The notes under the pieces are model-generated. The model was not told the origin of the DNA. It saw nothing but the letters and a program-made list of their open reading frames with translations, and did not search any database. A stretch of 64,000 nucleotides of DNA. Source: Bradyrhizobiaceae bacterium PARB1. GTDB lineage: Bacteria; Pseudomonadota; Alphaproteobacteria; Rhizobiales; Xanthobacteraceae. Every line of letters starts with the position of its first letter. Positions within the stretch are counted from its first letter, which is position 1. Position numbers and translations under genes: made by a program. Location: NCBI GenBank assembly GCA_002256345.1, contig NKIY01000005.1:314485-378484 (forward strand), given 5' to 3'. Shown piece by piece: positions 1 to 64,000 of this stretch.

Positions 1-148
1 CCTCGTCGCAGCCGAATGCCTTCAGTTTCTCCGCCACGAAGGCCGCGGTGCGGTGCACATCGTAGAGCAGCTCCGGATGCTGGTGCAAATCGCGGCGCCA
101 GGCCGTGATCTCAGGCTGCAATTCGGCGATGCGGTCAATGATCGACAT
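1..148 (-). CDS. M20-family amidohydrolase, N-terminal fragment
   Basis: Only the first 49 codons lie in the window; the rest runs off the left edge. The start is the ATG read leftwards from 148. The visible protein begins MSIIDRIAELQPEITAWRRD and continues with an LHQHPEL segment, which is the typical N-terminus of M20 peptidase/hippurate hydrolase-type amidohydrolases that cleave N-acyl amino acids. The metal-binding residues lie outside the window, so the substrate cannot be judged. It is transcribed divergently from the GMC oxidoreductase across a gap of about 165 bases in which I see no clear promoter. Confidence 0.75.
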   Translation of the reverse strand, partial: MSIIDRIAELQPEITAWRRDLHQHPELLYDVHRTAAFVAEKLKAFGCDE

Positions 149-313
149 AGTTGGGCTCGCTGGCAATGAAATCTGCTGGCATCAGCCTAGCATGCGACGT
201 GCCAACTGCCCAAGCCGGCTGGCTGTGCCCTCTATGCGATGGTCGTCTGTACATCGCAGCGCCCGGCCGCTAAGGCGTCATAATACGGCAATGAACCGTG
301 ATGGCAGGGAACG

Positions 314-1930
314 ATGACGCGGCTCGAGGGCGATTTTGACTATATCGTGGTTGGCGCAGGCACCGCAGGTTGCATCGTCGCCAATCGTCTTTCTGTCGAT
401 CCGCGCAAGCGCGTCCTGCTCCTGGAAGCCGGCGGCCGGGACAACTGGATCTGGTTTCACATCCCTGTCGGCTATCTCTTCGCCATCGGCAATCCCCGCT
501 CCGACTGGATGTTTCGCACCGAGCCCGAGCCCGGCCTCAATGGGCGCTCCCTGGCCTATCCCCGCGGCAAGGTGATCGGCGGCTCATCCGCCATCAATGC
601 GATGATCTCCATGCGCGGCCAGGCCGCGGACTACGACCACTGGCGTCAGCTCGGCCTCACCGGCTGGGGCTATGACGACGTGCTGAAATCCTTCCTCAGG
701 CTGGAAGATCATTTCCTCGGTGCGAGCGAGCATCACGGCGTCGGCGGCGGCTGGCGCATCGAGGCGCCGCGGCTGTCATGGGCGGTGCTGGATGCGGTGG
801 CGGATGCAGCGTCAGAGATGGGCATCCGCCGAACTGATGATTTCAACACCGGCGACAATGAAGGCATCGGCTATTTCCATGTCAATCAGAAGCGCGGCCG
901 GCGCTGGTCGTCAGCGCGTGGCTTTCTCAAGCCGGTGCTGAACCGCCCTAACCTCCGTCTCGAAACCAATGTGATGGTCGATCGGCTCATCGTTGAGAAC
1001 GGCCGTGCCGTCGGCGTGCGCTTCCGACAGAACGGCCGGGAGATCGAGGCGCGTGCCAAGGGCGAAGTCGTGCTCTGCGCCGGCGCTGTCGGCTCGCCGC
1101 ATCTGTTGCAGCGCTCCGGCATCGGTCCGGCCGAATGGCTTGCCGATGCGGGCGTCGATGTCGTGCTCGACAAGCCCGGCGTCGGCCGCAATCTGCAGGA
1201 CCATCTGCAACAGCGCGCGATCTACAAGGTCTCCGGCGTGCGCACGCTGAACGAGACCTACTACAATCTGTTCCGCCGCGGCTGGATGGGCATTGACTAT
1301 GCGCTGCGCCGTCGCGGGCCACTGACCATGGCGCCATCGCAGCTCGGTATCTTCACCCGCTCCGATTCCCATCGCGAGCGCGCCAATATCCAGTTTCACG
1401 TCCAGCCGCTGTCGCTCGACAAGTTCGGCGATCCACTGCACCGCTTCCCCGCGATCACCGTCAGTGCCTGCAATCTGCGACCGACCTCGCGCGGCGAGAT
1501 CAAGCTGCGCTCAAGCAAGCCTGATGAGGCACCGGCCATCGCGCCACACTATCTCTCGACGGACGAAGACCGTCAGGTCGCAGCCGATGCGATCCGCGTG
1601 ACGCGAAAACTGATGAAGCAGAAAGCGCTGAGCGCCTATCGGCCGGAAGAATATTTGCCGGGGCCGTCTGTGGGCGACGATGCGGAAGCCCTGGCCAAGG
1701 CGGCCGGCGATATCGGTACCACGATCTTCCACCCCGTCGGCACCGCGAAGATGGGCACGGCATCCGATCCGAATGCCGTCGTCGATGAGCGCTTGCGCTT
1801 CCACGGGATCGATGGATTGCGTGTGGTGGACGCCTCGGTGATGCCGACCATCACATCGGGCAACACAAACACCCCAACGGCGATGATCGCGGAAAAAGGC
1901 GCCGGGATGATCATCACGGATTCGCGATAA
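314..1930 (+). CDS. GMC-family FAD-dependent oxidoreductase (choline dehydrogenase-like)
   Basis: The 538-residue protein has the full length of the GMC family. A Rossmann FAD-binding motif GAGTAGC lies at residues 14-20, followed by the family signature around the YPRGKVIGGSSAINAM segment. The C-terminal domain has the catalytic-region HPVGTAKMG and the SGNTNTPTAM motif. Family members oxidise alcohols to aldehydes with FAD. The closest feel is choline/alcohol dehydrogenase, but no betaine or carnitine genes adjoin, so the substrate is unknown. No signal peptide or membrane segment is seen, so it is probably cytoplasmic. The ATG at 314 has an AGGGA ribosome-binding site just upstream. Confidence 0.88.
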   Translation: MTRLEGDFDYIVVGAGTAGCIVANRLSVDPRKRVLLLEAGGRDNWIWFHIPVGYLFAIGNPRSDWMFRTEPEPGLNGRSLAYPRGKVIGGSSAINAMISMRGQAADYDHWRQLGLTGWGYDDVLKSFLRLEDHFLGASEHHGVGGGWRIEAPRLSWAVLDAVADAASEMGIRRTDDFNTGDNEGIGYFHVNQKRGRRWSSARGFLKPVLNRPNLRLETNVMVDRLIVENGRAVGVRFRQNGREIEARAKGEVVLCAGAVGSPHLLQRSGIGPAEWLADAGVDVVLDKPGVGRNLQDHLQQRAIYKVSGVRTLNETYYNLFRRGWMGIDYALRRRGPLTMAPSQLGIFTRSDSHRERANIQFHVQPLSLDKFGDPLHRFPAITVSACNLRPTSRGEIKLRSSKPDEAPAIAPHYLSTDEDRQVAADAIRVTRKLMKQKALSAYRPEEYLPGPSVGDDAEALAKAAGDIGTTIFHPVGTAKMGTASDPNAVVDERLRFHGIDGLRVVDASVMPTITSGNTNTPTAMIAEKGAGMIITDSR

Positions 1931-2009
1931 ACGCCGAATTCCGGGAATAAAGATCGCGCTCCCCCGATCCAGTCCCCGTTACCCAATCAAGGGTACAGGG
2001 AGACTGGCT

Positions 2010-2960
2010 ATGAGCGCATTCGATCACGACCGTCACGACGACGATCCCCGCCTGAGCCGCCGCAAGGTGCTGGAATGCATGACGTGGGCCGGCACCGGCG
2101 TGCTCTGGACCATTTCCGGCGGCGTGCCGCGCTCACTCGGCCTCGTCGGCTCGGCGCAGGCAGCGGAGCCGACAGGCCTGACATTCCTGCAAATCAGCGA
2201 CAGCCATATCGGCTTCGACAAGGCGGCCAATCCGAACGCGATCGGGACCCTTGAAGAAGCCATCGGCCAGATCAAGGCGATGCCGAACAGGCCATCCTTC
2301 ATGATCCACACCGGCGATATCAGCCACCTGTCCAAAGCGTCTGAATTCGACGATGCCGACCGGATCATCTCGCAGGCACGGCTCGATGTGCACTACGTGC
2401 CCGGCGAACATGATTTCATCGATGAGGAGGTCAAGCTCTATCGCGAACGCTATGGGCGCGGGACCAAGGGATCCGGCTGGTATTCATTCGATGCCAGCGG
2501 CGTGCATTTCATCGGTCTCGTCAATGTCGTCGACCTGAAGGCCGGCGGTCTCGGCAATCTCGGCGCGGAACAGCTTGCCTGGCTGGAAGACGATCTGCGG
2601 GGTCGATCGACATCGACGCCCATCGTGGTGTTTGCGCATATTCCGTTATGGTCGGTCTATCCGACATGGGGCTGGGGCACAGAAGATGGGGCGCGCGCAC
2701 TGAGCCTGCTCAAAGACTTCGGATCGGTCACCGTCCTGAACGGCCACATCCATCAGGTCATGCAGAAGGTCGAAGGCAACGTCACCTTCCACACCGCACG
2801 CTCGACGGCGTTTCCGCAGCCAGAGCCGGGGGCGGCGCCATCCCCGGGGCCGATGAAGGTCGCCGACGACAGGCTGCGCAGCATGCTCGGCACGGCAAGC
2901 ATCATCTTCAAGCCGGGTACTGAAAAACTCGCGATCATCGACACGCCATTGCAAGGCTAA
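2010..2960 (+). CDS. Secreted calcineurin-like metallophosphoesterase with Tat-type leader
   Basis: This 316-residue protein has a twin-arginine leader (LSRRKVL near residue 17, then a hydrophobic stretch and AQAAE near residue 52), so it is probably exported folded. The phosphoesterase metal motifs are visible: SDSH, HTGD, FAHIPLW and NGHIHQ. The motif that is normally GNHD reads GEHD here, so the usual Asn metal ligand is replaced by Glu. It starts a run of four plus-strand genes: 12 bases separate it from the cupredoxin, and ECF sigma and anti-sigma genes follow. Family members hydrolyse phosphomono- or diesters; the substrate is unknown. Confidence 0.85.
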   Translation: MSAFDHDRHDDDPRLSRRKVLECMTWAGTGVLWTISGGVPRSLGLVGSAQAAEPTGLTFLQISDSHIGFDKAANPNAIGTLEEAIGQIKAMPNRPSFMIHTGDISHLSKASEFDDADRIISQARLDVHYVPGEHDFIDEEVKLYRERYGRGTKGSGWYSFDASGVHFIGLVNVVDLKAGGLGNLGAEQLAWLEDDLRGRSTSTPIVVFAHIPLWSVYPTWGWGTEDGARALSLLKDFGSVTVLNGHIHQVMQKVEGNVTFHTARSTAFPQPEPGAAPSPGPMKVADDRLRSMLGTASIIFKPGTEKLAIIDTPLQG

Positions 2961-2972
2961 GGATCGACCATC

Positions 2973-3302
2973 ATGACATCGTTGTTTTTACGCAGAGGCG
3001 GCTTCGGCATCGCTCTTGGGGCGGCCATGGCTTTGCAAATCGCCGGGGCACGTTGCGAAGAAGTGATGGTGACCATCGATAACTTCACCTTCTCGCCCGG
3101 CGAACTCACCGTGAAGGTCGGCACGACCGTGACCTGGAAGAACCAAGACGACATCCCACACACGGTGGTATCCGCCGGGAAATTCAAGTCAAAGGCCCTG
3201 GATACGGGCGACAGCTACTCCTTCACCTTCTCGTCTACCGGCGACTACAAGTATTTTTGTTCGCTGCATCCGCATATGACAGGGATGATCAAGGTTGAGT
3301 AG
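2973..3302 (+). CDS. Exported cupredoxin-domain (plastocyanin/amicyanin-like) protein
   Basis: A 109-residue protein with an N-terminal signal sequence (LRRGGFGIALGAAMALQIAG) and one cupredoxin domain. The type 1 copper ligands are all present: the first His in the IPHTV segment, then Cys, His and Met in YFCSLHPHM near the C-terminus. It should bind a single copper ion in the periplasm and carry electrons. It sits between the metallophosphoesterase and the ECF sigma factor and is probably co-transcribed with both. Redox partners are not apparent nearby. Confidence 0.88.
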   Translation: MTSLFLRRGGFGIALGAAMALQIAGARCEEVMVTIDNFTFSPGELTVKVGTTVTWKNQDDIPHTVVSAGKFKSKALDTGDSYSFTFSSTGDYKYFCSLHPHMTGMIKVE

Positions 3303-3327
3303 CGACGGAAATCGAGGCATCACAACA

Positions 3328-3945
3328 ATGTCCGACTGCTGGCCCGCCAGCGGCCGGACATTAGCCGCAACGGACAAATCGATGTCAGATCACGTGTCAG
3401 GCAACGATCCGGACAGGACACGGCGTTTCCGCGACGCCGCGCTGCCTCATCTCGATGACGTCTATACATTGGCACGCTATCTCTTGCGCGATGCCACCGA
3501 TGCCGAGGACGCGGTACAGGAATGTTACCTGCGGGCGCTGAAGCATTTTGACAGCTATCGCGGCCCGGCGATGAAGCCGTGGCTGTTCTCCATCTTGCGC
3601 AACATCTGCTTCGCTGAATTTGCGCGCCGAGCCCGCGCATCGAGCACCGCAACCGACATCGAAGCAAACGATTCAGAAAATACTGCGCCGCTGTGGCACG
3701 AAACGCAAACTTCTCCAGAGACCGAACTGCTGCAGCAGCGGGACGCGACGGCAATCCATCGGCTCGTGAACGCACTGCCCGAGCCGTTTCGGGAAGCGCT
3801 CGTTCTGCGTGAAATCCAAAATCTGTCCTATCGCGACATCGCCGCGATCGCGAGCGTCCCGGTCGGGACCGTCATGTCCCGGCTTGCACGCGCGCGCGCC
3901 ATGCTACGCACAGCGTGGCTCGCCGAAGAGGAGCGAGACAAATGA
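3328..3945 (+). CDS. ECF-type RNA polymerase sigma factor
   Basis: Regions sigma2 (AEDAVQECYLRAL...KPWLFSILRN) and sigma4 (PFREALVLREIQNLSYRDIA, then VPVGTVMSRLARAR) are clear and there is no sigma3, as in ECF sigma factors. The start is uncertain. ATG 3328 (205 residues) has a GAGG sequence about ten bases upstream. ATG 3382 would give a more typical 187 residues, and TTG 3295 overlaps the cupredoxin stop. The anti-sigma gene follows with a four-base ATGA overlap, so the two are translationally coupled. It probably controls its own operon, but its regulon is unknown. Confidence 0.88.
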   Translation: MSDCWPASGRTLAATDKSMSDHVSGNDPDRTRRFRDAALPHLDDVYTLARYLLRDATDAEDAVQECYLRALKHFDSYRGPAMKPWLFSILRNICFAEFARRARASSTATDIEANDSENTAPLWHETQTSPETELLQQRDATAIHRLVNALPEPFREALVLREIQNLSYRDIAAIASVPVGTVMSRLARARAMLRTAWLAEEERDK

Positions 3946-4694
3946 CCTGCGACGAGGCCGAAATCCTGCTGCACGCATTGCTCGATGGCGAGCTCGACGC
4001 GGGTCATGCGCGGGAGGTCGAATTGCACATCGCCGCCTGCGCGCACTGCGCTGCGCAACTGAAAGCCTATGGCCAGATGCGAGACCAGATGGCTCGCAGT
4101 GATCTCAAGTTTGCCGCACCACCCCTGCTGCGTCAGCGGATCGAAGCATCTTTGCCGCTGACCCGCGCACCCGACCGACGCGGGGTTCTAAAAGGATTTG
4201 CGCTGGGATCGGCATTGTCGGCGATGGCTGCCACCGGCCTCGTTGTGCTCGTATTTCGCCATGAAGACGAGCAGCGGATTCTGTCGGATGTCGTCTCGGC
4301 GCACCTGCGCTCGCTGCAGGCAGGACACCTCACCGATGTTCTCTCCACCGATCAACATACGGTGAAACCATGGTTCAATGGCCGACTCGATGTGGCGCCG
4401 CCGGTGGTCGACCTGACTGCGCAGGGCTTCACACTGATCGGTGGCCGACTCGACTATGTCGACGGAAAGACAGTCGGCGCCATCGTCTACCGACGTCGTA
4501 TCCATGTCATTAATCTGTTCGTCGCCCAGGCGTCGAGTACGGAAACGCAAGCGGCCAAAGTCGAAACCGTACAAGGCTTCAACATTCGCCATTGGAGCCA
4601 GCGCGGCCTGAGTTACTGGGCGGCAAGCGACCTGAACGCCGAAGAACTTGCTGACTTCGGCAGCAAGTTCGAGCATGCGATGAATGCCGGTTAA
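3942..4694 (+). CDS. Membrane-anchored zinc-finger anti-sigma factor
   Basis: The start is the ATG of the ATGA overlap with the sigma gene, preceded by GAGGAG. The first 40 residues form a putative zinc-finger anti-sigma domain with the ZAS pattern HIAACAHC. One transmembrane helix lies around residues 88-107 (FALGSALSAMAATGLVVLVF). The roughly 140 residues after it would face the periplasm. This arrangement is that of an anti-sigma factor that holds the ECF sigma factor at the membrane until a signal releases it. The periplasmic phosphoesterase and cupredoxin in the same run suggest an envelope or redox signal, which is inference. Confidence 0.85.
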   Translation: MTCDEAEILLHALLDGELDAGHAREVELHIAACAHCAAQLKAYGQMRDQMARSDLKFAAPPLLRQRIEASLPLTRAPDRRGVLKGFALGSALSAMAATGLVVLVFRHEDEQRILSDVVSAHLRSLQAGHLTDVLSTDQHTVKPWFNGRLDVAPPVVDLTAQGFTLIGGRLDYVDGKTVGAIVYRRRIHVINLFVAQASSTETQAAKVETVQGFNIRHWSQRGLSYWAASDLNAEELADFGSKFEHAMNAG

Positions 4695-4697
4695 AGC

Positions 4698-6089
4698 TTA
4701 GGCAGACTTCCGCACAGCATTGTCGACCAGCGTCTTGCCGAGCGACCAGATCGCGCCGGGCACCTTGTGGCTATCGGCGATCACCGTGCGGAACGAATCC
4801 GTGATCCACTTGGTGTCGTCCTCGGTCACCACGAGCGGCGGCAGCAGCTTGATCGTGTGGCTGCCGTGACCGGACACCTGTGTCAGGATCTTCTGGTCCT
4901 TGAACAGCGGCACCGTGATCAGCTGGCAGAATAGCCCCTTGCTGGCCGACTCCAGGATGTTCCACGACGCCTTCAGGCGCAGCGATTTCGGCGGGCCGAA
5001 TTCGACGCCGATCATGAGTCCCTTACCGCGCACTTCTTTCAGCAGCTCGAATTCCGGGATCATGTTCTGCAGGGCGAGACGGAGTTCGGCACCACGTTTG
5101 GCGGCGTTTTCGACCAGCTTCTCGTGCTTCATGATCTCCAGCGTCGCGATGCCGGCGGCCATCGCCAGATCGTTTTTGCCGAAGGTCGAGCCATGGACCA
5201 GTGAGCGATCCATGCGGTTGAAGATCTTGTCGAAAATCGGCTTGCGTGTGAGCAGCGCGCCGACCGGGACATGGCCACCTGACAGCGCCTTGGCGAGCAG
5301 GATCATGTCCGGCTCGATATTCCAGTGCTCGATGGCCAGGAATTTGCCGGTGCGGCCGAGGCCGGTCTGGATTTCGTCGGCGATGAAGAGCGTGCCGTAT
5401 TTGCGGCACAGCGCCAGCGCGCCGGACAGGAATTCGTCCGAGGGCAGATTGACACCCTTGCCCTGGATCGGCTCGACGATGAAGCCCGCGACCTGTTTCG
5501 ACGACAGCGCCTTCTCGAGCGCTTCGAGATCGTTGAACGGTACCACCGAGCAGCCCTGCAGCAACGGACCGAAACCGGAACGGAAGTTGCTGTCGTCGGT
5601 CAGGGACAATGCGCCGTAGGTCAGGCCGTGATAGGCATGATCGCAGTAGACGATTTCGTTGCGGCCGGTGGCGTTGCGAGCAAATTTGATCGCAGCCTCG
5701 ACGGTCTCAGCGCCCGAATTCGCAAAAAACACCTTGTCCATATACGGGACGTGTTCGAGCAGCTTCTCCGACAAAATACCAGCGAGTGTAGAAACGTCCA
5801 TCTGCACCAAATTGGGCAGATCCGCATCGAGCACCGACTTGAGCGCGTTGCGCATCACCGGATGGTTGCGGCCAATCGCAAAAACGCCAAATCCGCTCAG
5901 TAGATCGAGATAGCGGGCGCCCTCCCGGTCGAACAGATACTGACCGGTCCCCCGCTGGAAACCGACGTCGTACCCAATCGTCTTGAGGACACGAACGAGT
6001 TGTTCGTTGAGGTGGCGCGTATGCATGGAGCTACGCTGCGCCTCCCTTTCGACAAACATCTCGGAAACATCTAAATTCGGATATACCAT
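4698..6089 (-). CDS. hpnO: Aminotransferase for aminobacteriohopanetriol synthesis (HpnO-type)
   Basis: This 463-residue class-III PLP aminotransferase has the motifs NSGAETVEAAIKFAR, IADEIQTGLGRTG and LLAKALSGG, with Lys267 as the Schiff-base lysine. Class-III enzymes of this kind are usually named acetylornithine or 4-aminobutyrate aminotransferases. The position at the edge of a hopanoid cluster, next to a DUF2147 gene and hpnN, matches hpnO, which is required for amino-hopanoids in Rhodopseudomonas palustris. It would aminate an oxidised hopanoid side chain in the cytoplasm. It converges on the anti-sigma gene with three bases between stop codons. The name rests on context as well as sequence. 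Confidence 0.8.
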   Translation of the reverse strand: MVYPNLDVSEMFVEREAQRSSMHTRHLNEQLVRVLKTIGYDVGFQRGTGQYLFDREGARYLDLLSGFGVFAIGRNHPVMRNALKSVLDADLPNLVQMDVSTLAGILSEKLLEHVPYMDKVFFANSGAETVEAAIKFARNATGRNEIVYCDHAYHGLTYGALSLTDDSNFRSGFGPLLQGCSVVPFNDLEALEKALSSKQVAGFIVEPIQGKGVNLPSDEFLSGALALCRKYGTLFIADEIQTGLGRTGKFLAIEHWNIEPDMILLAKALSGGHVPVGALLTRKPIFDKIFNRMDRSLVHGSTFGKNDLAMAAGIATLEIMKHEKLVENAAKRGAELRLALQNMIPEFELLKEVRGKGLMIGVEFGPPKSLRLKASWNILESASKGLFCQLITVPLFKDQKILTQVSGHGSHTIKLLPPLVVTEDDTKWITDSFRTVIADSHKVPGAIWSLGKTLVDNAVRKSA

Positions 6090-6197
6090 GAGTTACATAC
6101 GTCGGTTGATGGTCGCTTCGTCAACTGAAAACCGTAAATGCGGCGATTTGACTTCTCACGCATCGCCGAGAAACGCTACTTAAGCATAGGTCTGAAC

Positions 6198-6932
6198 ATG
6201 TTGCAGCGCCCACGCATTCCTACGCGCCATCTCACATATTGCGGAATCATTTTTTCGGCAGGCTTGTTTTCGGCAGGGCTGGCTCCCGCATTTGCCGCCG
6301 ATCCGACAGGCGATTGGCAGGTCGAGGACGGCGTGGCTCATGTGCGCATCGCTGAGTGCGGCGGCAGCATGTGGGGCGCGATCTCCTGGGAAAAGACCCC
6401 GGGGATGATCGACAAGAACAACCCCGATGCAACCAAGAAATCGCGGCCGACGCTTGCTCACGCGATGGTTCTCGACATGAAGCCCAACGCGGCGAAAGAC
6501 AAGTGGTCGGGCCAGATCTACAACGCCAAGGACGGAAAGTTCTACAAGTCCAGCATCAAGCTCGGTGACACCACGAACGAGCTTGAAGTCGAGGGCTGTG
6601 TGCTCGGCTTCTTGTGCGGCGGCCAGACCTGGACCCGCGTCGGTCCGTCGATCCCCTCAAGCCCGTCCAATGCCACCGCGAAAAATGCCATTGCAGCCGG
6701 CGCCAAGGGCGCGCCTGCCGGCGGCAAGATGGCGCCGGCGCCTGCGCCGGGCAGCAACACGATGGCCAAGGCCACCCCCGCTCCAACCACTGGCGCCAAG
6801 GCACCAGCCGGCCAGAAAGCTGCAGCCGCACCAGCGCCCGCCCCCGGTGCACCACAAGCGGGAGCACCGCTGGCAGGTGCAGATATCGGCGATATCTGCC
6901 TGCTGCCGGAGATCAACAAGGCGACTCACTAA
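6198..6932 (+). CDS. Exported DUF2147-domain protein of the hopanoid locus
   Basis: The ATG at 6198 gives a protein with a signal peptide (hydrophobic GIIFSAGLFSAG stretch ending in APAFA) followed by a DUF2147 domain over about residues 35-150 (DPTGDWQVEDG, SWEKTPGMIDKNNPD, WSGQIYNAKDGKFY). The C-terminal 90 residues are Ala/Pro/Gly-rich and probably disordered, ending in a short segment with one Cys (DIGDICLLPEI). It lies between hpnO and hpnN, convergent with hpnN. The function of DUF2147 is not established. A periplasmic role in hopanoid handling is only inferred from position. Confidence 0.75.
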   Translation: MLQRPRIPTRHLTYCGIIFSAGLFSAGLAPAFAADPTGDWQVEDGVAHVRIAECGGSMWGAISWEKTPGMIDKNNPDATKKSRPTLAHAMVLDMKPNAAKDKWSGQIYNAKDGKFYKSSIKLGDTTNELEVEGCVLGFLCGGQTWTRVGPSIPSSPSNATAKNAIAAGAKGAPAGGKMAPAPAPGSNTMAKATPAPTTGAKAPAGQKAAAAPAPAPGAPQAGAPLAGADIGDICLLPEINKATH

Positions 6933-6952
6933 CAGCAAGGCCTTCGGAATTG

Positions 6953-6982
6953 AAAAAGGCGACCCGGTCAGGTCGCCTTTTT
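6953..6982. terminator. Bidirectional intrinsic terminator between the DUF2147 gene and hpnN
   Basis: A perfect 12-base inverted repeat, AAAAAGGCGACC (6953-6964) and GGTCGCCTTTTT (6971-6982), encloses a six-base loop. The A tract on one side and T tract on the other let it end transcription in both directions. It lies in the 54-base gap between the converging stop codons. Confidence 0.9.
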
Positions 6983-6986
6983 CATA

Positions 6987-9575
6987 TCACTCGCCGTTTT
7001 CGCGCGGCTTGCCCATCAGGGCCGGCTGGAACAACAACACTGCCGCCAGCGTGACAACGAAGGACATCGCCAGCAATTTGCCCATGCTCGCAGTGCCCGG
7101 ATGGTTTGACAGCCAGAGGCTGCCAAAGGCCGTCGCCGTCGCCAGCGCGCTGAAGAAGATCGCGCGTGTCAGCGACGACTGCAGCAGGTTTTTGTAACCT
7201 GCACGCCAGGCGACGACATAGTAGATCTTGAACGCCACGCCGACGCCCAGCAGCAGCGGCAGCGCAATGATGTTGGCAAAGTTCAGCGGCAAGCCGATCA
7301 GCACGCAGATCTCCAGCGTCACCGCGCCCGCAACCAGCAGCGGGACAATGGTGAGGAGCACATCGACGAACCGGCGCAGCGCCAGCCAAAGCAGCAGCGA
7401 AATCGTGATCAACGCCCAGAGGCCTGCATGAATGAAGGCAGTCACGATCGTATCGCCAGACTTGAGGATAGAGACCGGGCCACCGACCGCGAGCGGCTCC
7501 GACTTCAGCACCGCATCGGCGAATTTGCGCAGCGTATCGTTGTCGTTCGGATCCCCGCTTGGCTGCGCCTCGACGCGAATCTGGCCATCCTTAGTCTTCC
7601 AGGAGTTGACGAGTTGCGGCGGCAGATTGTCGAGAGTGACCGGCGCCGCCTGCATGAGATTCCGAAGCTGCGCGAGTGCGATCTTCAGCGGCACGACGAA
7701 AGTCGCCTGCACCTGATTGCGCACGGCCTCGCTGGCATCGGCAGTCTTGGCGAGCGCATCGGCGAGCCGCTTGGCGGCCACCGCGCCCGGACCGGTCTGA
7801 TTACCTGCAAGCTTGCGCAGGCTCGCGGCCGAATCCTTCAGCGCGGTCACATTTTCCGCATCGGTCGGTGCCTGATCGACAGAGTCCGGATTGAGAGCGG
7901 GCTCCAGCACCTTCGCGCCAGCCTGAATGGCGGCAAGTTTGGCCGGCTGGTCCTGCGGTACGAAGCTGTCGAGCGAGATGGTACGCGCAACTTCCGGCAC
8001 CTTTGACAGACGTTCTTCGATCTGTTTCGCGCCGGCCTCGTTGGGCGCCATGATGTTCACGGCGTTCGCGCCAGCGTTGGGGTCACGGCGCAAGTCAAGG
8101 AAAGTGGCGATCGACTCGACATTCGGATTGCGCAGATTGATCGGATTGAAATCGAAGCGCAGGTGAGCCAGCAGCGGCAGGCCTGCGAGCGTCACGGCCA
8201 GCGTACCTCCAATGATCCAGTAGCGTTTCTCTTCGAGGAAACGATCGACCGGTGCGAGGAACGCATAACCGACAGGCTCTTTCTCGCCGGCCGGGTTCAG
8301 AAGATCGAGCAGCGCCGGCAGCATGGTGATGCTGGTAATGAACGCGATCATCATGCCGATGCCGGCGATTTTGCCGAGTTCGGACACACCTTTGTAGTCG
8401 GTCGGCAGAAACGATAGGAAGCCTGCGGCGGTGGCGAAGGCTGCGAGCGACAGCGGCACGGCACAATAGCTGGCCGCACTGGCGAGCGCTCCGCGGAGAT
8501 CATCTTTCTTGTAGCGCTCGGACCGGTAGCGGACGCTGAACTGAATGCCGAAATCCACGCCGAGACCGACGAACAAGACCGCAAAGGCGATCGACAAGAG
8601 GTTGAGCGATCCCACCATCATCAGCCCGAGTGCCGTCGTGATGGCGAGACCGACGAACAAATTCACGAACACTGCGCCGATGATCTTCGCTGAATGCAGC
8701 GCCAGCCACAGGATGCCCAGCACCAGCAGAACAGTGACGACGCCGTTGAGCACGGCACCGTCCTGCACGGTCGAGAACTCCTCGTTAGCGATCGGAACCG
8801 GACCGGTGAGACGCACCCGTGCGTCATAGTCACCGGCGATATTCAGATCGACAGCAGCCTGACGGATGGCATCGGTTGCGTCCTTGCCGGGCTCGAGCGC
8901 GGCAAAATCCAGAATAGGCTTCACCTCGATAAATGCCCGCTTGTCAGATTCGGTCAGCGGCTTGTCGCTGACGAGACCGCGCCAGGAGAACGTACCCTTG
9001 CCATTCTTCAGGACGTCCTCGACGGTCGCAGCGACGGAGTTGAACGTTCCGGCGGCGCTATCGAGCTGGAGCTGGCCGCGACGGATGCCTGTAAGACCGG
9101 TTTCGAGCGCGCCGGTGAGTCCACGGATACTGGGATCGCCGGCCATGATTTCGAGCAACGGCGCAGCCTGTTCGAACTGACCGGTCAGCCCCTGCACTTC
9201 CTTGGCGGGCAGGAACAATAGGCCATTCTTCTCGAAGAATTCGCCACCGTCCAGACGGCGGACGGAATCGAAGTCCTTCTTGTTGGGTGCGAGTTTTTTC
9301 TCGAGAGCGTTCGCCGCTGCATTGGCGAATTCAGGCGTCGGCGCCTCGACAACGGCAATGATGAGACGTTCCTGGTCGAACGCTTTGTCGAAGGCCATGT
9401 CGCGCTGGCGCCAGTCCAGATTCGGCGAGATCAGCTTGTTGATGTCGGTGTTGATCGAAAAATTCTTAGCCGAATACCAGGCGGAAGCGATCGAGAGCAG
9501 CACGCCGACAATCACCACCGGAAGCGCGAATCGGGTGCAGAAATTCACGATCGAGACGACGACTTTTGTCAGCAC
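6987..9575 (-). CDS. hpnN: Hopanoid exporter, MMPL/RND family (HpnN)
   Basis: The 862-residue protein has the two-fold RND/MMPL layout: one N-terminal membrane helix, a large periplasmic loop, a bundle of five helices (from about residue 270), then the same plan repeated. The segment FVGLGVDFGIQFSVRYRSERY is typical of MMPL porters. Length, topology and location next to ispH, hpnH and hpnO match HpnN, which in R. palustris moves hopanoids from the inner to the outer membrane. It is transcribed away from ispH. A possible EcfG-like promoter lies about 250 bases upstream. Confidence 0.88.
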   Translation of the reverse strand: MLTKVVVSIVNFCTRFALPVVIVGVLLSIASAWYSAKNFSINTDINKLISPNLDWRQRDMAFDKAFDQERLIIAVVEAPTPEFANAAANALEKKLAPNKKDFDSVRRLDGGEFFEKNGLLFLPAKEVQGLTGQFEQAAPLLEIMAGDPSIRGLTGALETGLTGIRRGQLQLDSAAGTFNSVAATVEDVLKNGKGTFSWRGLVSDKPLTESDKRAFIEVKPILDFAALEPGKDATDAIRQAAVDLNIAGDYDARVRLTGPVPIANEEFSTVQDGAVLNGVVTVLLVLGILWLALHSAKIIGAVFVNLFVGLAITTALGLMMVGSLNLLSIAFAVLFVGLGVDFGIQFSVRYRSERYKKDDLRGALASAASYCAVPLSLAAFATAAGFLSFLPTDYKGVSELGKIAGIGMMIAFITSITMLPALLDLLNPAGEKEPVGYAFLAPVDRFLEEKRYWIIGGTLAVTLAGLPLLAHLRFDFNPINLRNPNVESIATFLDLRRDPNAGANAVNIMAPNEAGAKQIEERLSKVPEVARTISLDSFVPQDQPAKLAAIQAGAKVLEPALNPDSVDQAPTDAENVTALKDSAASLRKLAGNQTGPGAVAAKRLADALAKTADASEAVRNQVQATFVVPLKIALAQLRNLMQAAPVTLDNLPPQLVNSWKTKDGQIRVEAQPSGDPNDNDTLRKFADAVLKSEPLAVGGPVSILKSGDTIVTAFIHAGLWALITISLLLWLALRRFVDVLLTIVPLLVAGAVTLEICVLIGLPLNFANIIALPLLLGVGVAFKIYYVVAWRAGYKNLLQSSLTRAIFFSALATATAFGSLWLSNHPGTASMGKLLAMSFVVTLAAVLLFQPALMGKPRENGE

Positions 9576-9981
9576 GCTTTATCTTTCTATCTGGACGAGG
9601 CTCGCAATGAATGCGGCGCGCTTCGATGGGCCCGCAAACGGTCACTTCGTAGCCGAAAGGTTGCGTTATCAGCAACGTGACTCGATGGCACAAAACTTGG
9701 GGTGGGACTTGAAGACAACGGCGACCGTCCTGTTATCGGGGCCAATGCGCCGGGTAAAATGACGAACTGTTGAGATTTTGCAGCATTCTTTGGCCTAAAT
9801 CCAAGATATCGTAAAGGGTTAGACCTTAACCCGCTGTGCGAAACCGCGTTCCCGTTTCGTGATTGCACACTGAGTGATTTTTGTCACACAGAACGGCTCA
9901 AATACCTAGCCGGGCTGGATATGTCCCTGATTATGGTACACATTTATCGTTTGTTGGACACTATTATGGATTCCGCTTCTC
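9576..9981. other. Divergent intergenic region between hpnN and ispH
   Basis: This 406-base gap holds no convincing gene. It must contain the promoters for both divergent genes. It is visibly more AT-rich than its flanks near 9780-9830 and 9930-9970. A weak EcfG-like element toward hpnN is listed separately. Confidence 0.6.
9828..9852 (-). promoter_or_regulatory. Weak EcfG-like promoter candidate toward hpnN
   Basis: Read on the minus strand, GGAAC (9852-9848) is followed after 16 bases by GGTT (9831-9828). This departs by one base from GGAAC-N16-CGTT, the pattern used by the alphaproteobacterial general-stress sigma factor EcfG. It lies about 250 bases before the hpnN start codon, so the leader would be long. 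Chance occurrence is quite possible. Confidence 0.3.
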
Positions 9982-10926
9982 GTGCTTGATCGCCGGCCTC
10001 TGGAAATCTACCTGGCTCAGCCTCGCGGATTCTGTGCGGGCGTCGTCCGGGCCATCGAGATCGTGGAGCGGGCACTCGAACGCTACGGCGCGCCGGTCTA
10101 TGTCCGCCATGAAATCGTGCACAACAAGCATGTGGTTGAGGCCCTGAAGGCCAAGGGCGCAATTTTCGTCAAGGAGCTCTCCGAGGTCCCGGAGGCTGCG
10201 ATGACGGTGTTCAGCGCTCACGGCGTTGCTCGCAGCGTCGAGGAAGAAGCCGAGACCCGCGGCTTGCCTGTTCTCGACGCCACCTGCCCGCTCGTCACCA
10301 AGGTCCATAACCAGGGTAAGCGCTACGTCGCCAAGGGCCGAACGGTGATTCTTATCGGTCATGCCGGTCACCCGGAGGTCGACGGTACCATAGGACAGGT
10401 TCCCGGCCCTATCTATATCGTGCAAAGCATCGCCGACGTGGCTGCACTAACGATTCCGATGGACGAGCCAGTAGCTTACATCACCCAAACGACCCTCAGC
10501 GTAGATGACACACGCGACATCATTTCCGCGTTACAGGCCCGATTTAGCGATATTCAAGGCCCGGACACCCGCGATATCTGCTATGCGACACAAAACCGCC
10601 AATCTGCGGTAAGAGACCTCAGCCGCCTCGTGGACGTGATCCTGGTCGTGGGGGCGGCCAACAGTTCCAACTCCAACCGACTCCGAGAGATCGGAACTGA
10701 GATCGGGGTCTCGAGCTACCTCATCTCCGATAGCAGCCAGCTGAACCCTGAATGGTTGAGGGGTGCGCGTGCGGTCGGCATAACGGCTGGCGCTTCGGCG
10801 CCGGAAGTGCTTGTAGACGAGCTGATTGAAACCTTGCGGCGGATTGGACCGGTCTCGGTGTCGGTCCTGCCGGGACGCGAAGAGACGATTGAATTTCGAC
10901 TACCCGCTGAACTGACCGCGGTTTGA
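9982..10926 (+). CDS. ispH: 4-hydroxy-3-methylbut-2-enyl diphosphate reductase
   Basis: IspH (LytB) catalyses the last step of the MEP pathway, giving IPP and DMAPP, the building blocks for squalene and hopanoids. The three iron-sulfur cluster cysteines are visible in PRGFCAGV (Cys18), [11 protein letters not shown] (Cys102) and DICYATQN (Cys200), together with the SSNSNRL substrate motif. At 314 residues it is full length. The start is GTG at 9982. An ATG at 9966 is out of frame, an in-frame stop lies at 9928, and no other in-frame ATG, GTG or TTG lies between. hpnH follows 53 bases downstream on the same strand. Confidence 0.95.
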
Positions 10927-10979
10927 TCCACCTTCGAGCTTCACCTTCGACATCGAAGATGCCCAGAAAGAAAACTGTA

Positions 10980-12155
<1,176 letters not shown>

Positions 12156-12176
12156 GGCGACTTACATACGGACAGC

Positions 12177-12209
12177 AAAAAGGGCGCGATGCAGATCGCG
12201 CCCCTTTTT
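12177..12209 (+). terminator. Intrinsic terminator downstream of hpnH
   Basis: A GC-rich stem (GGGCGCGAT, 12182-12190, pairing with ATCGCGCCC, 12195-12203) with the loop GCAG is flanked by an A run at 12177-12181 and a T run at 12205-12209. It lies 21 bases after the hpnH stop and could also act on transcripts arriving from hpnG on the other strand. Confidence 0.88.
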
Positions 12210-12227
12210 GATGTTCTGCAGCTCAAA

Positions 12228-12304
12228 CGGAGCGAAGCGCAATCCGGGAACTGTCGAGATGGCTGAAACGCTGATCCCCCGGATTTCGCTACGCTCCATC
12301 CGGG
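12228..12304. repeat. Palindromic intergenic repeat, family A, copy 1
   Basis: The left arm CGGAGCGAAGCGCAATCCGG and the right arm around 12279-12304 (CCGGATTTCGCTACGCTCCA and following) form an imperfect long hairpin. The spacer TGTCGAGATGGCTGAAACGC matches, with few changes, the spacer of the copy at 28394-28482. The two are therefore members of one dispersed family. Confidence 0.8.
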
Positions 12305-12315
12305 CGACGTAGAGT

Positions 12316-13050
12316 TCAGGCTTCCGCCGACGCCAATCCGATGCGGCTCAGCAGATAGCTGCGGCAATCCTTCAGGCTGCGCAGCGCGCGGTTGAAGTCG
12401 CGGCCGGTGGAAACCAGCGCACGGATCACCAGCGGATTACGTGCGATGCCGCGCAGAACCTTGCGAAGGTCAACGTCCCCGTTCGGCTTGATCGCGGTGG
12501 TGGCGATCTCCGGCAGCGCGCGCGTCGCGGGATCGCTGACGACACGCAGGGCCGCAAAGGGCAGCCCGGCCAATGCCGCGAATTCAGCCGCGATGTGGCT
12601 TTCCATATCGACGGCAGAGGCGCCGAATTCCGAGCGCAGGGCAGCCTTGCCGGCCTGCCCGGTCACAACCTTCTCCACGCCGACGAGACCGCCGCGAACG
12701 ACCTTCTGAGTGCCGACGCCGGAGCCTGCGAGCAGCTCGGCGCTCAGCTGTTCGGAAGCCGACCAGACCTGGCCGGCCGCGACCACTTCCGTGGCCAGAA
12801 CAACGGTGCCGGTCCTGAGCGCGGGATCGAGGCCACCGGCGACACCGAAGGAGATGACGCCGCGAATGCTGAGGGGATCGATATCGGCGAGCAGGCTGCG
12901 GAGCTGGACCGGATCGCTGGACGAGCAGATGACCGTCATCCCCGGCCCGGCTGCGATCTTCGCTTCCTGGACCAGACCCGTCACAATCAGTACCGGCCGC
13001 GGATCGATGGACGTCGCCGCAGCGGAAATGCCCCCATCACCCAAGATCAC
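12316..13050 (-). CDS. hpnG: Hopanoid-associated phosphorylase / nucleosidase (HpnG)
   Basis: HpnG removes adenine from adenosylhopane to give ribosylhopane. The protein begins near PRPVLIVTGLVQEAKIAAGPG and has the nucleoside-phosphorylase-fold segments ISFGVAGGLDPALRTGTVVLA and ASAVDMESHIAAEFA, the latter carrying the Met-Glu substrate motif. The start chosen is GTG 13050, whose GTGA overlaps the shc stop codon, giving 244 residues. A longer reading into shc is unlikely because the extra residues are shadow sequence. It is the last gene of the hpnC-D-E-shc-G run. Confidence 0.88.
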   Translation of the reverse strand: MILGDGGISAAATSIDPRPVLIVTGLVQEAKIAAGPGMTVICSSSDPVQLRSLLADIDPLSIRGVISFGVAGGLDPALRTGTVVLATEVVAAGQVWSASEQLSAELLAGSGVGTQKVVRGGLVGVEKVVTGQAGKAALRSEFGASAVDMESHIAAEFAALAGLPFAALRVVSDPATRALPEIATTAIKPNGDVDLRKVLRGIARNPLVIRALVSTGRDFNRALRSLKDCRSYLLSRIGLASAEA

Positions 13051-15008
13051 ATCCCGACTCCGACCGTCCTGCTGTTGGTGCTCTGCAAATTCCGGAACCG
13101 CGCCAACGCCCAGAGCGGAAAGAATTTCGAGTAGCCATGATATCGCAGATAAAACACCCGCGGGAAGCCAGTGGCAGTGTATCGGGCCTCGTCCCACAGT
13201 CCTTTTTCGTTCTGTGTGGCCATTAAGTATCGCATTCCGCGTTCCACCGCCGGGTTGTCGGCCTCGCCTGCTGCCATCAGAGCAAGCAAGGCCCATGCCG
13301 ACTGCGACGACGTCGACGGGGCGGCTTCGAATCCCTGATAGTCGAGCCTGTAGCTGACGGCATCCTCACCCCAGCCGCCGTCCTCGTTCTGGATCGAATA
13401 CAGCCATGCGACCGCCTTGCGCATCACCGGGTCCTGATGATCAACGCCCGCCATGTTCAGGGCGCACAGCACCGACCAGGTTCCGTAAATGTAATTGAGA
13501 CCCCAGCGGCCATACCACGAGCCCTCGGCAAGCTGGGTACGGCGGAGATATTCGACCGCATCGGCCAGCGGCTTCGAGCTTTCGACCGTATCCCCGAGCT
13601 GCGCCAGCATGGAGACGCAGCGCGCGGTCACGTCCTCGGTCGGCGGATCGAGCAGAGCGCCGTGATCCGAGAACGGGATATTGTTGAGGTAGTGATAGTG
13701 GTTATCGACATCGAAGGCGGCGAAGCCGCCGTCGCTGCTCTGCATGCCAAGGATCCACTCCTTGCCACGATCGATGGCCTGATCGTAATCCTTGCTGCCG
13801 GTCTGCCGGCGCGCACGGTCCATCGCCATCATCACGACAGCAGTGTCGTCGAGATCGGGATAGTGCGCGTTGTTGTACTGGAACGCCCAGCCGCCCGGTC
13901 GCAGATCGGGTCGCTTGTCCGCCCAATCGCCCTTCACTTCCAGTTCCTGCCGGGGCACCAGCCAGTCGAGACCGCGCTTGGCCTGCGCGAATGTATCTTC
14001 GCCGCCAGCTTCCAGCATCGCATGCGCCGTCAGCGCAGTATCCCACACCGGCGAGACGCAGGGCTGGCAATACGCTTCGTGGTCCTTGATCACGAGCAGC
14101 TTGTCGATGCCGCGGCGCTGGATCGCGCGTTGCGGATGATCTTCGGGATAACCGAGGACGTCGTAGATCATCACCGCGTTGGCCATCGGCGGGAAGATGG
14201 CGCCGACGCCGTCCTCGCCATTCAGGCGCTCCTCGAAGAAGGCGACTGCCTTGTCGATCGCTCTCTGGCGAAACTTTTTCGGAAAATACGGTTCGGCAAC
14301 GCGCAGCAGTTTGTCGATGCCGGTGAAGAAGGCGAACCAGGCACGGTTCTGATGCGGCGCGCGGGCCAGGGTGCCGATCGTGCGCGGATCCTGCAGGAAC
14401 AATTCGTCGACGCCGACCCCCTTCGGATTCTTGGCCCGCGCCTTCTTGGCCGCCAGAACGATCAGGGTCACGACGGTGGTACGCGCCCAATAGGACATCT
14501 TGTTGAGGTGGAACGGAAACCACGTCGGCAGATGCATGATCTCGACCGGCAGTACGGGAACACTGCGCCAGTCGAGTACGCCGAACATCGAGAGCAGAAA
14601 ACGCGTGAAGACGTTGGCATTGATCGCGCCGCCGCGCTCCAGCGCCGCCTCGCGTGCTCGCTTCATATGCGGCGCATCGATGTCATCACCGATCATCTTC
14701 AGCGCGAAATAGGCCTTCACCGTCGCGCTCATGTCGAACGGACCGTCATGCACCAGCGGCCAGCCGCCATGGGCGCCCTGGATGCGGCGCAGATAGTTGG
14801 CGATCTTGGCTTCGAGTTCGGCATCGACCGGCTCGGCCAGGAAGTGCCGCATCAACACATACTCGGCCGGGATCGTGGCATCGGCCTCGAGCTCGAACAC
14901 CCAGTGGCCATCACTCTGCTGGAAATCCAGCAGGCTCTTCTTGGCCGATGCGATGCTGCCCTCCAGCTCCGCCCTGTCGATGGTGAGTTCAGAAGTGGTC
15001 GATGACAT
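13047..15008 (-). CDS. shc (hpnF): Squalene-hopene cyclase
   Basis: Squalene-hopene cyclase folds squalene into hopene/diplopterol at the inner membrane. The 653 residues are full length. The catalytic acid motif DxDD reads DLDD at residues 385-388. Several QW repeats are present (GSWYGRWGLNYIYGTW, QNEDGGWGEDAVSY, QSAWALLALMA). The ATG at 15008 begins MSSTTSELTIDRAELEGSI. It follows hpnE by 60 bases and overlaps hpnG at its stop codon, so the genes form one transcription unit. Confidence 0.96.
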   Translation of the reverse strand: MSSTTSELTIDRAELEGSIASAKKSLLDFQQSDGHWVFELEADATIPAEYVLMRHFLAEPVDAELEAKIANYLRRIQGAHGGWPLVHDGPFDMSATVKAYFALKMIGDDIDAPHMKRAREAALERGGAINANVFTRFLLSMFGVLDWRSVPVLPVEIMHLPTWFPFHLNKMSYWARTTVVTLIVLAAKKARAKNPKGVGVDELFLQDPRTIGTLARAPHQNRAWFAFFTGIDKLLRVAEPYFPKKFRQRAIDKAVAFFEERLNGEDGVGAIFPPMANAVMIYDVLGYPEDHPQRAIQRRGIDKLLVIKDHEAYCQPCVSPVWDTALTAHAMLEAGGEDTFAQAKRGLDWLVPRQELEVKGDWADKRPDLRPGGWAFQYNNAHYPDLDDTAVVMMAMDRARRQTGSKDYDQAIDRGKEWILGMQSSDGGFAAFDVDNHYHYLNNIPFSDHGALLDPPTEDVTARCVSMLAQLGDTVESSKPLADAVEYLRRTQLAEGSWYGRWGLNYIYGTWSVLCALNMAGVDHQDPVMRKAVAWLYSIQNEDGGWGEDAVSYRLDYQGFEAAPSTSSQSAWALLALMAAGEADNPAVERGMRYLMATQNEKGLWDEARYTATGFPRVFYLRYHGYSKFFPLWALARFRNLQSTNSRTVGVGM

Positions 15009-15068
15009 GATGTTCGCTAGATCTCCGTATGCGTCGTAATTCTTGGGTGGCCCGGGCCGTGTTTCGGT

Positions 15069-16319
15069 TCAGACCTTCCCAAGCGCCATGTCGGCGGCGC
15101 GATCGCCGGAGCGGATCGAGCCCTCGATGGTCGCCGGCAGGCCAGTATCGGTCCAGTCGCCCGCCAAAAACAGGTTCTTGAATTCGGTACGCGTGCCGGC
15201 GCGCAATGCGTCCTGCGCTGGCGTCGCGGCAAAGGTCGCACGGCGCTCGCGCACGATCTGCCAGGCAGGCAACGGCGCCGAGATGTGCGAGAGCTTGCAG
15301 ATTTCGTCCCAGATCTGCTGCGCAAACTCCTCGCGCGGCAGATTCACGAAGCGATCGCCATTGCTGATGGTAATCGAGAAGCGATTGTCGAAGGCGAACA
15401 GCCACTCGACGATGCCACCCGTCACGCCAACCAGTGCCGGATGGCCGGCCGGCGGCAGATAGTTGAAATGCGCATTGACGATGGCGCGGAATTCCGTCGG
15501 CGTCTTCACGCCCGGCAGCAGGTTCTTCGCAGTCCAGGCCGGCACGGCCATGACGACGACATCGTCGGGACCGAGCGCGATCGTATCTTCAGCGCCAAAC
15601 TTCAGTTCGCCGACACGATCGCCAGCCATGGTATAGCCGCGCAGTTCGTGACCGAAGTGAACGCCTGCGCCCTTCTTGCGCAGCATCTCGACGGCGGGTT
15701 CGACCAGCACGTCGCTGAGGCCGGAGCGCGCGATCAGGGGGCGGCACGCCTGCCCGCCCGCCAGCAGCGTCTCGCGCACGATGGCGCCGGCCAGACCGGC
15801 CGACCCTTCCGGCGGATCGACATTGAGCGCAGCGAGCAGCAGCGGCTGCACGAGGCGATCATAGAGCACGCCTTCGCATTTGATGGTGTCGCCGACGAGC
15901 TTGTCGTTGCCGGCCCACAGCAGCGGCGTCAGCGCGAAGTAATCGCCGACCGACGTATCGGGCACGCGGCGCGAGGCGTCGAACAGCCAGGTCGGAATGC
16001 GGCCATCGCCAAGATCGATCTGCCAGCGCTTGCCGGATTCGAGATCGGCAAAGGCAAATTGCGCGCGCGCCGGACCAACGAGGCCGGCTTCGGTGCCGAT
16101 CGACCTTGCGTAGTCGATGACATGGCTGTTGCCCGACAGGACAAGGTGATTGCCGTTGTCGATGGTGAGGCCGGTCTGCGCATCGAAGTAGGAGCGGCAG
16201 CGGCCACCGGCCTGCTGTGTCGCTTCGTGCACATGGACCTGATAGCCGGCATTACTGAGACGCACGGCGGCGGCAAGGCCGGACACGCCGGCACCAATGA
16301 TATGAGCGGTTTTGGACAT
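15069..16319 (-). CDS. hpnE: Hydroxysqualene dehydroxylase, FAD-dependent (HpnE)
   Basis: HpnE reduces hydroxysqualene to squalene, the last step of the HpnC/D/E route. The protein starts MSKTAHIIGAGVSGLAAAV with the Rossmann FAD motif GAGVSG at residues 9-14. A second FAD-contact segment, LFLAGDWTDTGLPATIEGSI, lies near the C-terminus, as in phytoene-desaturase-like amine oxidases. The ATG at 16319 shares one base with the hpnD stop (TGATG), which fixes the start. The length is 416 residues. Confidence 0.92.
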   Translation of the reverse strand: MSKTAHIIGAGVSGLAAAVRLSNAGYQVHVHEATQQAGGRCRSYFDAQTGLTIDNGNHLVLSGNSHVIDYARSIGTEAGLVGPARAQFAFADLESGKRWQIDLGDGRIPTWLFDASRRVPDTSVGDYFALTPLLWAGNDKLVGDTIKCEGVLYDRLVQPLLLAALNVDPPEGSAGLAGAIVRETLLAGGQACRPLIARSGLSDVLVEPAVEMLRKKGAGVHFGHELRGYTMAGDRVGELKFGAEDTIALGPDDVVVMAVPAWTAKNLLPGVKTPTEFRAIVNAHFNYLPPAGHPALVGVTGGIVEWLFAFDNRFSITISNGDRFVNLPREEFAQQIWDEICKLSHISAPLPAWQIVRERRATFAATPAQDALRAGTRTEFKNLFLAGDWTDTGLPATIEGSIRSGDRAADMALGKV

Positions 16320-17161
16320 CAGATAATCGCGTATCGCAGAAGGATCGCTATCTTGGAGGCCTTGCCGAGACGAACGGGATCGCGCGGCAGAGCGAAGCCG
16401 CGTTTCACCAGCAATTCCAGGATGGCGTGGTAGTATTTCGACATGATCCGCGGCGCACGCACGGTGCGGCGCTTGTTGCGGGCCATGATCTCGTCGGACT
16501 TCTTGAAGTGCTCCTGTGCCCGGCGCACCAGGGGCGCGCACACCTTCGGAAGCGCCTTCTCGGCGATCACCACCTGCGGGTCGCTGGAGGTGATGCCAGC
16601 ATGATAGAGCAGTTCGCGCGGCAGATAGAGACGGCCGAGCGTGGCGTCTTCATCGATATCGCGCAGAATATTGGTGATCTGCAGCGCGCGGCCGAGATGA
16701 TGGGCGAGCAGCACGCCGTCCTCATCGGGCATGCCGAACACCTTCACCGACAGGCGGCCCACGGCGCTCGCTACGCGGTCGCAATAGAGATCAAAGGTCG
16801 CCTCGTCCGGCGCGCGTATATCGGCAGGAATATCCATCTCCATGCCGTCGATCACGGCGAGATAATCTTCCTTCAGCATGCCGAAGCGCTTGATCGGCTC
16901 GACGTAATCGCGCACGCGCGGCGGCGGGTTGCCGGCATAAAGCGCCTCGATGTCGTCACGCCACTGCTGCATCTGGGCAAGACGCAGGTCGCGCGCTTCA
17001 TGCGAGTCGGCGATATCATCGACCTGGCGGCAGAAGCTGTAGATCTGAAACATGGCGTCGCGCTGCTCGCGCGGCAGAATCTTCATCGCCGCATAGAACG
17101 ATGAACTCGCGGCGACACCTTCGACTTCGCTGGTCTCGGTCTGTGTGTTCATCTGATTCAT
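16319..17161 (-). CDS. hpnD: Presqualene diphosphate synthase (HpnD)
   Basis: HpnD condenses two farnesyl diphosphates into presqualene diphosphate. Both aspartate-rich motifs of trans-isoprenyl head-to-head synthases are present: QVDDIAD (Asp48, Asp49, Asp52) and NILRDIDEDATLGRLYLP around residue 170. The start ATG at 17161 forms an ATGA overlap with the hpnC stop, giving 280 residues. It is transcribed with hpnC before it and hpnE after it. Confidence 0.93.
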   Translation of the reverse strand: MNQMNTQTETSEVEGVAASSSFYAAMKILPREQRDAMFQIYSFCRQVDDIADSHEARDLRLAQMQQWRDDIEALYAGNPPPRVRDYVEPIKRFGMLKEDYLAVIDGMEMDIPADIRAPDEATFDLYCDRVASAVGRLSVKVFGMPDEDGVLLAHHLGRALQITNILRDIDEDATLGRLYLPRELLYHAGITSSDPQVVIAEKALPKVCAPLVRRAQEHFKKSDEIMARNKRRTVRAPRIMSKYYHAILELLVKRGFALPRDPVRLGKASKIAILLRYAII

Positions 17162-18036
17162 TTGCCGGCCGCCGGACGCGAGAGCGGCGCAGAGGTCGTG
17201 GCGCGGCGCCAAAGGCAGCCCGCGATGGCGGTCAGCGCATGCAGCGCCATGCTGCCCTTGGAGAGATGCACCTTCTCACCGAGCGGATCGCGCACCCGCA
17301 GCAGCTTTGAAATTTCCCAGGCAAATTTTTCGATCACCGCGATATTGCAGGCGAAACGCGTATCCGCCATGTGCACCGTCAGGCTGTCGCCCTCGCACAG
17401 CAGTGCCTCGTTGCGCGCGACAAGATCGCGCAGACAGGCCAGCAGCTCCGGTGAGGACGCCGGCTTGTCGAGCGCTTCGACGCTGACGCCGTGCCGCTGC
17501 ATGACGTCCTGCGGCAGATATACGCGGTCGAGGTCGCGGTAATCCTTGGCGCAATCTTGCAAGTGATTGTTGATCTGCAGTGCTGCGCAGATCGCGTCGG
17601 ACGCCGGCCAGGTGGCTTTATCTTCGCCATGAACTTCCAGCATGAAGCGGCCAACCGGCATCGCTGAGAATGAGCAGTAATGGATCAGCTCGTCCCAATC
17701 CGCATAGCGCAGCTTGGTGACATCCATCCGGAATGCGGTGAGCAGATCAAGCGCATGGCGCGGCGGCATATTACGCTCGGCAAAGGCGGCGCGCAGCGTA
17801 TTCGCCTCGGCCTGTTCGTCATGCTTGCCGAGCAGGCCTTGCTCCAGTTCGTCCAGCATTGCGAGCTTCGTCGAAGCGTCGAGCAGCGCATGGTCGGCGA
17901 TGTCGTCGGCGGTGCGGACGAAATTGTAGAAGGCGAGAATCAGCGCCCGGTGTCGCGGATGGATGATCCTGGACGCGACCGGGAAATTCTCGTCGCGATC
18001 GGTCTTGCCGGATCGCAGCTCGCTCGCAGGGGTCAT
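17158..18036 (-). CDS. hpnC: Hydroxysqualene synthase (HpnC)
   Basis: HpnC converts presqualene diphosphate to hydroxysqualene. It is a squalene-synthase-like protein of 292 residues with the first aspartate motif in RTADDIADHA (Asp44, Asp45, Asp48) and a second region NNHLQDCAKDYRDLDRVYLP. It is the promoter-proximal gene of the hpnC-D-E-shc-G run. The ATG at 18036 is preferred to a TTG one codon earlier. The 215 bases upstream, before the small Cys-rich gene, must hold the promoter; I cannot pick a clear -35/-10. Confidence 0.92.
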   Translation of the reverse strand: MTPASELRSGKTDRDENFPVASRIIHPRHRALILAFYNFVRTADDIADHALLDASTKLAMLDELEQGLLGKHDEQAEANTLRAAFAERNMPPRHALDLLTAFRMDVTKLRYADWDELIHYCSFSAMPVGRFMLEVHGEDKATWPASDAICAALQINNHLQDCAKDYRDLDRVYLPQDVMQRHGVSVEALDKPASSPELLACLRDLVARNEALLCEGDSLTVHMADTRFACNIAVIEKFAWEISKLLRVRDPLGEKVHLSKGSMALHALTAIAGCLWRRATTSAPLSRPAAGK

Positions 18037-18251
18037 CAATCTGGGCTTCGTTCAATGAAAACTGGGGTGAAGCGGAGGCCGTCGCGGTTATAAAATACCA
18101 ACCGACGGGCTATCTGCGCCCTCATATAGGCCAAATCGGCCAGCGAAACCAATGCCAATATGCCACCTTCGGCCGCAGCAAGAGCCGGGCCGGAACACCT
18201 TCCGGCGGGCTCGCGATAAGCGCCACGAGCCCGAAATCGGTGATGGGACGC

Positions 18252-18494
18252 TTACTGGCCGTGGCTAACCAGTACGTCGTTGCAGGTCTTGCTGATTTTG
18301 GGACGATTTTCCTTGAGGCAGGACAGAATCACCAGGTCGCCCTGATCCATCACGTGCCGGCAGAGCTTCTGCACGTCGCGGGAGCAGGCCTTCTGCTCGG
18401 CCTCGGTGCCACCACGGTTCTGGATTTGCTGGGCCAATGCGCCGGTCGAGGCAGATGCGGTGATCACGGTCAAAGCCAGGAGAATTTTACGCAT
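18252..18494 (-). CDS. Small exported cysteine-containing protein
   Basis: An 80-residue protein with a clear signal peptide (MRKILLALTVITASAS ending in GALAQ). The mature part of about 58 residues has four cysteines (EQKACSRDVQKLC, VILSCLKEN, SKTCNDVL) spaced like the cysteine-rich repeat proteins seen in other Rhizobiales. They probably form two disulfides in the periplasm. A GGAAG ribosome-binding site precedes the ATG. It lies upstream of hpnC on the same strand, but 215 bases away. The function is unknown. Confidence 0.7.
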   Translation of the reverse strand: MRKILLALTVITASASTGALAQQIQNRGGTEAEQKACSRDVQKLCRHVMDQGDLVILSCLKENRPKISKTCNDVLVSHGQ

Positions 18495-18950
18495 TGTCTT
18501 CCTTCAATTGAGCAAGCGAGTGTCAGCCCGCCGGGTCCATAGCACAAACAGTAACAATCGCACCTGCAGAGCGATCCCAAACAACAGCTCTCCCCTCACA
18601 TTCATCGCAAGGGATGCATGAGAGACACAGGCGGCAAACGCGTTAACCCGCAGAATGCGGCCAAAGGTTGCACCTGCCCGCACCTGCGCCCACGTGAATG
18701 GATTGGCGCGCGCTTCGCAGATCAGCCCTACATCAGTCATCGTGGCCAATATCGGAAGGCGCAATGTTCAATCAGGAATTTTTACGATACCGTTCCACAC
18801 GCGGAACCGAGGCTAACAATAATGCCATACGTTTTCGTGATCGCTCCTCATTGCCGATTTGAACCTGTTCCAACCACCGCGACACTCACGTCCGACGTAT
18901 CGCGGCACCATATTGCCGGCGCGATGCAACTTCTTTCGGGGATACCAGAC
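18495..18950. other. Intergenic stretch without a supported gene
   Basis: These 456 bases separate two divergent exported-protein genes. Short open frames exist on both strands but lack ribosome-binding sites or recognisable protein features. The stretch is AT-richer near 18770-18830. It should hold the promoters of both flanking genes, but I see no defined motif. Confidence 0.5.
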
Positions 18951-19451
18951 ATGACCAATCATTCTGCCAGGCTGCTCGGACAGGCCCTCAAGGCTGCTGG
19001 CGCCGGCGCCCTTCTGATGCTGTCGGTCTCGGCGGGCCACGCCCAGTCTGCCCCCTTTGCCGGCTTCGACGGCAGCTGGAGCGGCAACGGCACCGTCACC
19101 CTGTCGGACGGTTCGTCCGAGAAGATTCGTTGCCGGGCGACCTACAAAGTCGGCAGCGGCGGCGCCGCGCTCGAACAGAGCCTGCGCTGCGCCAGCGACA
19201 GCTACAAATTCGACCTTTCGAGCAATGTCATCAGCTCCGGCAGCAACGTCTCCGGCAGCTGGAGCGAAGCCAGCCGCAATGTCTATGGCAATCTGAACGG
19301 CAAAGCCGGCGGCGGCCAGATCGAGGTTTTCGTCGAGGCCGCGGGTTTTGCAGCGAACATCACGCTGACCACCAAGGGCAACAAGCAGCACGTCACGATC
19401 AGCTCGAAGGGCGAGATCCGCGGCGTGAATATCAGTATGACGAAGAGCTGA
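18951..19451 (+). CDS. Exported protein of unknown function, beta-rich
   Basis: The 166-residue protein starts at ATG 18951, with GGGGAT about eight bases before it. Its signal peptide is hydrophobic (GAGALLMLSVSAGHAQ). The mature part is rich in Ser, Gly and Asn with alternating beta-strand-like patterns (FDGSWSGNGTVTLSDGS, KIRCRATYKVGSGGAAL, ITLTTKGNKQHVTISSKGE) and two cysteines that could pair. It resembles small lipocalin-like or secreted beta proteins, but I do not recognise a family. It stands alone between hpnC and the MMPL transporter. Confidence 0.6.
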   Translation: MTNHSARLLGQALKAAGAGALLMLSVSAGHAQSAPFAGFDGSWSGNGTVTLSDGSSEKIRCRATYKVGSGGAALEQSLRCASDSYKFDLSSNVISSGSNVSGSWSEASRNVYGNLNGKAGGGQIEVFVEAAGFAANITLTTKGNKQHVTISSKGEIRGVNISMTKS

Positions 19452-19461
19452 GGCGCTCCGA

Positions 19462-19563
19462 CTGGATCATCCGCGCAAGCGGGTGATCCAGTCCACGTCA
19501 ATTTTAGTGGTCATCCAGAAGCTGGCGTCTACCAGGTCACCCGGACAAGCCGGGCGACGACAA
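19462..19563. repeat. Hairpin-forming intergenic element
   Basis: CTGGATCA (19462-19469) pairs perfectly with TGATCCAG (19484-19491), with inner CCGC/GCGG pairing and a GCAA loop. A second inverted segment, CACCCGGACAAGCCGGGCG, follows. No T run follows the first stem, so this looks like a palindromic repeat rather than a classic terminator, though it may end the upstream transcript. Confidence 0.6.
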
Positions 19564-19577
19564 ATGGGGCGAAGCCG

Positions 19578-21947
19578 CTACTCCATCCCCTTCGCCAGGG
19601 TCGATTTGCCTGTCAGCTTCTGCTGCAACTGGATCAGCCACATCGATGTCGGGCGCAGGATGAAGAGGTCGGCGACCAGCGCCGCCACCATCGAGAAGGC
19701 GCTGAGCCAGCCGAACAGCCGCAGCGATGGCAGATCGGAGAACACCGTCACCACGAGGCCGCAGGCCAGCACCACCGTCGTGAGGATGAGCGCCGGGCCG
19801 ACCAGCACGGTCGCGCGTTCGACGGCGACCGCCGGATCGGTGCCCGGCGTATCTTCCAGCCGAAGGCGGTTGAGGAAGTGGATGGTCGCGGACAGGCCGA
19901 GACCGAAGGAGACGGTGAGCGCGACCACGCTGGCGAATTGCAGCCCCTCCCCGAGCAGCCACAACACGAAGCCCGAGAGAACCACAGGGAAGATGCCCGG
20001 CAGGATGCAGGCCAGCATCACCACCCAGGAGCGGAAAGCGAGGCCGATGAAAATCGCCACCAGACCGAACTCGATGGTCAGGCCGTGATTGAGCTTCTCG
20101 ATCATGCCGGCACTGTTGCGCGCGGCGATCGCCGAGAGTCCGGTGACTGCGATCTCATAACCGGGATGCGCACTGCGAACGGTGTTCAGCGCCGTGTCGA
20201 GCTTATCGACCACCGGCAGGATCTTGCTGGCATCGCTGTCAGGCACGCGGCCCGACACTACCACCGCCGTTTTGTCAGCCGAGATGAAGCGGCGCACCAG
20301 ATGTTCAGGAATGACGTCGACATATTCCTTCAGCGTGGCGACATCGGTCGAGCCCGCCTTTTCCGCCAGCCAGCGGCGCAGGGTTTCCAGCGACCAGACA
20401 TTGCCGACACCGGATGTCTTCTCGACCATCGCATGCACATCGGCGATGGTCTTGAGCGTTTCGGGTGAATACAGGTCCTGTCCCTTCGGAAACTCGATCA
20501 GCACGTCGATGGGATTGGCGCCGGTGAGCTTGGCATCGAGACGGCCGCTGGCCGCCACTGCCTGTTCCTTGTCCGGCACCTGATCGGCCAGACGATAGCG
20601 CGGCTCGAGGCTCGCATAGACGGAGCCGAGACCGAGCACGACGAGTAGCGAGATCAGGCTGAACAGGCCGGGACGTCCGACCATACGCACCGCGATCCAG
20701 TAACAGAAAGCACGCAGTGCCTGCACGCCGGCATCGGCCGCCTGGAACTTGGCGGCGAAGATCTTTTCATTCCGGACCAGCAGCACACCGAATACCGGCA
20801 CCAGCGACAACACCGCGACCAGTGCGATGATGGTTGCGGTCAGACCCGCCTCGCCAAAAGCGCGGATCAGGTCCGAGTCCGAGAACTGCAGCGCCAGGAA
20901 CGAAATGCCGGCCGTGCCATGCGTCAGCACGCAGGCCGGTCCGACCACGCGCACCGCATTGGTGAAGGCCGAGTATTTGTCCTCGCCGGCAATCAGGCGA
21001 TCGCGGGCCGCAAAGGTCAGCTGCATGGAGTCCGCAAAACTGATCACCATGATCAGCGGCGTCATCACATTGAGGAACATGTTGAGGCTGAAGCCGGCCC
21101 AGCCGAGCGCGCCGAGGGACAGCAGGATCGCCAGCAACGGCGGGAACGCCGCCACGATCATGAAGGAAATCTTGCGGAAGAAGATGATGGCAATGATGCA
21201 ACCCGCCAGAATGCCGGCGACATTATACATCAGGCCGTCGCGCTCGACCGCATTGCGGATTTCGAGCTGCATCACCGGCACACCTGACAATTCCTTGGTC
21301 AGGCCGGAATTCGCCAGATCCTCGTTCATCGTCTTGCGGATATCTGCGATGACGCCCGTGAGCTTGTTGTTGCTCACCACGGCCGGATCGAGCGACAGCA
21401 CCACCAGCGCCAGCGTGCCGTCTTCCGACAGCAGCTTGCCGCGGATCAGTTCGTTCTGCTTCACCGTCTCGATGAACTGATCGTAAGCGGCGCCTTCCGG
21501 CAGCTCGTTCGGAAACAGTGCCGCCGGCAGTCTGCCCGGTGCCGGCGTCTGCCGCGCCGAAAAGATCGAAATCAGGCCGCGCACGCCATCGACGAGCTGC
21601 AGGTCGGTCACGAGATCGCGCATCTTTTCCAGATTGTCGCGCGCGAGCAACGTCTTGCCTTCGAGCACCACCAGCACGTCGAATTCGGTGGACGGGAAGC
21701 GTTTGGTCACTTCCTCGTATTGCTTGTATTCCTTGCTGTCGGAGCGAAACAGCTGACTCAGCGAATCGTCGATCTTGATGCGCTGGATGCCAAACACGGC
21801 GCCGATCACCAACACCAGCAGGATGATACAGGACAGCACCGGCGCGCGAACGGCGATCAGACCCATACGCTCGAGGCCGAAGGCAATGCTGGACGGCCCA
21901 CGCCGCAATTTCTTGATATCGGCGTCGTGGGAGCTGATTTGGTCCAT
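19578..21947 (-). CDS. Second MMPL/RND-family transporter of the hopanoid island
   Basis: The 789-residue protein has two MMPL/RND repeats. Each has one helix, a periplasmic loop and a five-helix bundle; the conserved region LNMFLNVMTPLIMVISFADS lies in the first bundle and VALTVSFGLGLSATIHFLNR in the second. This matches the hydrophobe/amphiphile porter subgroup that includes HpnN. It has no membrane-fusion or outer-membrane partner nearby. Its place between hpnC and hpnP/eutC suggests lipid or hopanoid traffic, which is inference. The ATG at 21947 begins MDQISSHDADIKKLRRG. Confidence 0.8.
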   Translation of the reverse strand: MDQISSHDADIKKLRRGPSSIAFGLERMGLIAVRAPVLSCIILLVLVIGAVFGIQRIKIDDSLSQLFRSDSKEYKQYEEVTKRFPSTEFDVLVVLEGKTLLARDNLEKMRDLVTDLQLVDGVRGLISIFSARQTPAPGRLPAALFPNELPEGAAYDQFIETVKQNELIRGKLLSEDGTLALVVLSLDPAVVSNNKLTGVIADIRKTMNEDLANSGLTKELSGVPVMQLEIRNAVERDGLMYNVAGILAGCIIAIIFFRKISFMIVAAFPPLLAILLSLGALGWAGFSLNMFLNVMTPLIMVISFADSMQLTFAARDRLIAGEDKYSAFTNAVRVVGPACVLTHGTAGISFLALQFSDSDLIRAFGEAGLTATIIALVAVLSLVPVFGVLLVRNEKIFAAKFQAADAGVQALRAFCYWIAVRMVGRPGLFSLISLLVVLGLGSVYASLEPRYRLADQVPDKEQAVAASGRLDAKLTGANPIDVLIEFPKGQDLYSPETLKTIADVHAMVEKTSGVGNVWSLETLRRWLAEKAGSTDVATLKEYVDVIPEHLVRRFISADKTAVVVSGRVPDSDASKILPVVDKLDTALNTVRSAHPGYEIAVTGLSAIAARNSAGMIEKLNHGLTIEFGLVAIFIGLAFRSWVVMLACILPGIFPVVLSGFVLWLLGEGLQFASVVALTVSFGLGLSATIHFLNRLRLEDTPGTDPAVAVERATVLVGPALILTTVVLACGLVVTVFSDLPSLRLFGWLSAFSMVAALVADLFILRPTSMWLIQLQQKLTGKSTLAKGME

Positions 21948-22143
21948 GCCGTGTCCTGTAAGCGTTTGTCTCGATGGAGTGCTATCTTCGCCGAAAACCG
22001 GTCGCTGCTTTTCGGGATCGCGCTCTAGCCTTTGAAATCACGCGGTAAATTCGCCGGCCGGGTGTAGCAGTTCTATATGACTTTTCGCAAGGCGACGCTG
22101 GCGCACGGCGGCCACAGGGAACACAAATTACGGTGTGATTGCG

Positions 22144-22917
22144 TCAACCAGCCGGAGCGGCCAGATGCATTCCGCTTTCGTCCTTCAAGGCGATACCAGT
22201 GACGCCGCGCCGCAGGCCTTCTCGCGCCAGCCACGCAATCTTGATGGCGGCCTCGTCGAAGCTCAATCCGGCCACCTGGATATTGGAGACGCAGTTCCGT
22301 TCGGCATCGCTGCGGCCCGGTTTCGGCGCTGTCGTGATATAGGCGCCGAGGCTCTGCGGCGCCGACAGGCCAGGCCGCTCGCCTATCAGCATGACGGTCA
22401 TCCGCGCCTTCAACAATGCACCAATCTCGTCGCCGAGCGCCACGCGCGCGCCACTCGCGACGACCAGCGGGCCAAGCGACAGGCTATCGAGCCTTGGCAG
22501 CAGTGCCGCGACCAGACCGAGAGCATGAGCATTGACCGCTGCCGGCGAAAGCCCGTCGGCAATAACGAATCCGATGTCACAGCCATCACCGCCCAGCCTT
22601 TCAAGCACGGAGCGCGATTCGGGAGCGAGCTTGCGGCCGAGATCGGGACGCTTCAGGTAATCCGCGCGGCCAGCGACAAGGCTCGACACTGTCTGTGCCA
22701 TGTATCCTTGCGCGGCCAGCGCCGCTGCGATGGCTTCTGATTCGAACGGCGCATGCACCGCATCGCGCGCCCGGGCATGATCGAGGGTGAAATCGAGCAG
22801 CGCCTGTGTCGTGAGGCTTGCGCCGGCGCGGCCGAGGCCGACACGCGCCGGCGTCAGTCGTCGCAAATCGGCAGTCCCGCGAATCGGAGGCAGCGTCATC
22901 TCGGAGGACTCGGCCAT
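22144..22917 (-). CDS. eutC: Ethanolamine ammonia-lyase small subunit
   Basis: EutC with EutB forms the adenosylcobalamin-dependent lyase that splits ethanolamine into acetaldehyde and ammonia. The segments [37 protein letters not shown] and SRSVYL-like [11 protein letters not shown] equivalents ([13 protein letters not shown]) are typical of EutC. ATG 22917 has AGGTGAG upstream; a GTG at 22929 directly after the hpnP stop is the alternative. Either way the gene is immediately behind hpnP, 12 bases or less from its stop, so the two are probably co-transcribed. The large subunit gene lies on the other side of hpnP. Confidence 0.88.
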
Positions 22918-22929
22918 GACGCCGCTCAC

Positions 22930-24525
22930 CTACTCGGCCGGCACCGCAGGCGCGGTCGCAGCGTCCTGCAGTTTCATCGAGTAGTAGGACGCATTGGTCA
23001 CGCCGCCCGAGGCGTCGCGGGCGAAGTTGATGAGATGATGCGCGACCATGATGGACGAGATCAGATATTCGATCTCACCGCGCGCAAGGCGCCTGAAGGC
23101 AAATTTCCAGAACGCACGCTTGTAGTCGCCGAGCACGCCGACCTTCCAGAAAATATTGCGTAACATCACGAGACCGAGCCGGATGTTCTTCGGCGTCAGC
23201 ATCCCCTGCACCGGCGGCTTGATGCGGTGCGGATAGGTATGCGTGATCTGGTGTTCGAAGCGTTGCAGCAGCTTCTCCGGCACATAGGCGCTGCCCATGG
23301 CGCGGCGCCAGCTCTTGACCACATCCTCGTAAGGCAGCAAAAAGTCGACATTGGAGTCGCGGCCTTCGTCCTCGTTCAGGCGACCTTCCTTCTTGAGACG
23401 ATCCCACAGCGGTGTCTGCGGCAGCGCCTGCAGCAGATTGATAGTGAGCAGCGGAATCTGCGAGGTCTCGACGAATTCGAGCAGATGTTCGCCGGTTTCC
23501 GGCTTGTCGGTATCGAGACCGAGAATGATGCCCGACACCACCTCCATGCCGAAACTGTTCAGCGTCTGGATCGCTTCCATGATGGGGACCATCATGTTGT
23601 GATCCTTTTTCATCGCCTTCAACGCGGCGGGATCTGGCGTCTCGATGCCGCAGAAGATCGTGCCGAACCAGGCATCGCGCATCAACGCAAGAATCTCCGG
23701 ACGCTTGGCGATGTTCAGCGTCGCCTCGCAGGACAGGCGCAGCACATAGCCGGTCTTCTTCTGCCACTCGACGAGATGCGGCAGCAGATCGAGCGCGGCC
23801 TTGCGATTGCCGATGAAATTGTCATCGACAAAATAGACGGACCCGTTGATGCCGCATTCCAGCAGCTTGTCGAGTTCGGCGGTGATCTGCTGCGGCGTCT
23901 TGATCCGCGGATTGCGGCCATAGAGGCCGGGAATATCGCAGAATTCACACTGATATGGGCAGCCCGACGAATACTGGATGCTGCCGAGGAAATAACGCGG
24001 GATATCCGCCAATTCATAGGCCGGGATCGGGAAGTCGTGCATGTCGAGCCGGTCGGCGGTCTTGAGCACGACCTGTCGCGACGGACGCTTGGTGTCCTGC
24101 TCCAGAATGTCGATCAATCGATCCGTGGCGTCGCCGAGTTCGCCGATATGGAGATAGTCGAAGGCCGGATAGTAATCCGGGCAGGACGACACCGACGGCC
24201 CGCCGATGGCGACCGGGAGATCATAGGAATGCGCGCGATGGCAGATGTCATTCATCTGCGCGCGCTGGATGTGCATGCCGCTAACAAGCACAACCTCGGC
24301 CCAGAGGAAATCGTTGGGCGTGGCGGTCCGGATGTTTTCATCGACGAAACGGACCTCCCAGTTCTCCGGCATATAGGCGGCAATCAGGAGAAGCCCCTGC
24401 GGGGGCATGAAGGCCTGGACGCCATCGGTCAGAGGATAGGAATATTCGAACGTGCCAAATGAAGAGGTGTATCGCGGAAAGACGCATAGAATGCGCCGAA
24501 CCGTCTGCCTGCCCTCAGCTCTCAT
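22930..24525 (-). CDS. hpnP: Hopanoid C-2 methylase, B12-binding radical SAM (HpnP)
   Basis: HpnP methylates hopanoids at C-2. The 531 residues have an N-terminal cobalamin-binding-like domain (about residues 10-145), a radical SAM core with SSGCPYQCEFCDIPG (Cys189, Cys193, Cys196), and a C-terminal region of the DUF4070 type from about residue 380. The hopanoid setting and known association of hpnP with this family in R. palustris support the name over HpnJ or other B12 radical SAM proteins. The ATG at 24525 has AGAGG seven bases upstream. A consensus EcfG promoter lies 50 bases upstream. Confidence 0.85.
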   Translation of the reverse strand: MRAEGRQTVRRILCVFPRYTSSFGTFEYSYPLTDGVQAFMPPQGLLLIAAYMPENWEVRFVDENIRTATPNDFLWAEVVLVSGMHIQRAQMNDICHRAHSYDLPVAIGGPSVSSCPDYYPAFDYLHIGELGDATDRLIDILEQDTKRPSRQVVLKTADRLDMHDFPIPAYELADIPRYFLGSIQYSSGCPYQCEFCDIPGLYGRNPRIKTPQQITAELDKLLECGINGSVYFVDDNFIGNRKAALDLLPHLVEWQKKTGYVLRLSCEATLNIAKRPEILALMRDAWFGTIFCGIETPDPAALKAMKKDHNMMVPIMEAIQTLNSFGMEVVSGIILGLDTDKPETGEHLLEFVETSQIPLLTINLLQALPQTPLWDRLKKEGRLNEDEGRDSNVDFLLPYEDVVKSWRRAMGSAYVPEKLLQRFEHQITHTYPHRIKPPVQGMLTPKNIRLGLVMLRNIFWKVGVLGDYKRAFWKFAFRRLARGEIEYLISSIMVAHHLINFARDASGGVTNASYYSMKLQDAATAPAVPAE

Positions 24526-24574
24526 CTAAAAACCTCTGCGAATGCATCAGCGGTCCCTGCGCTGAACCATTAAT

Positions 24575-24599
24575 AACGTCGCCGAGATAAAACCGTTCC
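24575..24599 (-). promoter_or_regulatory. EcfG general-stress promoter of hpnP
   Basis: On the minus strand GGAAC (24599-24595) is followed after exactly 16 bases by CGTT (24578-24575). This is the full consensus for EcfG, the alphaproteobacterial general-stress sigma factor. The -10 end lies 50 bases before the hpnP ATG. Published work on R. palustris reports that EcfG controls hpnP, so motif and biology agree. eutC, placed right behind hpnP, would be under the same promoter. Confidence 0.82.
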
Positions 24600-24695
24600 A
24601 CTCCGTTCGAATGCCGATCAAATCACGTTCGCCAAATCTGAGCCAGAATTTCTTCAACATTGTGACGGGTGGTGACACGGACGTGATGCGGCCTT

Positions 24696-24780
24696 GTCGT
24701 CTCCGCGAAAGCCGGGCGGCGGCGATGCAGCTTGGTCATCTCGCCCGACCTTATGGATCCGGGCTTTCGCCGGGATGACC
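24696..24780. repeat. Palindromic intergenic repeat, single copy in window
   Basis: GTCGTCTCCGCGAAAGCCGG at the left pairs with CCGGGCTTTCGCCGGGATGA at the right end, with a middle hairpin around 24730-24755. It directly follows the eutB stop on the downstream side and may limit read-through from eutB into hpnP. Confidence 0.65.
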
Positions 24781-24783
24781 AGG

Positions 24784-26190
24784 TCAGGCGATCAGCCGCG
24801 CTGCGAAATCCGGCAGCTTGCCGCCCTGGTCGCGGATACGCAGATCGCCGCCGGCAATACCCATCCGCACCAGCCAGTCGTCGAATTCCGGGGCGCGTTT
24901 CAGGCCGAACAGATCACGCAGATAAAGCGCATCGTGGAAGGACGTCGACTGGTAGTTCAGCATGACGTCGTCGGCACCGGGCACGCCCATGATGAAATTA
25001 ACGCCCGCCGCAGCCAGCAGCGTCAGGAGATTGTCCATGTCGTCCTGATCGGCCTCGGCATGGTTGGTGTAACAGACGTCGACGCCGAGCGGCAGGCCGA
25101 GCAGCTTGCCGCAGAAGTGATCCTCAAGACCGGCGCGGATGATTTCCTTGCCGTCATAGAGATATTCGGGGCCGATGAAACCGACCACGCTGTTCACCAG
25201 CAGCGGCGAAAAAGCCCGCGCCACCGCATAGGCACGCGCCTCGCAAGTTTGCTGATCGACGCCGTGATGCGCGTCGGCGGACAACGCCGAGCCCTGCCCG
25301 GTTTCGAAATACATCACATTATCGCCGACCGTGCCGCGCTTCAGCGACAGGCCGGCGTCATGCGCCTGCTTCAGCAGCGCGAGATCGATGCCAAAACTCC
25401 TGTTCGCAGCTTCGGTGCCGGCGATGGACTGGAACACCAGATCGACCGGCGCACCCTCCGCGATCAGATCGATCGAGGTGGTGACATGAGTCAGCACGCA
25501 ACTCTGCGTGGGGATGTCGAGCCTGATGATGACATCGTCGAGCATCCGCACCAGCCGGCCGAGCACGGCAGGATCGTCGCTGGCCGGATTGATGCCGATA
25601 CAGGCATCGCCGGCGCCGAGCATCAGGCCATCCAGCATCGAGGCGGCAATGCCTCGGACGTCGTCGAACGGATGGTTCGGCTGCAGGCGCACGCTCATGC
25701 GGCCGCGCAGGCCAATGGTGTTGCGGAAGCGGGTGATGACCTCGCACTTCTTCGCCGCCAAAATCAGATCCTGATTGCGCATCAGCTTGGAGACGGCAGC
25801 CGCCATTTCCGGCGTGACGCCGGGCGCAAGCATCTTCAGCGCTTCGGGCGTTGCGGCGTCCGACAGCAGCCAGTCGCGAAAGCTACCGACCGTGAGCGAT
25901 GCGATGGGCGCAAAGGCGGCTGCGTCATGCGTATCGACGATGAGGCGCGTCACCTCATCGTTCTCATAGGGAATGACGGCTTCGGTCAGGAACTGCCTGA
26001 GCGGCAGTTCGGCCAGCGCCATCCGCGCGGCGATCATCTGCTCGGCCGTCTCCGCCGCGATGCCGGCAAGGCGATCGCCGGAGCGCGGCGGCGTGGCCTT
26101 CGCGAGCAGATCGCGAAGATTCGCGAAGGTATAGGTCGTGCTGCCGATGCTGTGGCGATAGGTCATGCCGCTATTGTTGGTCATGACCAT
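24784..26190 (-). CDS. eutB: Ethanolamine ammonia-lyase large subunit
   Basis: EutB carries the active site and cobalamin contacts of ethanolamine ammonia-lyase. Recognisable parts are YRHSIGSTTYTFANLRDLLA and PRSGDRLAGIAAET near the N-terminus, FRNTIGLRGRMSVRLQPNHP, VVGFIGPEYLYDGKEIIRAG, and the C-terminal MGVPGADDVMLNYQSTSFHD. ATG 26190 (AGGG seven bases upstream) is used. ATG 26166, which starts MTYRHSIGS, matches the family's common start and is the alternative. It lies 23 bases after the altronate dehydratase stop and 258 bases before hpnP. No eut shell or reactivase genes are nearby. Confidence 0.92.
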   Translation of the reverse strand: MVMTNNSGMTYRHSIGSTTYTFANLRDLLAKATPPRSGDRLAGIAAETAEQMIAARMALAELPLRQFLTEAVIPYENDEVTRLIVDTHDAAAFAPIASLTVGSFRDWLLSDAATPEALKMLAPGVTPEMAAAVSKLMRNQDLILAAKKCEVITRFRNTIGLRGRMSVRLQPNHPFDDVRGIAASMLDGLMLGAGDACIGINPASDDPAVLGRLVRMLDDVIIRLDIPTQSCVLTHVTTSIDLIAEGAPVDLVFQSIAGTEAANRSFGIDLALLKQAHDAGLSLKRGTVGDNVMYFETGQGSALSADAHHGVDQQTCEARAYAVARAFSPLLVNSVVGFIGPEYLYDGKEIIRAGLEDHFCGKLLGLPLGVDVCYTNHAEADQDDMDNLLTLLAAAGVNFIMGVPGADDVMLNYQSTSFHDALYLRDLFGLKRAPEFDDWLVRMGIAGGDLRIRDQGGKLPDFAARLIA

Positions 26191-26213
26191 CGCCCTGTCC
26201 ACCGGCGAACGCG

Positions 26214-27737
26214 TTACATCGTGGCGCCCAGCACCCATGGCGCGAATTCGGCGCTGCCGACATCAAAACCCTCGCTCTTGGTGCGTTGGCCCGATGCCGT
26301 TGCGAGCATCAGATCGAAGATGCGCTGGCCGCATTGCTGTACGGTCTCGTCGCCGTCGAGCACGGTGCCGCAATTGATGTCCATGTCGTCTTCCATGCGC
26401 TTGAACATCGGCGTGTTGGTGGCCAGCTTGATCGACGGCGCCGGCTTGCAGCCGAACACGCTGCCGCGGCCGGTTGTGAAGCACACCATATTGGCACCGC
26501 CTGCGACCTGACCTGTCGCGGCGACGGGGTCGTAGCCGGGCGTGTCCATGAAGACGAAGCCCTTTTTGGTGATGGCCTCGGCATAGTTGAGCACATCGAC
26601 GAGATTGGTCGAACCGGCCTTGGCCATGGCACCGAGCGACTTTTCAAGGATCGTCGTGAGACCACCGGCCTTGTTCCCGGGCGAGGGGTTGGCGTTCATC
26701 TCGGCGCCCTCCCGCTCGCAATATTGCTCCCACCAGCGCATCAGGCCGACCAGCTTTTCGCCGACCTCGCGCGAGACGGCGCGGCGTGTGAGCAGATGTT
26801 CGGCACCATAGGTCTCCGGCGTTTCCGACAGCACCACCGTGCCGCCATGGCGCACCAGCAGATCGCTGGCAGCGCCGAGTGCGGGATTGGCGGAAATGCC
26901 CGAATAGCCATCGGAGCCACCGCATTGAAGCGCGACGGTGAGTTCGCTCGCGGAGACCTCTTCACGCGTCACCTTGTTGGCGTCGGCGAGCGCTTCCTTG
27001 ACGAAGGCGATGCCAGCTTCGGTGGTCTTGCGCGTGCCGCCGATCTCCTGGATCTGCATCTCGCGCAGCCGGCCGGCGAGCTTTTGCTCCTGCATCAGGC
27101 CACCGATCTGGTTGATCTCGCAGCCGAGGCCAAGCACGACGACATGCGAGAAATTCACGTGACGCGCATAGCCGCCAAGCGTGCGGCGAAGCAGCGTCAA
27201 CGGTTCGTCCTGCGTCATGCCGCAACCGGTCTTGTGGGTCAGCGCGACGACGCCGTCGACATTGGGATAGTCGGCGAGCGGATCGTGACCGCTGAAGGGA
27301 TTGCGCTTGAAAACGTCGGCGACGAGGCTGGCCACATGGGCGCTGCAATTCACCGAGGTGAGCAGGCCGATATAGTTACGCGTGGCGACGCGGCCGTCGC
27401 TGCGTCTGATGCCCATGAAGGTCGCGGGCAGATCGAAATTCGGCGTCGGCTTCACATCGACGCCATAGGCATAATCGCGGTCGAAATCGCCCATGCCGCA
27501 ATTCTGGGTGTGAACGTGCTGGCCGGGCGCGATGGGCTGGGTGGCGAAGCCGATGATCTGGCCGTAGCGATAGATCGGCTCGTTCACGGCAATGGGCCGG
27601 ATCGCCACCTTATGACCGGCGGGAATGCGCTCCGAGGTGACGACGCCCTTGGCGACCTCGACGCCCGGCAGCAGCATGGTGCGCGCGATCAGGACAGCGT
27701 CGTCGGGATGCAGGCGGATGACGGGAGACGGAGACAT
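26214..27737 (-). CDS. uxaA: UxaA-family altronate dehydratase (hydrolyase)
   Basis: The protein of 507 residues joins an N-terminal SAF domain (about residues 10-85, AGHKVAIRPIAVNEPIYRYG) to the large UxaA C-terminal domain (VVALTHKTGCGMTQDEPL, VLGLGCEINQIGGL, LQCGGSDGYSGISANPALG). UxaA removes water from D-altronate to give 2-keto-3-deoxygluconate in hexuronate breakdown, though related hydrolyases act on other sugar acids. ATG 27737 has AGGAAA upstream; an open frame continues further but without coding features. No other hexuronate genes are near, so the exact substrate is open. eutB follows after 23 bases. Confidence 0.85.
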   Translation of the reverse strand: MSPSPVIRLHPDDAVLIARTMLLPGVEVAKGVVTSERIPAGHKVAIRPIAVNEPIYRYGQIIGFATQPIAPGQHVHTQNCGMGDFDRDYAYGVDVKPTPNFDLPATFMGIRRSDGRVATRNYIGLLTSVNCSAHVASLVADVFKRNPFSGHDPLADYPNVDGVVALTHKTGCGMTQDEPLTLLRRTLGGYARHVNFSHVVVLGLGCEINQIGGLMQEQKLAGRLREMQIQEIGGTRKTTEAGIAFVKEALADANKVTREEVSASELTVALQCGGSDGYSGISANPALGAASDLLVRHGGTVVLSETPETYGAEHLLTRRAVSREVGEKLVGLMRWWEQYCEREGAEMNANPSPGNKAGGLTTILEKSLGAMAKAGSTNLVDVLNYAEAITKKGFVFMDTPGYDPVAATGQVAGGANMVCFTTGRGSVFGCKPAPSIKLATNTPMFKRMEDDMDINCGTVLDGDETVQQCGQRIFDLMLATASGQRTKSEGFDVGSAEFAPWVLGATM

Positions 27738-28509
27738 CGGATTTCCTCGCGCGTGCTTTGTTGAACCTCTTGTTTGGAATGAGTCTAGCTGAAAGCCGCC
27801 GGCTGCGTCAGCCCTGCTTTGGCCTCTGCCCGCACGGCAGACATGCGCAGTCGCCCCTGTTGTTTGCGGCGCGGGGACGCCGTCTCGCCTTGCATTCCCT
27901 GCCCTCTGAGAAGAGGGCGCACGGAACGCCGGGTGCCCAAAGCACCCATGGCCTGCACGCCGATGCGGTCTTCCGCATAGGAAACGTACAGGACTTCCGG
28001 AGACCCCAGGCAAGTGCCCAGCGTTCCGCGCGCGATGCTGCTTCCGGTTGCTTCGTACTCTCCAGGGTGCTGACTGGTCACCCTCGGGTTGAGATTGTTT
28101 CTCAGGCCGGTTGACCGGAGAACCCTCTACCCCTCGCGCCTCTAGGCACGGGACGGCACGACTTGGCCGGCGCTCTCTGGCGCGGTCCGTCAGCGCATGA
28201 AGAAGCAACTCACAGCGCCTCTCGGCACCGCCCTGTCACCGCCCCGCTACGCCTGACGCCTCGAGCGTCACCGCATCCCACCTCGCAGATCGTGACGATC
28301 GCGAACCACCCCTCTCAGTGAGGCGGGACGGGACGGAGAATGAGGCGCGACAGGAATATTGTCAAGAACAAAAATAGAACAAACCTTGAAGTCGTAGCCG
28401 GATGGAGCGCAGCGTAATCCGGGGATGTCGAGATAGTTGAAACACCCGGTCCCCGGGCTACGCTGCGCTCCACCCGGGCTACGCTAACCACGGCTTTCGG
28501 CGCTTACCG
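27738..28509. other. Long intergenic region with repeat character
   Basis: These 772 bases carry no gene I can support. A 98-codon minus-strand frame (27785-28081) has no recognisable domain, a low-complexity Arg/Gly/Ala make-up and no good ribosome-binding site. The sequence has many short GC-rich inverted motifs (for example near 28240-28280) and resembles the multicopy intergenic DNA common in Bradyrhizobium-type genomes. A family A palindrome fills 28394-28482. The promoter of uxaA should lie close to its left end. Confidence 0.5.
28394..28482. repeat. Palindromic intergenic repeat, family A, copy 2
   Basis: GTAGCCGGATGGAGCGCAGC at the left and GCTGCGCTCCACCCGGGCTA at the right form a long near-perfect hairpin. 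The spacer TGTCGAGATAGTTGAAACAC matches that of the copy at 12228-12304. It lies just past the opgC-like gene's stop codon. Confidence 0.82.
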
Positions 28510-29631
28510 CTACGCCCTGCTCGCCTTCACCCATTTCCGGAAATAGGCGACGCCGACCATCGCAGCGATACCGCCCAGACTGACCACGAGCTGAACCCAG
28601 AACGCATCCGAGACGAGGTGAATGGCGAAGTAGGCCACGAAGGCCAGAAACACGCCGGCGCAGAAGACTTCGAGAGACTGCTGGCCACAGACAATCAGCG
28701 GACGCCAGACCGGCCAGTGCAGCGCCGGCGCATCCTTCGGCACCAGCCGCGCGACCACGATCGCCAGCGCGAGGAAATGGACGATGCGATAGGGCGCGAG
28801 ATTGGTCTTGTCGTTCGGCACGAAAAGCGAGCGGATAACATCCGGAAGCAAACCATCAAGTCCCGTATGCGCGGCCACGGTGACAACTGCGGAGAACGCA
28901 AGGATCGCGATACAGAGCGGCATCACGATGCTTAATCGCAACAGACGCTGCAGCTTCGCCTGATCGGTCACCGCGGTCCATGCACCGATAACAAACAGAA
29001 GCTGCCAGGCGAATGGATTGAAGTACCAGGTGCCCGAGGGATAGCCGGGCAGATTCCAGCCGAAATGGCGGGCGGCGATGTAAAGCAGCAGCGACGTCGC
29101 CAGCGTGACGTTCGGTGCGCGGATCAGAAGCCAGAGCACGGGCGGAAACGGCGCCATCAGCACGATATAGAGCGGCAGCACGTCCAGATTCAGTGGCCGG
29201 TATTCGAGCAGCAGGCCGTGCTTGAGGAATTCGACGGGCTCGGCAATGAGGCGGCGGATGTTGAACTCATCGAGCAGATGCGCGTGACCGTAGCGCTGGG
29301 CGACATAACCGATGGCGACCACGTAGAAGACGAACAACAGGATGTAGGCGACGTAGATCTGCCAGACCCGGCCGACGACGCCGACCGACGCCGTGAAGAA
29401 ACCCTTCGCCCGCACCATGCGGCCATAGACGAAGGCCACCGTGAAGCCGGACACAAACACGAACAGTTCGGCGGCGTCGCTAAAGCCGTAGTTCCGCGCG
29501 GTGACCCAGGCGATGATGTTGTTGGGAACGTGGTCGAGGAAAATCGCCCAATTGGCGAGGCCCCGGAAGAGATCCAGTCGCAGGTCGCGGGTGGATTCTT
29601 TTGTTTTCATCGGCTCTGCCATCACTGTCAT
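28510..29631 (-). CDS. OpgC-domain integral membrane protein
   Basis: The 373-residue protein has about ten hydrophobic membrane segments and begins with the OpgC-type signature RDLRLDLFRGLANWAIFLDHVPNN, followed by a SDAAELFVFVSGFTVAFVYG helix. OpgC proteins are acyltransferase-like enzymes that transfer succinyl groups to osmoregulated periplasmic glucans. The conserved Asp and His of LFRG...LDH are present. No opgG/opgH glucan genes are in the window, so the acceptor is unproven. ATG 29631 starts MTVMAEPMKT. It lies 74 bases downstream of the czc-linked small gene on the same strand. Confidence 0.82.
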   Translation of the reverse strand: MTVMAEPMKTKESTRDLRLDLFRGLANWAIFLDHVPNNIIAWVTARNYGFSDAAELFVFVSGFTVAFVYGRMVRAKGFFTASVGVVGRVWQIYVAYILLFVFYVVAIGYVAQRYGHAHLLDEFNIRRLIAEPVEFLKHGLLLEYRPLNLDVLPLYIVLMAPFPPVLWLLIRAPNVTLATSLLLYIAARHFGWNLPGYPSGTWYFNPFAWQLLFVIGAWTAVTDQAKLQRLLRLSIVMPLCIAILAFSAVVTVAAHTGLDGLLPDVIRSLFVPNDKTNLAPYRIVHFLALAIVVARLVPKDAPALHWPVWRPLIVCGQQSLEVFCAGVFLAFVAYFAIHLVSDAFWVQLVVSLGGIAAMVGVAYFRKWVKASRA

Positions 29632-29705
29632 TCATTGGACGTCCGGCTTTTCCCTCCCCGGAGCGAAGCGACTGGGGAGGGAAACCATTGGCGGCGGAGC
29701 TCCAC

Positions 29706-30073
29706 TCAGTTCTTGAACTTCGCCTGCCCGGACTTTCCATCCGCTGTCTTCAGCGTGATGCTCACCGCCGCTCCCTTGGCGATGTCGGCTTTGGCCTCGC
29801 CTTTGAGCGTGTGTCCGGACGCCGTCAGCGGCAGCGTCTCGCGCTCGCTGCCTGCGGTGAGCAATGCCGAGCCGGAATAACCGGTGGTCGAAAGCGGCTT
29901 GTTGGCATCGTCGAGAATATGGAAGGTCAGCACCTTCCCGGAGGTTGTCATCTCCACATGCACGCCGGCGACATCCTCCATCGGGCCGCCATTCGGTCCC
30001 TTCTGATGGACGTGTTGCGCCATCGCCGGACCGGCGAACAACAATGCGGACGCGACGAGCAGGATCTTCTTCA

Positions 30074-30074
<1 letters not shown>
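29706..30074 (-). CDS. Small periplasmic protein coupled to czcA
   Basis: The start ATG at 30074 shares a base with the czcA stop (TGATG) and has GGAGA eight bases upstream, so it is translationally coupled to the metal pump. It encodes about 122 residues with a signal peptide (LLVASALLFAGPAMAQ). Next comes a short His-containing N-terminus, HVHQKGPNGGPMEDVAG, and a beta-rich remainder without cysteines. I do not recognise a named family. A periplasmic metal-binding or accessory role to the Czc-type pump is inferred from the coupling and the N-terminal histidines. Confidence 0.7.
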
Positions 30075-33448
<3,374 letters not shown>

Positions 33449-34435
33449 TTAGTGGTCATGCGAGGCCTCCGACTTGCCGAGCTCGGCCTTGACCACGAAG
33501 CTATTTTTGGCGGCATAGCGATCGCCATCCATCAGGCCGAACACGATCTCGACATTCTCGAAATCGCGCTCGCCGATCTCGACCTCGCGGGCCTCGAACT
33601 TTTCGCCATTGCGGACGAAGACGACGCTTTTGTTTTCCACCGTCTGCAGCGCCGTGCCCTTCACCGTAACCGGCACCTGCTTGGCCGACAGGACCAGCCG
33701 GGCCGACACGAACAGGCCGGTGCGCAGACGCATGCCTTCATTCGCGACCACCGCCCGGACCAGCGCGCTTTGCGTATCACTGCTGCCGACCGGCGAGACA
33801 TAGGAGAGTTGCGCCTCGATGGGCGCGCCGCCGTCGCCGACATCGATCTGCACGGTGTCGCCGATCCGCACGCGCGGCAGATCGCGGCGATAGACGGAGA
33901 GATCGACCCAGACGGTGGAGATATCGGCGACTATGAAGGCCGGCTTCTGCTCCGAGGCATATTCGCCGAGCGAGATCTGGCGATCGATCACCGTACCGGA
34001 GATCGGTGCACGCATCTCGTAGACCGAGAGACTCTGGTTGCTCTCGATCTTCGCGAGCAGCTCGCCCTTCTCCACGGTATCGCCGATGCGCTTCTTGATT
34101 TCGCGCACGACGCCGGGGAAACGCGGCGTGACCTGCACCAGCGCTTCCTGATTGGGCTGCAGGATGCCATTGAGAATGATGGAATTGCGCAGCGTGCCCG
34201 GAGCGGCGGTCAGGATCTCGATGCCGGCGGCGGCGACCTTGGAGTCAGGCATCTGGACGACGCCTTCCTCACCATGGGCTGCATGGCCTTTCTCGCCGTG
34301 CCCCTTGTCGCCAGCCTTTGCGCCTTTGGCATCCTTGGCCGCAGGCCCGGCATTGCTGATGGACGTATTGAGATAGACGACGCCGCCGACGGCGATCGCT
34401 GCGGCGGCCAGCAGCATCATGAGTGGCTTGTTCAT
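33449..34435 (-). CDS. czcB: Periplasmic adaptor subunit of metal efflux pump, CzcB family
   Basis: The 328-residue protein has an N-terminal membrane anchor (LMMLLAAAAIAVGGVVYL) and then a His-rich linker (GDKGHGEKGHAAHGEEG) likely to bind metal. It continues with the membrane-fusion-protein barrel and lipoyl-type segments (RFPGVVREIKKRIGDTVEKGELLAKIES, MRAPISGTVIDRQISLGEY). It bridges CzcA and CzcC. The C-terminus is again His-containing (EASHDH). Its start overlaps the czcC stop by four bases (ATGA). Confidence 0.9.
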   Translation of the reverse strand: MNKPLMMLLAAAAIAVGGVVYLNTSISNAGPAAKDAKGAKAGDKGHGEKGHAAHGEEGVVQMPDSKVAAAGIEILTAAPGTLRNSIILNGILQPNQEALVQVTPRFPGVVREIKKRIGDTVEKGELLAKIESNQSLSVYEMRAPISGTVIDRQISLGEYASEQKPAFIVADISTVWVDLSVYRRDLPRVRIGDTVQIDVGDGGAPIEAQLSYVSPVGSSDTQSALVRAVVANEGMRLRTGLFVSARLVLSAKQVPVTVKGTALQTVENKSVVFVRNGEKFEAREVEIGERDFENVEIVFGLMDGDRYAAKNSFVVKAELGKSEASHDH

Positions 34436-35703
34436 CGTGCGCTCCCCCGCGCCAGTGCAAACGGATTGCCGACCAGCCCCTCGATGGTGGCGACGGCGAC
34501 ATGGAAATTCTGCTGGGCTTCCTGCTCGCGCAGGCGTGCCTGGGCGAGGCTGGCCTGGGCGTCGAGCACTTCGAGCAGCGAATAGCGCCCCTGCCCGTAG
34601 CCTTCGGAGATCGCCGCAGCCGCATCGCGCGCTTTCGGGATCCCGGATTCGCGCAGGATGGCGAGTTCGCGCAGCGAGCCTTGCAGCGTGTCATAAGCAC
34701 GGCCGGCAACGACGATCAGCGTGTTGCGATTGGCCTGACGCTCGGCCGCGGTCTTGGCGAGGCTTTCCTGCGCGGAAAGGATGTTGCCCTGGTTCTGATC
34801 GAAGATCGGGATCGGCACGGACACCGCAAGACGCACCGCATTGTCGCCGCTGTCGTGGAAACGGCGATAGCCAGCGGAAACAGTGACGTCGGGATAGGGC
34901 TTCAGCCGAGCCAGCAGCAGTTGCGCGTTGCGCTGGGCGAAGATCGCCTTCCAGCGCACCAGCTGCGGATTGGCATCGATCGCCGTGACGACCGCCTGAA
35001 ATGCTGGCGGGCGGCCGGTGACATCGAGGCGGCCGGATACGACGGAGAATTTCGGGGCCGTGTCGCCCATCAGGATCGCCAGCTCGCGGCGCGCCGAAGC
35101 AAGCGTCGCCTTGACGCGCTCGCGATCAGCTTTCACCAGAGCGGACGCGACATCCGCGCGCCCGGTCTCGGCGACGGAGGATGCACCGGCCTCGACCCGG
35201 CGTTGCAGCAGCGGCGAGATCTGGTCGATGGCTTCGACCTGTTCGTTGAGAATCTCGATCCGGCGCTGCAGGCCCAGCACGTTGAGAAACGCGATCGCGG
35301 TCTCAGACAGCACTTCCAGCCTCACGGCCTGCCGCTCGATCCCCGCCGCATCGAGGCCCGCCTGACCGGCGGCGATTCGCGCGTCGCGCTTGCCCCAGAG
35401 TTCGAACATCTGGCTGATCTGCAGCGTGGAGTCCGCCGAGCGCGTGCCGCGATAAGCGCCGGAACCGAGAGCGCCGTCGATCTCATAGGAGATTTCCGGA
35501 TTGATCAGCGCGCCCGACTGGATGCGCTGGCCGCGCGCGATGCCGATGTCGCGCTCGGCAGCGGTGAGGCGCGGACTGGCAGCGAGCGCACGCTGCAGCG
35601 CGCTCCCCATGGTAAGGGTTTGCGAATGGGCTACCCCCGTCAGCGGGGACGCGACGAGCAGCACAACCGCACACGCGCAACGCGTGGCGTATGTCGAGAA
35701 CAT
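34432..35703 (-). CDS. czcC: Outer-membrane TolC-like channel, CzcC family
   Basis: The 423-residue protein has a signal peptide (CACAVVLLVASPLTGVAHSQ) and the duplicated outer-membrane efflux domain with long heptad-like helices (LTAAERDIGIARGQRIQSGALINPEI-type start, LREQEAQQNFHVAVATIEGL near the end). It forms the outer channel of the CzcCBA pump. It overlaps czcB by four bases and is the first of the three pump genes. A small HCHGC protein gene lies 54 bases upstream. Confidence 0.9.
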   Translation of the reverse strand: MFSTYATRCACAVVLLVASPLTGVAHSQTLTMGSALQRALAASPRLTAAERDIGIARGQRIQSGALINPEISYEIDGALGSGAYRGTRSADSTLQISQMFELWGKRDARIAAGQAGLDAAGIERQAVRLEVLSETAIAFLNVLGLQRRIEILNEQVEAIDQISPLLQRRVEAGASSVAETGRADVASALVKADRERVKATLASARRELAILMGDTAPKFSVVSGRLDVTGRPPAFQAVVTAIDANPQLVRWKAIFAQRNAQLLLARLKPYPDVTVSAGYRRFHDSGDNAVRLAVSVPIPIFDQNQGNILSAQESLAKTAAERQANRNTLIVVAGRAYDTLQGSLRELAILRESGIPKARDAAAAISEGYGQGRYSLLEVLDAQASLAQARLREQEAQQNFHVAVATIEGLVGNPFALARGSAR

Positions 35704-35757
35704 GATGGAGACCTGACCAGTAACGGAATCAGGGCGCTACGCGCCCGGCGATGACGT

Positions 35758-36117
35758 TCAGGTCAGGAACTTGGGTGGACGCGGATCGATCGCGCGCGGC
35801 AGGCCACGATGCTCGGTGTCGTAAGACGCAACCGTACGGGCCACCACGGCGAGTGGCTTGGCGGTGATGACGAGCGGCTCGGCCATCATGAAGAAACAGC
35901 CGTGACAGTGGTTGTCCGCGACGGCTCCCATGTCGGAATGATCGGCGCCCTTGTCGGCAGCCGACATGATCGTCTCGAGCGACGGATTGGTGACATCCAG
36001 GCCGCACAGGCCATGCACCGCTCCGCCGATGAGGTAGACCGCCAGCACGAACGCAACCAACGCCCTGCGCGGCAGGCGCAGAATGCGAGAGCTGGACATG
36101 CGAGCGAACAACGTCAC
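35758..36117 (-). CDS. Small membrane-anchored protein with HCHGC motif, upstream of czcC
   Basis: The protein has one hydrophobic segment (ALVAFVLAVYLIGGAVHGL) and a following Cys. Its most striking feature is DNHCHGCFFMMAEP, a His/Cys/Met cluster suited to metal binding. GTG 36117 is chosen because GAGG lies five bases before it, giving about 119 residues; ATG 36099 and GTG 36153 are alternatives. It heads the czc run on the same strand, 54 bases before czcC. I recognise no named family. A metal-sensing or metal-capturing role is inferred. Confidence 0.62.
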   Translation of the reverse strand: MTLFARMSSSRILRLPRRALVAFVLAVYLIGGAVHGLCGLDVTNPSLETIMSAADKGADHSDMGAVADNHCHGCFFMMAEPLVITAKPLAVVARTVASYDTEHRGLPRAIDPRPPKFLT

Positions 36118-36242
36118 GAGAGCCTCATTCGACGAGTGGGACGGAGGTACCACGGTCGATCGAGGCTGTCGATCTGCAATACAGTTACAGTTTCGCGACC
36201 AAAATGTCGCATCGACGGGAACCGTGGATCTCAGCGCATAAA

Positions 36243-37247
36243 CTATTGCGGCTGCGGCCCCAATCCACCGGCGATCTCCGCCCAGATCGGCGCCTCCTCC
36301 TTGTAGAGCGCGTTGCTTGCCTGCAGCGTCATCGCACCTTCATCGACACCCTGGCTCTTGAGCACTTCGCGCACCCGATCGCTCTTGCTGGCGGCAACGA
36401 ACAGCGCGTTGAGCTTCGCCACGATCTCCGGCGGCGTTTTGGCTGGCGCCATGCATCCTTGAAAGGTGAGCAGCGAATGCACGCGCGAGGTCGCCCCCTG
36501 CTCCTTGAAGGTCGCCACATCGGGCAGCACATCGAGGCGGCGGCGGGATACGGCAACGGCACGACCCTTGCCGGTCTGCAGCACCGGCAGCGCCGCAGTA
36601 TAGCTGCCAATACCGGCTTCGATGGAGCCGCCTGCGAGGTCGCTCCACATCGGCGCCTCGCCGCGGTAATGCACCGCTTCCATCTTCAGCCCGTATTGCT
36701 TGTTGAGTTCGACGATGACCATGTGCGCGAACGAGCCGGCGGCATAAGTGCCGATATTCACCTTCTCGGTCTTCTTCGCGTAATCGATGAAGTCCTTCAG
36801 CGTCTTCGCGCCGACCTTCTCGCCCACCACTAGCGGCAGGCTGCCGCCCGGCATTACCGCCACCCAGGTGAAGTCCTGCGGGACATTGTACTTGATGTCC
36901 TTGATCAGTACGGGATTGAGCATATAGGCGGTGGTATTGCAGATCATCAGCGTATGACCATCGGGATCGGCGCGCTTCAACTCCAGCGCAGCGACGGCGC
37001 CGCCTGCGCCTGCCTTGTTCTCTACGACGATGGTCTGTCCCAGTTCACGCTGCAGATACTCGCCATAAAGACGCGCGAATTGATCGGTCTGGCCGCCGGG
37101 CGCCGAGCCTGCAAGAATCTTGATAGGTTTCGTGGGCCAGCTACTGGCACGGACCAGCGACGGCGCGCTCAACAACGCTGTAGCGCCTGCTCCTGCAGCG
37201 ACGAACTGGCGACGGCTCAGCAGACGCAACTTGTTTCGCACGATCAT
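36243..37247 (-). CDS. Bug-family tripartite tricarboxylate transporter binding protein
   Basis: A periplasmic solute-binding protein of about 334 residues with a leader bearing SRRQFVAAGAGATALLS (Tat-like). The Bug signature follows: WPTKPIKILAGSAPGGQTDQ, then VVENKAGAGG and ADPDGHTLMICNT. Such proteins capture carboxylates for TctAB-type transporters, but no tctA or tctB gene is nearby, as is common for orphan Bug proteins. The GGGAGG sequence directly touches ATG 37247, so GTG 37241, six bases downstream, may be the real start. Its ligand is unknown. Confidence 0.85.
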   Translation of the reverse strand: MIVRNKLRLLSRRQFVAAGAGATALLSAPSLVRASSWPTKPIKILAGSAPGGQTDQFARLYGEYLQRELGQTIVVENKAGAGGAVAALELKRADPDGHTLMICNTTAYMLNPVLIKDIKYNVPQDFTWVAVMPGGSLPLVVGEKVGAKTLKDFIDYAKKTEKVNIGTYAAGSFAHMVIVELNKQYGLKMEAVHYRGEAPMWSDLAGGSIEAGIGSYTAALPVLQTGKGRAVAVSRRRLDVLPDVATFKEQGATSRVHSLLTFQGCMAPAKTPPEIVAKLNALFVAASKSDRVREVLKSQGVDEGAMTLQASNALYKEEAPIWAEIAGGLGPQPQ

Positions 37248-37704
37248 CCTCCCGATGGTGATCCTGTCGCTCGCGGACAGGTGCATCGAATATGAACTGT
37301 TTTGGCGCGCGAAAGCAAAGCTGTCAGAAGTTGAATTGTGATGCGCGATGATGGCGCGCGGTGGTGTTATTCCGCAGCATGAACGCGAAGCATGGAACGC
37401 GGGCACGCATTGCCATCAGTCGGAATATTGCCGCTGTTGGTCATGCATCACGCTTCGCAGGAAAATGCACGCCAGTGCTGCGCGATATCGATGCCGCGGG
37501 AAACCACATATCCTCATGCGCGTACATATGCTGTCGGGCTGTCGATCGCAGCGTCCCACAGGGACCGATCTTTAGATCTTTCCTATTTCTTCCCGGTCAG
37601 CGGCACCTCGTATTCCTATGCCGGCAGCTTTAGTTGAATAGTCGGATGCAGAGGAGCCTTGCCCCCGTCCGCAACGACAGCCTGCCAAGGCAGAGGATAT
37701 CACC
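37248..37704. other. Intergenic stretch without supported gene
   Basis: This 457-base region upstream of the Bug gene is comparatively AT-rich. Overlapping short frames on both strands have no protein features. A small palindrome, CTGCCAAGGCAG, lies at 37682-37693 just before the ribosome-binding site of the 55-residue frame. Confidence 0.5.
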
Positions 37705-37872
37705 ATGTGGACCCAGATCGTCAGTTTCCTGCGCAAGCTCGACGAGACCGCGACCAACGGCGTGTATCTGCATGGCCGTTGCTGGATCGACGACCATGCG
37801 GCCGATACGACACCGCCTCACGGCCCCGCACAGCAAAAGTCGACAACGATGAACATCGCGCGACCGGGATAG
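37705..37872 (+). CDS. Possible small protein, 55 residues
   Basis: The frame begins MWTQIVSFLRKLDETATNGV and ends IARPG. AGAGGAT eight bases before the ATG is a good ribosome-binding site. The N-terminal third looks like an amphipathic helix, the middle contains HGRCWIDDH with one Cys and two His, and the C-terminus is polar. I recognise no family. It lies alone upstream of the DUF4118 protein on the same strand. It may be a real small protein or a chance frame. Confidence 0.4.
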   Translation: MWTQIVSFLRKLDETATNGVYLHGRCWIDDHAADTTPPHGPAQQKSTTMNIARPG

Positions 37873-38017
37873 ATCGCATATGATGACCGGCAGCGGAGCC
37901 GAAGCGGTATAAAATCTTATAGGATACCCAACGTCCTGGATTCACTGATAGGCGAACGGAACGAGGCAGATTTGCGTTGTTAGCTGACGTTTCACCGCCG
38001 CGACGTGGAGAACGAAT

Positions 38018-38848
38018 ATGGCCCACGCAGAACTTTTCGAAACCAATAAAGCCGAACCGACACTCGGAGCGGCAACATCCGCGGTCATGCAATATGGGGC
38101 CGCTTTCATCCTGATCATCTTCGCCTCCGCCATCGCGGTCGGCGTCGACAGCCGGATCGCCATCCCAAACGTATCGTTGGTCTATGTGATCCCTGTTGTC
38201 ATCGCGGGCGCCGCCTTCGGCGTCGGGCCGTCGCTCTTTGCGGCGGTACTCGGCGCCCTGTCCTACAATTTCTTCCTCACCGAACCACGCTACTCGCTCT
38301 CGGTCGATGATCCCGCAAACATCTGGGCCATCGCTCTTCTGTTCCTTGTCGGCCTCATTGTCAGTGGCATAGCCTTCGTATCGAACCGCAAGGCAAGCGA
38401 AGCCGCCGAATTGCGGCGGCATGCGGAAATCCTGCAGCGCTTCAGCAGCGACATCGCTGTGGCCGACAGCATCAAGGCCATGACGTCGCTTTCGGCCGGT
38501 GCACTCTCCGCGCTGTTCGGAGCCCCGGTCGCGATCATGATGTTGCGGGAGGGAGGTCTGGAGATGGTCGAACAGACGGGCGTGATCGATATAGGAAAGG
38601 CCGAATCCGACGCTGCTACTGCAGCGCTCTCCGCGCAAGGCGTCGTTCGCGGCGGCGTCTATCCCGATGACCAGTCCCGCCTCGATTTCTGGCCGGTTCG
38701 TATCGCTGATCGATCGGTCGCTGTCATCGGCATGGCGTTGCCGAGCGATGAACGTCCGCCATTGCCGGATCTATCGGTGGATGTCGTACGTAATCTGCTG
38801 GCGCTGGCGATCGACAGGATCAACCGCGGGGCGGATCAGCGAAACTGA
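38018..38848 (+). CDS. KdpD-like membrane sensor without kinase (DUF4118 plus GAF-like)
   Basis: The 276-residue protein has four close membrane helices over about residues 25-125 (FILIIFASAIAVGV, VYVIPVVIAGAAFGVGPSLFAAVLGALSYNFF, IWAIALLFLVGLIVSGIAFV). This is the DUF4118 module of KdpD, including the conserved YNFFLTEPRYSL. A cytoplasmic GAF-like domain follows (residues 140-270). The histidine-kinase domains that normally come next are absent and the protein ends cleanly. No kdpFABC or response regulator is adjacent. Its partner is unknown. Confidence 0.78.
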   Translation: MAHAELFETNKAEPTLGAATSAVMQYGAAFILIIFASAIAVGVDSRIAIPNVSLVYVIPVVIAGAAFGVGPSLFAAVLGALSYNFFLTEPRYSLSVDDPANIWAIALLFLVGLIVSGIAFVSNRKASEAAELRRHAEILQRFSSDIAVADSIKAMTSLSAGALSALFGAPVAIMMLREGGLEMVEQTGVIDIGKAESDAATAALSAQGVVRGGVYPDDQSRLDFWPVRIADRSVAVIGMALPSDERPPLPDLSVDVVRNLLALAIDRINRGADQRN

Positions 38849-38870
38849 TCCACCCCGCGCCCAGACTTAT

Positions 38871-39647
38871 TTATGCCTTGCCGCCGGAATTCTTCCGGGT
38901 TTCGGCGACCCAGTTCTTCGCGCCGGTGGCGAGGATGCCGCTGTCGTTGAGCAGCGTCACCAGCTTGAAGCCCATCGCGATGTTCTTCGCGGCGCCGACC
39001 GGGCCCGAGCAGTGGATGCCCGGATAGATGCCGCGCTTGTCACATTCCTTGAGAAGCTTGTCGTAGATCTTCAGAATTTCCGGCTCTTCGCGGTCGAGCT
39101 TCGGCACAAGGCCATAGGAGAAACCAAGATCGGACGGGCCGATGTAAACGCCGGCGATGCCTTCGACATCGAGAATGGCTTCCATGTTGTCGACTGCTGT
39201 CTTGGTCTCCAGCATCGGAATGCACAGCGTCTCGTCATTGGCCGTGTCCTGATAGGTGCCGCCAGCGCCATAGAGGCCGGCGCGAATCGGACCGTTCGAG
39301 CGCGTGCCACGCGGCGGATACTTGCAATACTGCACGAAGTTTTCGGCTTCTTCCTTGGTGTTCACCATCGGGCAGATCACACCATAGGCGCCGCCATCGA
39401 GCACCTTGCCGATAATCCCGGGTTCATTCCACGGCACGCGGACCATCGGCGTGATGGGATGGCCGTTCATCGCCTGGAAGCAGGTGACCATGGACTGATA
39501 GTCCTGCACGCCATGCTGAATGTCGACGGTGACGCTGTCGAAGCCGCATTGCGCCATCACCTCGGCGGAGAAGCCCGACGGGATTGCCAGCCACGCATTG
39601 ACGACGGCCTTGCCCGACTTCCAGATTTCCTTGACTCGATTTGCCAT
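38871..39647 (-). CDS. HpcH/HpaI-family class II aldolase
   Basis: The 258-residue protein has the family fold and motifs: FDSVTVDIQHGVQDY, PMVRVPWNEPGIIGKVLDGGAYGVICPMV, CIPMLETKTAVDNMEAI and VYIGPSDLGFSYGL. Residues for the divalent metal (Glu in PMLET, Asp in PSDLG) and the catalytic His are present. Such enzymes cleave hydroxy-oxo acids to pyruvate plus an aldehyde. The HpaI enzyme of homoprotocatechuate breakdown belongs here. The gene ends the transcript run that begins with the Liv transporter, opposite the hpaFED genes, so this is a good candidate for that final aldolase. That is inference. Confidence 0.8.
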   Translation of the reverse strand: MANRVKEIWKSGKAVVNAWLAIPSGFSAEVMAQCGFDSVTVDIQHGVQDYQSMVTCFQAMNGHPITPMVRVPWNEPGIIGKVLDGGAYGVICPMVNTKEEAENFVQYCKYPPRGTRSNGPIRAGLYGAGGTYQDTANDETLCIPMLETKTAVDNMEAILDVEGIAGVYIGPSDLGFSYGLVPKLDREEPEILKIYDKLLKECDKRGIYPGIHCSGPVGAAKNIAMGFKLVTLLNDSGILATGAKNWVAETRKNSGGKA

Positions 39648-39689
39648 TGGTATTCCTCCGTATCCGCGGTGATGCGTCTTCTAATGATC

Positions 39690-39780
39690 CGTCATGGCCG
39701 GGCTTGTCCCGGCCATCCACGTCTTCGTTCGCGGCAAACTCTGCAAGACGTGGGTGCCCGGGACAAGCCCGGGCATGACG
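39690..39780. repeat. Palindromic intergenic repeat, family C, copy 1
   Basis: CGTCATGGCCGGGCTTGTCC at the left is matched by GGACAAGCCCGGGCATGACG at the right, with a middle hairpin of CACGTCTTC and GCAAGACGTG. Two further copies lie at 60634-60717 and 61694-61778. Confidence 0.88.
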
Positions 39781-39805
39781 TCCGAGAGTGTTGCGAAATG
39801 CATGG

Positions 39806-40888
39806 CTAGGCCGTCGCGTTCTTCACGGCCTCTTCGCTGACGCCGACATCGCGCGCGGTCTGCACGATGGCCGCCCAGGTCTCGTCCGGGAGCGGCACGC
39901 CGTTCGCCGTGCGCTCGGCACGCGTCTTCGCCTCATTATCACCGGGGATCATGACAGCATCGACGCCGGCAGCCGGCTTGGCGCTCTTGAAGAAGTCCAC
40001 ATAGCGCGCGACTTCGCCGTCGAAGAAATTGGCAGGGTCGATCTTCTTCGGGTCGATATAGATCGAGAACATGCCATTCGCGAAAGGGCGGCCGTGCTTG
40101 GTGGCACCATTGCCGGTCAGCGCGCCGCCGAGGAGTTCGCAGATCAGCGCGAGGCCCGAGCCCTTGTGATCACCGAAGGCGCGGATGGCGCCCTGCCCCT
40201 TGGAGTGGTCGCGGGTGCCGTCCACATTCGGGCCATAGAGCAGGAATGGATCCTCGCTGAGATCGCCATTCGGCGCGATCAGCGCACCCTTGGGCAGCTT
40301 CTTGCCGCCGCGCGAGGCGACGAGGACCTTGCCTTCCGCCACCACTGACGTCGCAAAGTCGAGCACGACCGGCGGGCCGCCCGCGCGCGGAATGCCGACG
40401 CAATAGGGCGCAGTGGACAGCCGACGCTCGACGCCGCCATAGGGCGCGACCAGCACCGATCCCGCGGCGGTGACGAAATGGATGGAGACTAGACCTTCCG
40501 CCGCAGCCATTTCGGCCCAGTCGCCGATGCGGCCGATGTGACCGGAATTCTTGGTGGCGATCGCCGATAGGCCAGCGGCCTTGCACTTCTCGATGCCGAG
40601 CTTCACCGCCTGCGGACCGACAGTCTGGCCATAGCCGAAGCGGCCATCGACCACGGCGAGCGAGGGCGTATCGACGGGGATCTCGATGGTCTGGTTCGGG
40701 ATGATCATCCCGTTATTGCGCCAGCGGATATAGACGGGCACGCGGATGACGCCGTGGCTGTCATGGCCGGTGAGGTTCGCCGTGGTGAGATAGGTGGCGA
40801 TGCGCTGGGCTTCCTCTTTGGTGGAAGATGCGCGCTCGAAAACCTCGGCGACGAAGGCGATCAGTTTATCGACTTGAACTGTAACCAT
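39806..40888 (-). CDS. LDH2/malate dehydrogenase-family oxidoreductase
   Basis: A 360-residue NAD(P)-dependent dehydrogenase of the LDH2/MDH2 (YlbC/ureidoglycolate) family. Motifs include TTANLTGHDSHGVIRVPVYI at the N-terminus, IATKNSGHIGRIGDWAEMAAAEGLV in the middle, and GHKGSGLALICELLGGALTG-type (FGDHKGSGLALICELL). Family members interconvert 2-hydroxy and 2-oxo acids and use a fold unlike classical lactate dehydrogenases. It lies between the Liv transporter and the HpaI-type aldolase on one strand. A role on an aldolase substrate or product is plausible but unproven. Confidence 0.85.
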   Translation of the reverse strand: MVTVQVDKLIAFVAEVFERASSTKEEAQRIATYLTTANLTGHDSHGVIRVPVYIRWRNNGMIIPNQTIEIPVDTPSLAVVDGRFGYGQTVGPQAVKLGIEKCKAAGLSAIATKNSGHIGRIGDWAEMAAAEGLVSIHFVTAAGSVLVAPYGGVERRLSTAPYCVGIPRAGGPPVVLDFATSVVAEGKVLVASRGGKKLPKGALIAPNGDLSEDPFLLYGPNVDGTRDHSKGQGAIRAFGDHKGSGLALICELLGGALTGNGATKHGRPFANGMFSIYIDPKKIDPANFFDGEVARYVDFFKSAKPAAGVDAVMIPGDNEAKTRAERTANGVPLPDETWAAIVQTARDVGVSEEAVKNATA

Positions 40889-40931
40889 GGCGGGACATTC
40901 GTCCTTGTTGTTTCGACCCTAGTTTCATTTT

Positions 40932-41051
40932 GTCCCGGGCGCGATGCGGCACGACGTGCTGCTTCGCAGAACCGGGACCGTGCAAAGCGACGGCGTCCGT
41001 GGCGGTCCCGGCTCTGCGGGGCAGCGTTACACGCTGCGCCGCGTCCGGGAC
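40932..41051. repeat. Palindromic intergenic repeat, family E, copy 2
   Basis: GTCCCGGGCGCGATGCGGCA at the left and CGCCGCGTCCGGGAC at the right form the outer stem. Inner arms GCTTCGCAGAACCGGGACC and GGTCCCGGCTCTGCG match copy 1 at 33303-33422. The fold is cloverleaf-like. It lies between livF and the LDH2-family gene. Confidence 0.85.
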
Positions 41052-41056
41052 AAGGA

Positions 41057-41800
41057 TCAGTGAGCCGCGAGCCCCGCTACGGGCTTGCCGTGACCGCCGA
41101 GATAGGCGGCTGCGATGGCCTCGTTGGCCCAGAGATCCTCCGGTTTGCCGTCGAGCACGATACGGCCGGTTTCCAGCACATAACCATGATCGGCGACAGA
41201 GAGTCCCATGCGCGCATTTTGCTCCACAAGCAAGACCGTGGTGGACTGCCTGATCTCCGTGATGATGCGGAAGACCGCCTGCACGATGACCGGCGCGAGG
41301 CCGAGCGACGGCTCGTCAAGCAGCAGGAGGCGCGGTTTCGCCATCAGCCCGCGCGCAACCGCGACCATCTGCAACTGGCCGCCGGACAGCGTCCAGCCCA
41401 GCGCATCGGTAAATTTCCTGATGTCCGGGAACAGATCGAACATCGCATCCGCCTCGCGGGACAGATCGGCCTTGCCGACCTTCCGGTTGGAGGCGCCGAG
41501 CATGATGTTCTCTTTGACCGTGAGGCCGGGAAAGACACGCCGGCCCTCCGGCACATGGGAGATACCCATGCGCACGATGGCTTCCGGGCCAAGGCCGGCG
41601 ATCGATTTGCCGTCGAACAGGATGTCGCCGCTGGCCGGCTTGGCGAGGCCGGAAATGGCGCGCAGCGTGGTGGACTTGCCGGCACCATTGGCGCCGAGCA
41701 GCGTCACCACCTGGCCTTCCTCGACCTTGCAGCTGATGCCCTGCAGCGCGACGATCTCGCCGTAGCGGACGTGAAGATCCTTGATTTCCAGCAGCGCCAT
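41057..41800 (-). CDS. livF: Branched-chain-type ABC transporter ATP-binding protein (LivF-like)
   Basis: A 247-residue ATPase with Walker A GANGAGKST, the LivF-typical signature LSGGQLQMVAVARGLM, Walker B LLLLDEPSLGLAP, and a conserved His switch region before the C-terminus. The ATG at 41800 shares a base with the stop of the LivMG gene (TGATG). A GTG one codon earlier is the alternative. It powers import together with LivH, LivMG and the periplasmic binding protein. The adjacent aromatic-acid genes suggest an aromatic or dicarboxylic substrate rather than leucine. Confidence 0.88.
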   Translation of the reverse strand: MALLEIKDLHVRYGEIVALQGISCKVEEGQVVTLLGANGAGKSTTLRAISGLAKPASGDILFDGKSIAGLGPEAIVRMGISHVPEGRRVFPGLTVKENIMLGASNRKVGKADLSREADAMFDLFPDIRKFTDALGWTLSGGQLQMVAVARGLMAKPRLLLLDEPSLGLAPVIVQAVFRIITEIRQSTTVLLVEQNARMGLSVADHGYVLETGRIVLDGKPEDLWANEAIAAAYLGGHGKPVAGLAAH

Positions 41801-43578
41801 CACGCAGTTCCCAGATAGGCAGAGACGACATCGGGATGGCGTAGCACCGCCATCGATTCACCATCCGCGATGCGGCGTCCGAAATTCAGCACGGTGATGT
41901 GCTGGGCGGCTTCCGACACCAGCGTCATGTCGTGATCGATGATCAGGATCGTGAGCCCCTGCGCGGCGATGCGCTTGAGCAATTCATGCAGCTCGAGCTT
42001 TTCGCTGGAATTGAGGCCGGCGGCAGGCTCGTCGAGCAGCAACAGGGTCGGATTGCCGGCCAGCGCGCGGGCGATCTCGATGAGCCGCTGATGGCCATAG
42101 GAGAAGCTGGAGATCAGCTCATTGGCGCGCGAACCGAGGCCGACGAAGGTCAGTGCCGCCAGCGCGCGTTCGGTAAGCGCGGTATGATCACCCTTGCCAA
42201 CCAGCGTGTTGCCCGGACGTTCGGCGCCGATGATGACGTTTTCCAGTGCCGTCATTGAACGGAACAGGCGGATGTTCTGGAAGGTGCGGCCGAGCCCCGC
42301 CGCCGCGCGCAGGTGCGGCTGCATCGTGGTGACGTCTGTGCCATCGAGCACCACTTTGCCGGACGTCGCCTGATAGAGGCCTGACAGAACGTTGAGCGTG
42401 GTCGTCTTGCCCGAGCCGTTCGGGCCGATGAGCGCATGCACCCCGCCGCGATGAACGGCGATATCGACTTCGTCGACTGCCTTGAGACCGCCGAAGTGTT
42501 TCGACAGGCCGCTGACCCGCAGCACCATCTCGTCGCCGGTAGCTGCGGGCTTGAGCACCAGCGGCGCTGTGGATGGCGCGACCTTCTTGGGTGGACGCAG
42601 GCGATCATAAGCGGCGGCGACAAAACCCCAAATGCCGTCCGGCATGAAGCGGATGATGAGGATCACCGACAGGCCGTAGATCGCGAGATAGAGGCCGGGC
42701 ACGCTCTTGAGGAAACGCAGCCATTCCGGGATCAGGATCAGCAGACCCGTACCAATGGCCGAGCCGATCGGCGAGGCAACGCCGCCGAGCAGCGACATCG
42801 TCAGGAACACGATGGATTCCGCGAAAGAGAACTGATCCGGCGAGATATAGGCAAAACCGCCGGCGAAGAGGCCCCCGCCGAGACCGCCGAGCAAGGCACA
42901 GATGGCAAAAGCATAGATCTTCGTGCGGAACACATCGACGCCGTTGACGCCGGCCGCGAGCTCGTTGTCGCGCACCGCTCGCATGGCGCGGCCAAGCCGC
43001 GTATCGGGCAGATGCCAGACGAGATAGCCGACAAGGGCCAGCACAGCGACGCAGAAAGCGAGATAGGCCTGCGAGGACATGAACAGTGACGGCCGGCCGA
43101 TCTTCGACACGCCGTCGGGGCCCTTGGTGAGCCAGATGGCGTTGATCATGATCAGGGTGATGATTTGCTGGAACGAGATCGTCACCATCGCAAGGTAGTG
43201 CCCGCCGAGCCGCAACGTCGACAGGCCGAGCAAGGCACCGGCCGCCAGTGCCATCGCACAGCCGCCGAACAGGCAGAGCCAATAATTGAGCTGATAGTCC
43301 GTAGTGCCGAGGCCGACAGCATAGGCACCGAAGCCGAAGAACGCAGCCTGCGCGAGATTGATCTGGCCGCACAGACCGAGCACCACCGACAGGCCGAACA
43401 CGGCGATGGCGAAGGTCGTCGCCTGCATCAGGATGTTGAGGATATAGCCATCGAACCGCATAGACGCTGCGAGGAAGACGAGGATCGCGGCGCCAATGAA
43501 ATATGGCGCGTGACGGATCAACAGCGGCTTCGGGCGCGCGATGTCGGCGACCGACTGGATGTTTTCAGTGGTGCTCAT
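41800..43578 (-). CDS. livM-livG: Fused LivM permease and LivG ATPase
   Basis: The 592-residue protein joins two transporter parts. Residues 1 to about 320 are a LivM permease with around ten helices and the MANVIGLLA-like core. Residues 350-590 are a LivG ATPase with Walker A GPNGSGKTT, signature FSYGHQRLIEIARAL and Walker B LLLLDEPAAGLN. The linker near residues 325-350 is a Pro/Lys-rich stretch. Fusions of these two parts occur in some rhizobial Liv-type systems. It overlaps livH by four bases at its start (ATGA) and livF at its stop. Confidence 0.9.
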   Translation of the reverse strand: MSTTENIQSVADIARPKPLLIRHAPYFIGAAILVFLAASMRFDGYILNILMQATTFAIAVFGLSVVLGLCGQINLAQAAFFGFGAYAVGLGTTDYQLNYWLCLFGGCAMALAAGALLGLSTLRLGGHYLAMVTISFQQIITLIMINAIWLTKGPDGVSKIGRPSLFMSSQAYLAFCVAVLALVGYLVWHLPDTRLGRAMRAVRDNELAAGVNGVDVFRTKIYAFAICALLGGLGGGLFAGGFAYISPDQFSFAESIVFLTMSLLGGVASPIGSAIGTGLLILIPEWLRFLKSVPGLYLAIYGLSVILIIRFMPDGIWGFVAAAYDRLRPPKKVAPSTAPLVLKPAATGDEMVLRVSGLSKHFGGLKAVDEVDIAVHRGGVHALIGPNGSGKTTTLNVLSGLYQATSGKVVLDGTDVTTMQPHLRAAAGLGRTFQNIRLFRSMTALENVIIGAERPGNTLVGKGDHTALTERALAALTFVGLGSRANELISSFSYGHQRLIEIARALAGNPTLLLLDEPAAGLNSSEKLELHELLKRIAAQGLTILIIDHDMTLVSEAAQHITVLNFGRRIADGESMAVLRHPDVVSAYLGTA

Positions 43579-44450
43579 GCTTTCTCCGCGACGCGTTCGC
43601 CGAAGATGCCCTGCGGACGGAAGATCAGGAACAGCACCAGCACCAGGAAGGCGAAGCCATCCTTGTAGGGAACGGAGATATAGGCGGCTCCGAAGGTCTC
43701 GATGATGCCGAGCGCAATGCCGCCGATGATGGCGCCGGCGACGTCACCGAAGCCGCCGATGATGGTCGCCGCAAAAGCCTTCAGCGCGATGGTGGCGCCC
43801 ATCTGAATCGAGACGAACAGGATCGGCGCGACGAGGATGCCGGCAAGACCGCCGAGCACGGCCGAATAGATGAAGGTGATCATGATCATGGTGGAGACGG
43901 AGATACCGAGTAGCGAGGCCATCTCCTTGTCCTGCGAGGTCGCCTGCAGCTTCTTGCCGATCATGGTGTGCTCGAAGAACCAGTAATTGAAGATCACCAG
44001 CGCGATGGTGACCGCAATGATCAGGAGATACTGGTTGTCGAGATACACAGGCCCCAGCTGGATGCCGGGGGTGTCGAACCAGCCCTGCAGCACCTGCGGC
44101 TGCGGGCCGTAGAGGGCCAGCACACCATTCGCCATCAGGATCGAGGCGCCGATGGTGGCGATGATCACCGGCAGATATGTGCGGTGACGCAGCGGATAAT
44201 AGACGCCGAGATTGAAGATGACGCCGATGACCGCCATGCCGGCCAGCGCGATGATGAAGGACAGCCAGTAAGGCAGTGACAGGTCGACGGCGCAGACCAC
44301 CATCAGATAGGCCGCGACCATCGAGAACTCGCCTTGCGCGAAGTTCACGACATTGGTGGCACGGAAGATCAGCACGAAGCCCAGCGCGACCAGCGCATAG
44401 ACGGCGCCAATGCCGATGCCGGTGAAGAGTAACTGCAGTACCAGATCCAT
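43575..44450 (-). CDS. livH: Branched-chain-type ABC transporter permease (LivH-like)
   Basis: A 291-residue membrane protein with about eight helices and the LivH markers LVLIFRATNVVNFAQGEFSM near residue 30 and ALKAFAATIIGGFGDVAGAI near residue 230. It begins MDLVLQLLFTGIGIGAVYAL. It pairs with the LivM half of the next gene to form the membrane channel. The stop overlaps the LivMG start. Its start is 160 bases from the binding-protein gene, with a family B repeat between. Confidence 0.9.
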   Translation of the reverse strand: MDLVLQLLFTGIGIGAVYALVALGFVLIFRATNVVNFAQGEFSMVAAYLMVVCAVDLSLPYWLSFIIALAGMAVIGVIFNLGVYYPLRHRTYLPVIIATIGASILMANGVLALYGPQPQVLQGWFDTPGIQLGPVYLDNQYLLIIAVTIALVIFNYWFFEHTMIGKKLQATSQDKEMASLLGISVSTMIMITFIYSAVLGGLAGILVAPILFVSIQMGATIALKAFAATIIGGFGDVAGAIIGGIALGIIETFGAAYISVPYKDGFAFLVLVLFLIFRPQGIFGERVAEKA

Positions 44451-44475
44451 CAGAAGCGCTCGGTGGGAGGTTTAC

Positions 44476-44603
44476 CTGTCATTCCGGGGCACGCGCCGCT
44501 TGGCGCGCGAACCCGGAATCTCGACATGGCGTGTGTGGCAACAGGCGCTGAACATCATGAGGTTTCGGGTTCGCATGCTTGCGCATGCGCCCCGGAACGA
44601 CAG
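44476..44603. repeat. Palindromic intergenic repeat, family B, copy 1
   Basis: CTGTCATTCCGGGGCACGCG at the left pairs with CGCCCCGGAACGACAG at the right. An inner pair is GAACCCGGAATCTCG and GAGGTTTCGGGTTCGC-type sequence. Two more copies lie at 52010-52123 and 54938-55053. Confidence 0.88.
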
Positions 44604-44609
44604 TGGAGA

Positions 44610-45758
44610 TCAGTTATCGAATTCGATGTGCTTGTCGAAAACGATATTGCCCTTGTCGTTCTTCACGATGTTGTAGCCGTGCAGGCCATCGCCGTTCTTG
44701 TCGAAGTTGTATTCGCCTTCGGCACCTGGATATTTCTTGATGGCGACGATGGCTTCACGAATCTTCTGCGGATCGGTCGAACCGGCATTCTTGATCGCCA
44801 TGGCGAGCACGTTGATCGCGTCGAACGGCCACGAGCTCTGGTTATCCGGCGCGACCTTGTAGGCATCGCGATAGGCCTTGCCGAAGGCTTTTGCAGCCTC
44901 GGACGATTCCTCCGCATAGTCGGCCACGCCGTAGGTGCCGTACAGCGCCGGGCCCGCGAGCTTCAGCGCGGTGACATTGACGATCGAAGGCGAGCCGACC
45001 CACGGAATATTGACGCCGAGCTGGCGGAGCTGGCGTGCGAAGATACCGAGATCGTTCTCGAAGGTGAAGTAGGAGCCGAGAATGTCGGCGCCGGACTGCT
45101 TGATGGCGAGCACCACCGGCGTGAAATCCTGGCTCTGATTAGCATAGCCCTGATCGATCGCGATCGTCGCCCCGAGAGGCGCGAGCGCTTCGGTAAGCGC
45201 CTTGCCGCCGGCCGTGCCGAAAGCATCGGTCGAGTGCAGCACCGCCCACTTCTTCTTGCCCAGCGTCTTCACGCCATATTCGGCGATCACGCGGCCGGAA
45301 TAGCTGTCATTGGGGCGGAAGCGGAACAGCCAGGGATTGCCGAGTTTCGTCAGATTGGGATCGGTGCCGCCGAACATCACGGGCTTGCCGAGCTTGAGCA
45401 CGTCCGGCGCCATGGCATGCACCTGCGTGGAGCGGATCGAGCCGAGGAAGCCGACGATCTCCGGATTGGCGGCGAGCTTCGAGAAGGCCAGCACGATGCC
45501 GGGATTGGTGGTCTGATCGTCCTCGATGATGAGCTCGATCTGTTTGCCGAGTATGCCGCCGGCCTTGTTGATGGCCTCCACCGCGAGCTTGGCGCCGCCG
45601 GTCGCATATTTGCCGGCTTCGGCCGCGGGGCCCGTAATCGGCGCGCACATGCCGATCTTGATCGTTCCGCCGCCCTGAGCGCGCGCACTACCAATGATGT
45701 AAGGAGCAGCCAAACCGGCAGCAATGCCGGCCGTGAATCCACGTCGGGTCAGCGTCAT
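44610..45758 (-). CDS. livK: Periplasmic binding protein of the Liv-type transporter
   Basis: The 382-residue protein has a Tat-like leader (LTRRGFTAGIAAGLAAP...ARAQ). The Leu/Ile/Val-binding fold follows: IKIGMCAPITGPAAEAGKYA, AGGILGKQIELIIEDDQT and VIAEYGVKTLGKKKWAVLHS. It captures the substrate for the LivH/MG/F channel. ATG 45758 has AGGGAGGAT upstream, which excludes the TTG one codon earlier. It heads a run that reaches the LDH2 and aldolase genes. The ligand is probably an aromatic acid or related compound rather than an amino acid. Confidence 0.88.
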   Translation of the reverse strand: MTLTRRGFTAGIAAGLAAPYIIGSARAQGGGTIKIGMCAPITGPAAEAGKYATGGAKLAVEAINKAGGILGKQIELIIEDDQTTNPGIVLAFSKLAANPEIVGFLGSIRSTQVHAMAPDVLKLGKPVMFGGTDPNLTKLGNPWLFRFRPNDSYSGRVIAEYGVKTLGKKKWAVLHSTDAFGTAGGKALTEALAPLGATIAIDQGYANQSQDFTPVVLAIKQSGADILGSYFTFENDLGIFARQLRQLGVNIPWVGSPSIVNVTALKLAGPALYGTYGVADYAEESSEAAKAFGKAYRDAYKVAPDNQSSWPFDAINVLAMAIKNAGSTDPQKIREAIVAIKKYPGAEGEYNFDKNGDGLHGYNIVKNDKGNIVFDKHIEFDN

Positions 45759-45909
45759 CAAATCCTCCCTAAGAGGCCGGACTTGAGCGCCAGCCTTCTC
45801 GATTTTGACAACACCGAGTTGAGCGAAAAATTCTCCGCCTGTCTACAGGCCCGGCCAAATTCGTACGACGAATTAATAAAGCGCAGGACGCAACCGCTTT
45901 GCTGCAAAA

Positions 45910-46428
45910 TTATGCAGGAGAGTTATCCGCCTGCGGATCGGCATCGTCGCCATCCTCGGTCGGCATGGCATGCAGGCAGACCTCAAGCTCATGAAGCATG
46001 GCTTGCAGTTCTGCTAGCTTTTGCGCACCGAAGCGCTTCGTCATCTCGCCGTAGATCGCCTCCGAACTCGGCGCGACAACTTCGATCAACTTCAGCCCCT
46101 TTGCCGTGATGGAAACGATGTTGCGGCGCAAATCGGATTTGAGCAAATGACGCGCGATCAATTTGCGCTGCTCAAGATCGCGCAGGATACGCGACAGGCT
46201 CGGGCCGAGCAGAAAAGCAATACGCGCCAGTTCCGTGATTTCAATCTCGCCGGAGGCCGCGAGTGCGCGCAGGATGCGCCATTGCTGTTCGGTGAGATCG
46301 TGCGACCGCAGCGACGGGCGAAAATGTCGCATCACCCCTTCCCGCGCCCGCAGCAACGACATCGGCAGCGACTGCGAAAAATCGCGCATCGGAATTTTGG
46401 CGAGCGTGCGCTTGGAGACTGGCGTCAT
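45910..46428 (-). CDS. hpaR: MarR-family regulator of homoprotocatechuate genes (HpaR-type)
   Basis: The 172-residue protein has a winged helix of the MarR type with DLTEQQWRILRALAASGEIEITELAR and LGPSLSRILRDLEQRKLIARH, and an N-terminus RDFSQSLPMSLLRAREGVM that matches HpaR/HpcR. Such repressors respond to 4-hydroxyphenylacetate-type compounds. The gene is divergent from hpaF, and two palindromes lie in the 130-base gap. ATG 46428 was chosen because the longer reading contains only shadow residues. It is 151 bases from the livK start, facing the same way. Confidence 0.85.
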   Translation of the reverse strand: MTPVSKRTLAKIPMRDFSQSLPMSLLRAREGVMRHFRPSLRSHDLTEQQWRILRALAASGEIEITELARIAFLLGPSLSRILRDLEQRKLIARHLLKSDLRRNIVSITAKGLKLIEVVAPSSEAIYGEMTKRFGAQKLAELQAMLHELEVCLHAMPTEDGDDADPQADNSPA

Positions 46429-46448
46429 GATGGTCTCATCGGCTGGTG

Positions 46449-46461
46449 TGTGCAACGCACA
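46449..46461. promoter_or_regulatory. Palindrome TGTGC-AAC-GCACA between hpaR and hpaF
   Basis: A perfect 5-3-5 inverted repeat lies 21 bases from the hpaR start codon in the divergent promoter gap. Position and symmetry fit an operator for a dimeric regulator. The length is short, so chance is possible. Confidence 0.35.
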
Positions 46462-46497
46462 ATCAAATTCACACAACGGAGGTTTGATCGCAATCAC

Positions 46498-46509
46498 TTA
46501 ACATGTTAA
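46498..46509. promoter_or_regulatory. Candidate HpaR operator TTAACATGTTAA
   Basis: This perfect 12-base AT-rich palindrome lies 50 bases before the hpaF start and 70 bases before the hpaR start. MarR-family dimers usually bind palindromes of this kind between divergent genes. It stands out from the GC-rich surroundings. Confidence 0.5.
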
Positions 46510-46558
46510 CCTTCTGCCCGGAAGCTGCTCACAAGACGGCACCGATCAGGGATGGACC

Positions 46559-46960
46559 ATGCCGCATTTCAGCATCGAATACTCGGCCAATGTCGCTGCC
46601 GCCGCGGATATCGGCACGTTGTGCGAGGTGGTTCGCAAGGCTGCCGTGGAAACCGGGATCTTCCCGCTCGGCGGCATTCGCGTGCGGGCGATCCGCTGCG
46701 ACCACTATGCCATCGCCGATGGCCTGCCCGATGCCGGCTTCGTCGACATCCTGCTGCGGATCGGCGAAGGCCGTTCGCTGGAAGCAAGGCAGAAGGCCGG
46801 CGCGCATATCTTTGAAGCTATCTCGGCCTTCTTCGATTCGGCGTTTCTGGCCGGCAGCAAGTTCGCGCTCTCGCTCGACATCCAGATCAATGACAGCGCG
46901 ACCAGCTGGAAGCGCAACAATATTCACGACATGCTGAAAACCGAGGCCGACCATGGCTAA
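46559..46960 (+). CDS. hpaF: 5-carboxymethyl-2-hydroxymuconate delta-isomerase
   Basis: The 133-residue protein begins MPHFSIEYSANV; the Pro that becomes the N-terminus after Met removal is the catalytic base of this tautomerase-fold isomerase. The segments ETGIFPLGGIRVRAI and DHYAIADGLPDAGFVDILL are typical. It isomerises the product of homoprotocatechuate ring cleavage and oxidation. It is the first gene of hpaF-E-D, and its stop overlaps the hpaE start by eight bases. Confidence 0.9.
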   Translation: MPHFSIEYSANVAAAADIGTLCEVVRKAAVETGIFPLGGIRVRAIRCDHYAIADGLPDAGFVDILLRIGEGRSLEARQKAGAHIFEAISAFFDSAFLAGSKFALSLDIQINDSATSWKRNNIHDMLKTEADHG

Positions 46961-48494
46961 ATCCCCTGCCGATCCCGCTGCCGTCTTCGAAGCCAATCAG
47001 GAGCGAGCCGCACCGCTCCTCGCGCAACTGCGTGCCGGGGGCATCAAGCATCGCATCGATGGCGAGACTGCCGCATCTTCATCGGGCGAGACATTCGAGA
47101 CCGCCTCGCCTATCGACGGCGCCATACTCGCCACTGTCGCGCGCGGCACAAAGGAGGATATCGACAGAGCGGCAAAGGCAGCGCAGCGCGCATTCCGCGA
47201 CTGGCGCGAGATGGCCCCGGCGGCGCGGCGCAAGCTGCTGCACCGGATTGCCGATGCCATCGAGGACCATGCCGACGATATCGCGACGCTGGAATGTATC
47301 GATACCGGCCAGGCCTGGCGCTTCATGTCCAAGGCCGCCGTGCGCGGCGCCGAGAATTTCCGCTTCTACGCCGACCGCTGCGTCGAGGCACGCGACGGCC
47401 TGAATATGCCGGCGGAAGAGCACTGGAATATCTCGACCCGCGTGCCGATCGGTCCGGTCGGCGTGATCACGCCATGGAACACGCCCTTCATGCTATCGAC
47501 CTGGAAGATCGCGCCTGCCCTCGCCGCGGGCTGCACGGTGGTCCACAAGCCGGCGGAATGGTCACCGGTGACGGCGGACCTGCTGGCGAAGCTTGCGAAG
47601 GAGGCTGGCCTACCCGATGGCGTGCTCAACACCGTGCATGGCATCGGCGAAGAAGCGGGCAAGGCACTGACCGAACATCCCGCCATCAAAGCCATCGCCT
47701 TTGTCGGCGAAAGTGCGACCGGCTCCGCCATCATGGCGCAGGGCGCGCCGACCCTGAAGCGCGTGCATTTCGAGCTCGGCGGCAAGAATCCAGTGATCGT
47801 GTTCGACGATGCTGCTCTCGACCGCGCGCTCGATGCGGTGGTCTTCATGATCTATTCGCTGAACGGCGAGCGCTGCACGTCGTCCAGCCGGCTGCTGATC
47901 CAGAGCAGCATCGCGGACAAGTTCATCGAGAAACTCACCGCCCGCGTGCGTGCGCTGAAGATCGGGCATCCGCTCGACCCCGCCACCGAGGTCGGACCGC
48001 TGATCCATGAGCGGCATCACGCCAAGGTCTGCAGCTATTTCGAGGTGGCACGCAAGGACGGCGCCACCATCGCGGTCGGCGGCAAGCCGCATGACGGCCC
48101 CGGCGGCGGGCATTATGTGCAGCCGACGCTGGTGATCGATGCCAGGCCCGGCATGCGCGTGGCACAGGAAGAAGTATTCGGCCCGTTCCTGACGGTGATC
48201 CCGTTCAAGGACGAGGCGGAAGCCATCGCCATCGCCAATGACGTGCAATATGGCCTCACCGGCTATGTCTGGACATCCGAGATGGGTCGCGCGCTGCGCG
48301 TGGCGGATGCGCTGGAAGCCGGCATGATCTGGCTGAACTCGGAAAATGTCCGCCACCTGCCGACGCCATTCGGCGGCATGAAGGCCTCCGGCATCGGCCG
48401 CGATGGCGGCGACTATTCATTCGACTTCTACATGGAGACGAAACACGTCTCGCTGGCGAAGGGAACGCACAAGATTCAGAGAATGGGGATCTAG
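46953..48494 (+). CDS. hpaE: 5-carboxymethyl-2-hydroxymuconate semialdehyde dehydrogenase
   Basis: A 513-residue aldehyde dehydrogenase with the active-site Cys in NGERCTSSSRLLIQ (about residue 308) and the general-base Glu in FELGGKNP. Cofactor-binding residues lie in PIGPVGVITPWNTPFMLSTW. In this cluster it should oxidise the semialdehyde made by hpaD to the dicarboxylate. It overlaps hpaF by eight bases, and hpaD starts three bases after its stop. GAGG precedes the ATG. Confidence 0.9.
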   Translation: MAKSPADPAAVFEANQERAAPLLAQLRAGGIKHRIDGETAASSSGETFETASPIDGAILATVARGTKEDIDRAAKAAQRAFRDWREMAPAARRKLLHRIADAIEDHADDIATLECIDTGQAWRFMSKAAVRGAENFRFYADRCVEARDGLNMPAEEHWNISTRVPIGPVGVITPWNTPFMLSTWKIAPALAAGCTVVHKPAEWSPVTADLLAKLAKEAGLPDGVLNTVHGIGEEAGKALTEHPAIKAIAFVGESATGSAIMAQGAPTLKRVHFELGGKNPVIVFDDAALDRALDAVVFMIYSLNGERCTSSSRLLIQSSIADKFIEKLTARVRALKIGHPLDPATEVGPLIHERHHAKVCSYFEVARKDGATIAVGGKPHDGPGGGHYVQPTLVIDARPGMRVAQEEVFGPFLTVIPFKDEAEAIAIANDVQYGLTGYVWTSEMGRALRVADALEAGMIWLNSENVRHLPTPFGGMKASGIGRDGGDYSFDFYMETKHVSLAKGTHKIQRMGI

Positions 48495-48497
48495 ATC

Positions 48498-49481
48498 ATG
48501 CCCGCACCGGTCCACGTGTTCGATCCGCCCTTCAACATCCTGCGCGCCAGCCATGTGGTGCTGGATGTCACCGATCTCGCTGCCAGCCGAAAGTTCTACG
48601 AGGACATTGTCGGCCTACATGTGGAGGATGCCGACAGCGATGCGGTCTATCTCCGCGCCGTCGAGGAGCATCAGCACCACTCGCTGGTGCTGCGCAAGGC
48701 GGCCCATGCGGCCTGCCATCGCCTCGGTTTTCGCGTCGCGAGCGAGAACGATCTCGACAAGGCCGGCGCCTTTTTCGCCGCCAATGGCATCGCCTATTCC
48801 TTTGTCGAGCGTCCGTTCCAGGGACGTACGCTACAGGCCACCGATCCATTCGGATTCCAGCTCGAACTCTATGCGTCCATGGAGAAGCGCCCGCATCTCT
48901 TGCGCCGCTTCGATCTCTACAAGGGCTGCCATCCGCAGCGGCTGGATCACTTCAACGTCTTCGCCGCCGAATTGCAGAACACCATCGATTTCTATGCCCG
49001 GCTCGGCTTCCGCCTGACCGAATATGCCGAGGAAGACGGCGACAATGGCCGCATTGCCGCCGCCTGGATGCATCGGAAAGGCAATGTCCACGACCTCGCG
49101 TTCACCAATGGCAAGGGCCCGCGGCTGCACCACTTCGCCTATTGGGTGCCGACGGCCATGAACATCGTGCATCTGTGCGACGTGATGGCATCCTCCGGCT
49201 ATCTCAAGAACCTCGAGCGCGGTCCCGGCCGGCACGGCATCTCCAATGCCTTCTTCCTCTATGTGCGCGATCCCGACGGGCATCGCCTGGAGCTTTACAC
49301 CTGCGATTACCAGACCATGGACAGCGATCACGCGCCCTTGCGCTGGTCGCTGAAAGACCCGCGCCGCCAGACCCTGTGGGGCGCACCGGCGCCGCGCTCC
49401 TGGTTCGAGCAGGGATCGCCGTTCAATGGACAGGCCGTACGCGATCCGCTGTTCGTGGCGGATGTGACGATTGCGGATTGA
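48498..49481 (+). CDS. hpaD: 3,4-dihydroxyphenylacetate 2,3-dioxygenase
   Basis: The 327-residue extradiol dioxygenase has two vicinal-oxygen-chelate domains (FNILRASHVVLDVTDLAASR; QRLDHFNVFAAELQNTIDF). The iron ligands are visible: His in RLDHFNVF, His in PRLHHFAYWVP and Glu in GHRLELYTCD. It opens the homoprotocatechuate ring next to a hydroxyl group, using Fe(II) and oxygen. It is closely linked to hpaE, 3 bases before it, and to the FAH-family gene, 12 bases after it. Confidence 0.9.
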   Translation: MPAPVHVFDPPFNILRASHVVLDVTDLAASRKFYEDIVGLHVEDADSDAVYLRAVEEHQHHSLVLRKAAHAACHRLGFRVASENDLDKAGAFFAANGIAYSFVERPFQGRTLQATDPFGFQLELYASMEKRPHLLRRFDLYKGCHPQRLDHFNVFAAELQNTIDFYARLGFRLTEYAEEDGDNGRIAAAWMHRKGNVHDLAFTNGKGPRLHHFAYWVPTAMNIVHLCDVMASSGYLKNLERGPGRHGISNAFFLYVRDPDGHRLELYTCDYQTMDSDHAPLRWSLKDPRRQTLWGAPAPRSWFEQGSPFNGQAVRDPLFVADVTIAD

Positions 49482-49493
49482 GGAGGACGCCCC

Positions 49494-50360
49494 ATGACCG
49501 CACGTCTGGCGACGTTCACACATGACGGCATGCTGAAATACGGCGCGGTCACCGATGACGGCATCGTCGATCTCTCCGCGCGCTACGGCGGAGACTACCC
49601 CACATTGCGCGAGGCGATCGAACATCGCGCTTTGCACCGCCTTGTAGATGCCGCGGCCAACCAGCCGGCGGATTTTGCGCTGGACGACGTTGCCCTGCAA
49701 CCGCCCATCCCCGCACCCGAGAAGATCATCTGCATCGGCGTGAACTATCCGGATCGCAATGCCGAATACAAGGATGGTCAGGACGCCCCGAAATTCCCGT
49801 CGATGTTCATGCGCACGCCGCGCTCCTTCGTCGGCCATGGCGCACCATTGGTGCGACCGCGGGCGTCGAAGCAGCTCGATTATGAGGGCGAAGTGGTGCT
49901 GGTGATCGGCAAGGCCGGACGTCATATCGCCGAGCGCGATGCGCTGGATCATATCGCGGCGCTGACGCTCTGCAACGAAGGTACCATCCGCGACTGGGTA
50001 CGCCACGCGAAGTTCAACGTCACCCAAGGCAAGAATTTCGATTCCACCGGCAGCCTCGGGCCGTGGATCGTGCCTTACACCGACGAGAGCCAGATCGCCG
50101 ACATCCGCCTGACCACTCATGTGAACGGCGAATTGCGGCAGGACGACCGCACCTCGCGGCTGATCTTCGGCTTCAGATATCTGCTGAGCTATATATCAAC
50201 CTTCACCACGCTGGTGCCGGGCGACGTCATCGTCACGGGCACGCCCACGGGGGCCGGTGCGCGTTTCGATCCACCACGCTATCTCGTGCCGGGCGACGTG
50301 ATCGAGATCGAAGCGGACGGCATCGGCACGCTGCGCAATGGCGTGATCGACGAAGAATAA
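49494..50360 (+). CDS. Fumarylacetoacetate hydrolase-family enzyme (HpaG-like role)
   Basis: A 288-residue single-domain protein of the FAH family with EKIICIGVNYPDRNAEY, LDYEGEVVLVIGK (metal-binding Glu), FDSTGSLGPWIV and PGDVIVTGTPTGAGARFDPP. In homoprotocatechuate pathways, FAH-family enzymes do the decarboxylation/isomerisation after HpaE. The classical HpaG is a two-domain protein of over 400 residues, so the single domain could mean a homodimer or another step such as ring-product hydrolysis. GAGGAGG precedes ATG 49494. It follows hpaD by 12 bases. Confidence 0.82.
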   Translation: MTARLATFTHDGMLKYGAVTDDGIVDLSARYGGDYPTLREAIEHRALHRLVDAAANQPADFALDDVALQPPIPAPEKIICIGVNYPDRNAEYKDGQDAPKFPSMFMRTPRSFVGHGAPLVRPRASKQLDYEGEVVLVIGKAGRHIAERDALDHIAALTLCNEGTIRDWVRHAKFNVTQGKNFDSTGSLGPWIVPYTDESQIADIRLTTHVNGELRQDDRTSRLIFGFRYLLSYISTFTTLVPGDVIVTGTPTGAGARFDPPRYLVPGDVIEIEADGIGTLRNGVIDEE

Positions 50361-50375
50361 AATTTGGGAGTGCGC

Positions 50376-52001
50376 ATGACTGTTCTCACCGGCGGCGAAG
50401 CCATCGTCAGCGGACTGAAAGCTCACGGCATCGACACCGTGTTCGGCCTGCCAGGCGCGCAGGTCTATGGCCTGTTCGATGCGTTTCATCAGGCAAGGCT
50501 CAACGTGATCGGCGCGCGGCACGAGCAGGCTTGCGGCTATATGGCATTCGGCTATGCGCGCGCATCGGGCAAGCCCGGCGTGTTCAGCGTGGTGCCCGGC
50601 CCCGGCATTCTCAATGCCAGCGCAGCGATGCTGACGGCCTTCGGCTGCAACGAGCCTGTCATGTGCCTCACCGGCCAGGTACCGACCGACTATCTCGGCA
50701 AGGGCCGCGGGCATCTGCATGAGATGCCGGACCAGCTCGCGACGTTGCGCAGCTTCGTCAAATGGGCGGAGCGGATCGAATATCCGGGCGACGCACCCAC
50801 CAGGGTGGCGCGTGCATTTCAGGAGATGATGTCCGGCCGCCGCGGCCCGGTGGCGCTCGAAATGCCGTGGGACGTGTTCACGCAGCGCGCGGAGACGGTG
50901 GGGGCGACAAAACTCTCACCTTTCTCCGCGCCCCTGCCCGATCCCGATCGCATCAAGGCGGCAGTGGCGCTGATCAAGGCGAGTAAGGCACCGATGATCT
51001 TCGTCGGCGCCGGAGCGATGGACGCCGGAGCGGAGATTCTCGAACTCGCCGAGATGATCGATGCGCCGGTCGTCGCATTCCGCTCGGGGCGCGGCATCGT
51101 CAGCAATGCGCATGAGCTCGGACTCACCATGGCTGCCGCCTATAATCTGTGGCCGCAGACCGACCTCATGGTCGGGATCGGCTCGCGCATGGAATTGCCG
51201 GCGACCTTCCGCTGGCCGTTCAAGCCGGACAGATTGAAGTCTATCCGCATCGACATTGATCCCGTCGAATTCAGGCGGCTGATTGTGGATGCGCCGATCG
51301 TTGCCGATGCGGTGGAAGGCACGCGCGCGCTCGCCGCTGCGGTGGGCAAGTCCGGATATACGAAGACGACGGGCCGCCGCGAGACGATCCGCGCGGCCTC
51401 GGCGAAGGCGCAAAGGGATATCCAGGCGGTGCAGCCGCAGATGGACTATCTCAACATCCTGCGTCAGGTTCTGCCCGAGAACGCCATCGTCACCGACGAG
51501 CTATCGCAGGTCGGCTTTACCTCATGGTACGGCTTCCCGGTCTATCAACCGCGCACCTTCATCACCTCCGGCTATCAGGGTACGCTTGGCTCCGGCTTCC
51601 CGACGGCGCTCGGCGCCAAGGTCGCGCATCCGGATCGACCGGTGGTGGCCATCACCGGCGATGGCGGCTTTATGTTCGCGGTGCAGGAACTCGCAACTGC
51701 CGTGCAGTTCAAGATCGGTGTAGTCGTGCTCGTATTCGACAACAACGCCTATGGCAATGTGCGGCGCGACCAGCTCAATGTGTTCGACGGCCGTGTCGTG
51801 GCGGCGGATCTGGTCAATCCGGATTTCGTCAAACTGGCGGAATCTTTCGGTGTTGGCGCGGCGCGGGTGAAGTCGCCCGCGGAGTTTCGCCCGGCGCTGG
51901 AAAAGGCGCTGGCCGATGGCGAACCGTATCTGCTGGCGATCGACGTGCCACGGGATTCGGAAGTCAGCCCCTGGGCGTTCATTCATCCGAAGAAGCCGTA
52001 G
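50376..52001 (+). CDS. Thiamine-diphosphate enzyme, acetolactate-synthase-like
   Basis: A 541-residue ThDP enzyme with the three usual domains. The N-terminal Glu-containing segment is IGARHEQACGYMAFGYAR. The ThDP motif is ITGDGGFMFAVQEL...VFDNNAYGN (GDG ... NN). GGGAG five bases before ATG 50376 fixes the start. It ends the hpa run and probably acts on a 2-oxo acid in the same pathway or its feeder, for example decarboxylation of an aryl-pyruvate. The exact role is unknown. Common names for this family, such as acetolactate synthase, are likely misleading here. Confidence 0.8.
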   Translation: MTVLTGGEAIVSGLKAHGIDTVFGLPGAQVYGLFDAFHQARLNVIGARHEQACGYMAFGYARASGKPGVFSVVPGPGILNASAAMLTAFGCNEPVMCLTGQVPTDYLGKGRGHLHEMPDQLATLRSFVKWAERIEYPGDAPTRVARAFQEMMSGRRGPVALEMPWDVFTQRAETVGATKLSPFSAPLPDPDRIKAAVALIKASKAPMIFVGAGAMDAGAEILELAEMIDAPVVAFRSGRGIVSNAHELGLTMAAAYNLWPQTDLMVGIGSRMELPATFRWPFKPDRLKSIRIDIDPVEFRRLIVDAPIVADAVEGTRALAAAVGKSGYTKTTGRRETIRAASAKAQRDIQAVQPQMDYLNILRQVLPENAIVTDELSQVGFTSWYGFPVYQPRTFITSGYQGTLGSGFPTALGAKVAHPDRPVVAITGDGGFMFAVQELATAVQFKIGVVVLVFDNNAYGNVRRDQLNVFDGRVVAADLVNPDFVKLAESFGVGAARVKSPAEFRPALEKALADGEPYLLAIDVPRDSEVSPWAFIHPKKP

Positions 52002-52009
52002 GCGACAAC

Positions 52010-52123
52010 CTGTCATTCCGGGGCGCTCGCATCGCGAGCGAACCCGGAATCTCGGAGTGAGACGCACCGGAACCAAGCCACATCGAGGTTCCGGGTTCGC
52101 GCTTTCGCGCGCCCGGAACGACG
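52010..52123. repeat. Palindromic intergenic repeat, family B, copy 2
   Basis: CTGTCATTCCGGGGCGCTCG begins the element and GCGCCCGGAACGAC ends it, with GAACCCGGAATCTCGG and GAGGTTCCGGGTTCGC as the inner arms. It lies between the converging ThDP-enzyme and binding-protein genes. Confidence 0.88.
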
Positions 52124-52132
52124 AGGACGCGG

Positions 52133-53347
52133 CTACTGCTTCAGCGGCGGATCGAGCTGCGTGCAACCACCCTCGCTGATCGGCCGCATGATGTCCGCAG
52201 CCTTCACCTTGCCCTTGATGGTCAGCAGGTCCCACTCGCCCTTCACTTCCGACGGCTTCTTCACTTCCGCCAGCAGCATGTCGTTCATCAGCCGGCCGTC
52301 CTCGCGCACGCGTGCGCCCGGCGCGAAGAAATCATCCACCGGCATGGCCTTCATCTGCCGCATCACCTTGAGGGCGTCATTGTCGTTGGCGGCTTCGGCG
52401 GCGCGCAGATAGTGCTTCACGGCGCTATAGACGCCGGCCTGCGCATGGGTCGGCATCTTGCCGTGCTTCGCATAGAAGCGTTTGCCGAAGGCACGGCTGG
52501 CATCGTCATTGTCCCAGTAGAAGCCCTCGAGATACTGCACACCCTGCGTCGCCTCAGAGCCGAGGGCCTTCACCGAGGTGAGATAAAAAATCAGCACCGC
52601 GAGCTTCTGCTTGCCTTCGCCGATCTGGAATTCGCGCGCCTGCTTGATGTTGGTGACGGTATCGCCCGAAGCATTCGCGAGCGCGATCACCTTGGCGCCC
52701 GAGGATTGGGCCTGCAGCAAGAAGGACGAGAAATCCATGGTGCCGACCGGATGCTTCACCGAGCCGAGCACCTTGCCGCCGGCCGCTTCCACGACCTTCG
52801 AGACTTCCGCCTGCATGGCGATGCCGAAGGCATAATCCGCAGTGATGAAGAACCAGGTATCGCCGCCATCTTTCACCACGGCTTTCGCGATGCCCTGTGC
52901 GAGCGAATAGGTGTCGTAGAGCCACATAGCGGCGGTCGGTGCGCATTGCTTGCCGAATACATCGGCGGTGGCGGAGCCGACATGCACCAGCACCTTGCCG
53001 CGCTCGCGTGCGAGATTCTGCACGCCAAGCGAAATCGCGGAGTTGCCGATATCGAAGATCGCGTCCACGCCCTGCTGATCATAGAGATCGCGCGCCAGCG
53101 AAATGCCGATGTCGGTCTTGTTCTGATGATCCGGCCCCAGCAGCTTCACGGGCTGTCCGCGCACTTTGCTGCCGATGTCTTCGATGGCGAGCTGCGCTGC
53201 AACGACGGAGCCGGTACCGCCGGCATCGGAGAACACGGAGCTCTTGTCGTTCAGCACGGCGATGGAAAGAGGCTTGGTGATCGGCTCGGCAAATGCCGCC
53301 GTGTTCAGACACAGAGCGGCAATGGCCAGCAGGCCCGTTCGGGTCAT
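52133..53347 (-). CDS. Orphan Liv-type ABC substrate-binding protein
   Basis: A 404-residue periplasmic binding protein with a cleavable signal (LLAIAALCLNTAAFA) and the type-1 fold (PLSIAVLNDKSSVFSDAGG, VVAAQLAIEDIG, FFITADYAFGIAMQAEV). No permease or ATPase gene is beside it, so it may serve the Liv system at 41057-45758 or one outside the window. It is on the opposite strand to the hpa genes, converging with them. ATG 53347 has GAGGAAAC upstream. The ligand is unknown but is likely an aromatic or carboxylic acid. Confidence 0.85.
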   Translation of the reverse strand: MTRTGLLAIAALCLNTAAFAEPITKPLSIAVLNDKSSVFSDAGGTGSVVAAQLAIEDIGSKVRGQPVKLLGPDHQNKTDIGISLARDLYDQQGVDAIFDIGNSAISLGVQNLARERGKVLVHVGSATADVFGKQCAPTAAMWLYDTYSLAQGIAKAVVKDGGDTWFFITADYAFGIAMQAEVSKVVEAAGGKVLGSVKHPVGTMDFSSFLLQAQSSGAKVIALANASGDTVTNIKQAREFQIGEGKQKLAVLIFYLTSVKALGSEATQGVQYLEGFYWDNDDASRAFGKRFYAKHGKMPTHAQAGVYSAVKHYLRAAEAANDNDALKVMRQMKAMPVDDFFAPGARVREDGRLMNDMLLAEVKKPSEVKGEWDLLTIKGKVKAADIMRPISEGGCTQLDPPLKQ

Positions 53348-53436
53348 GGATGTTTCCTCGTTTTAGTTTTTATGGAGGAAACGTAATTGCGGCCTGCGCA
53401 CTTGGGAAGCGAATTTTAATCGCGCGATTAAATCCG

Positions 53437-54102
53437 CTATCTCGTCTTGCGGAATGTAAGATTGATACGCTGGGCGCCCATGACCGGATGCTCGCCATCG
53501 GCCAGTGGTGCGACGCCATGATAGACCAGACGCGACGGGCCGCCCCAGACGACCACGTCGCCATGGGTGAGACGATAGCGTTTCTGCGCCGCATTGCGCG
53601 TCAGGCCTCCGAACAGGAACGTCGCCGGCAGACCGAGCGAGACCGAGACGATGGGCGCACCGAGATCAAGCTCGTCCTTGTCCTGATGCAGCGAAAGCTT
53701 TGCGCCCGGCTTGTAGCGATTGATCAGGCAGGCATCGGGCGTAAATTTCTCATAGCCCCCCTGCGCGGCGGCGCGTGCCGCGAGATGGCACAACGAGGGC
53801 GGCATCGTGGGCCAGTTGTCGCCGCTGTCGGGATCGACGGGGTCGTAACGATAGCCGCGCGCATCAGACACCCAGCCGACCCGGCCGCAATTGGTCATCG
53901 CCACCGACATGGTGTGGCCGCCGGGCGTGACCAGATGGCGGAACGGAGCAGCTTTCACAATCACACGGAGATCAGCGAGCAAAGCCTGCTCGTCATCACC
54001 GACGCAGCCACGTAGCAACGCCGCGCCATCGCCTAGTGGTTCGCGCGCGGGCTGGGCGTCGTGTATGGCTGCGAACAAATCAGTCATTCGCTCACTTTGC
54101 AT
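53437..54102 (-). CDS. alkB: AlkB-type alkylated-DNA repair dioxygenase
   Basis: AlkB removes methyl groups from 1-methyladenine and 3-methylcytosine using Fe(II), oxygen and 2-oxoglutarate. The iron motif LHQDKDE, the 2-oxoglutarate-binding RINLTFR near the C-terminus and the segment NRYKPGAKLSLHQDK are diagnostic. The length of about 221 residues is that of the E. coli enzyme. The start may be ATG 54102 or 54087. It overlaps the end of the preceding dioxygenase gene on the same strand by 11 bases if 54102 is used. Confidence 0.92.
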   Translation of the reverse strand: MQSERMTDLFAAIHDAQPAREPLGDGAALLRGCVGDDEQALLADLRVIVKAAPFRHLVTPGGHTMSVAMTNCGRVGWVSDARGYRYDPVDPDSGDNWPTMPPSLCHLAARAAAQGGYEKFTPDACLINRYKPGAKLSLHQDKDELDLGAPIVSVSLGLPATFLFGGLTRNAAQKRYRLTHGDVVVWGGPSRLVYHGVAPLADGEHPVMGAQRINLTFRKTR

Positions 54103-54832
54103 CGTGGAAGATCACGCCAAGCGTATGGCGCCGGCCTGTCTTAACACGGCTGACGCCGTGGCGCAGGTTGACGCGATAGGAGCCGCGGGTGCCCTGGACG
54201 GGACGGTGATGCACGGCGAACACCACCGCATCGCCCTGCTTCAGCGACACAACCTCGGCCCGGGATTGCATGCGCGGGCGCTGCTCGGTGAGTACGAATT
54301 CGCCGCCGGTGAAATCCTCACCGGGCTGCGACAACAAAATCGCCACCTGCAGCGGGAAGACGTGCTCGCCATAGAGGTCCTGATGCAGGCAGTTGTAGTC
54401 GCCGGGGTCGTATTGCAGCAGCAGCGGCGTTGGACGGGTCTGGCCGGCCTCATGACAGCGTTTCAGGAAGGCGGCGTGATTGGCGGGGAAACGCACATCG
54501 ATGCCCATGGTCTCGTTCCAGCGATTGGCGATGGCGCTGAGCGGGCCATAGAGCGCGGGACGCAGGGCGGCGATGGGATCAGGCAGCGGATAGTTGAAGT
54601 ATTTGTACTCGCCGCGGCCGAAACCATGGCGCGCCATCACGATGCGGCTGCGGAAACGGGAGTCGTCGGGATAAAGTGCAGAAAGCGCGCGGCATTCGTC
54701 CGGCGTCAGCAGCTTGTCGAAAACAGCGCAGCCCTGTGCGTCGAGATCATCACTGATGCGCTGCCAATCGATGGCGTCGAGGCGCGAATCTGTCGGTGAG
54801 ACCGGGCGTTTTGCGAGAGTCGTCGATGGCAT
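54092..54832 (-). CDS. 2OG-Fe(II) oxygenase family protein, upstream of alkB
   Basis: A 246-residue protein of the prolyl-4-hydroxylase-like superfamily with the iron motif in NCLHQDLYGEHVFPLQVAI (H-x-D), the distal His in VVFAVHHRPVQG and the 2-oxoglutarate-binding Arg in YRVNLRHGVSR. It differs from AlkB in length and motifs. ATG 54832 begins MPSTTLAKRPVSP. The two dioxygenases overlap and so are likely one unit. A link to nucleic-acid repair is suggested by the neighbour alone; the substrate is unknown. Confidence 0.85.
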   Translation of the reverse strand: MPSTTLAKRPVSPTDSRLDAIDWQRISDDLDAQGCAVFDKLLTPDECRALSALYPDDSRFRSRIVMARHGFGRGEYKYFNYPLPDPIAALRPALYGPLSAIANRWNETMGIDVRFPANHAAFLKRCHEAGQTRPTPLLLQYDPGDYNCLHQDLYGEHVFPLQVAILLSQPGEDFTGGEFVLTEQRPRMQSRAEVVSLKQGDAVVFAVHHRPVQGTRGSYRVNLRHGVSRVKTGRRHTLGVIFHDAK

Positions 54833-54937
54833 GATGCAGCCGCTCCGTTGCGCATGCCGATCATCGGCCGCAGTTGGGGCTGCATTGTGGAGGATGGCGC
54901 GGATGGGGCCACCCGATTTCCGGATGCCACACACACG

Positions 54938-55053
54938 CTGTCATTCCGGGGCGCTCGCGTCAGCGAGCGAACCCGGAATCTCGACATGGGGATCTCCGGG
55001 GAGCCAAGCGAGGTCGAGGTTCCGGGTTCGCGCTGCGCGCGCCCCGGAACGAC
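54938..55053. repeat. Palindromic intergenic repeat, family B, copy 3
   Basis: CTGTCATTCCGGGGCGCTCG opens the element and GCGCCCCGGAACGAC closes it. The inner arms GAACCCGGAATCTCGAC and GTCGAGGTTCCGGGTTCG match perfectly in their cores. It lies between the 2OG oxygenase gene and the DUF2848 gene, both on the minus strand. Confidence 0.9.
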
Positions 55054-55063
55054 GAGTTTGCGG

Positions 55064-55750
55064 TTAGCCGACCACCGGCAGGGTCTTGATGTCATAGCCG
55101 TGGCTGATCTTGCGCTTCAGCACGGGGTCCTCGATCTCGAAGTCGAAACGATCGGCCGGGCGGATGCCGCCCTTGGCGGCAAAGGTGCCGCCAAACATCG
55201 CGGTGCCGTCGGGTAGCTTGTCGGCATCAAAGCCCTTCTTGATGAGCTCGGCCACAGGCAGCATGCCGCTCAGCTTGCCTTCCTGATACAGCACCTTCTC
55301 GCCCTTGATGGTTGCCCAGGAGCGCAGGATGATGTCGTCCCAATGCGGGAGAACTTCTTCGAGCGCCCACACCACCGGCGCGATCGGCTTGTCGCACATC
55401 TGCTTCGACACGGTGATGTTATAGGTCTCGACCTGGCGGTCCGTGTGGTCGGAGCCGACGCCGACATAGGTCTTGCCACCTGAGGCAATCAGGCAGAATT
55501 CCACTTCGCCCGACGAATTGACGTCGGTGCACTCGATCATGCCGTCGGTGGTGAAGCGACGCGCCGAGCAACGATAATAGATCGGCGTGGTCGCCGGCGG
55601 GGCGATACCGAGCTCCTGCAGCTCCTTGATGTGATGGTCGCGCGCGACGGGATCGCGGCCGGTCCAGCCGGCGATGACGCCCTGGGTCAGCGTGATCGAA
55701 AGCGGCGTCTGGGCGCCCTTGGCGTCAAGCGTGAGTGCGATGGTGGTCAT
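55064..55750 (-). CDS. DUF2848-family protein
   Basis: A 228-residue protein matching the DUF2848 family in length and in segments such as VIAGWTGRDPVARDHHIKEL, VGVGSDHTDRQVE and DGTAMFGGTFAAKGGIRPAD. The family appears to share the fumarylacetoacetase-like fold and its enzymatic role is not settled. It follows the amidase gene by 25 bases on the same strand, so the pair is probably one operon. The reaction cannot be assigned. Confidence 0.75.
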   Translation of the reverse strand: MTTIALTLDAKGAQTPLSITLTQGVIAGWTGRDPVARDHHIKELQELGIAPPATTPIYYRCSARRFTTDGMIECTDVNSSGEVEFCLIASGGKTYVGVGSDHTDRQVETYNITVSKQMCDKPIAPVVWALEEVLPHWDDIILRSWATIKGEKVLYQEGKLSGMLPVAELIKKGFDADKLPDGTAMFGGTFAAKGGIRPADRFDFEIEDPVLKRKISHGYDIKTLPVVG

Positions 55751-55775
55751 CAGTCGTCGTCCTTGAGGTCAGAGA

Positions 55776-57122
55776 TTAACCGCGGATGGAGGCTTCCACG
55801 CCCGCGGCGAGTTCGAAAATGCGGCGGTCGCTGCCAGCGGCGGCGGCGAGCATCAGGCCGACCGGCGCTTCGCCCTTGCGCGAGATCGGCAGCGAGATGG
55901 CGCACCCATCAATCATGTTGATCAGCGTGCAGTTGCGCAGCGCCATCAGGTTCTTCTTGGCGAACACCTTGTCGTCGTCCATCTCAGCGATGGAGGGCGG
56001 CGCGATCGGGCATGTCGGCATCACCACCGCATCGTAAGGCGCAATGGCCGCCTCGGTGCGCGCGATCAGCGAGCGGCGCATCGGCAGCAGGTCGATATAG
56101 TCGGCGGCGTTCTGCGTCTCGCCGCGCGCGATGCGCACGGAAACGCGGGGATCGTAGACATCGCCCTTCGCGGCTAGCAGTTCGCGGTGCCAGGCATAGC
56201 TCTCCGCCGCGGTGAAACCACCCTTGCTGCTCATGAGCGGGATGTCGTTGAACGACGGCACCTCGATGCGCTCGATCATTGCGCCCTTCTCGATCAGCAG
56301 TTTGATCGTGCGCTCGAACACCTCCGCGACGACCGGATCGAGTTCGTCCATCGCAATCGTGGTCGGGATCGCGAGGCGCATGCCCTTGATGGCGCGGGGC
56401 GTCAGCTCGAAGTCGGGCTCATTGGCGAGTACCGCATCCATCGCCGCGCAGCAGGCGACGCTGCGCGCCAGCGGACCGATGCTATCGAGGGTGAAGGACA
56501 GCGGCACAGCGCCGTCGAGCGGCACCCGGCGCTGGGTCGGCTTGTAGCCGACGATGCCGTTGAAGGCCGCGGGAATGCGGCAGGAACCGCCGGTGTCAGT
56601 GCCGAGCGCGGCATGGGCCATGCCGTCGAGCACGGAGACGCCGGCGCCCGAGGACGAACCGCCCGGAACATGGCCGACCTCGCGCTTCCAGGCGCCCTTC
56701 GGTGTGCCATAATGCGGATTGGTGCCGATGCCGGAATAGGCGAACTCGACCATATTGGTGCGGCCGATCAGAATGAAGCCGGCGGCGCGCAACCGCGCAA
56801 CGGCAGGCGCATCGCTCTCGGCCGGGGCGCTATCGTCAAGCGCACGCGAACCCGCGCGTGTCACCTGGCCCTTGATGTCGAACAGATCCTTGATCGAGAC
56901 CGGGATGCCCGCAAAGCGCGACGGCGCAGCATTGGCCTTGCGCAACGCATCCATCGCATCGGCGGCAGCCAGTGCGGCATCCTTGTCCACATGTATGTAG
57001 ACACGCTGCCCCTCGCCTTTCGGATCGGCGATCTTGCCGAGGCATTCCTCGACCAGTCTGCGGGATGTGGTGCGGCCGGCAGCGAGATCGGCGGCGAGGC
57101 TGGCGAGAGTGGGCTCACTCAT
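55776..57122 (-). CDS. Amidase of the amidase-signature family
   Basis: The 448-residue protein has the Ser-Ser-Lys triad region: Lys in IPVSIKDLFDIKG, the Gly/Ser-rich PGGSSSGAGVSV and the nucleophile Ser in DTGGSCRIPAAFNG. It hydrolyses amide bonds; the substrate is unknown. ATG 57122 (MSEPTLASLAADL) has AGGA ten bases before it. A GTG at 57176 would create a GTGA overlap with the preceding gene and adds 18 residues. It is followed by DUF2848 and preceded by the AtuA-type small gene, all on one strand. Confidence 0.88.
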   Translation of the reverse strand: MSEPTLASLAADLAAGRTTSRRLVEECLGKIADPKGEGQRVYIHVDKDAALAAADAMDALRKANAAPSRFAGIPVSIKDLFDIKGQVTRAGSRALDDSAPAESDAPAVARLRAAGFILIGRTNMVEFAYSGIGTNPHYGTPKGAWKREVGHVPGGSSSGAGVSVLDGMAHAALGTDTGGSCRIPAAFNGIVGYKPTQRRVPLDGAVPLSFTLDSIGPLARSVACCAAMDAVLANEPDFELTPRAIKGMRLAIPTTIAMDELDPVVAEVFERTIKLLIEKGAMIERIEVPSFNDIPLMSSKGGFTAAESYAWHRELLAAKGDVYDPRVSVRIARGETQNAADYIDLLPMRRSLIARTEAAIAPYDAVVMPTCPIAPPSIAEMDDDKVFAKKNLMALRNCTLINMIDGCAISLPISRKGEAPVGLMLAAAAGSDRRIFELAAGVEASIRG

Positions 57123-57172
57123 GGTCACGGTATCCTGTCCCAGTGTCTTGGTCAGGCCGTGACCGGATGCGT

Positions 57173-57505
57173 TCACGGCGCCTCTTCGGTATCGCCGATA
57201 CGGCCGGTAATTTCCAGATCGAGCAGCGCGGAGCTGAGCGACTTGCCATGCGCGTCGAGCGCCAGCGATCGCGTCACCCCGCCGCCAAGTGCCTGATCCA
57301 TCACGAAATTCAGTGCGGAAATATTGGGCAGTTCATAGCGGACCACCTCGCCCTGAACGATGTCCTTGAACAAGGCACGCACGCGCTCGGCGGTCACCTG
57401 GGATAATAGCAACGGAAAAAGCTTTGCGTCAAAGGCAATTACCGAGATGTTGGAAATGTTGCCCTTGTCTCCGGTGCGGGAATGGGCGATGTCGCGCAGC
57501 TTCAT
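57173..57505 (-). CDS. AtuA-associated small ferredoxin-fold protein
   Basis: A 110-residue protein beginning MKLRDIAHSRTGDKGNISN. This is the short C-terminal partner domain of AtuA (acyclic terpene utilisation) proteins, often a separate gene right behind AtuA. The ATG at 57505 is separated by one base from the AtuA stop, so translation is coupled. Longer readings to the right give Arg/Ser-rich shadow sequence and were rejected. It should form a complex with the AtuA protein. The reaction is not known. Confidence 0.82.
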   Translation of the reverse strand: MKLRDIAHSRTGDKGNISNISVIAFDAKLFPLLLSQVTAERVRALFKDIVQGEVVRYELPNISALNFVMDQALGGGVTRSLALDAHGKSLSSALLDLEITGRIGDTEEAP

Positions 57506-57506
57506 C

Positions 57507-58886
57507 TCAGGCCTCCACGAAACGAACGGACGGCTTTGCTTGCTCGCGCGGCAAAAGCACCGAGGCGACGGCAACGACATCGCGCGCCGACTTGGTGGCG
57601 CCGCCCCCGCCTGCCGGGCCATTGGTGTAGAGCGTCTCGACCTCGTTGCCGATGCGAACGGCCTCACGCAAGCTATCGGTGCGGCCGGCGACGCGGACGC
57701 GGACCTCATAGGGCTCGGAGCGGGCACCAAGGGATTCGCCATGGAGCGCATCGACACCGATCAGATCGAAGCGCGTTTCGGAAGTGGCAACGCCGGTAAG
57801 CTTCAGGCGTTCGCGAACGATGTCGAGGGCCAGGCGCCCGCGGGCGACGGCGTTGGGGCCGGCATAGGAGATCTGGCCCTCGCCGATATAGCTGTCGACA
57901 TAGCCGACCGAGACTTTCAGCGTATCGGGCCGCTGCGTGCCCTGCCCGCCGGTGACGCGGACACGATCCTTGCCAATCTCTTCGATGCGAACCTGTGAAA
58001 AGTCCGCAACGACATCGGGCTGCAGGTAACGCTTGGGATCGTGAACCTCGTAAAGCAATTGCTCCTTGCAGGTGCGCGCGGAGACTTCGCCGCCGGAGCC
58101 ATCGACCTTGGTGACGACGAGAGTGCCGTCTTCGCTCACCTCGCCGATGGGGAAGCCGAGCCGCGCGAGACCCTGCACATCCTTAAAACCGGGATCGGCG
58201 AAATAGCCGCCGGTGATCTGGCCGGCGCATTCGAGCAGATGACCGACGACGATGCCCTGCCCGAGTAGATTCCAGTTGGTCATCGACCAGCCGAAGGCGT
58301 GGATCATCGGCGCCAGAAACAATGCGGGATCGGAGGCGCGACCGGTGATGACGACATCTGCGCCGCCGCTGAGCGCCGCCGCCATCGGCTCGGCGCCGAG
58401 ATAGGCATTGGCTGACAAAACCTTGTTGCCGAGGCCGCGCATGGTGCCGTCGAACTCGAGGATCGGCAGGTCGCTGCCTTTGCAGGCCTCCAGCACATCG
58501 TCGCCGACGATAGCAGCGATCTTCAGCTTCGGCAGACCCATCGCCTTCGCGATCTCGGCCGTTTTGCGCGCCGCTGCCTCGGGATTGGCGGCGCCCATAT
58601 TGGTAACAATCTTGATGCCCTTCGCCGCACAGGTCGACAGCACCGCGCGCATGCGTTCCTCTAGCAAGGGATCGAAGCCGCTGTCGGGGTTCTTCATCCG
58701 CGCCTGCTGTGCCAGCGCCACAGTGCGCTCGCCGAGGCATTCGAAAACGAGATACTGGATGTCGCCCTTCTCGGCGAGTTCAACCGCGGGCTCGATGCGA
58801 TCGCCGGAATAGCCGGCGCCTGAGCCGATCCTGATGCTGCGCAATGAAGCCTCGCTTGTTTCGTTTCCGGTATTCGGCCGCAACAT
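57507..58886 (-). CDS. AtuA-family protein (DUF1446), acyclic terpene utilisation type
   Basis: The 459-residue protein has the DUF1446/AtuA pattern: RIGSGAGYSGDRIEPAVELAEKG, YLVFECLGERTVALAQ, CAAKGIKIVTNMGAANPEAAA, ITGRASDPALFLAPMIHAFGW and GHLLECAGQITGGYFADPG. In Pseudomonas, atuA is part of the citronellol/geraniol breakdown cluster, but AtuA-like proteins also occur elsewhere. No biotin-dependent carboxylase accompanies it here. ATG 58886 is the likely start, though GGGA lies right against it. It is divergent from the DUF35 and thiolase genes. Confidence 0.82.
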   Translation of the reverse strand: MLRPNTGNETSEASLRSIRIGSGAGYSGDRIEPAVELAEKGDIQYLVFECLGERTVALAQQARMKNPDSGFDPLLEERMRAVLSTCAAKGIKIVTNMGAANPEAAARKTAEIAKAMGLPKLKIAAIVGDDVLEACKGSDLPILEFDGTMRGLGNKVLSANAYLGAEPMAAALSGGADVVITGRASDPALFLAPMIHAFGWSMTNWNLLGQGIVVGHLLECAGQITGGYFADPGFKDVQGLARLGFPIGEVSEDGTLVVTKVDGSGGEVSARTCKEQLLYEVHDPKRYLQPDVVADFSQVRIEEIGKDRVRVTGGQGTQRPDTLKVSVGYVDSYIGEGQISYAGPNAVARGRLALDIVRERLKLTGVATSETRFDLIGVDALHGESLGARSEPYEVRVRVAGRTDSLREAVRIGNEVETLYTNGPAGGGGATKSARDVVAVASVLLPREQAKPSVRFVEA

Positions 58887-59063
58887 TCCCGATGGGGTTG
58901 CAGCGCTCTGTATCAGTCAGACCATCCCACCAGATTGGTGTCAAATTTGGTCCGCGATCCCCGGATACGGCTATGCAACACGCGCGCTGGACCGCCCCCG
59001 GGCAAATGTGGAATGTCGTCGGCGACAACGAACCGGGAGCATCCCGGCACTGGGAGAAAACAC

Positions 59064-59477
59064 ATGGCCGAACCCGCGCGGGCACGCCCGAAACCGACAC
59101 CGGAAACGCAGCATTACTGGGACGGCGCCAAAGCCGGCGAACTGCGCCTGCAGCGCTGCGATGACTGTTCGCATGTGTATTTCCCGCCGCGGCCGTTCTG
59201 CTCGAAATGCGCCTCGCGGAATGTCTCCGTCTTCAAGGCCTCAGGTAAAGGCTTTCTCTACAGCTACGTCATCAATCATCGCCCGGCCGCACCGGGCTTC
59301 ACGCCGCCTTATGCCATTGCGGTGGTCGAACTCGACGAAGGCCCGCGGATGATGAGCAACATCATCGATTGCGCGCAGACGCCGGAAGCACTCGAACTGG
59401 ACATGAAGCTCGAGGTCGCATTCCAGAAGGTGGACGACACGCTCACCCTCCCCGTTTTCCGTCCGGCGAAGGGCTGA
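59064..59477 (+). CDS. Zn-ribbon/OB-fold DUF35 acyl-CoA-associated protein
   Basis: A 137-residue protein with a rubredoxin-like zinc ribbon, CDDCSHVYFPPRPFCSKCAS (four Cys), and an OB-fold after it (GKGFLYSYVINHRPAAPGF...YAIAVVELDEGPRMMSNI). DUF35 proteins bind CoA thioesters and partner thiolase-like proteins, such as in the steroid side-chain aldolase Ltp2 complex. The next gene, a thiolase-like protein, begins four bases later, which fits such a complex. ATG 59064 has GGGAG upstream, so the longer reading is rejected. Confidence 0.87.
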   Translation: MAEPARARPKPTPETQHYWDGAKAGELRLQRCDDCSHVYFPPRPFCSKCASRNVSVFKASGKGFLYSYVINHRPAAPGFTPPYAIAVVELDEGPRMMSNIIDCAQTPEALELDMKLEVAFQKVDDTLTLPVFRPAKG

Positions 59478-59481
59478 CACC

Positions 59482-60621
59482 ATGCGCAGAAACGCAGTCG
59501 CCGTCGTCGGCGCAGCCGAGACCACCGAACTCGGCGTCATCCCGAACATGTCGCAGATCCAGCTTCATGCGGATGCGGCGCTCAACGCCATCAAGGATGC
59601 CGGGCTGAAACTGTCCGACATCGACGGCATCGCTACCGCTGTCGAGACGCCGCAGCAGCTCGCGCATTATCTTGGCATCACGCCGACCTGGGCCGATGGC
59701 ACATCTGTGGGCGGCTGTTCCTTCATGCTGCATGTCCGCCACGCCGCAGCGGCCATCGAGGCCGGGCTGTGCAAGACCGTGCTGATCACCCATGCGGAAA
59801 GCGGCAAGTCGATGATCGGCAAACTGCCGCGCTCGATCCCCGCGGACTCGCTGCAGGGCCAGTTCGAGGCACCCTATGGCGTCTATGGCCCGCCGAGCAT
59901 GTTCCCGATCCCCGTGCTGCGCTTCATGAAAACCTACGGCATCACCCATGAGCAGCTTGCGTCGGTGGCCGTCGTACAGCGCGAATGGGCGGCGAAGAAT
60001 CCGCGTGCGATGATGAAGGATCCGATCACGGTCGAGGACGTGCTGAACTCGCGCATGATCGCCTATCCGTTCCGCCTGCTACAGTGCTGCCTCGTCACTG
60101 ATGGCGGCGGCGCGCTGATTTTGACGTCGGCAGATCGTGCCAAGGATTTCCCGCAGAAGCCGGTCTATATTCTTGGCACCGGCGAGAGCGTGGAGACGCC
60201 GATGGTCAGCCAGATGGAGACGTTCAACTCCTCGCGTGCCTTCAAGGTGGCGGGACCGACCGCGTTCCGCGAGGCAGGAATCACGCACAAGGATGTCGAT
60301 CACCTGATGATCTATGACGCCTTTGCGCATCTTCCACTCTATGGCCTCGGCGATCTCGGCTTCATGCCGCACGAAGAGACCGGCAAGTTCATCGCCGATG
60401 GCAACACGCGCCCCGGCGGCAAGCTGCCGCTCAATACCAATGGCGGCGGCCTCAGCTACATGCATTCCGGCATGTATGGCATGTATGCGCTACAGGAGAG
60501 CGTCCGCCAGATGCGCGGCATTGCGCCAGCGCAGGTGCCGGACGCGAAGATTTCCGTCTGTCACGGCGTCGGCGGCATGTTCGCGGCGTCGGGGACGGTG
60601 ATTTTCACGAACGAGAAGTAA
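59482..60621 (+). CDS. Thiolase-superfamily protein (lipid-transfer/SCPx-like)
   Basis: The 379-residue protein has the thiolase fold, with Cys79 in SVGGCSFMLHVRHAAAAIEAG at the nucleophile position and a second Cys in SVCHGVGGMFAASGTVIF. The usual GHP motif of degradative thiolases is absent; the matching region is GGGLSYMHSGMYGMY. This fits SCPx/Ltp-type proteins that cleave branched or steroid-like CoA esters rather than classical thiolases. It lies right after the DUF35 gene and is followed, past a repeat, by a dehydrogenase. Its substrate is unknown. Confidence 0.85.
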   Translation: MRRNAVAVVGAAETTELGVIPNMSQIQLHADAALNAIKDAGLKLSDIDGIATAVETPQQLAHYLGITPTWADGTSVGGCSFMLHVRHAAAAIEAGLCKTVLITHAESGKSMIGKLPRSIPADSLQGQFEAPYGVYGPPSMFPIPVLRFMKTYGITHEQLASVAVVQREWAAKNPRAMMKDPITVEDVLNSRMIAYPFRLLQCCLVTDGGGALILTSADRAKDFPQKPVYILGTGESVETPMVSQMETFNSSRAFKVAGPTAFREAGITHKDVDHLMIYDAFAHLPLYGLGDLGFMPHEETGKFIADGNTRPGGKLPLNTNGGGLSYMHSGMYGMYALQESVRQMRGIAPAQVPDAKISVCHGVGGMFAASGTVIFTNEK

Positions 60622-60633
60622 TCCACGCTCGGT

Positions 60634-60717
60634 GTCGTTGCCGGGCTTGACCCGGCAATCCATCTTCTTTGCCGGGCGCAAGGCAGATGGATACGCGGGT
60701 CAAGCCCGCGTATGACG
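60634..60717. repeat. Palindromic intergenic repeat, family C, copy 2
   Basis: GTCGTTGCCGGGCTTGACCC at the left is matched by GGGTCAAGCCCGCGTATGAC at the right with a few mismatches, enclosing an inner stem around CCATCTTCTTTGCC. It lies in the gap before the short-chain dehydrogenase. Confidence 0.8.
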
Positions 60718-60759
60718 ACTGAGAGTGTTTCGCCAGAACTCACAACGAAGGAAACTGAA

Positions 60760-61680
60760 ATGGCAAAAACCAAAATGCTCGATGGCAAGGTTGTCGTCGT
60801 CACCGGCGCGGGGCGCGGCATCGGCCGCGGTATCGCTCTGCTTTGCGCGGCTGAAGGCGCCAGCGTTGTCGTCAACGATCCCGGCGGTTCCACCGACGGC
60901 GCCGGCACCAGCGCCGCGCCGGCCGAGGAAGTCGTCGAGGAGATCAAGAAGGCCGGCGGCAAGGCCGTCGCCAACTTCGAGTCGGTCGCTGAAGCGATCC
61001 CGGCCAGCAAGATCATCAAGCAGGCTGTCGACACCTATGGCCGTCTCGACGGCGTGGTGAACAATGCCGGCATCCTGCGCGACGCCATCTTCCACAAGAT
61101 GTCGATCGACGCCTTCGAAGCCGTGATCAAGGTCCATCTGATGGGCTCGTTCTACACCTCGCACGCCGCCGCCCGCATCTATCGCGAGCAGAATTCCGGC
61201 TCCTTCGTGCACTTCACCTCGACCTCGGGCCTCGTCGGCAATTTCGGCCAGGCAAACTATGCCGCCGCGAAGCTCGGCATTGTCGGCCTGTCGAAGTCGA
61301 TTGCCCTCGACATGCAGCGTTACGGCGTCAATTCGAACTGCGTCTCGCCCTTCGCCTGGAGCCGCATGATCGGCTCGATCCCGACCGAGACCGAAGCCGA
61401 GAAGGCCCGCGTCGAGCGCATGCAGCGCATGGGCCCGGAAAAGATCGCCCCGCTGGTGGCCTTCCTGTTGTCGGATGCCGGCAAGGACGTCTCAGGCCAG
61501 ATCTTTGCTGCCCGCATGAACGAGATCTTCCTGATGGGCCAGTCGCGCCCGATCCGCTCGATCCACCGCGACGAAGGCTGGACCCCGCAGACCCTCGCCG
61601 AACACGGCATGCCGGCGCTGAAGTCGTCGTTCTACAAGCTGGATCGTTCGGCCGACATTTTCAGCTGGGATCCGGTGTAA
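60760..61680 (+). CDS. Short-chain dehydrogenase, 3-hydroxyacyl-CoA / 17-beta-HSD type
   Basis: A 306-residue NAD(P)-dependent enzyme with the cofactor motif TGAGRGIG (residues 15-22), the NNAGI segment, and the catalytic Tyr-Lys in NYAAAKLGIVG with a Ser just before (STSG). The length and the PGGSTDGAGTSAAPAEEVV region resemble the dehydrogenase unit of multifunctional peroxisomal enzyme type 2, used in beta-oxidation of branched acyl-CoAs. ATG 60760 is chosen because the longer reading enters the repeat. It follows the thiolase-like gene on the same strand. Confidence 0.85.
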   Translation: MAKTKMLDGKVVVVTGAGRGIGRGIALLCAAEGASVVVNDPGGSTDGAGTSAAPAEEVVEEIKKAGGKAVANFESVAEAIPASKIIKQAVDTYGRLDGVVNNAGILRDAIFHKMSIDAFEAVIKVHLMGSFYTSHAAARIYREQNSGSFVHFTSTSGLVGNFGQANYAAAKLGIVGLSKSIALDMQRYGVNSNCVSPFAWSRMIGSIPTETEAEKARVERMQRMGPEKIAPLVAFLLSDAGKDVSGQIFAARMNEIFLMGQSRPIRSIHRDEGWTPQTLAEHGMPALKSSFYKLDRSADIFSWDPV

Positions 61681-61693
61681 GCACGTCGCTCTC

Positions 61694-61778
61694 CGTCATG
61701 GCCGGGCCTGTCCCGGCCATCCAACTCGCTTCGGCGGTTGCACAAAGATGGATGCCCGGGTCAAGCCCGGGCATGACG
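61694..61778. repeat. Palindromic intergenic repeat, family C, copy 3
   Basis: CGTCATGGCCGGGCCTGTCC is matched by GGTCAAGCCCGGGCATGACG at the other end. It lies just after the dehydrogenase stop and before the MFS gene. Confidence 0.88.
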
Positions 61779-61967
61779 TGGATGGGCTGAAGTCCGACGC
61801 CTGTGCCCTCGCCGCGAGCGAATCCACAACTCAAAATCGAAATCGAAATTATATTTCAAAATTAGCTATGCATCGCGATCTTATCTGACCCGTTTCCGTC
61901 AAAATTTCGCAATAAAGAATTCAAGTTCCTCCCAAGCTCGGCTATTTGACCGGCAGATCACAAGGCC

Positions 61968-63314
61968 ATGGTTACGCATACGCGGACCGGGCCGCATTTT
62001 GCTGGACATGACATGACTGATCACGCGGGCGCGATGCCCTCAGCGGCCACGCCGCCATCCAAGACGTTGAACTCTCCTGCCCGAGTTCTCACGGCAAGCC
62101 TGATCGGTACCACCATCGAGTTCTTCGACTTCTACGTGTACGCCACCGCCGCGGTGCTGGTGTTCCCGAAACTGTTCTTCCCCGCTGGCAACGACACGGC
62201 GGCGCTGCTCGCGTCTTTCGCGGTGTTCTCCATCGCCTTCTTCGCACGCCCGTTCGGCGCCATCGTGTTCGGCCACTTTGGTGACCGCGTCGGTCGCAAG
62301 ACCACGCTGGTGGCGGCGCTGCTCACGATGGGCATCTCCACCGTGGTGATCGGCCTGTTGCCGACCCATGCGCAGATCGGCATTGCCGCACCGCTGCTGC
62401 TGGTTCTCTGCCGCTTCGGCCAGGGTCTCGGCCTCGGTGGTGAATGGGGCGGCGCCGTGCTGCTCGCCACCGAGAACGCCCCGGAAGGCAAGCGCAACTG
62501 GTACGCCATGTTCCCGCAACTCGGCGCGCCGCTCGGCCTGTTCCTGGCCTCCGGCACGTTCTGGATCCTGCTCCATTTCGTTTCGCCGGAAGCGTTCCTG
62601 AGCTGGGCCTGGCGCGTGCCGTTCCTGGCTTCCATCGTGCTGATCGTCATCGGTCTGTGGGTGCGCCTGTCGATCACCGAAACGCCGGAGTTCCAGAAGG
62701 CCATCGACAAGGCCGAGCGCGTCGCCGTGCCCGGCATCGAACTCCTGAAGAAGCACAAGCGTAGCCTGCTGCTCGGCACGTTGGTCGGCCTCATGACCTT
62801 CGTGTTCTTCTATGTCTGCACCGCGTATCTGCTGTCCTACAATGTCGGCGTCGTGAAGATGACGCTGCTCGACGCGCTCAAGGTACAGATCGCCGGCGCC
62901 ATCGCCTTCGGCACCACCAACATTCTCGCCGGCCTGCTCGCCGACAAGATCGGCCGCCGCAACCTCCTGATCGCGAACTGTCTGATGGTGATCGCGTTCT
63001 CGTTCTTCGTTGCGCCTCTGCTCGGTGGCGGCGTTGCCGGCATCTATGCCTTCGCGTTGATCGGTCTCGCGATCTTCGGCATCAATTACGGCCTGATCGG
63101 TGCAGCCCTCGCCGCCCCGTTCCCGACCGCGGTGCGCTACACCGGCTCGTCGATGACGTTCAACCTCGCGAGCATCTTCGGCGCTTCGCTGGCGCCTTAC
63201 ATCGCCACCTGGCTGCAGGCCAATTACGGCCTCGCCTATATCGGCTATTACGTGCTGGCTGCCGCGGTGATCACACTGCTCGCGATCTTCGCGTCGGGCA
63301 AACAGGAAGTCTGA
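61968..63314 (+). CDS. MFS transporter, metabolite:proton symporter (MHS) type
   Basis: A 448-residue protein with twelve predicted helices. The signatures are SLIGTTIEFFDFYVYATA in helix 1, the loop-2/3 motif GHFGDRVGRKTTL and the MHS-typical RFGQGLGLGGEWGGAVLL. MHS members such as ShiA, KgtP and ProP import organic acids or osmolytes. Its position after the CoA-breakdown genes suggests organic acid uptake. ATG 61968 or 62013 may start the protein; the 45 bases between them encode no conserved helix. An intrinsic terminator follows the stop. Confidence 0.88.
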   Translation: MVTHTRTGPHFAGHDMTDHAGAMPSAATPPSKTLNSPARVLTASLIGTTIEFFDFYVYATAAVLVFPKLFFPAGNDTAALLASFAVFSIAFFARPFGAIVFGHFGDRVGRKTTLVAALLTMGISTVVIGLLPTHAQIGIAAPLLLVLCRFGQGLGLGGEWGGAVLLATENAPEGKRNWYAMFPQLGAPLGLFLASGTFWILLHFVSPEAFLSWAWRVPFLASIVLIVIGLWVRLSITETPEFQKAIDKAERVAVPGIELLKKHKRSLLLGTLVGLMTFVFFYVCTAYLLSYNVGVVKMTLLDALKVQIAGAIAFGTTNILAGLLADKIGRRNLLIANCLMVIAFSFFVAPLLGGGVAGIYAFALIGLAIFGINYGLIGAALAAPFPTAVRYTGSSMTFNLASIFGASLAPYIATWLQANYGLAYIGYYVLAAAVITLLAIFASGKQEV

Positions 63315-63338
63315 TCTACGCAAATTGAATGAATTGCG

Positions 63339-63375
63339 AAGCCCGGATGACGCGTTGCGTTGTCCGGGCTTTTTT
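63339..63375 (+). terminator. Intrinsic terminator of the MFS gene
   Basis: AAGCCCGGA (63339-63347) pairs with TCCGGGCTT (63363-63371) around a 15-base loop, followed by further T residues to 63375. It lies 24 bases after the stop codon. Confidence 0.85.
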
Positions 63376-63488
63376 GTTTTGTGCAACGCCGCCACCGCGT
63401 GGCAACAACGAATTCGCTGGTATCAGCATCGTAACGCGCTAGCCTCCTATGCAACTGGTGACAAACCAGAACAACAGGGAGGACAACG

Positions 63489-64000
63489 ATGCATAACGAA
63501 TTTGGCACCGATCCCCAATCCAACGTCACATCACTTAATCGCCGACGCGTTTTGCAAACTGCCGCCGCACTCGCCGCCTCCACCATCGTGGCGCCCAAGG
63601 CCTTTGCACGCGACTATGGCCGCAACATCCAGCCCCAGCGCTATCCCGATCCCGATATCGTAGTCATCGACGCCAAGCGCTTCACGGCCAAGGTCGGCAA
63701 CACCGTTATCAAACGGCTCTACACTGGCTGCCTGTGGGCTGAAGGGCCCGCCTGGAATGCGCAAGGGCAGTTCCTGATCTGGAGCGACATCCCAGCCAAT
63801 CGGCAACTGCGCTATCTCGACGACGACGGCCATATCTCCGAGCGCTTTCGCTATCCGTCCGAAGAGAGCAACGGGAATTCGTTTGATACGGAGGGGCGCC
63901 AGCTCAGCGCGCAACGAACACGCCTCGTCCGCTTCGAACACAATGGCGGCGTTACGACGTTGGCTGAACAGGCCAATGGCAAGCCGTTGAATGGTCCCAA
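63489..64000 (+). CDS. Exported SMP-30/gluconolactonase-family protein, 5' part
   Basis: The frame begins MHNEFGTDPQSNVTSLNRRR and runs to the window edge without a stop, so the C-terminus is missing. A twin-arginine leader (NRRRVLQTAAALAASTIVAP) is followed by an SMP-30/gluconolactonase start: YTGCLWAEGPAWNAQGQFLIWSDI (metal-binding Glu) and ESNGNSFDTEGRQLSAQR. Such proteins are six-bladed propellers that hydrolyse lactones. GGGAGG precedes the ATG. The reaction is inferred from family. Confidence 0.85.
   Translation, partial: MHNEFGTDPQSNVTSLNRRRVLQTAAALAASTIVAPKAFARDYGRNIQPQRYPDPDIVVIDAKRFTAKVGNTVIKRLYTGCLWAEGPAWNAQGQFLIWSDIPANRQLRYLDDDGHISERFRYPSEESNGNSFDTEGRQLSAQRTRLVRFEHNGGVTTLAEQANGKPLNGP

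Follow-up and report, generated by a model that had tools for sequence, protein, structure and literature searches.

A candidate EcfG stress promoter in front of hpnP, between the split ethanolamine ammonia-lyase genes of Bradyrhizobiaceae bacterium PARB1

Does the general stress response switch on hpnP in Bradyrhizobiaceae bacterium PARB1, and does the ethanolamine ammonia-lyase gene behind it follow? How hpnP is switched matters to geobiology, since fossil 2-methylhopanes are taken as traces of particular microbes or conditions. Under stress, PhyR pulls NepR away from the sigma factor EcfG, and Kulkarni, Wu, and Newman reportedly described EcfG-controlled hpnP in Rhodopseudomonas palustris TIE-1 in 2013. 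We analyzed the hpnP locus of PARB1 within a 64,000-nucleotide stretch of contig NKIY01000005.1, referred to here as the window. An earlier note on this DNA had invoked EcfG control of hpnP as known from R. palustris, and it is indeed already published that EcfG raises hpnP in strain TIE-1 (stated in PMC4676935); a second paper describes stress-responsive control of hpnP (PMC4337730). Judged by its sequence and conservation, the PARB1 site is a well-supported candidate EcfG promoter in an unusual, long-kept gene setting, from which we infer a consequence for ethanolamine use. The features of the locus are listed in Table 1.

Table 1. Features of the hpnP locus and their positions in the window
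Feature	Position	Strand	Remarks
MMPL/RND (HAE3-type) transporter gene	19578..21947	-	Behind eutC
eutC, ethanolamine ammonia-lyase small subunit	22144..22917	-	NCBIfam NF003971, 294 bits (cut-off 230); Pfam EutC
eutC start	22917	-	ATG, likely; ORF opens at GTG 22929
hpnP, radical SAM protein, 531 aa	22930..24525	-	Pfam Radical_SAM and DUF4070
Likely ribosome-binding site of hpnP, AGAGG	24533..24537	-	7 nt before ATG; judged from the sequence
EcfG-type promoter (candidate)	24575..24599	-	-35 GGAAC 24599-24595; 16-nt spacer; -10 CGTT 24578-24575
Conserved block CACAATGTTGAAGAAATTCTGGC...GTGATTTGATC	24616..24664	-	In the eutB-hpnP gap, ahead of the EcfG site
REP-like inverted repeat	24692..24783		Right behind eutB; 25-nt arms, 80% complementary
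eutB, ethanolamine ammonia-lyase large subunit	24784..26166	-	NCBIfam NF011649, 714 bits (cut-off 554)
eutB start		-	Likely Met25 of the ORF opening at 26238, from where relatives' matches begin

The motif and the gene behind it

The motif is where the earlier note had put it. GGAACGGTTTTATCTCGGCGACGTT has all parts of an EcfG promoter, a GGAAC -35 element, a spacer of about 16 nt, and a CGTT -10 element, on the strand of the gene it precedes. It begins 74 nt upstream of hpnP and leaves 49 bases before the ATG, where 50 had been claimed. The same pattern, GGAAC-N16-CGTT, is given as the R. etli EcfG1 motif in PMC3892343. By itself, the motif proves nothing, as its counts show no excess. Two matches with spacers of 15-18 nt were observed in the window against 1.42 expected, and the exact N16 form occurs 93 times in the genome against 92 for the reversed pattern, so most exact matches in PARB1 are likely accidents. 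Genome-wide motif counting was therefore abandoned as evidence, and conservation was used instead. A related pattern, GGAAC-N16-GGTT, lies on the minus strand at 9828-9852, 253 nt before the ORF start of hpnN, the hopanoid transporter gene; it is either a second EcfG-like site or chance.

The gene behind the site encodes a radical SAM protein that we take, by its context and by what is known of its family, to be the hopanoid C-2 methylase. The protein has a single match in its own genome at E <= 0.001 and is encoded near hopanoid genes, with shc and hpnC, D, E, G, H, and N in the window at 6987-18039. For these reasons, we keep the name hpnP for the gene of this putative hopanoid C-2 methylase. 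The NCBIfam matches of the protein include no curated HpnP model, and its other matches fall under their cut-offs. The closest named relatives are mostly Tardiphaga.

PARB1 also has the genes of the general stress response. Grouped in its genome are the genes for NepR, PhyR (364 bits, cut-off 240), and an ECF sigma factor (390 bits against NF009192, cut-off 307) whose gene directly adjoins nepR and is, by this position, taken as ecfG. The GGAAC promoters of nepR and phyR have a 16-nt spacer like the hpnP site, although their -10 elements read CATT and CGTA instead of CGTT. In 20/20 genomes, GGAAC-N16 followed by NATT, CGTT, or NGTA is present in both directions within the 400 nt that precede the NepR match, a count made without a shuffle control.

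Conservation of the site upstream of hpnP

We pooled 80 hpnP loci from titled genome records with the loci from 198 searched family genomes (171 including the window). Loci whose hpnP agreed exactly in its first 600 nt were treated as duplicates and removed, leaving 152 distinct loci. The test region was the 250 nt upstream of hpnP, and the controls were 30 dinucleotide shuffles, the antisense strand, and the reversed sequence. Strict GGAAC-N16-CGTT is found in 16/152 loci (shuffle mean 0.17, antisense 0, reversed 1), and the relaxed GGAAC-N15-17-NGTT in 57/152 (shuffle mean 1.6, antisense 3, reversed 2); because the loci share ancestry, these matches do not count as independent draws. In the 250 nt before the neighboring genes, the relaxed form is found at 0/86 for eutB, 0/98 for eutC, and 2/115 for the RND transporter gene. 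Where hpnP, eutB, and the RND gene could all be tested (83 loci), it occurs before them in 19, 0, and 1 loci, respectively. The motif is conserved upstream of hpnP orthologues more than upstream of neighbor genes, except within a 62-locus Bradyrhizobium clade. The site in PARB1 could be a chance match, as the genome and window counts above would allow; however, the conservation of the motif and its specificity for hpnP contradict this, and we give a chance match almost no credence.

In the Tardiphaga clade, every one of the 14 loci has GGAAC in one column of an alignment that was built without the motif. The -10 element there is CGTT in 7 loci, another NGTT in 5, and NATT in 2, and 13 of the 16 spacer columns vary. 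The sites for this tally were chosen with a pattern demanding GGAAC and TT, so the invariance of those positions within it is partly by construction; the column alignment is unaffected. The shared -35 element, the 16-nt spacing seen also at nepR and phyR, the presence of NepR, PhyR, and an ECF sigma factor, and the precedent in TIE-1 (PMC4676935) together make EcfG control of hpnP well supported as a sequence-based prediction. PARB1 would resemble R. palustris TIE-1 in having hpnP under the general stress sigma factor.

Ten of the loci belong to a genus (g28) that we take for Rhodopseudomonas. GGAAC-N15-17-NGTT is present in 10/10, 118-127 nt upstream of hpnP in 8 and 46-47 nt upstream in 2, whereas the PARB1 site, with its full CGTT, starts 74 nt before hpnP. 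In 9/10, hpnP lies between eutB and eutC as in PARB1. The accessible parts of the literature on EcfG control of hpnP in TIE-1 do not mention this eut setting. The main text of a B. japonicum start-site paper (PMC4842269) mentions neither hpnP, hopanoid, ethanolamine, nor GGAAC, and EcfG appears there in a reference only. Our comparison takes the likely EcfG-hpnP link beyond a single strain to many of the family's genera, and it also locates where the link may be weakened or missing, namely the main Bradyrhizobium clade.

Within this clade of 62 loci, defined on the hpnP tree, GGAAC-NGTT occurs in none, GCAAC-NGTT in 24, and none of three forms (GGAAC-N15-17-NGTT, GCAAC-N15-17-NGTT, and GGAAC-N16-NATT) in 38; one subclade of 33 loci has no site of any form. 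All three forms are absent from 62/152 loci overall and from 39 of the 96 loci in which hpnP is nested between eutB and eutC. The GCAAC sites of the clade lie ~106-146 nt upstream of hpnP (e.g., L059-L062, L091, and L145). Over the whole collection, GCAAC-N15-17-NGTT precedes hpnP in 33/152 loci (shuffle mean 1.6), eutB in 1/86, eutC in 1/98, and the RND gene in 1/115, and this enrichment over both shuffles and neighbors marks it as a real element. It may be a weaker EcfG site, since PMC6599016 gives GCAAC variants as putative motifs for EcfG-dependent Sphingomonas melonis genes. Yet genus g25, which is taken for Bradyrhizobium because its loci fall inside this clade, keeps GGAAC in the nepR/phyR region in 10/10 genomes. 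EcfG control of hpnP may have been weakened or lost in the main Bradyrhizobium clade.

The split eut genes and the transcripts that may cover them

The earlier note did not mention that hpnP separates the two subunit genes of ethanolamine ammonia-lyase. Both EutB and EutC score over their curated cut-offs, and hpnP sits between their genes. An ordinary eutBC operon has the same two genes in the same order and strand as PARB1, but they are contiguous. In the 198 family genomes, we found 105 eutB matches, 100 of them paired with a same-strand eutC and 5 without a placed partner. The pairs are contiguous in 62 cases (19-143 nt between match ends) and split in 38, each with hpnP inside. The split order is present in 38/96 family genomes with a long hpnP match (>=54% identity); among the same 96 genomes, 41 have no eutB match and 19 have contiguous eutBC, two of them besides a split copy. 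Among the 152 distinct loci, 96 have the nested order, and no other order was seen where both eut genes are in view. We found no report of the nested eutB-hpnP-eutC order in the literature searched, which covered open-licence papers.

An EutB tree made by a quick method from 49 nested and 19 contiguous rows places the nested proteins on one side of one branch with a support of 99. The sampled split EutBs thus form one clade, which makes a single ancestral insertion of hpnP between the two eut genes likely. On the hpnP tree (FastTree), the nested state requires at least 8 changes; this fits one insertion with later eut losses and is also compatible with transfers. The GGAAC site is present in 26/96 nested loci and also in 31/56 loci not scored as nested (one, L032, ends before eutB would show), which argues that the stress promoter travels with hpnP and not with eut. 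In one genome of the same genus as PARB1 (G189), a gene that by eye resembles those of outer-membrane proteins lies between eutB and hpnP (L240, 3229-5923), and the assembled eutB runs across two reading frames.

On the other side, eutC closely follows hpnP. The hpnP stop codon (TAG, 22932-22930) and the likely eutC ATG are separated by 12 nt, and AGGTGAG overlaps the TAG and precedes that ATG by 7 nt, so any promoter of eutC alone would most likely have to lie within the hpnP coding sequence. A possible eutC start, taken as the nearest start codon, falls within -60 to +30 nt of the hpnP stop in 91/98 loci. Two loci, L112 and L160, have ~280-420 nt of extra sequence between the genes, so tight coupling of hpnP and eutC is not universal. 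The short gap and the widely kept order suggest that eutC is co-transcribed with hpnP. The earlier note had placed eutC under the EcfG control of hpnP, and this finds partial support: co-transcription is suggested, but a eutB transcript may also feed hpnP and eutC.

That transcript could even dominate. EcfG might drive hpnP while eutC is expressed chiefly from a long eutB-hpnP-eutC mRNA, in which case EcfG would add little to eutC and the enzyme would stay balanced. The three genes share one strand, eutB and hpnP are 115-273 nt apart in the 96 nested loci, and no terminator-like site was found in the window's eutB-hpnP gap. However, the REP-like inverted repeat right behind eutB may lower read-through, and the gap contains conserved promoter-like elements in many loci. 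We regard a dominant long mRNA as a serious possibility, though one somewhat short of even. The REP-like repeat has 13 sites in the genome including this one (<=2 mismatches; none for the reversed pattern), and it is present in the gap of 1/96 nested loci, the window's own.

A second promoter-like element in the gap is the block CACAATnTTGAAGAATTTCTGGCCCAGC...TGnTTAGAT, found between eutB and hpnP in 84/96 nested loci. CACAATnTTGA with at most one substitution occurs in 84/96 (shuffle mean 0.4) and TGnTTAnAT in 37/96 (shuffle mean 0.5). This strongly conserved block may serve as a regulator site or as a vegetative promoter of the extended -10 type, and if it is a second promoter, hpnP and eutC need not depend on EcfG. 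Taken further, hpnP would be transcribed mainly from this block, with the EcfG site minor or dead. Its wider distribution (84/96 nested loci vs 26/96 for the GGAAC site) and its presence in Bradyrhizobium loci that lack the GGAAC site would favor such an arrangement. Against this, a sigma-70 scan of the window's gap found no site, the window carries a changed -10-like sequence (TGATTTGAT), and the Tardiphaga-clade loci keep the GGAAC site in 14/14, so we think it unlikely that the block is the main promoter. The CACAATnTTGA block is preceded by GCAAC in 29 loci and followed by GGAAC in 18, namely 11 Tardiphaga-clade loci and L046-L048, L151, L153, L168, and L170. We abandoned the idea that the promoter elements swapped order in Tardiphaga, as the block-then-GGAAC order is not confined to that clade and the Bradyrhizobium order may equally be derived.

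How the site may act on hpnP and eutC

We consider it probable that a working EcfG promoter drives hpnP and eutC under stress, and not eutB, after an insertion of hpnP that split eutBC. PhyR would take NepR from EcfG, and RNA polymerase with EcfG would initiate a few bases past CGTT, near 24567-24569; the leader would be ~42 nt long and would contain AGAGG ahead of the ATG. The mRNA would carry hpnP, then eutC, and would perhaps run on into the RND gene. If hpnP was inserted together with its own promoter, the subunits of ethanolamine ammonia-lyase would now be encoded on opposite sides of a stress promoter. No GGAAC-type site precedes eutB, and eutC lies directly behind hpnP, so EcfG is expected to increase hpnP and EutC and to leave EutB as it is, and the subunits would become unbalanced. 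The splitting of an unrelated two-subunit enzyme by hpnP thus yields a simple prediction open to testing, namely that stress affects ethanolamine use as a side effect.

Steps of 2-methylhopanoid synthesis and of ethanolamine breakdown are both cobalamin-dependent. One might speculate that the insertion was kept because it put EutC, and hence ethanolamine breakdown, under the general stress response. Cells would then switch two processes together, stiffening their membranes with 2-methylhopanoids and disposing of the ethanolamine that comes from phospholipid turnover, with EutB supplied separately. We hold this last idea to be quite doubtful.

In 115/152 loci, hpnP is followed within 3.5 kb by the RND gene on its own strand, and some of the remaining loci end early. 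The RND gene comes immediately after hpnP in relatives that show no eut genes in view, which makes it a steadier neighbor of hpnP than eut. The HAE3/MMPL transporter that it encodes is distinct from HpnN and is a candidate partner of 2-methylhopanoids.
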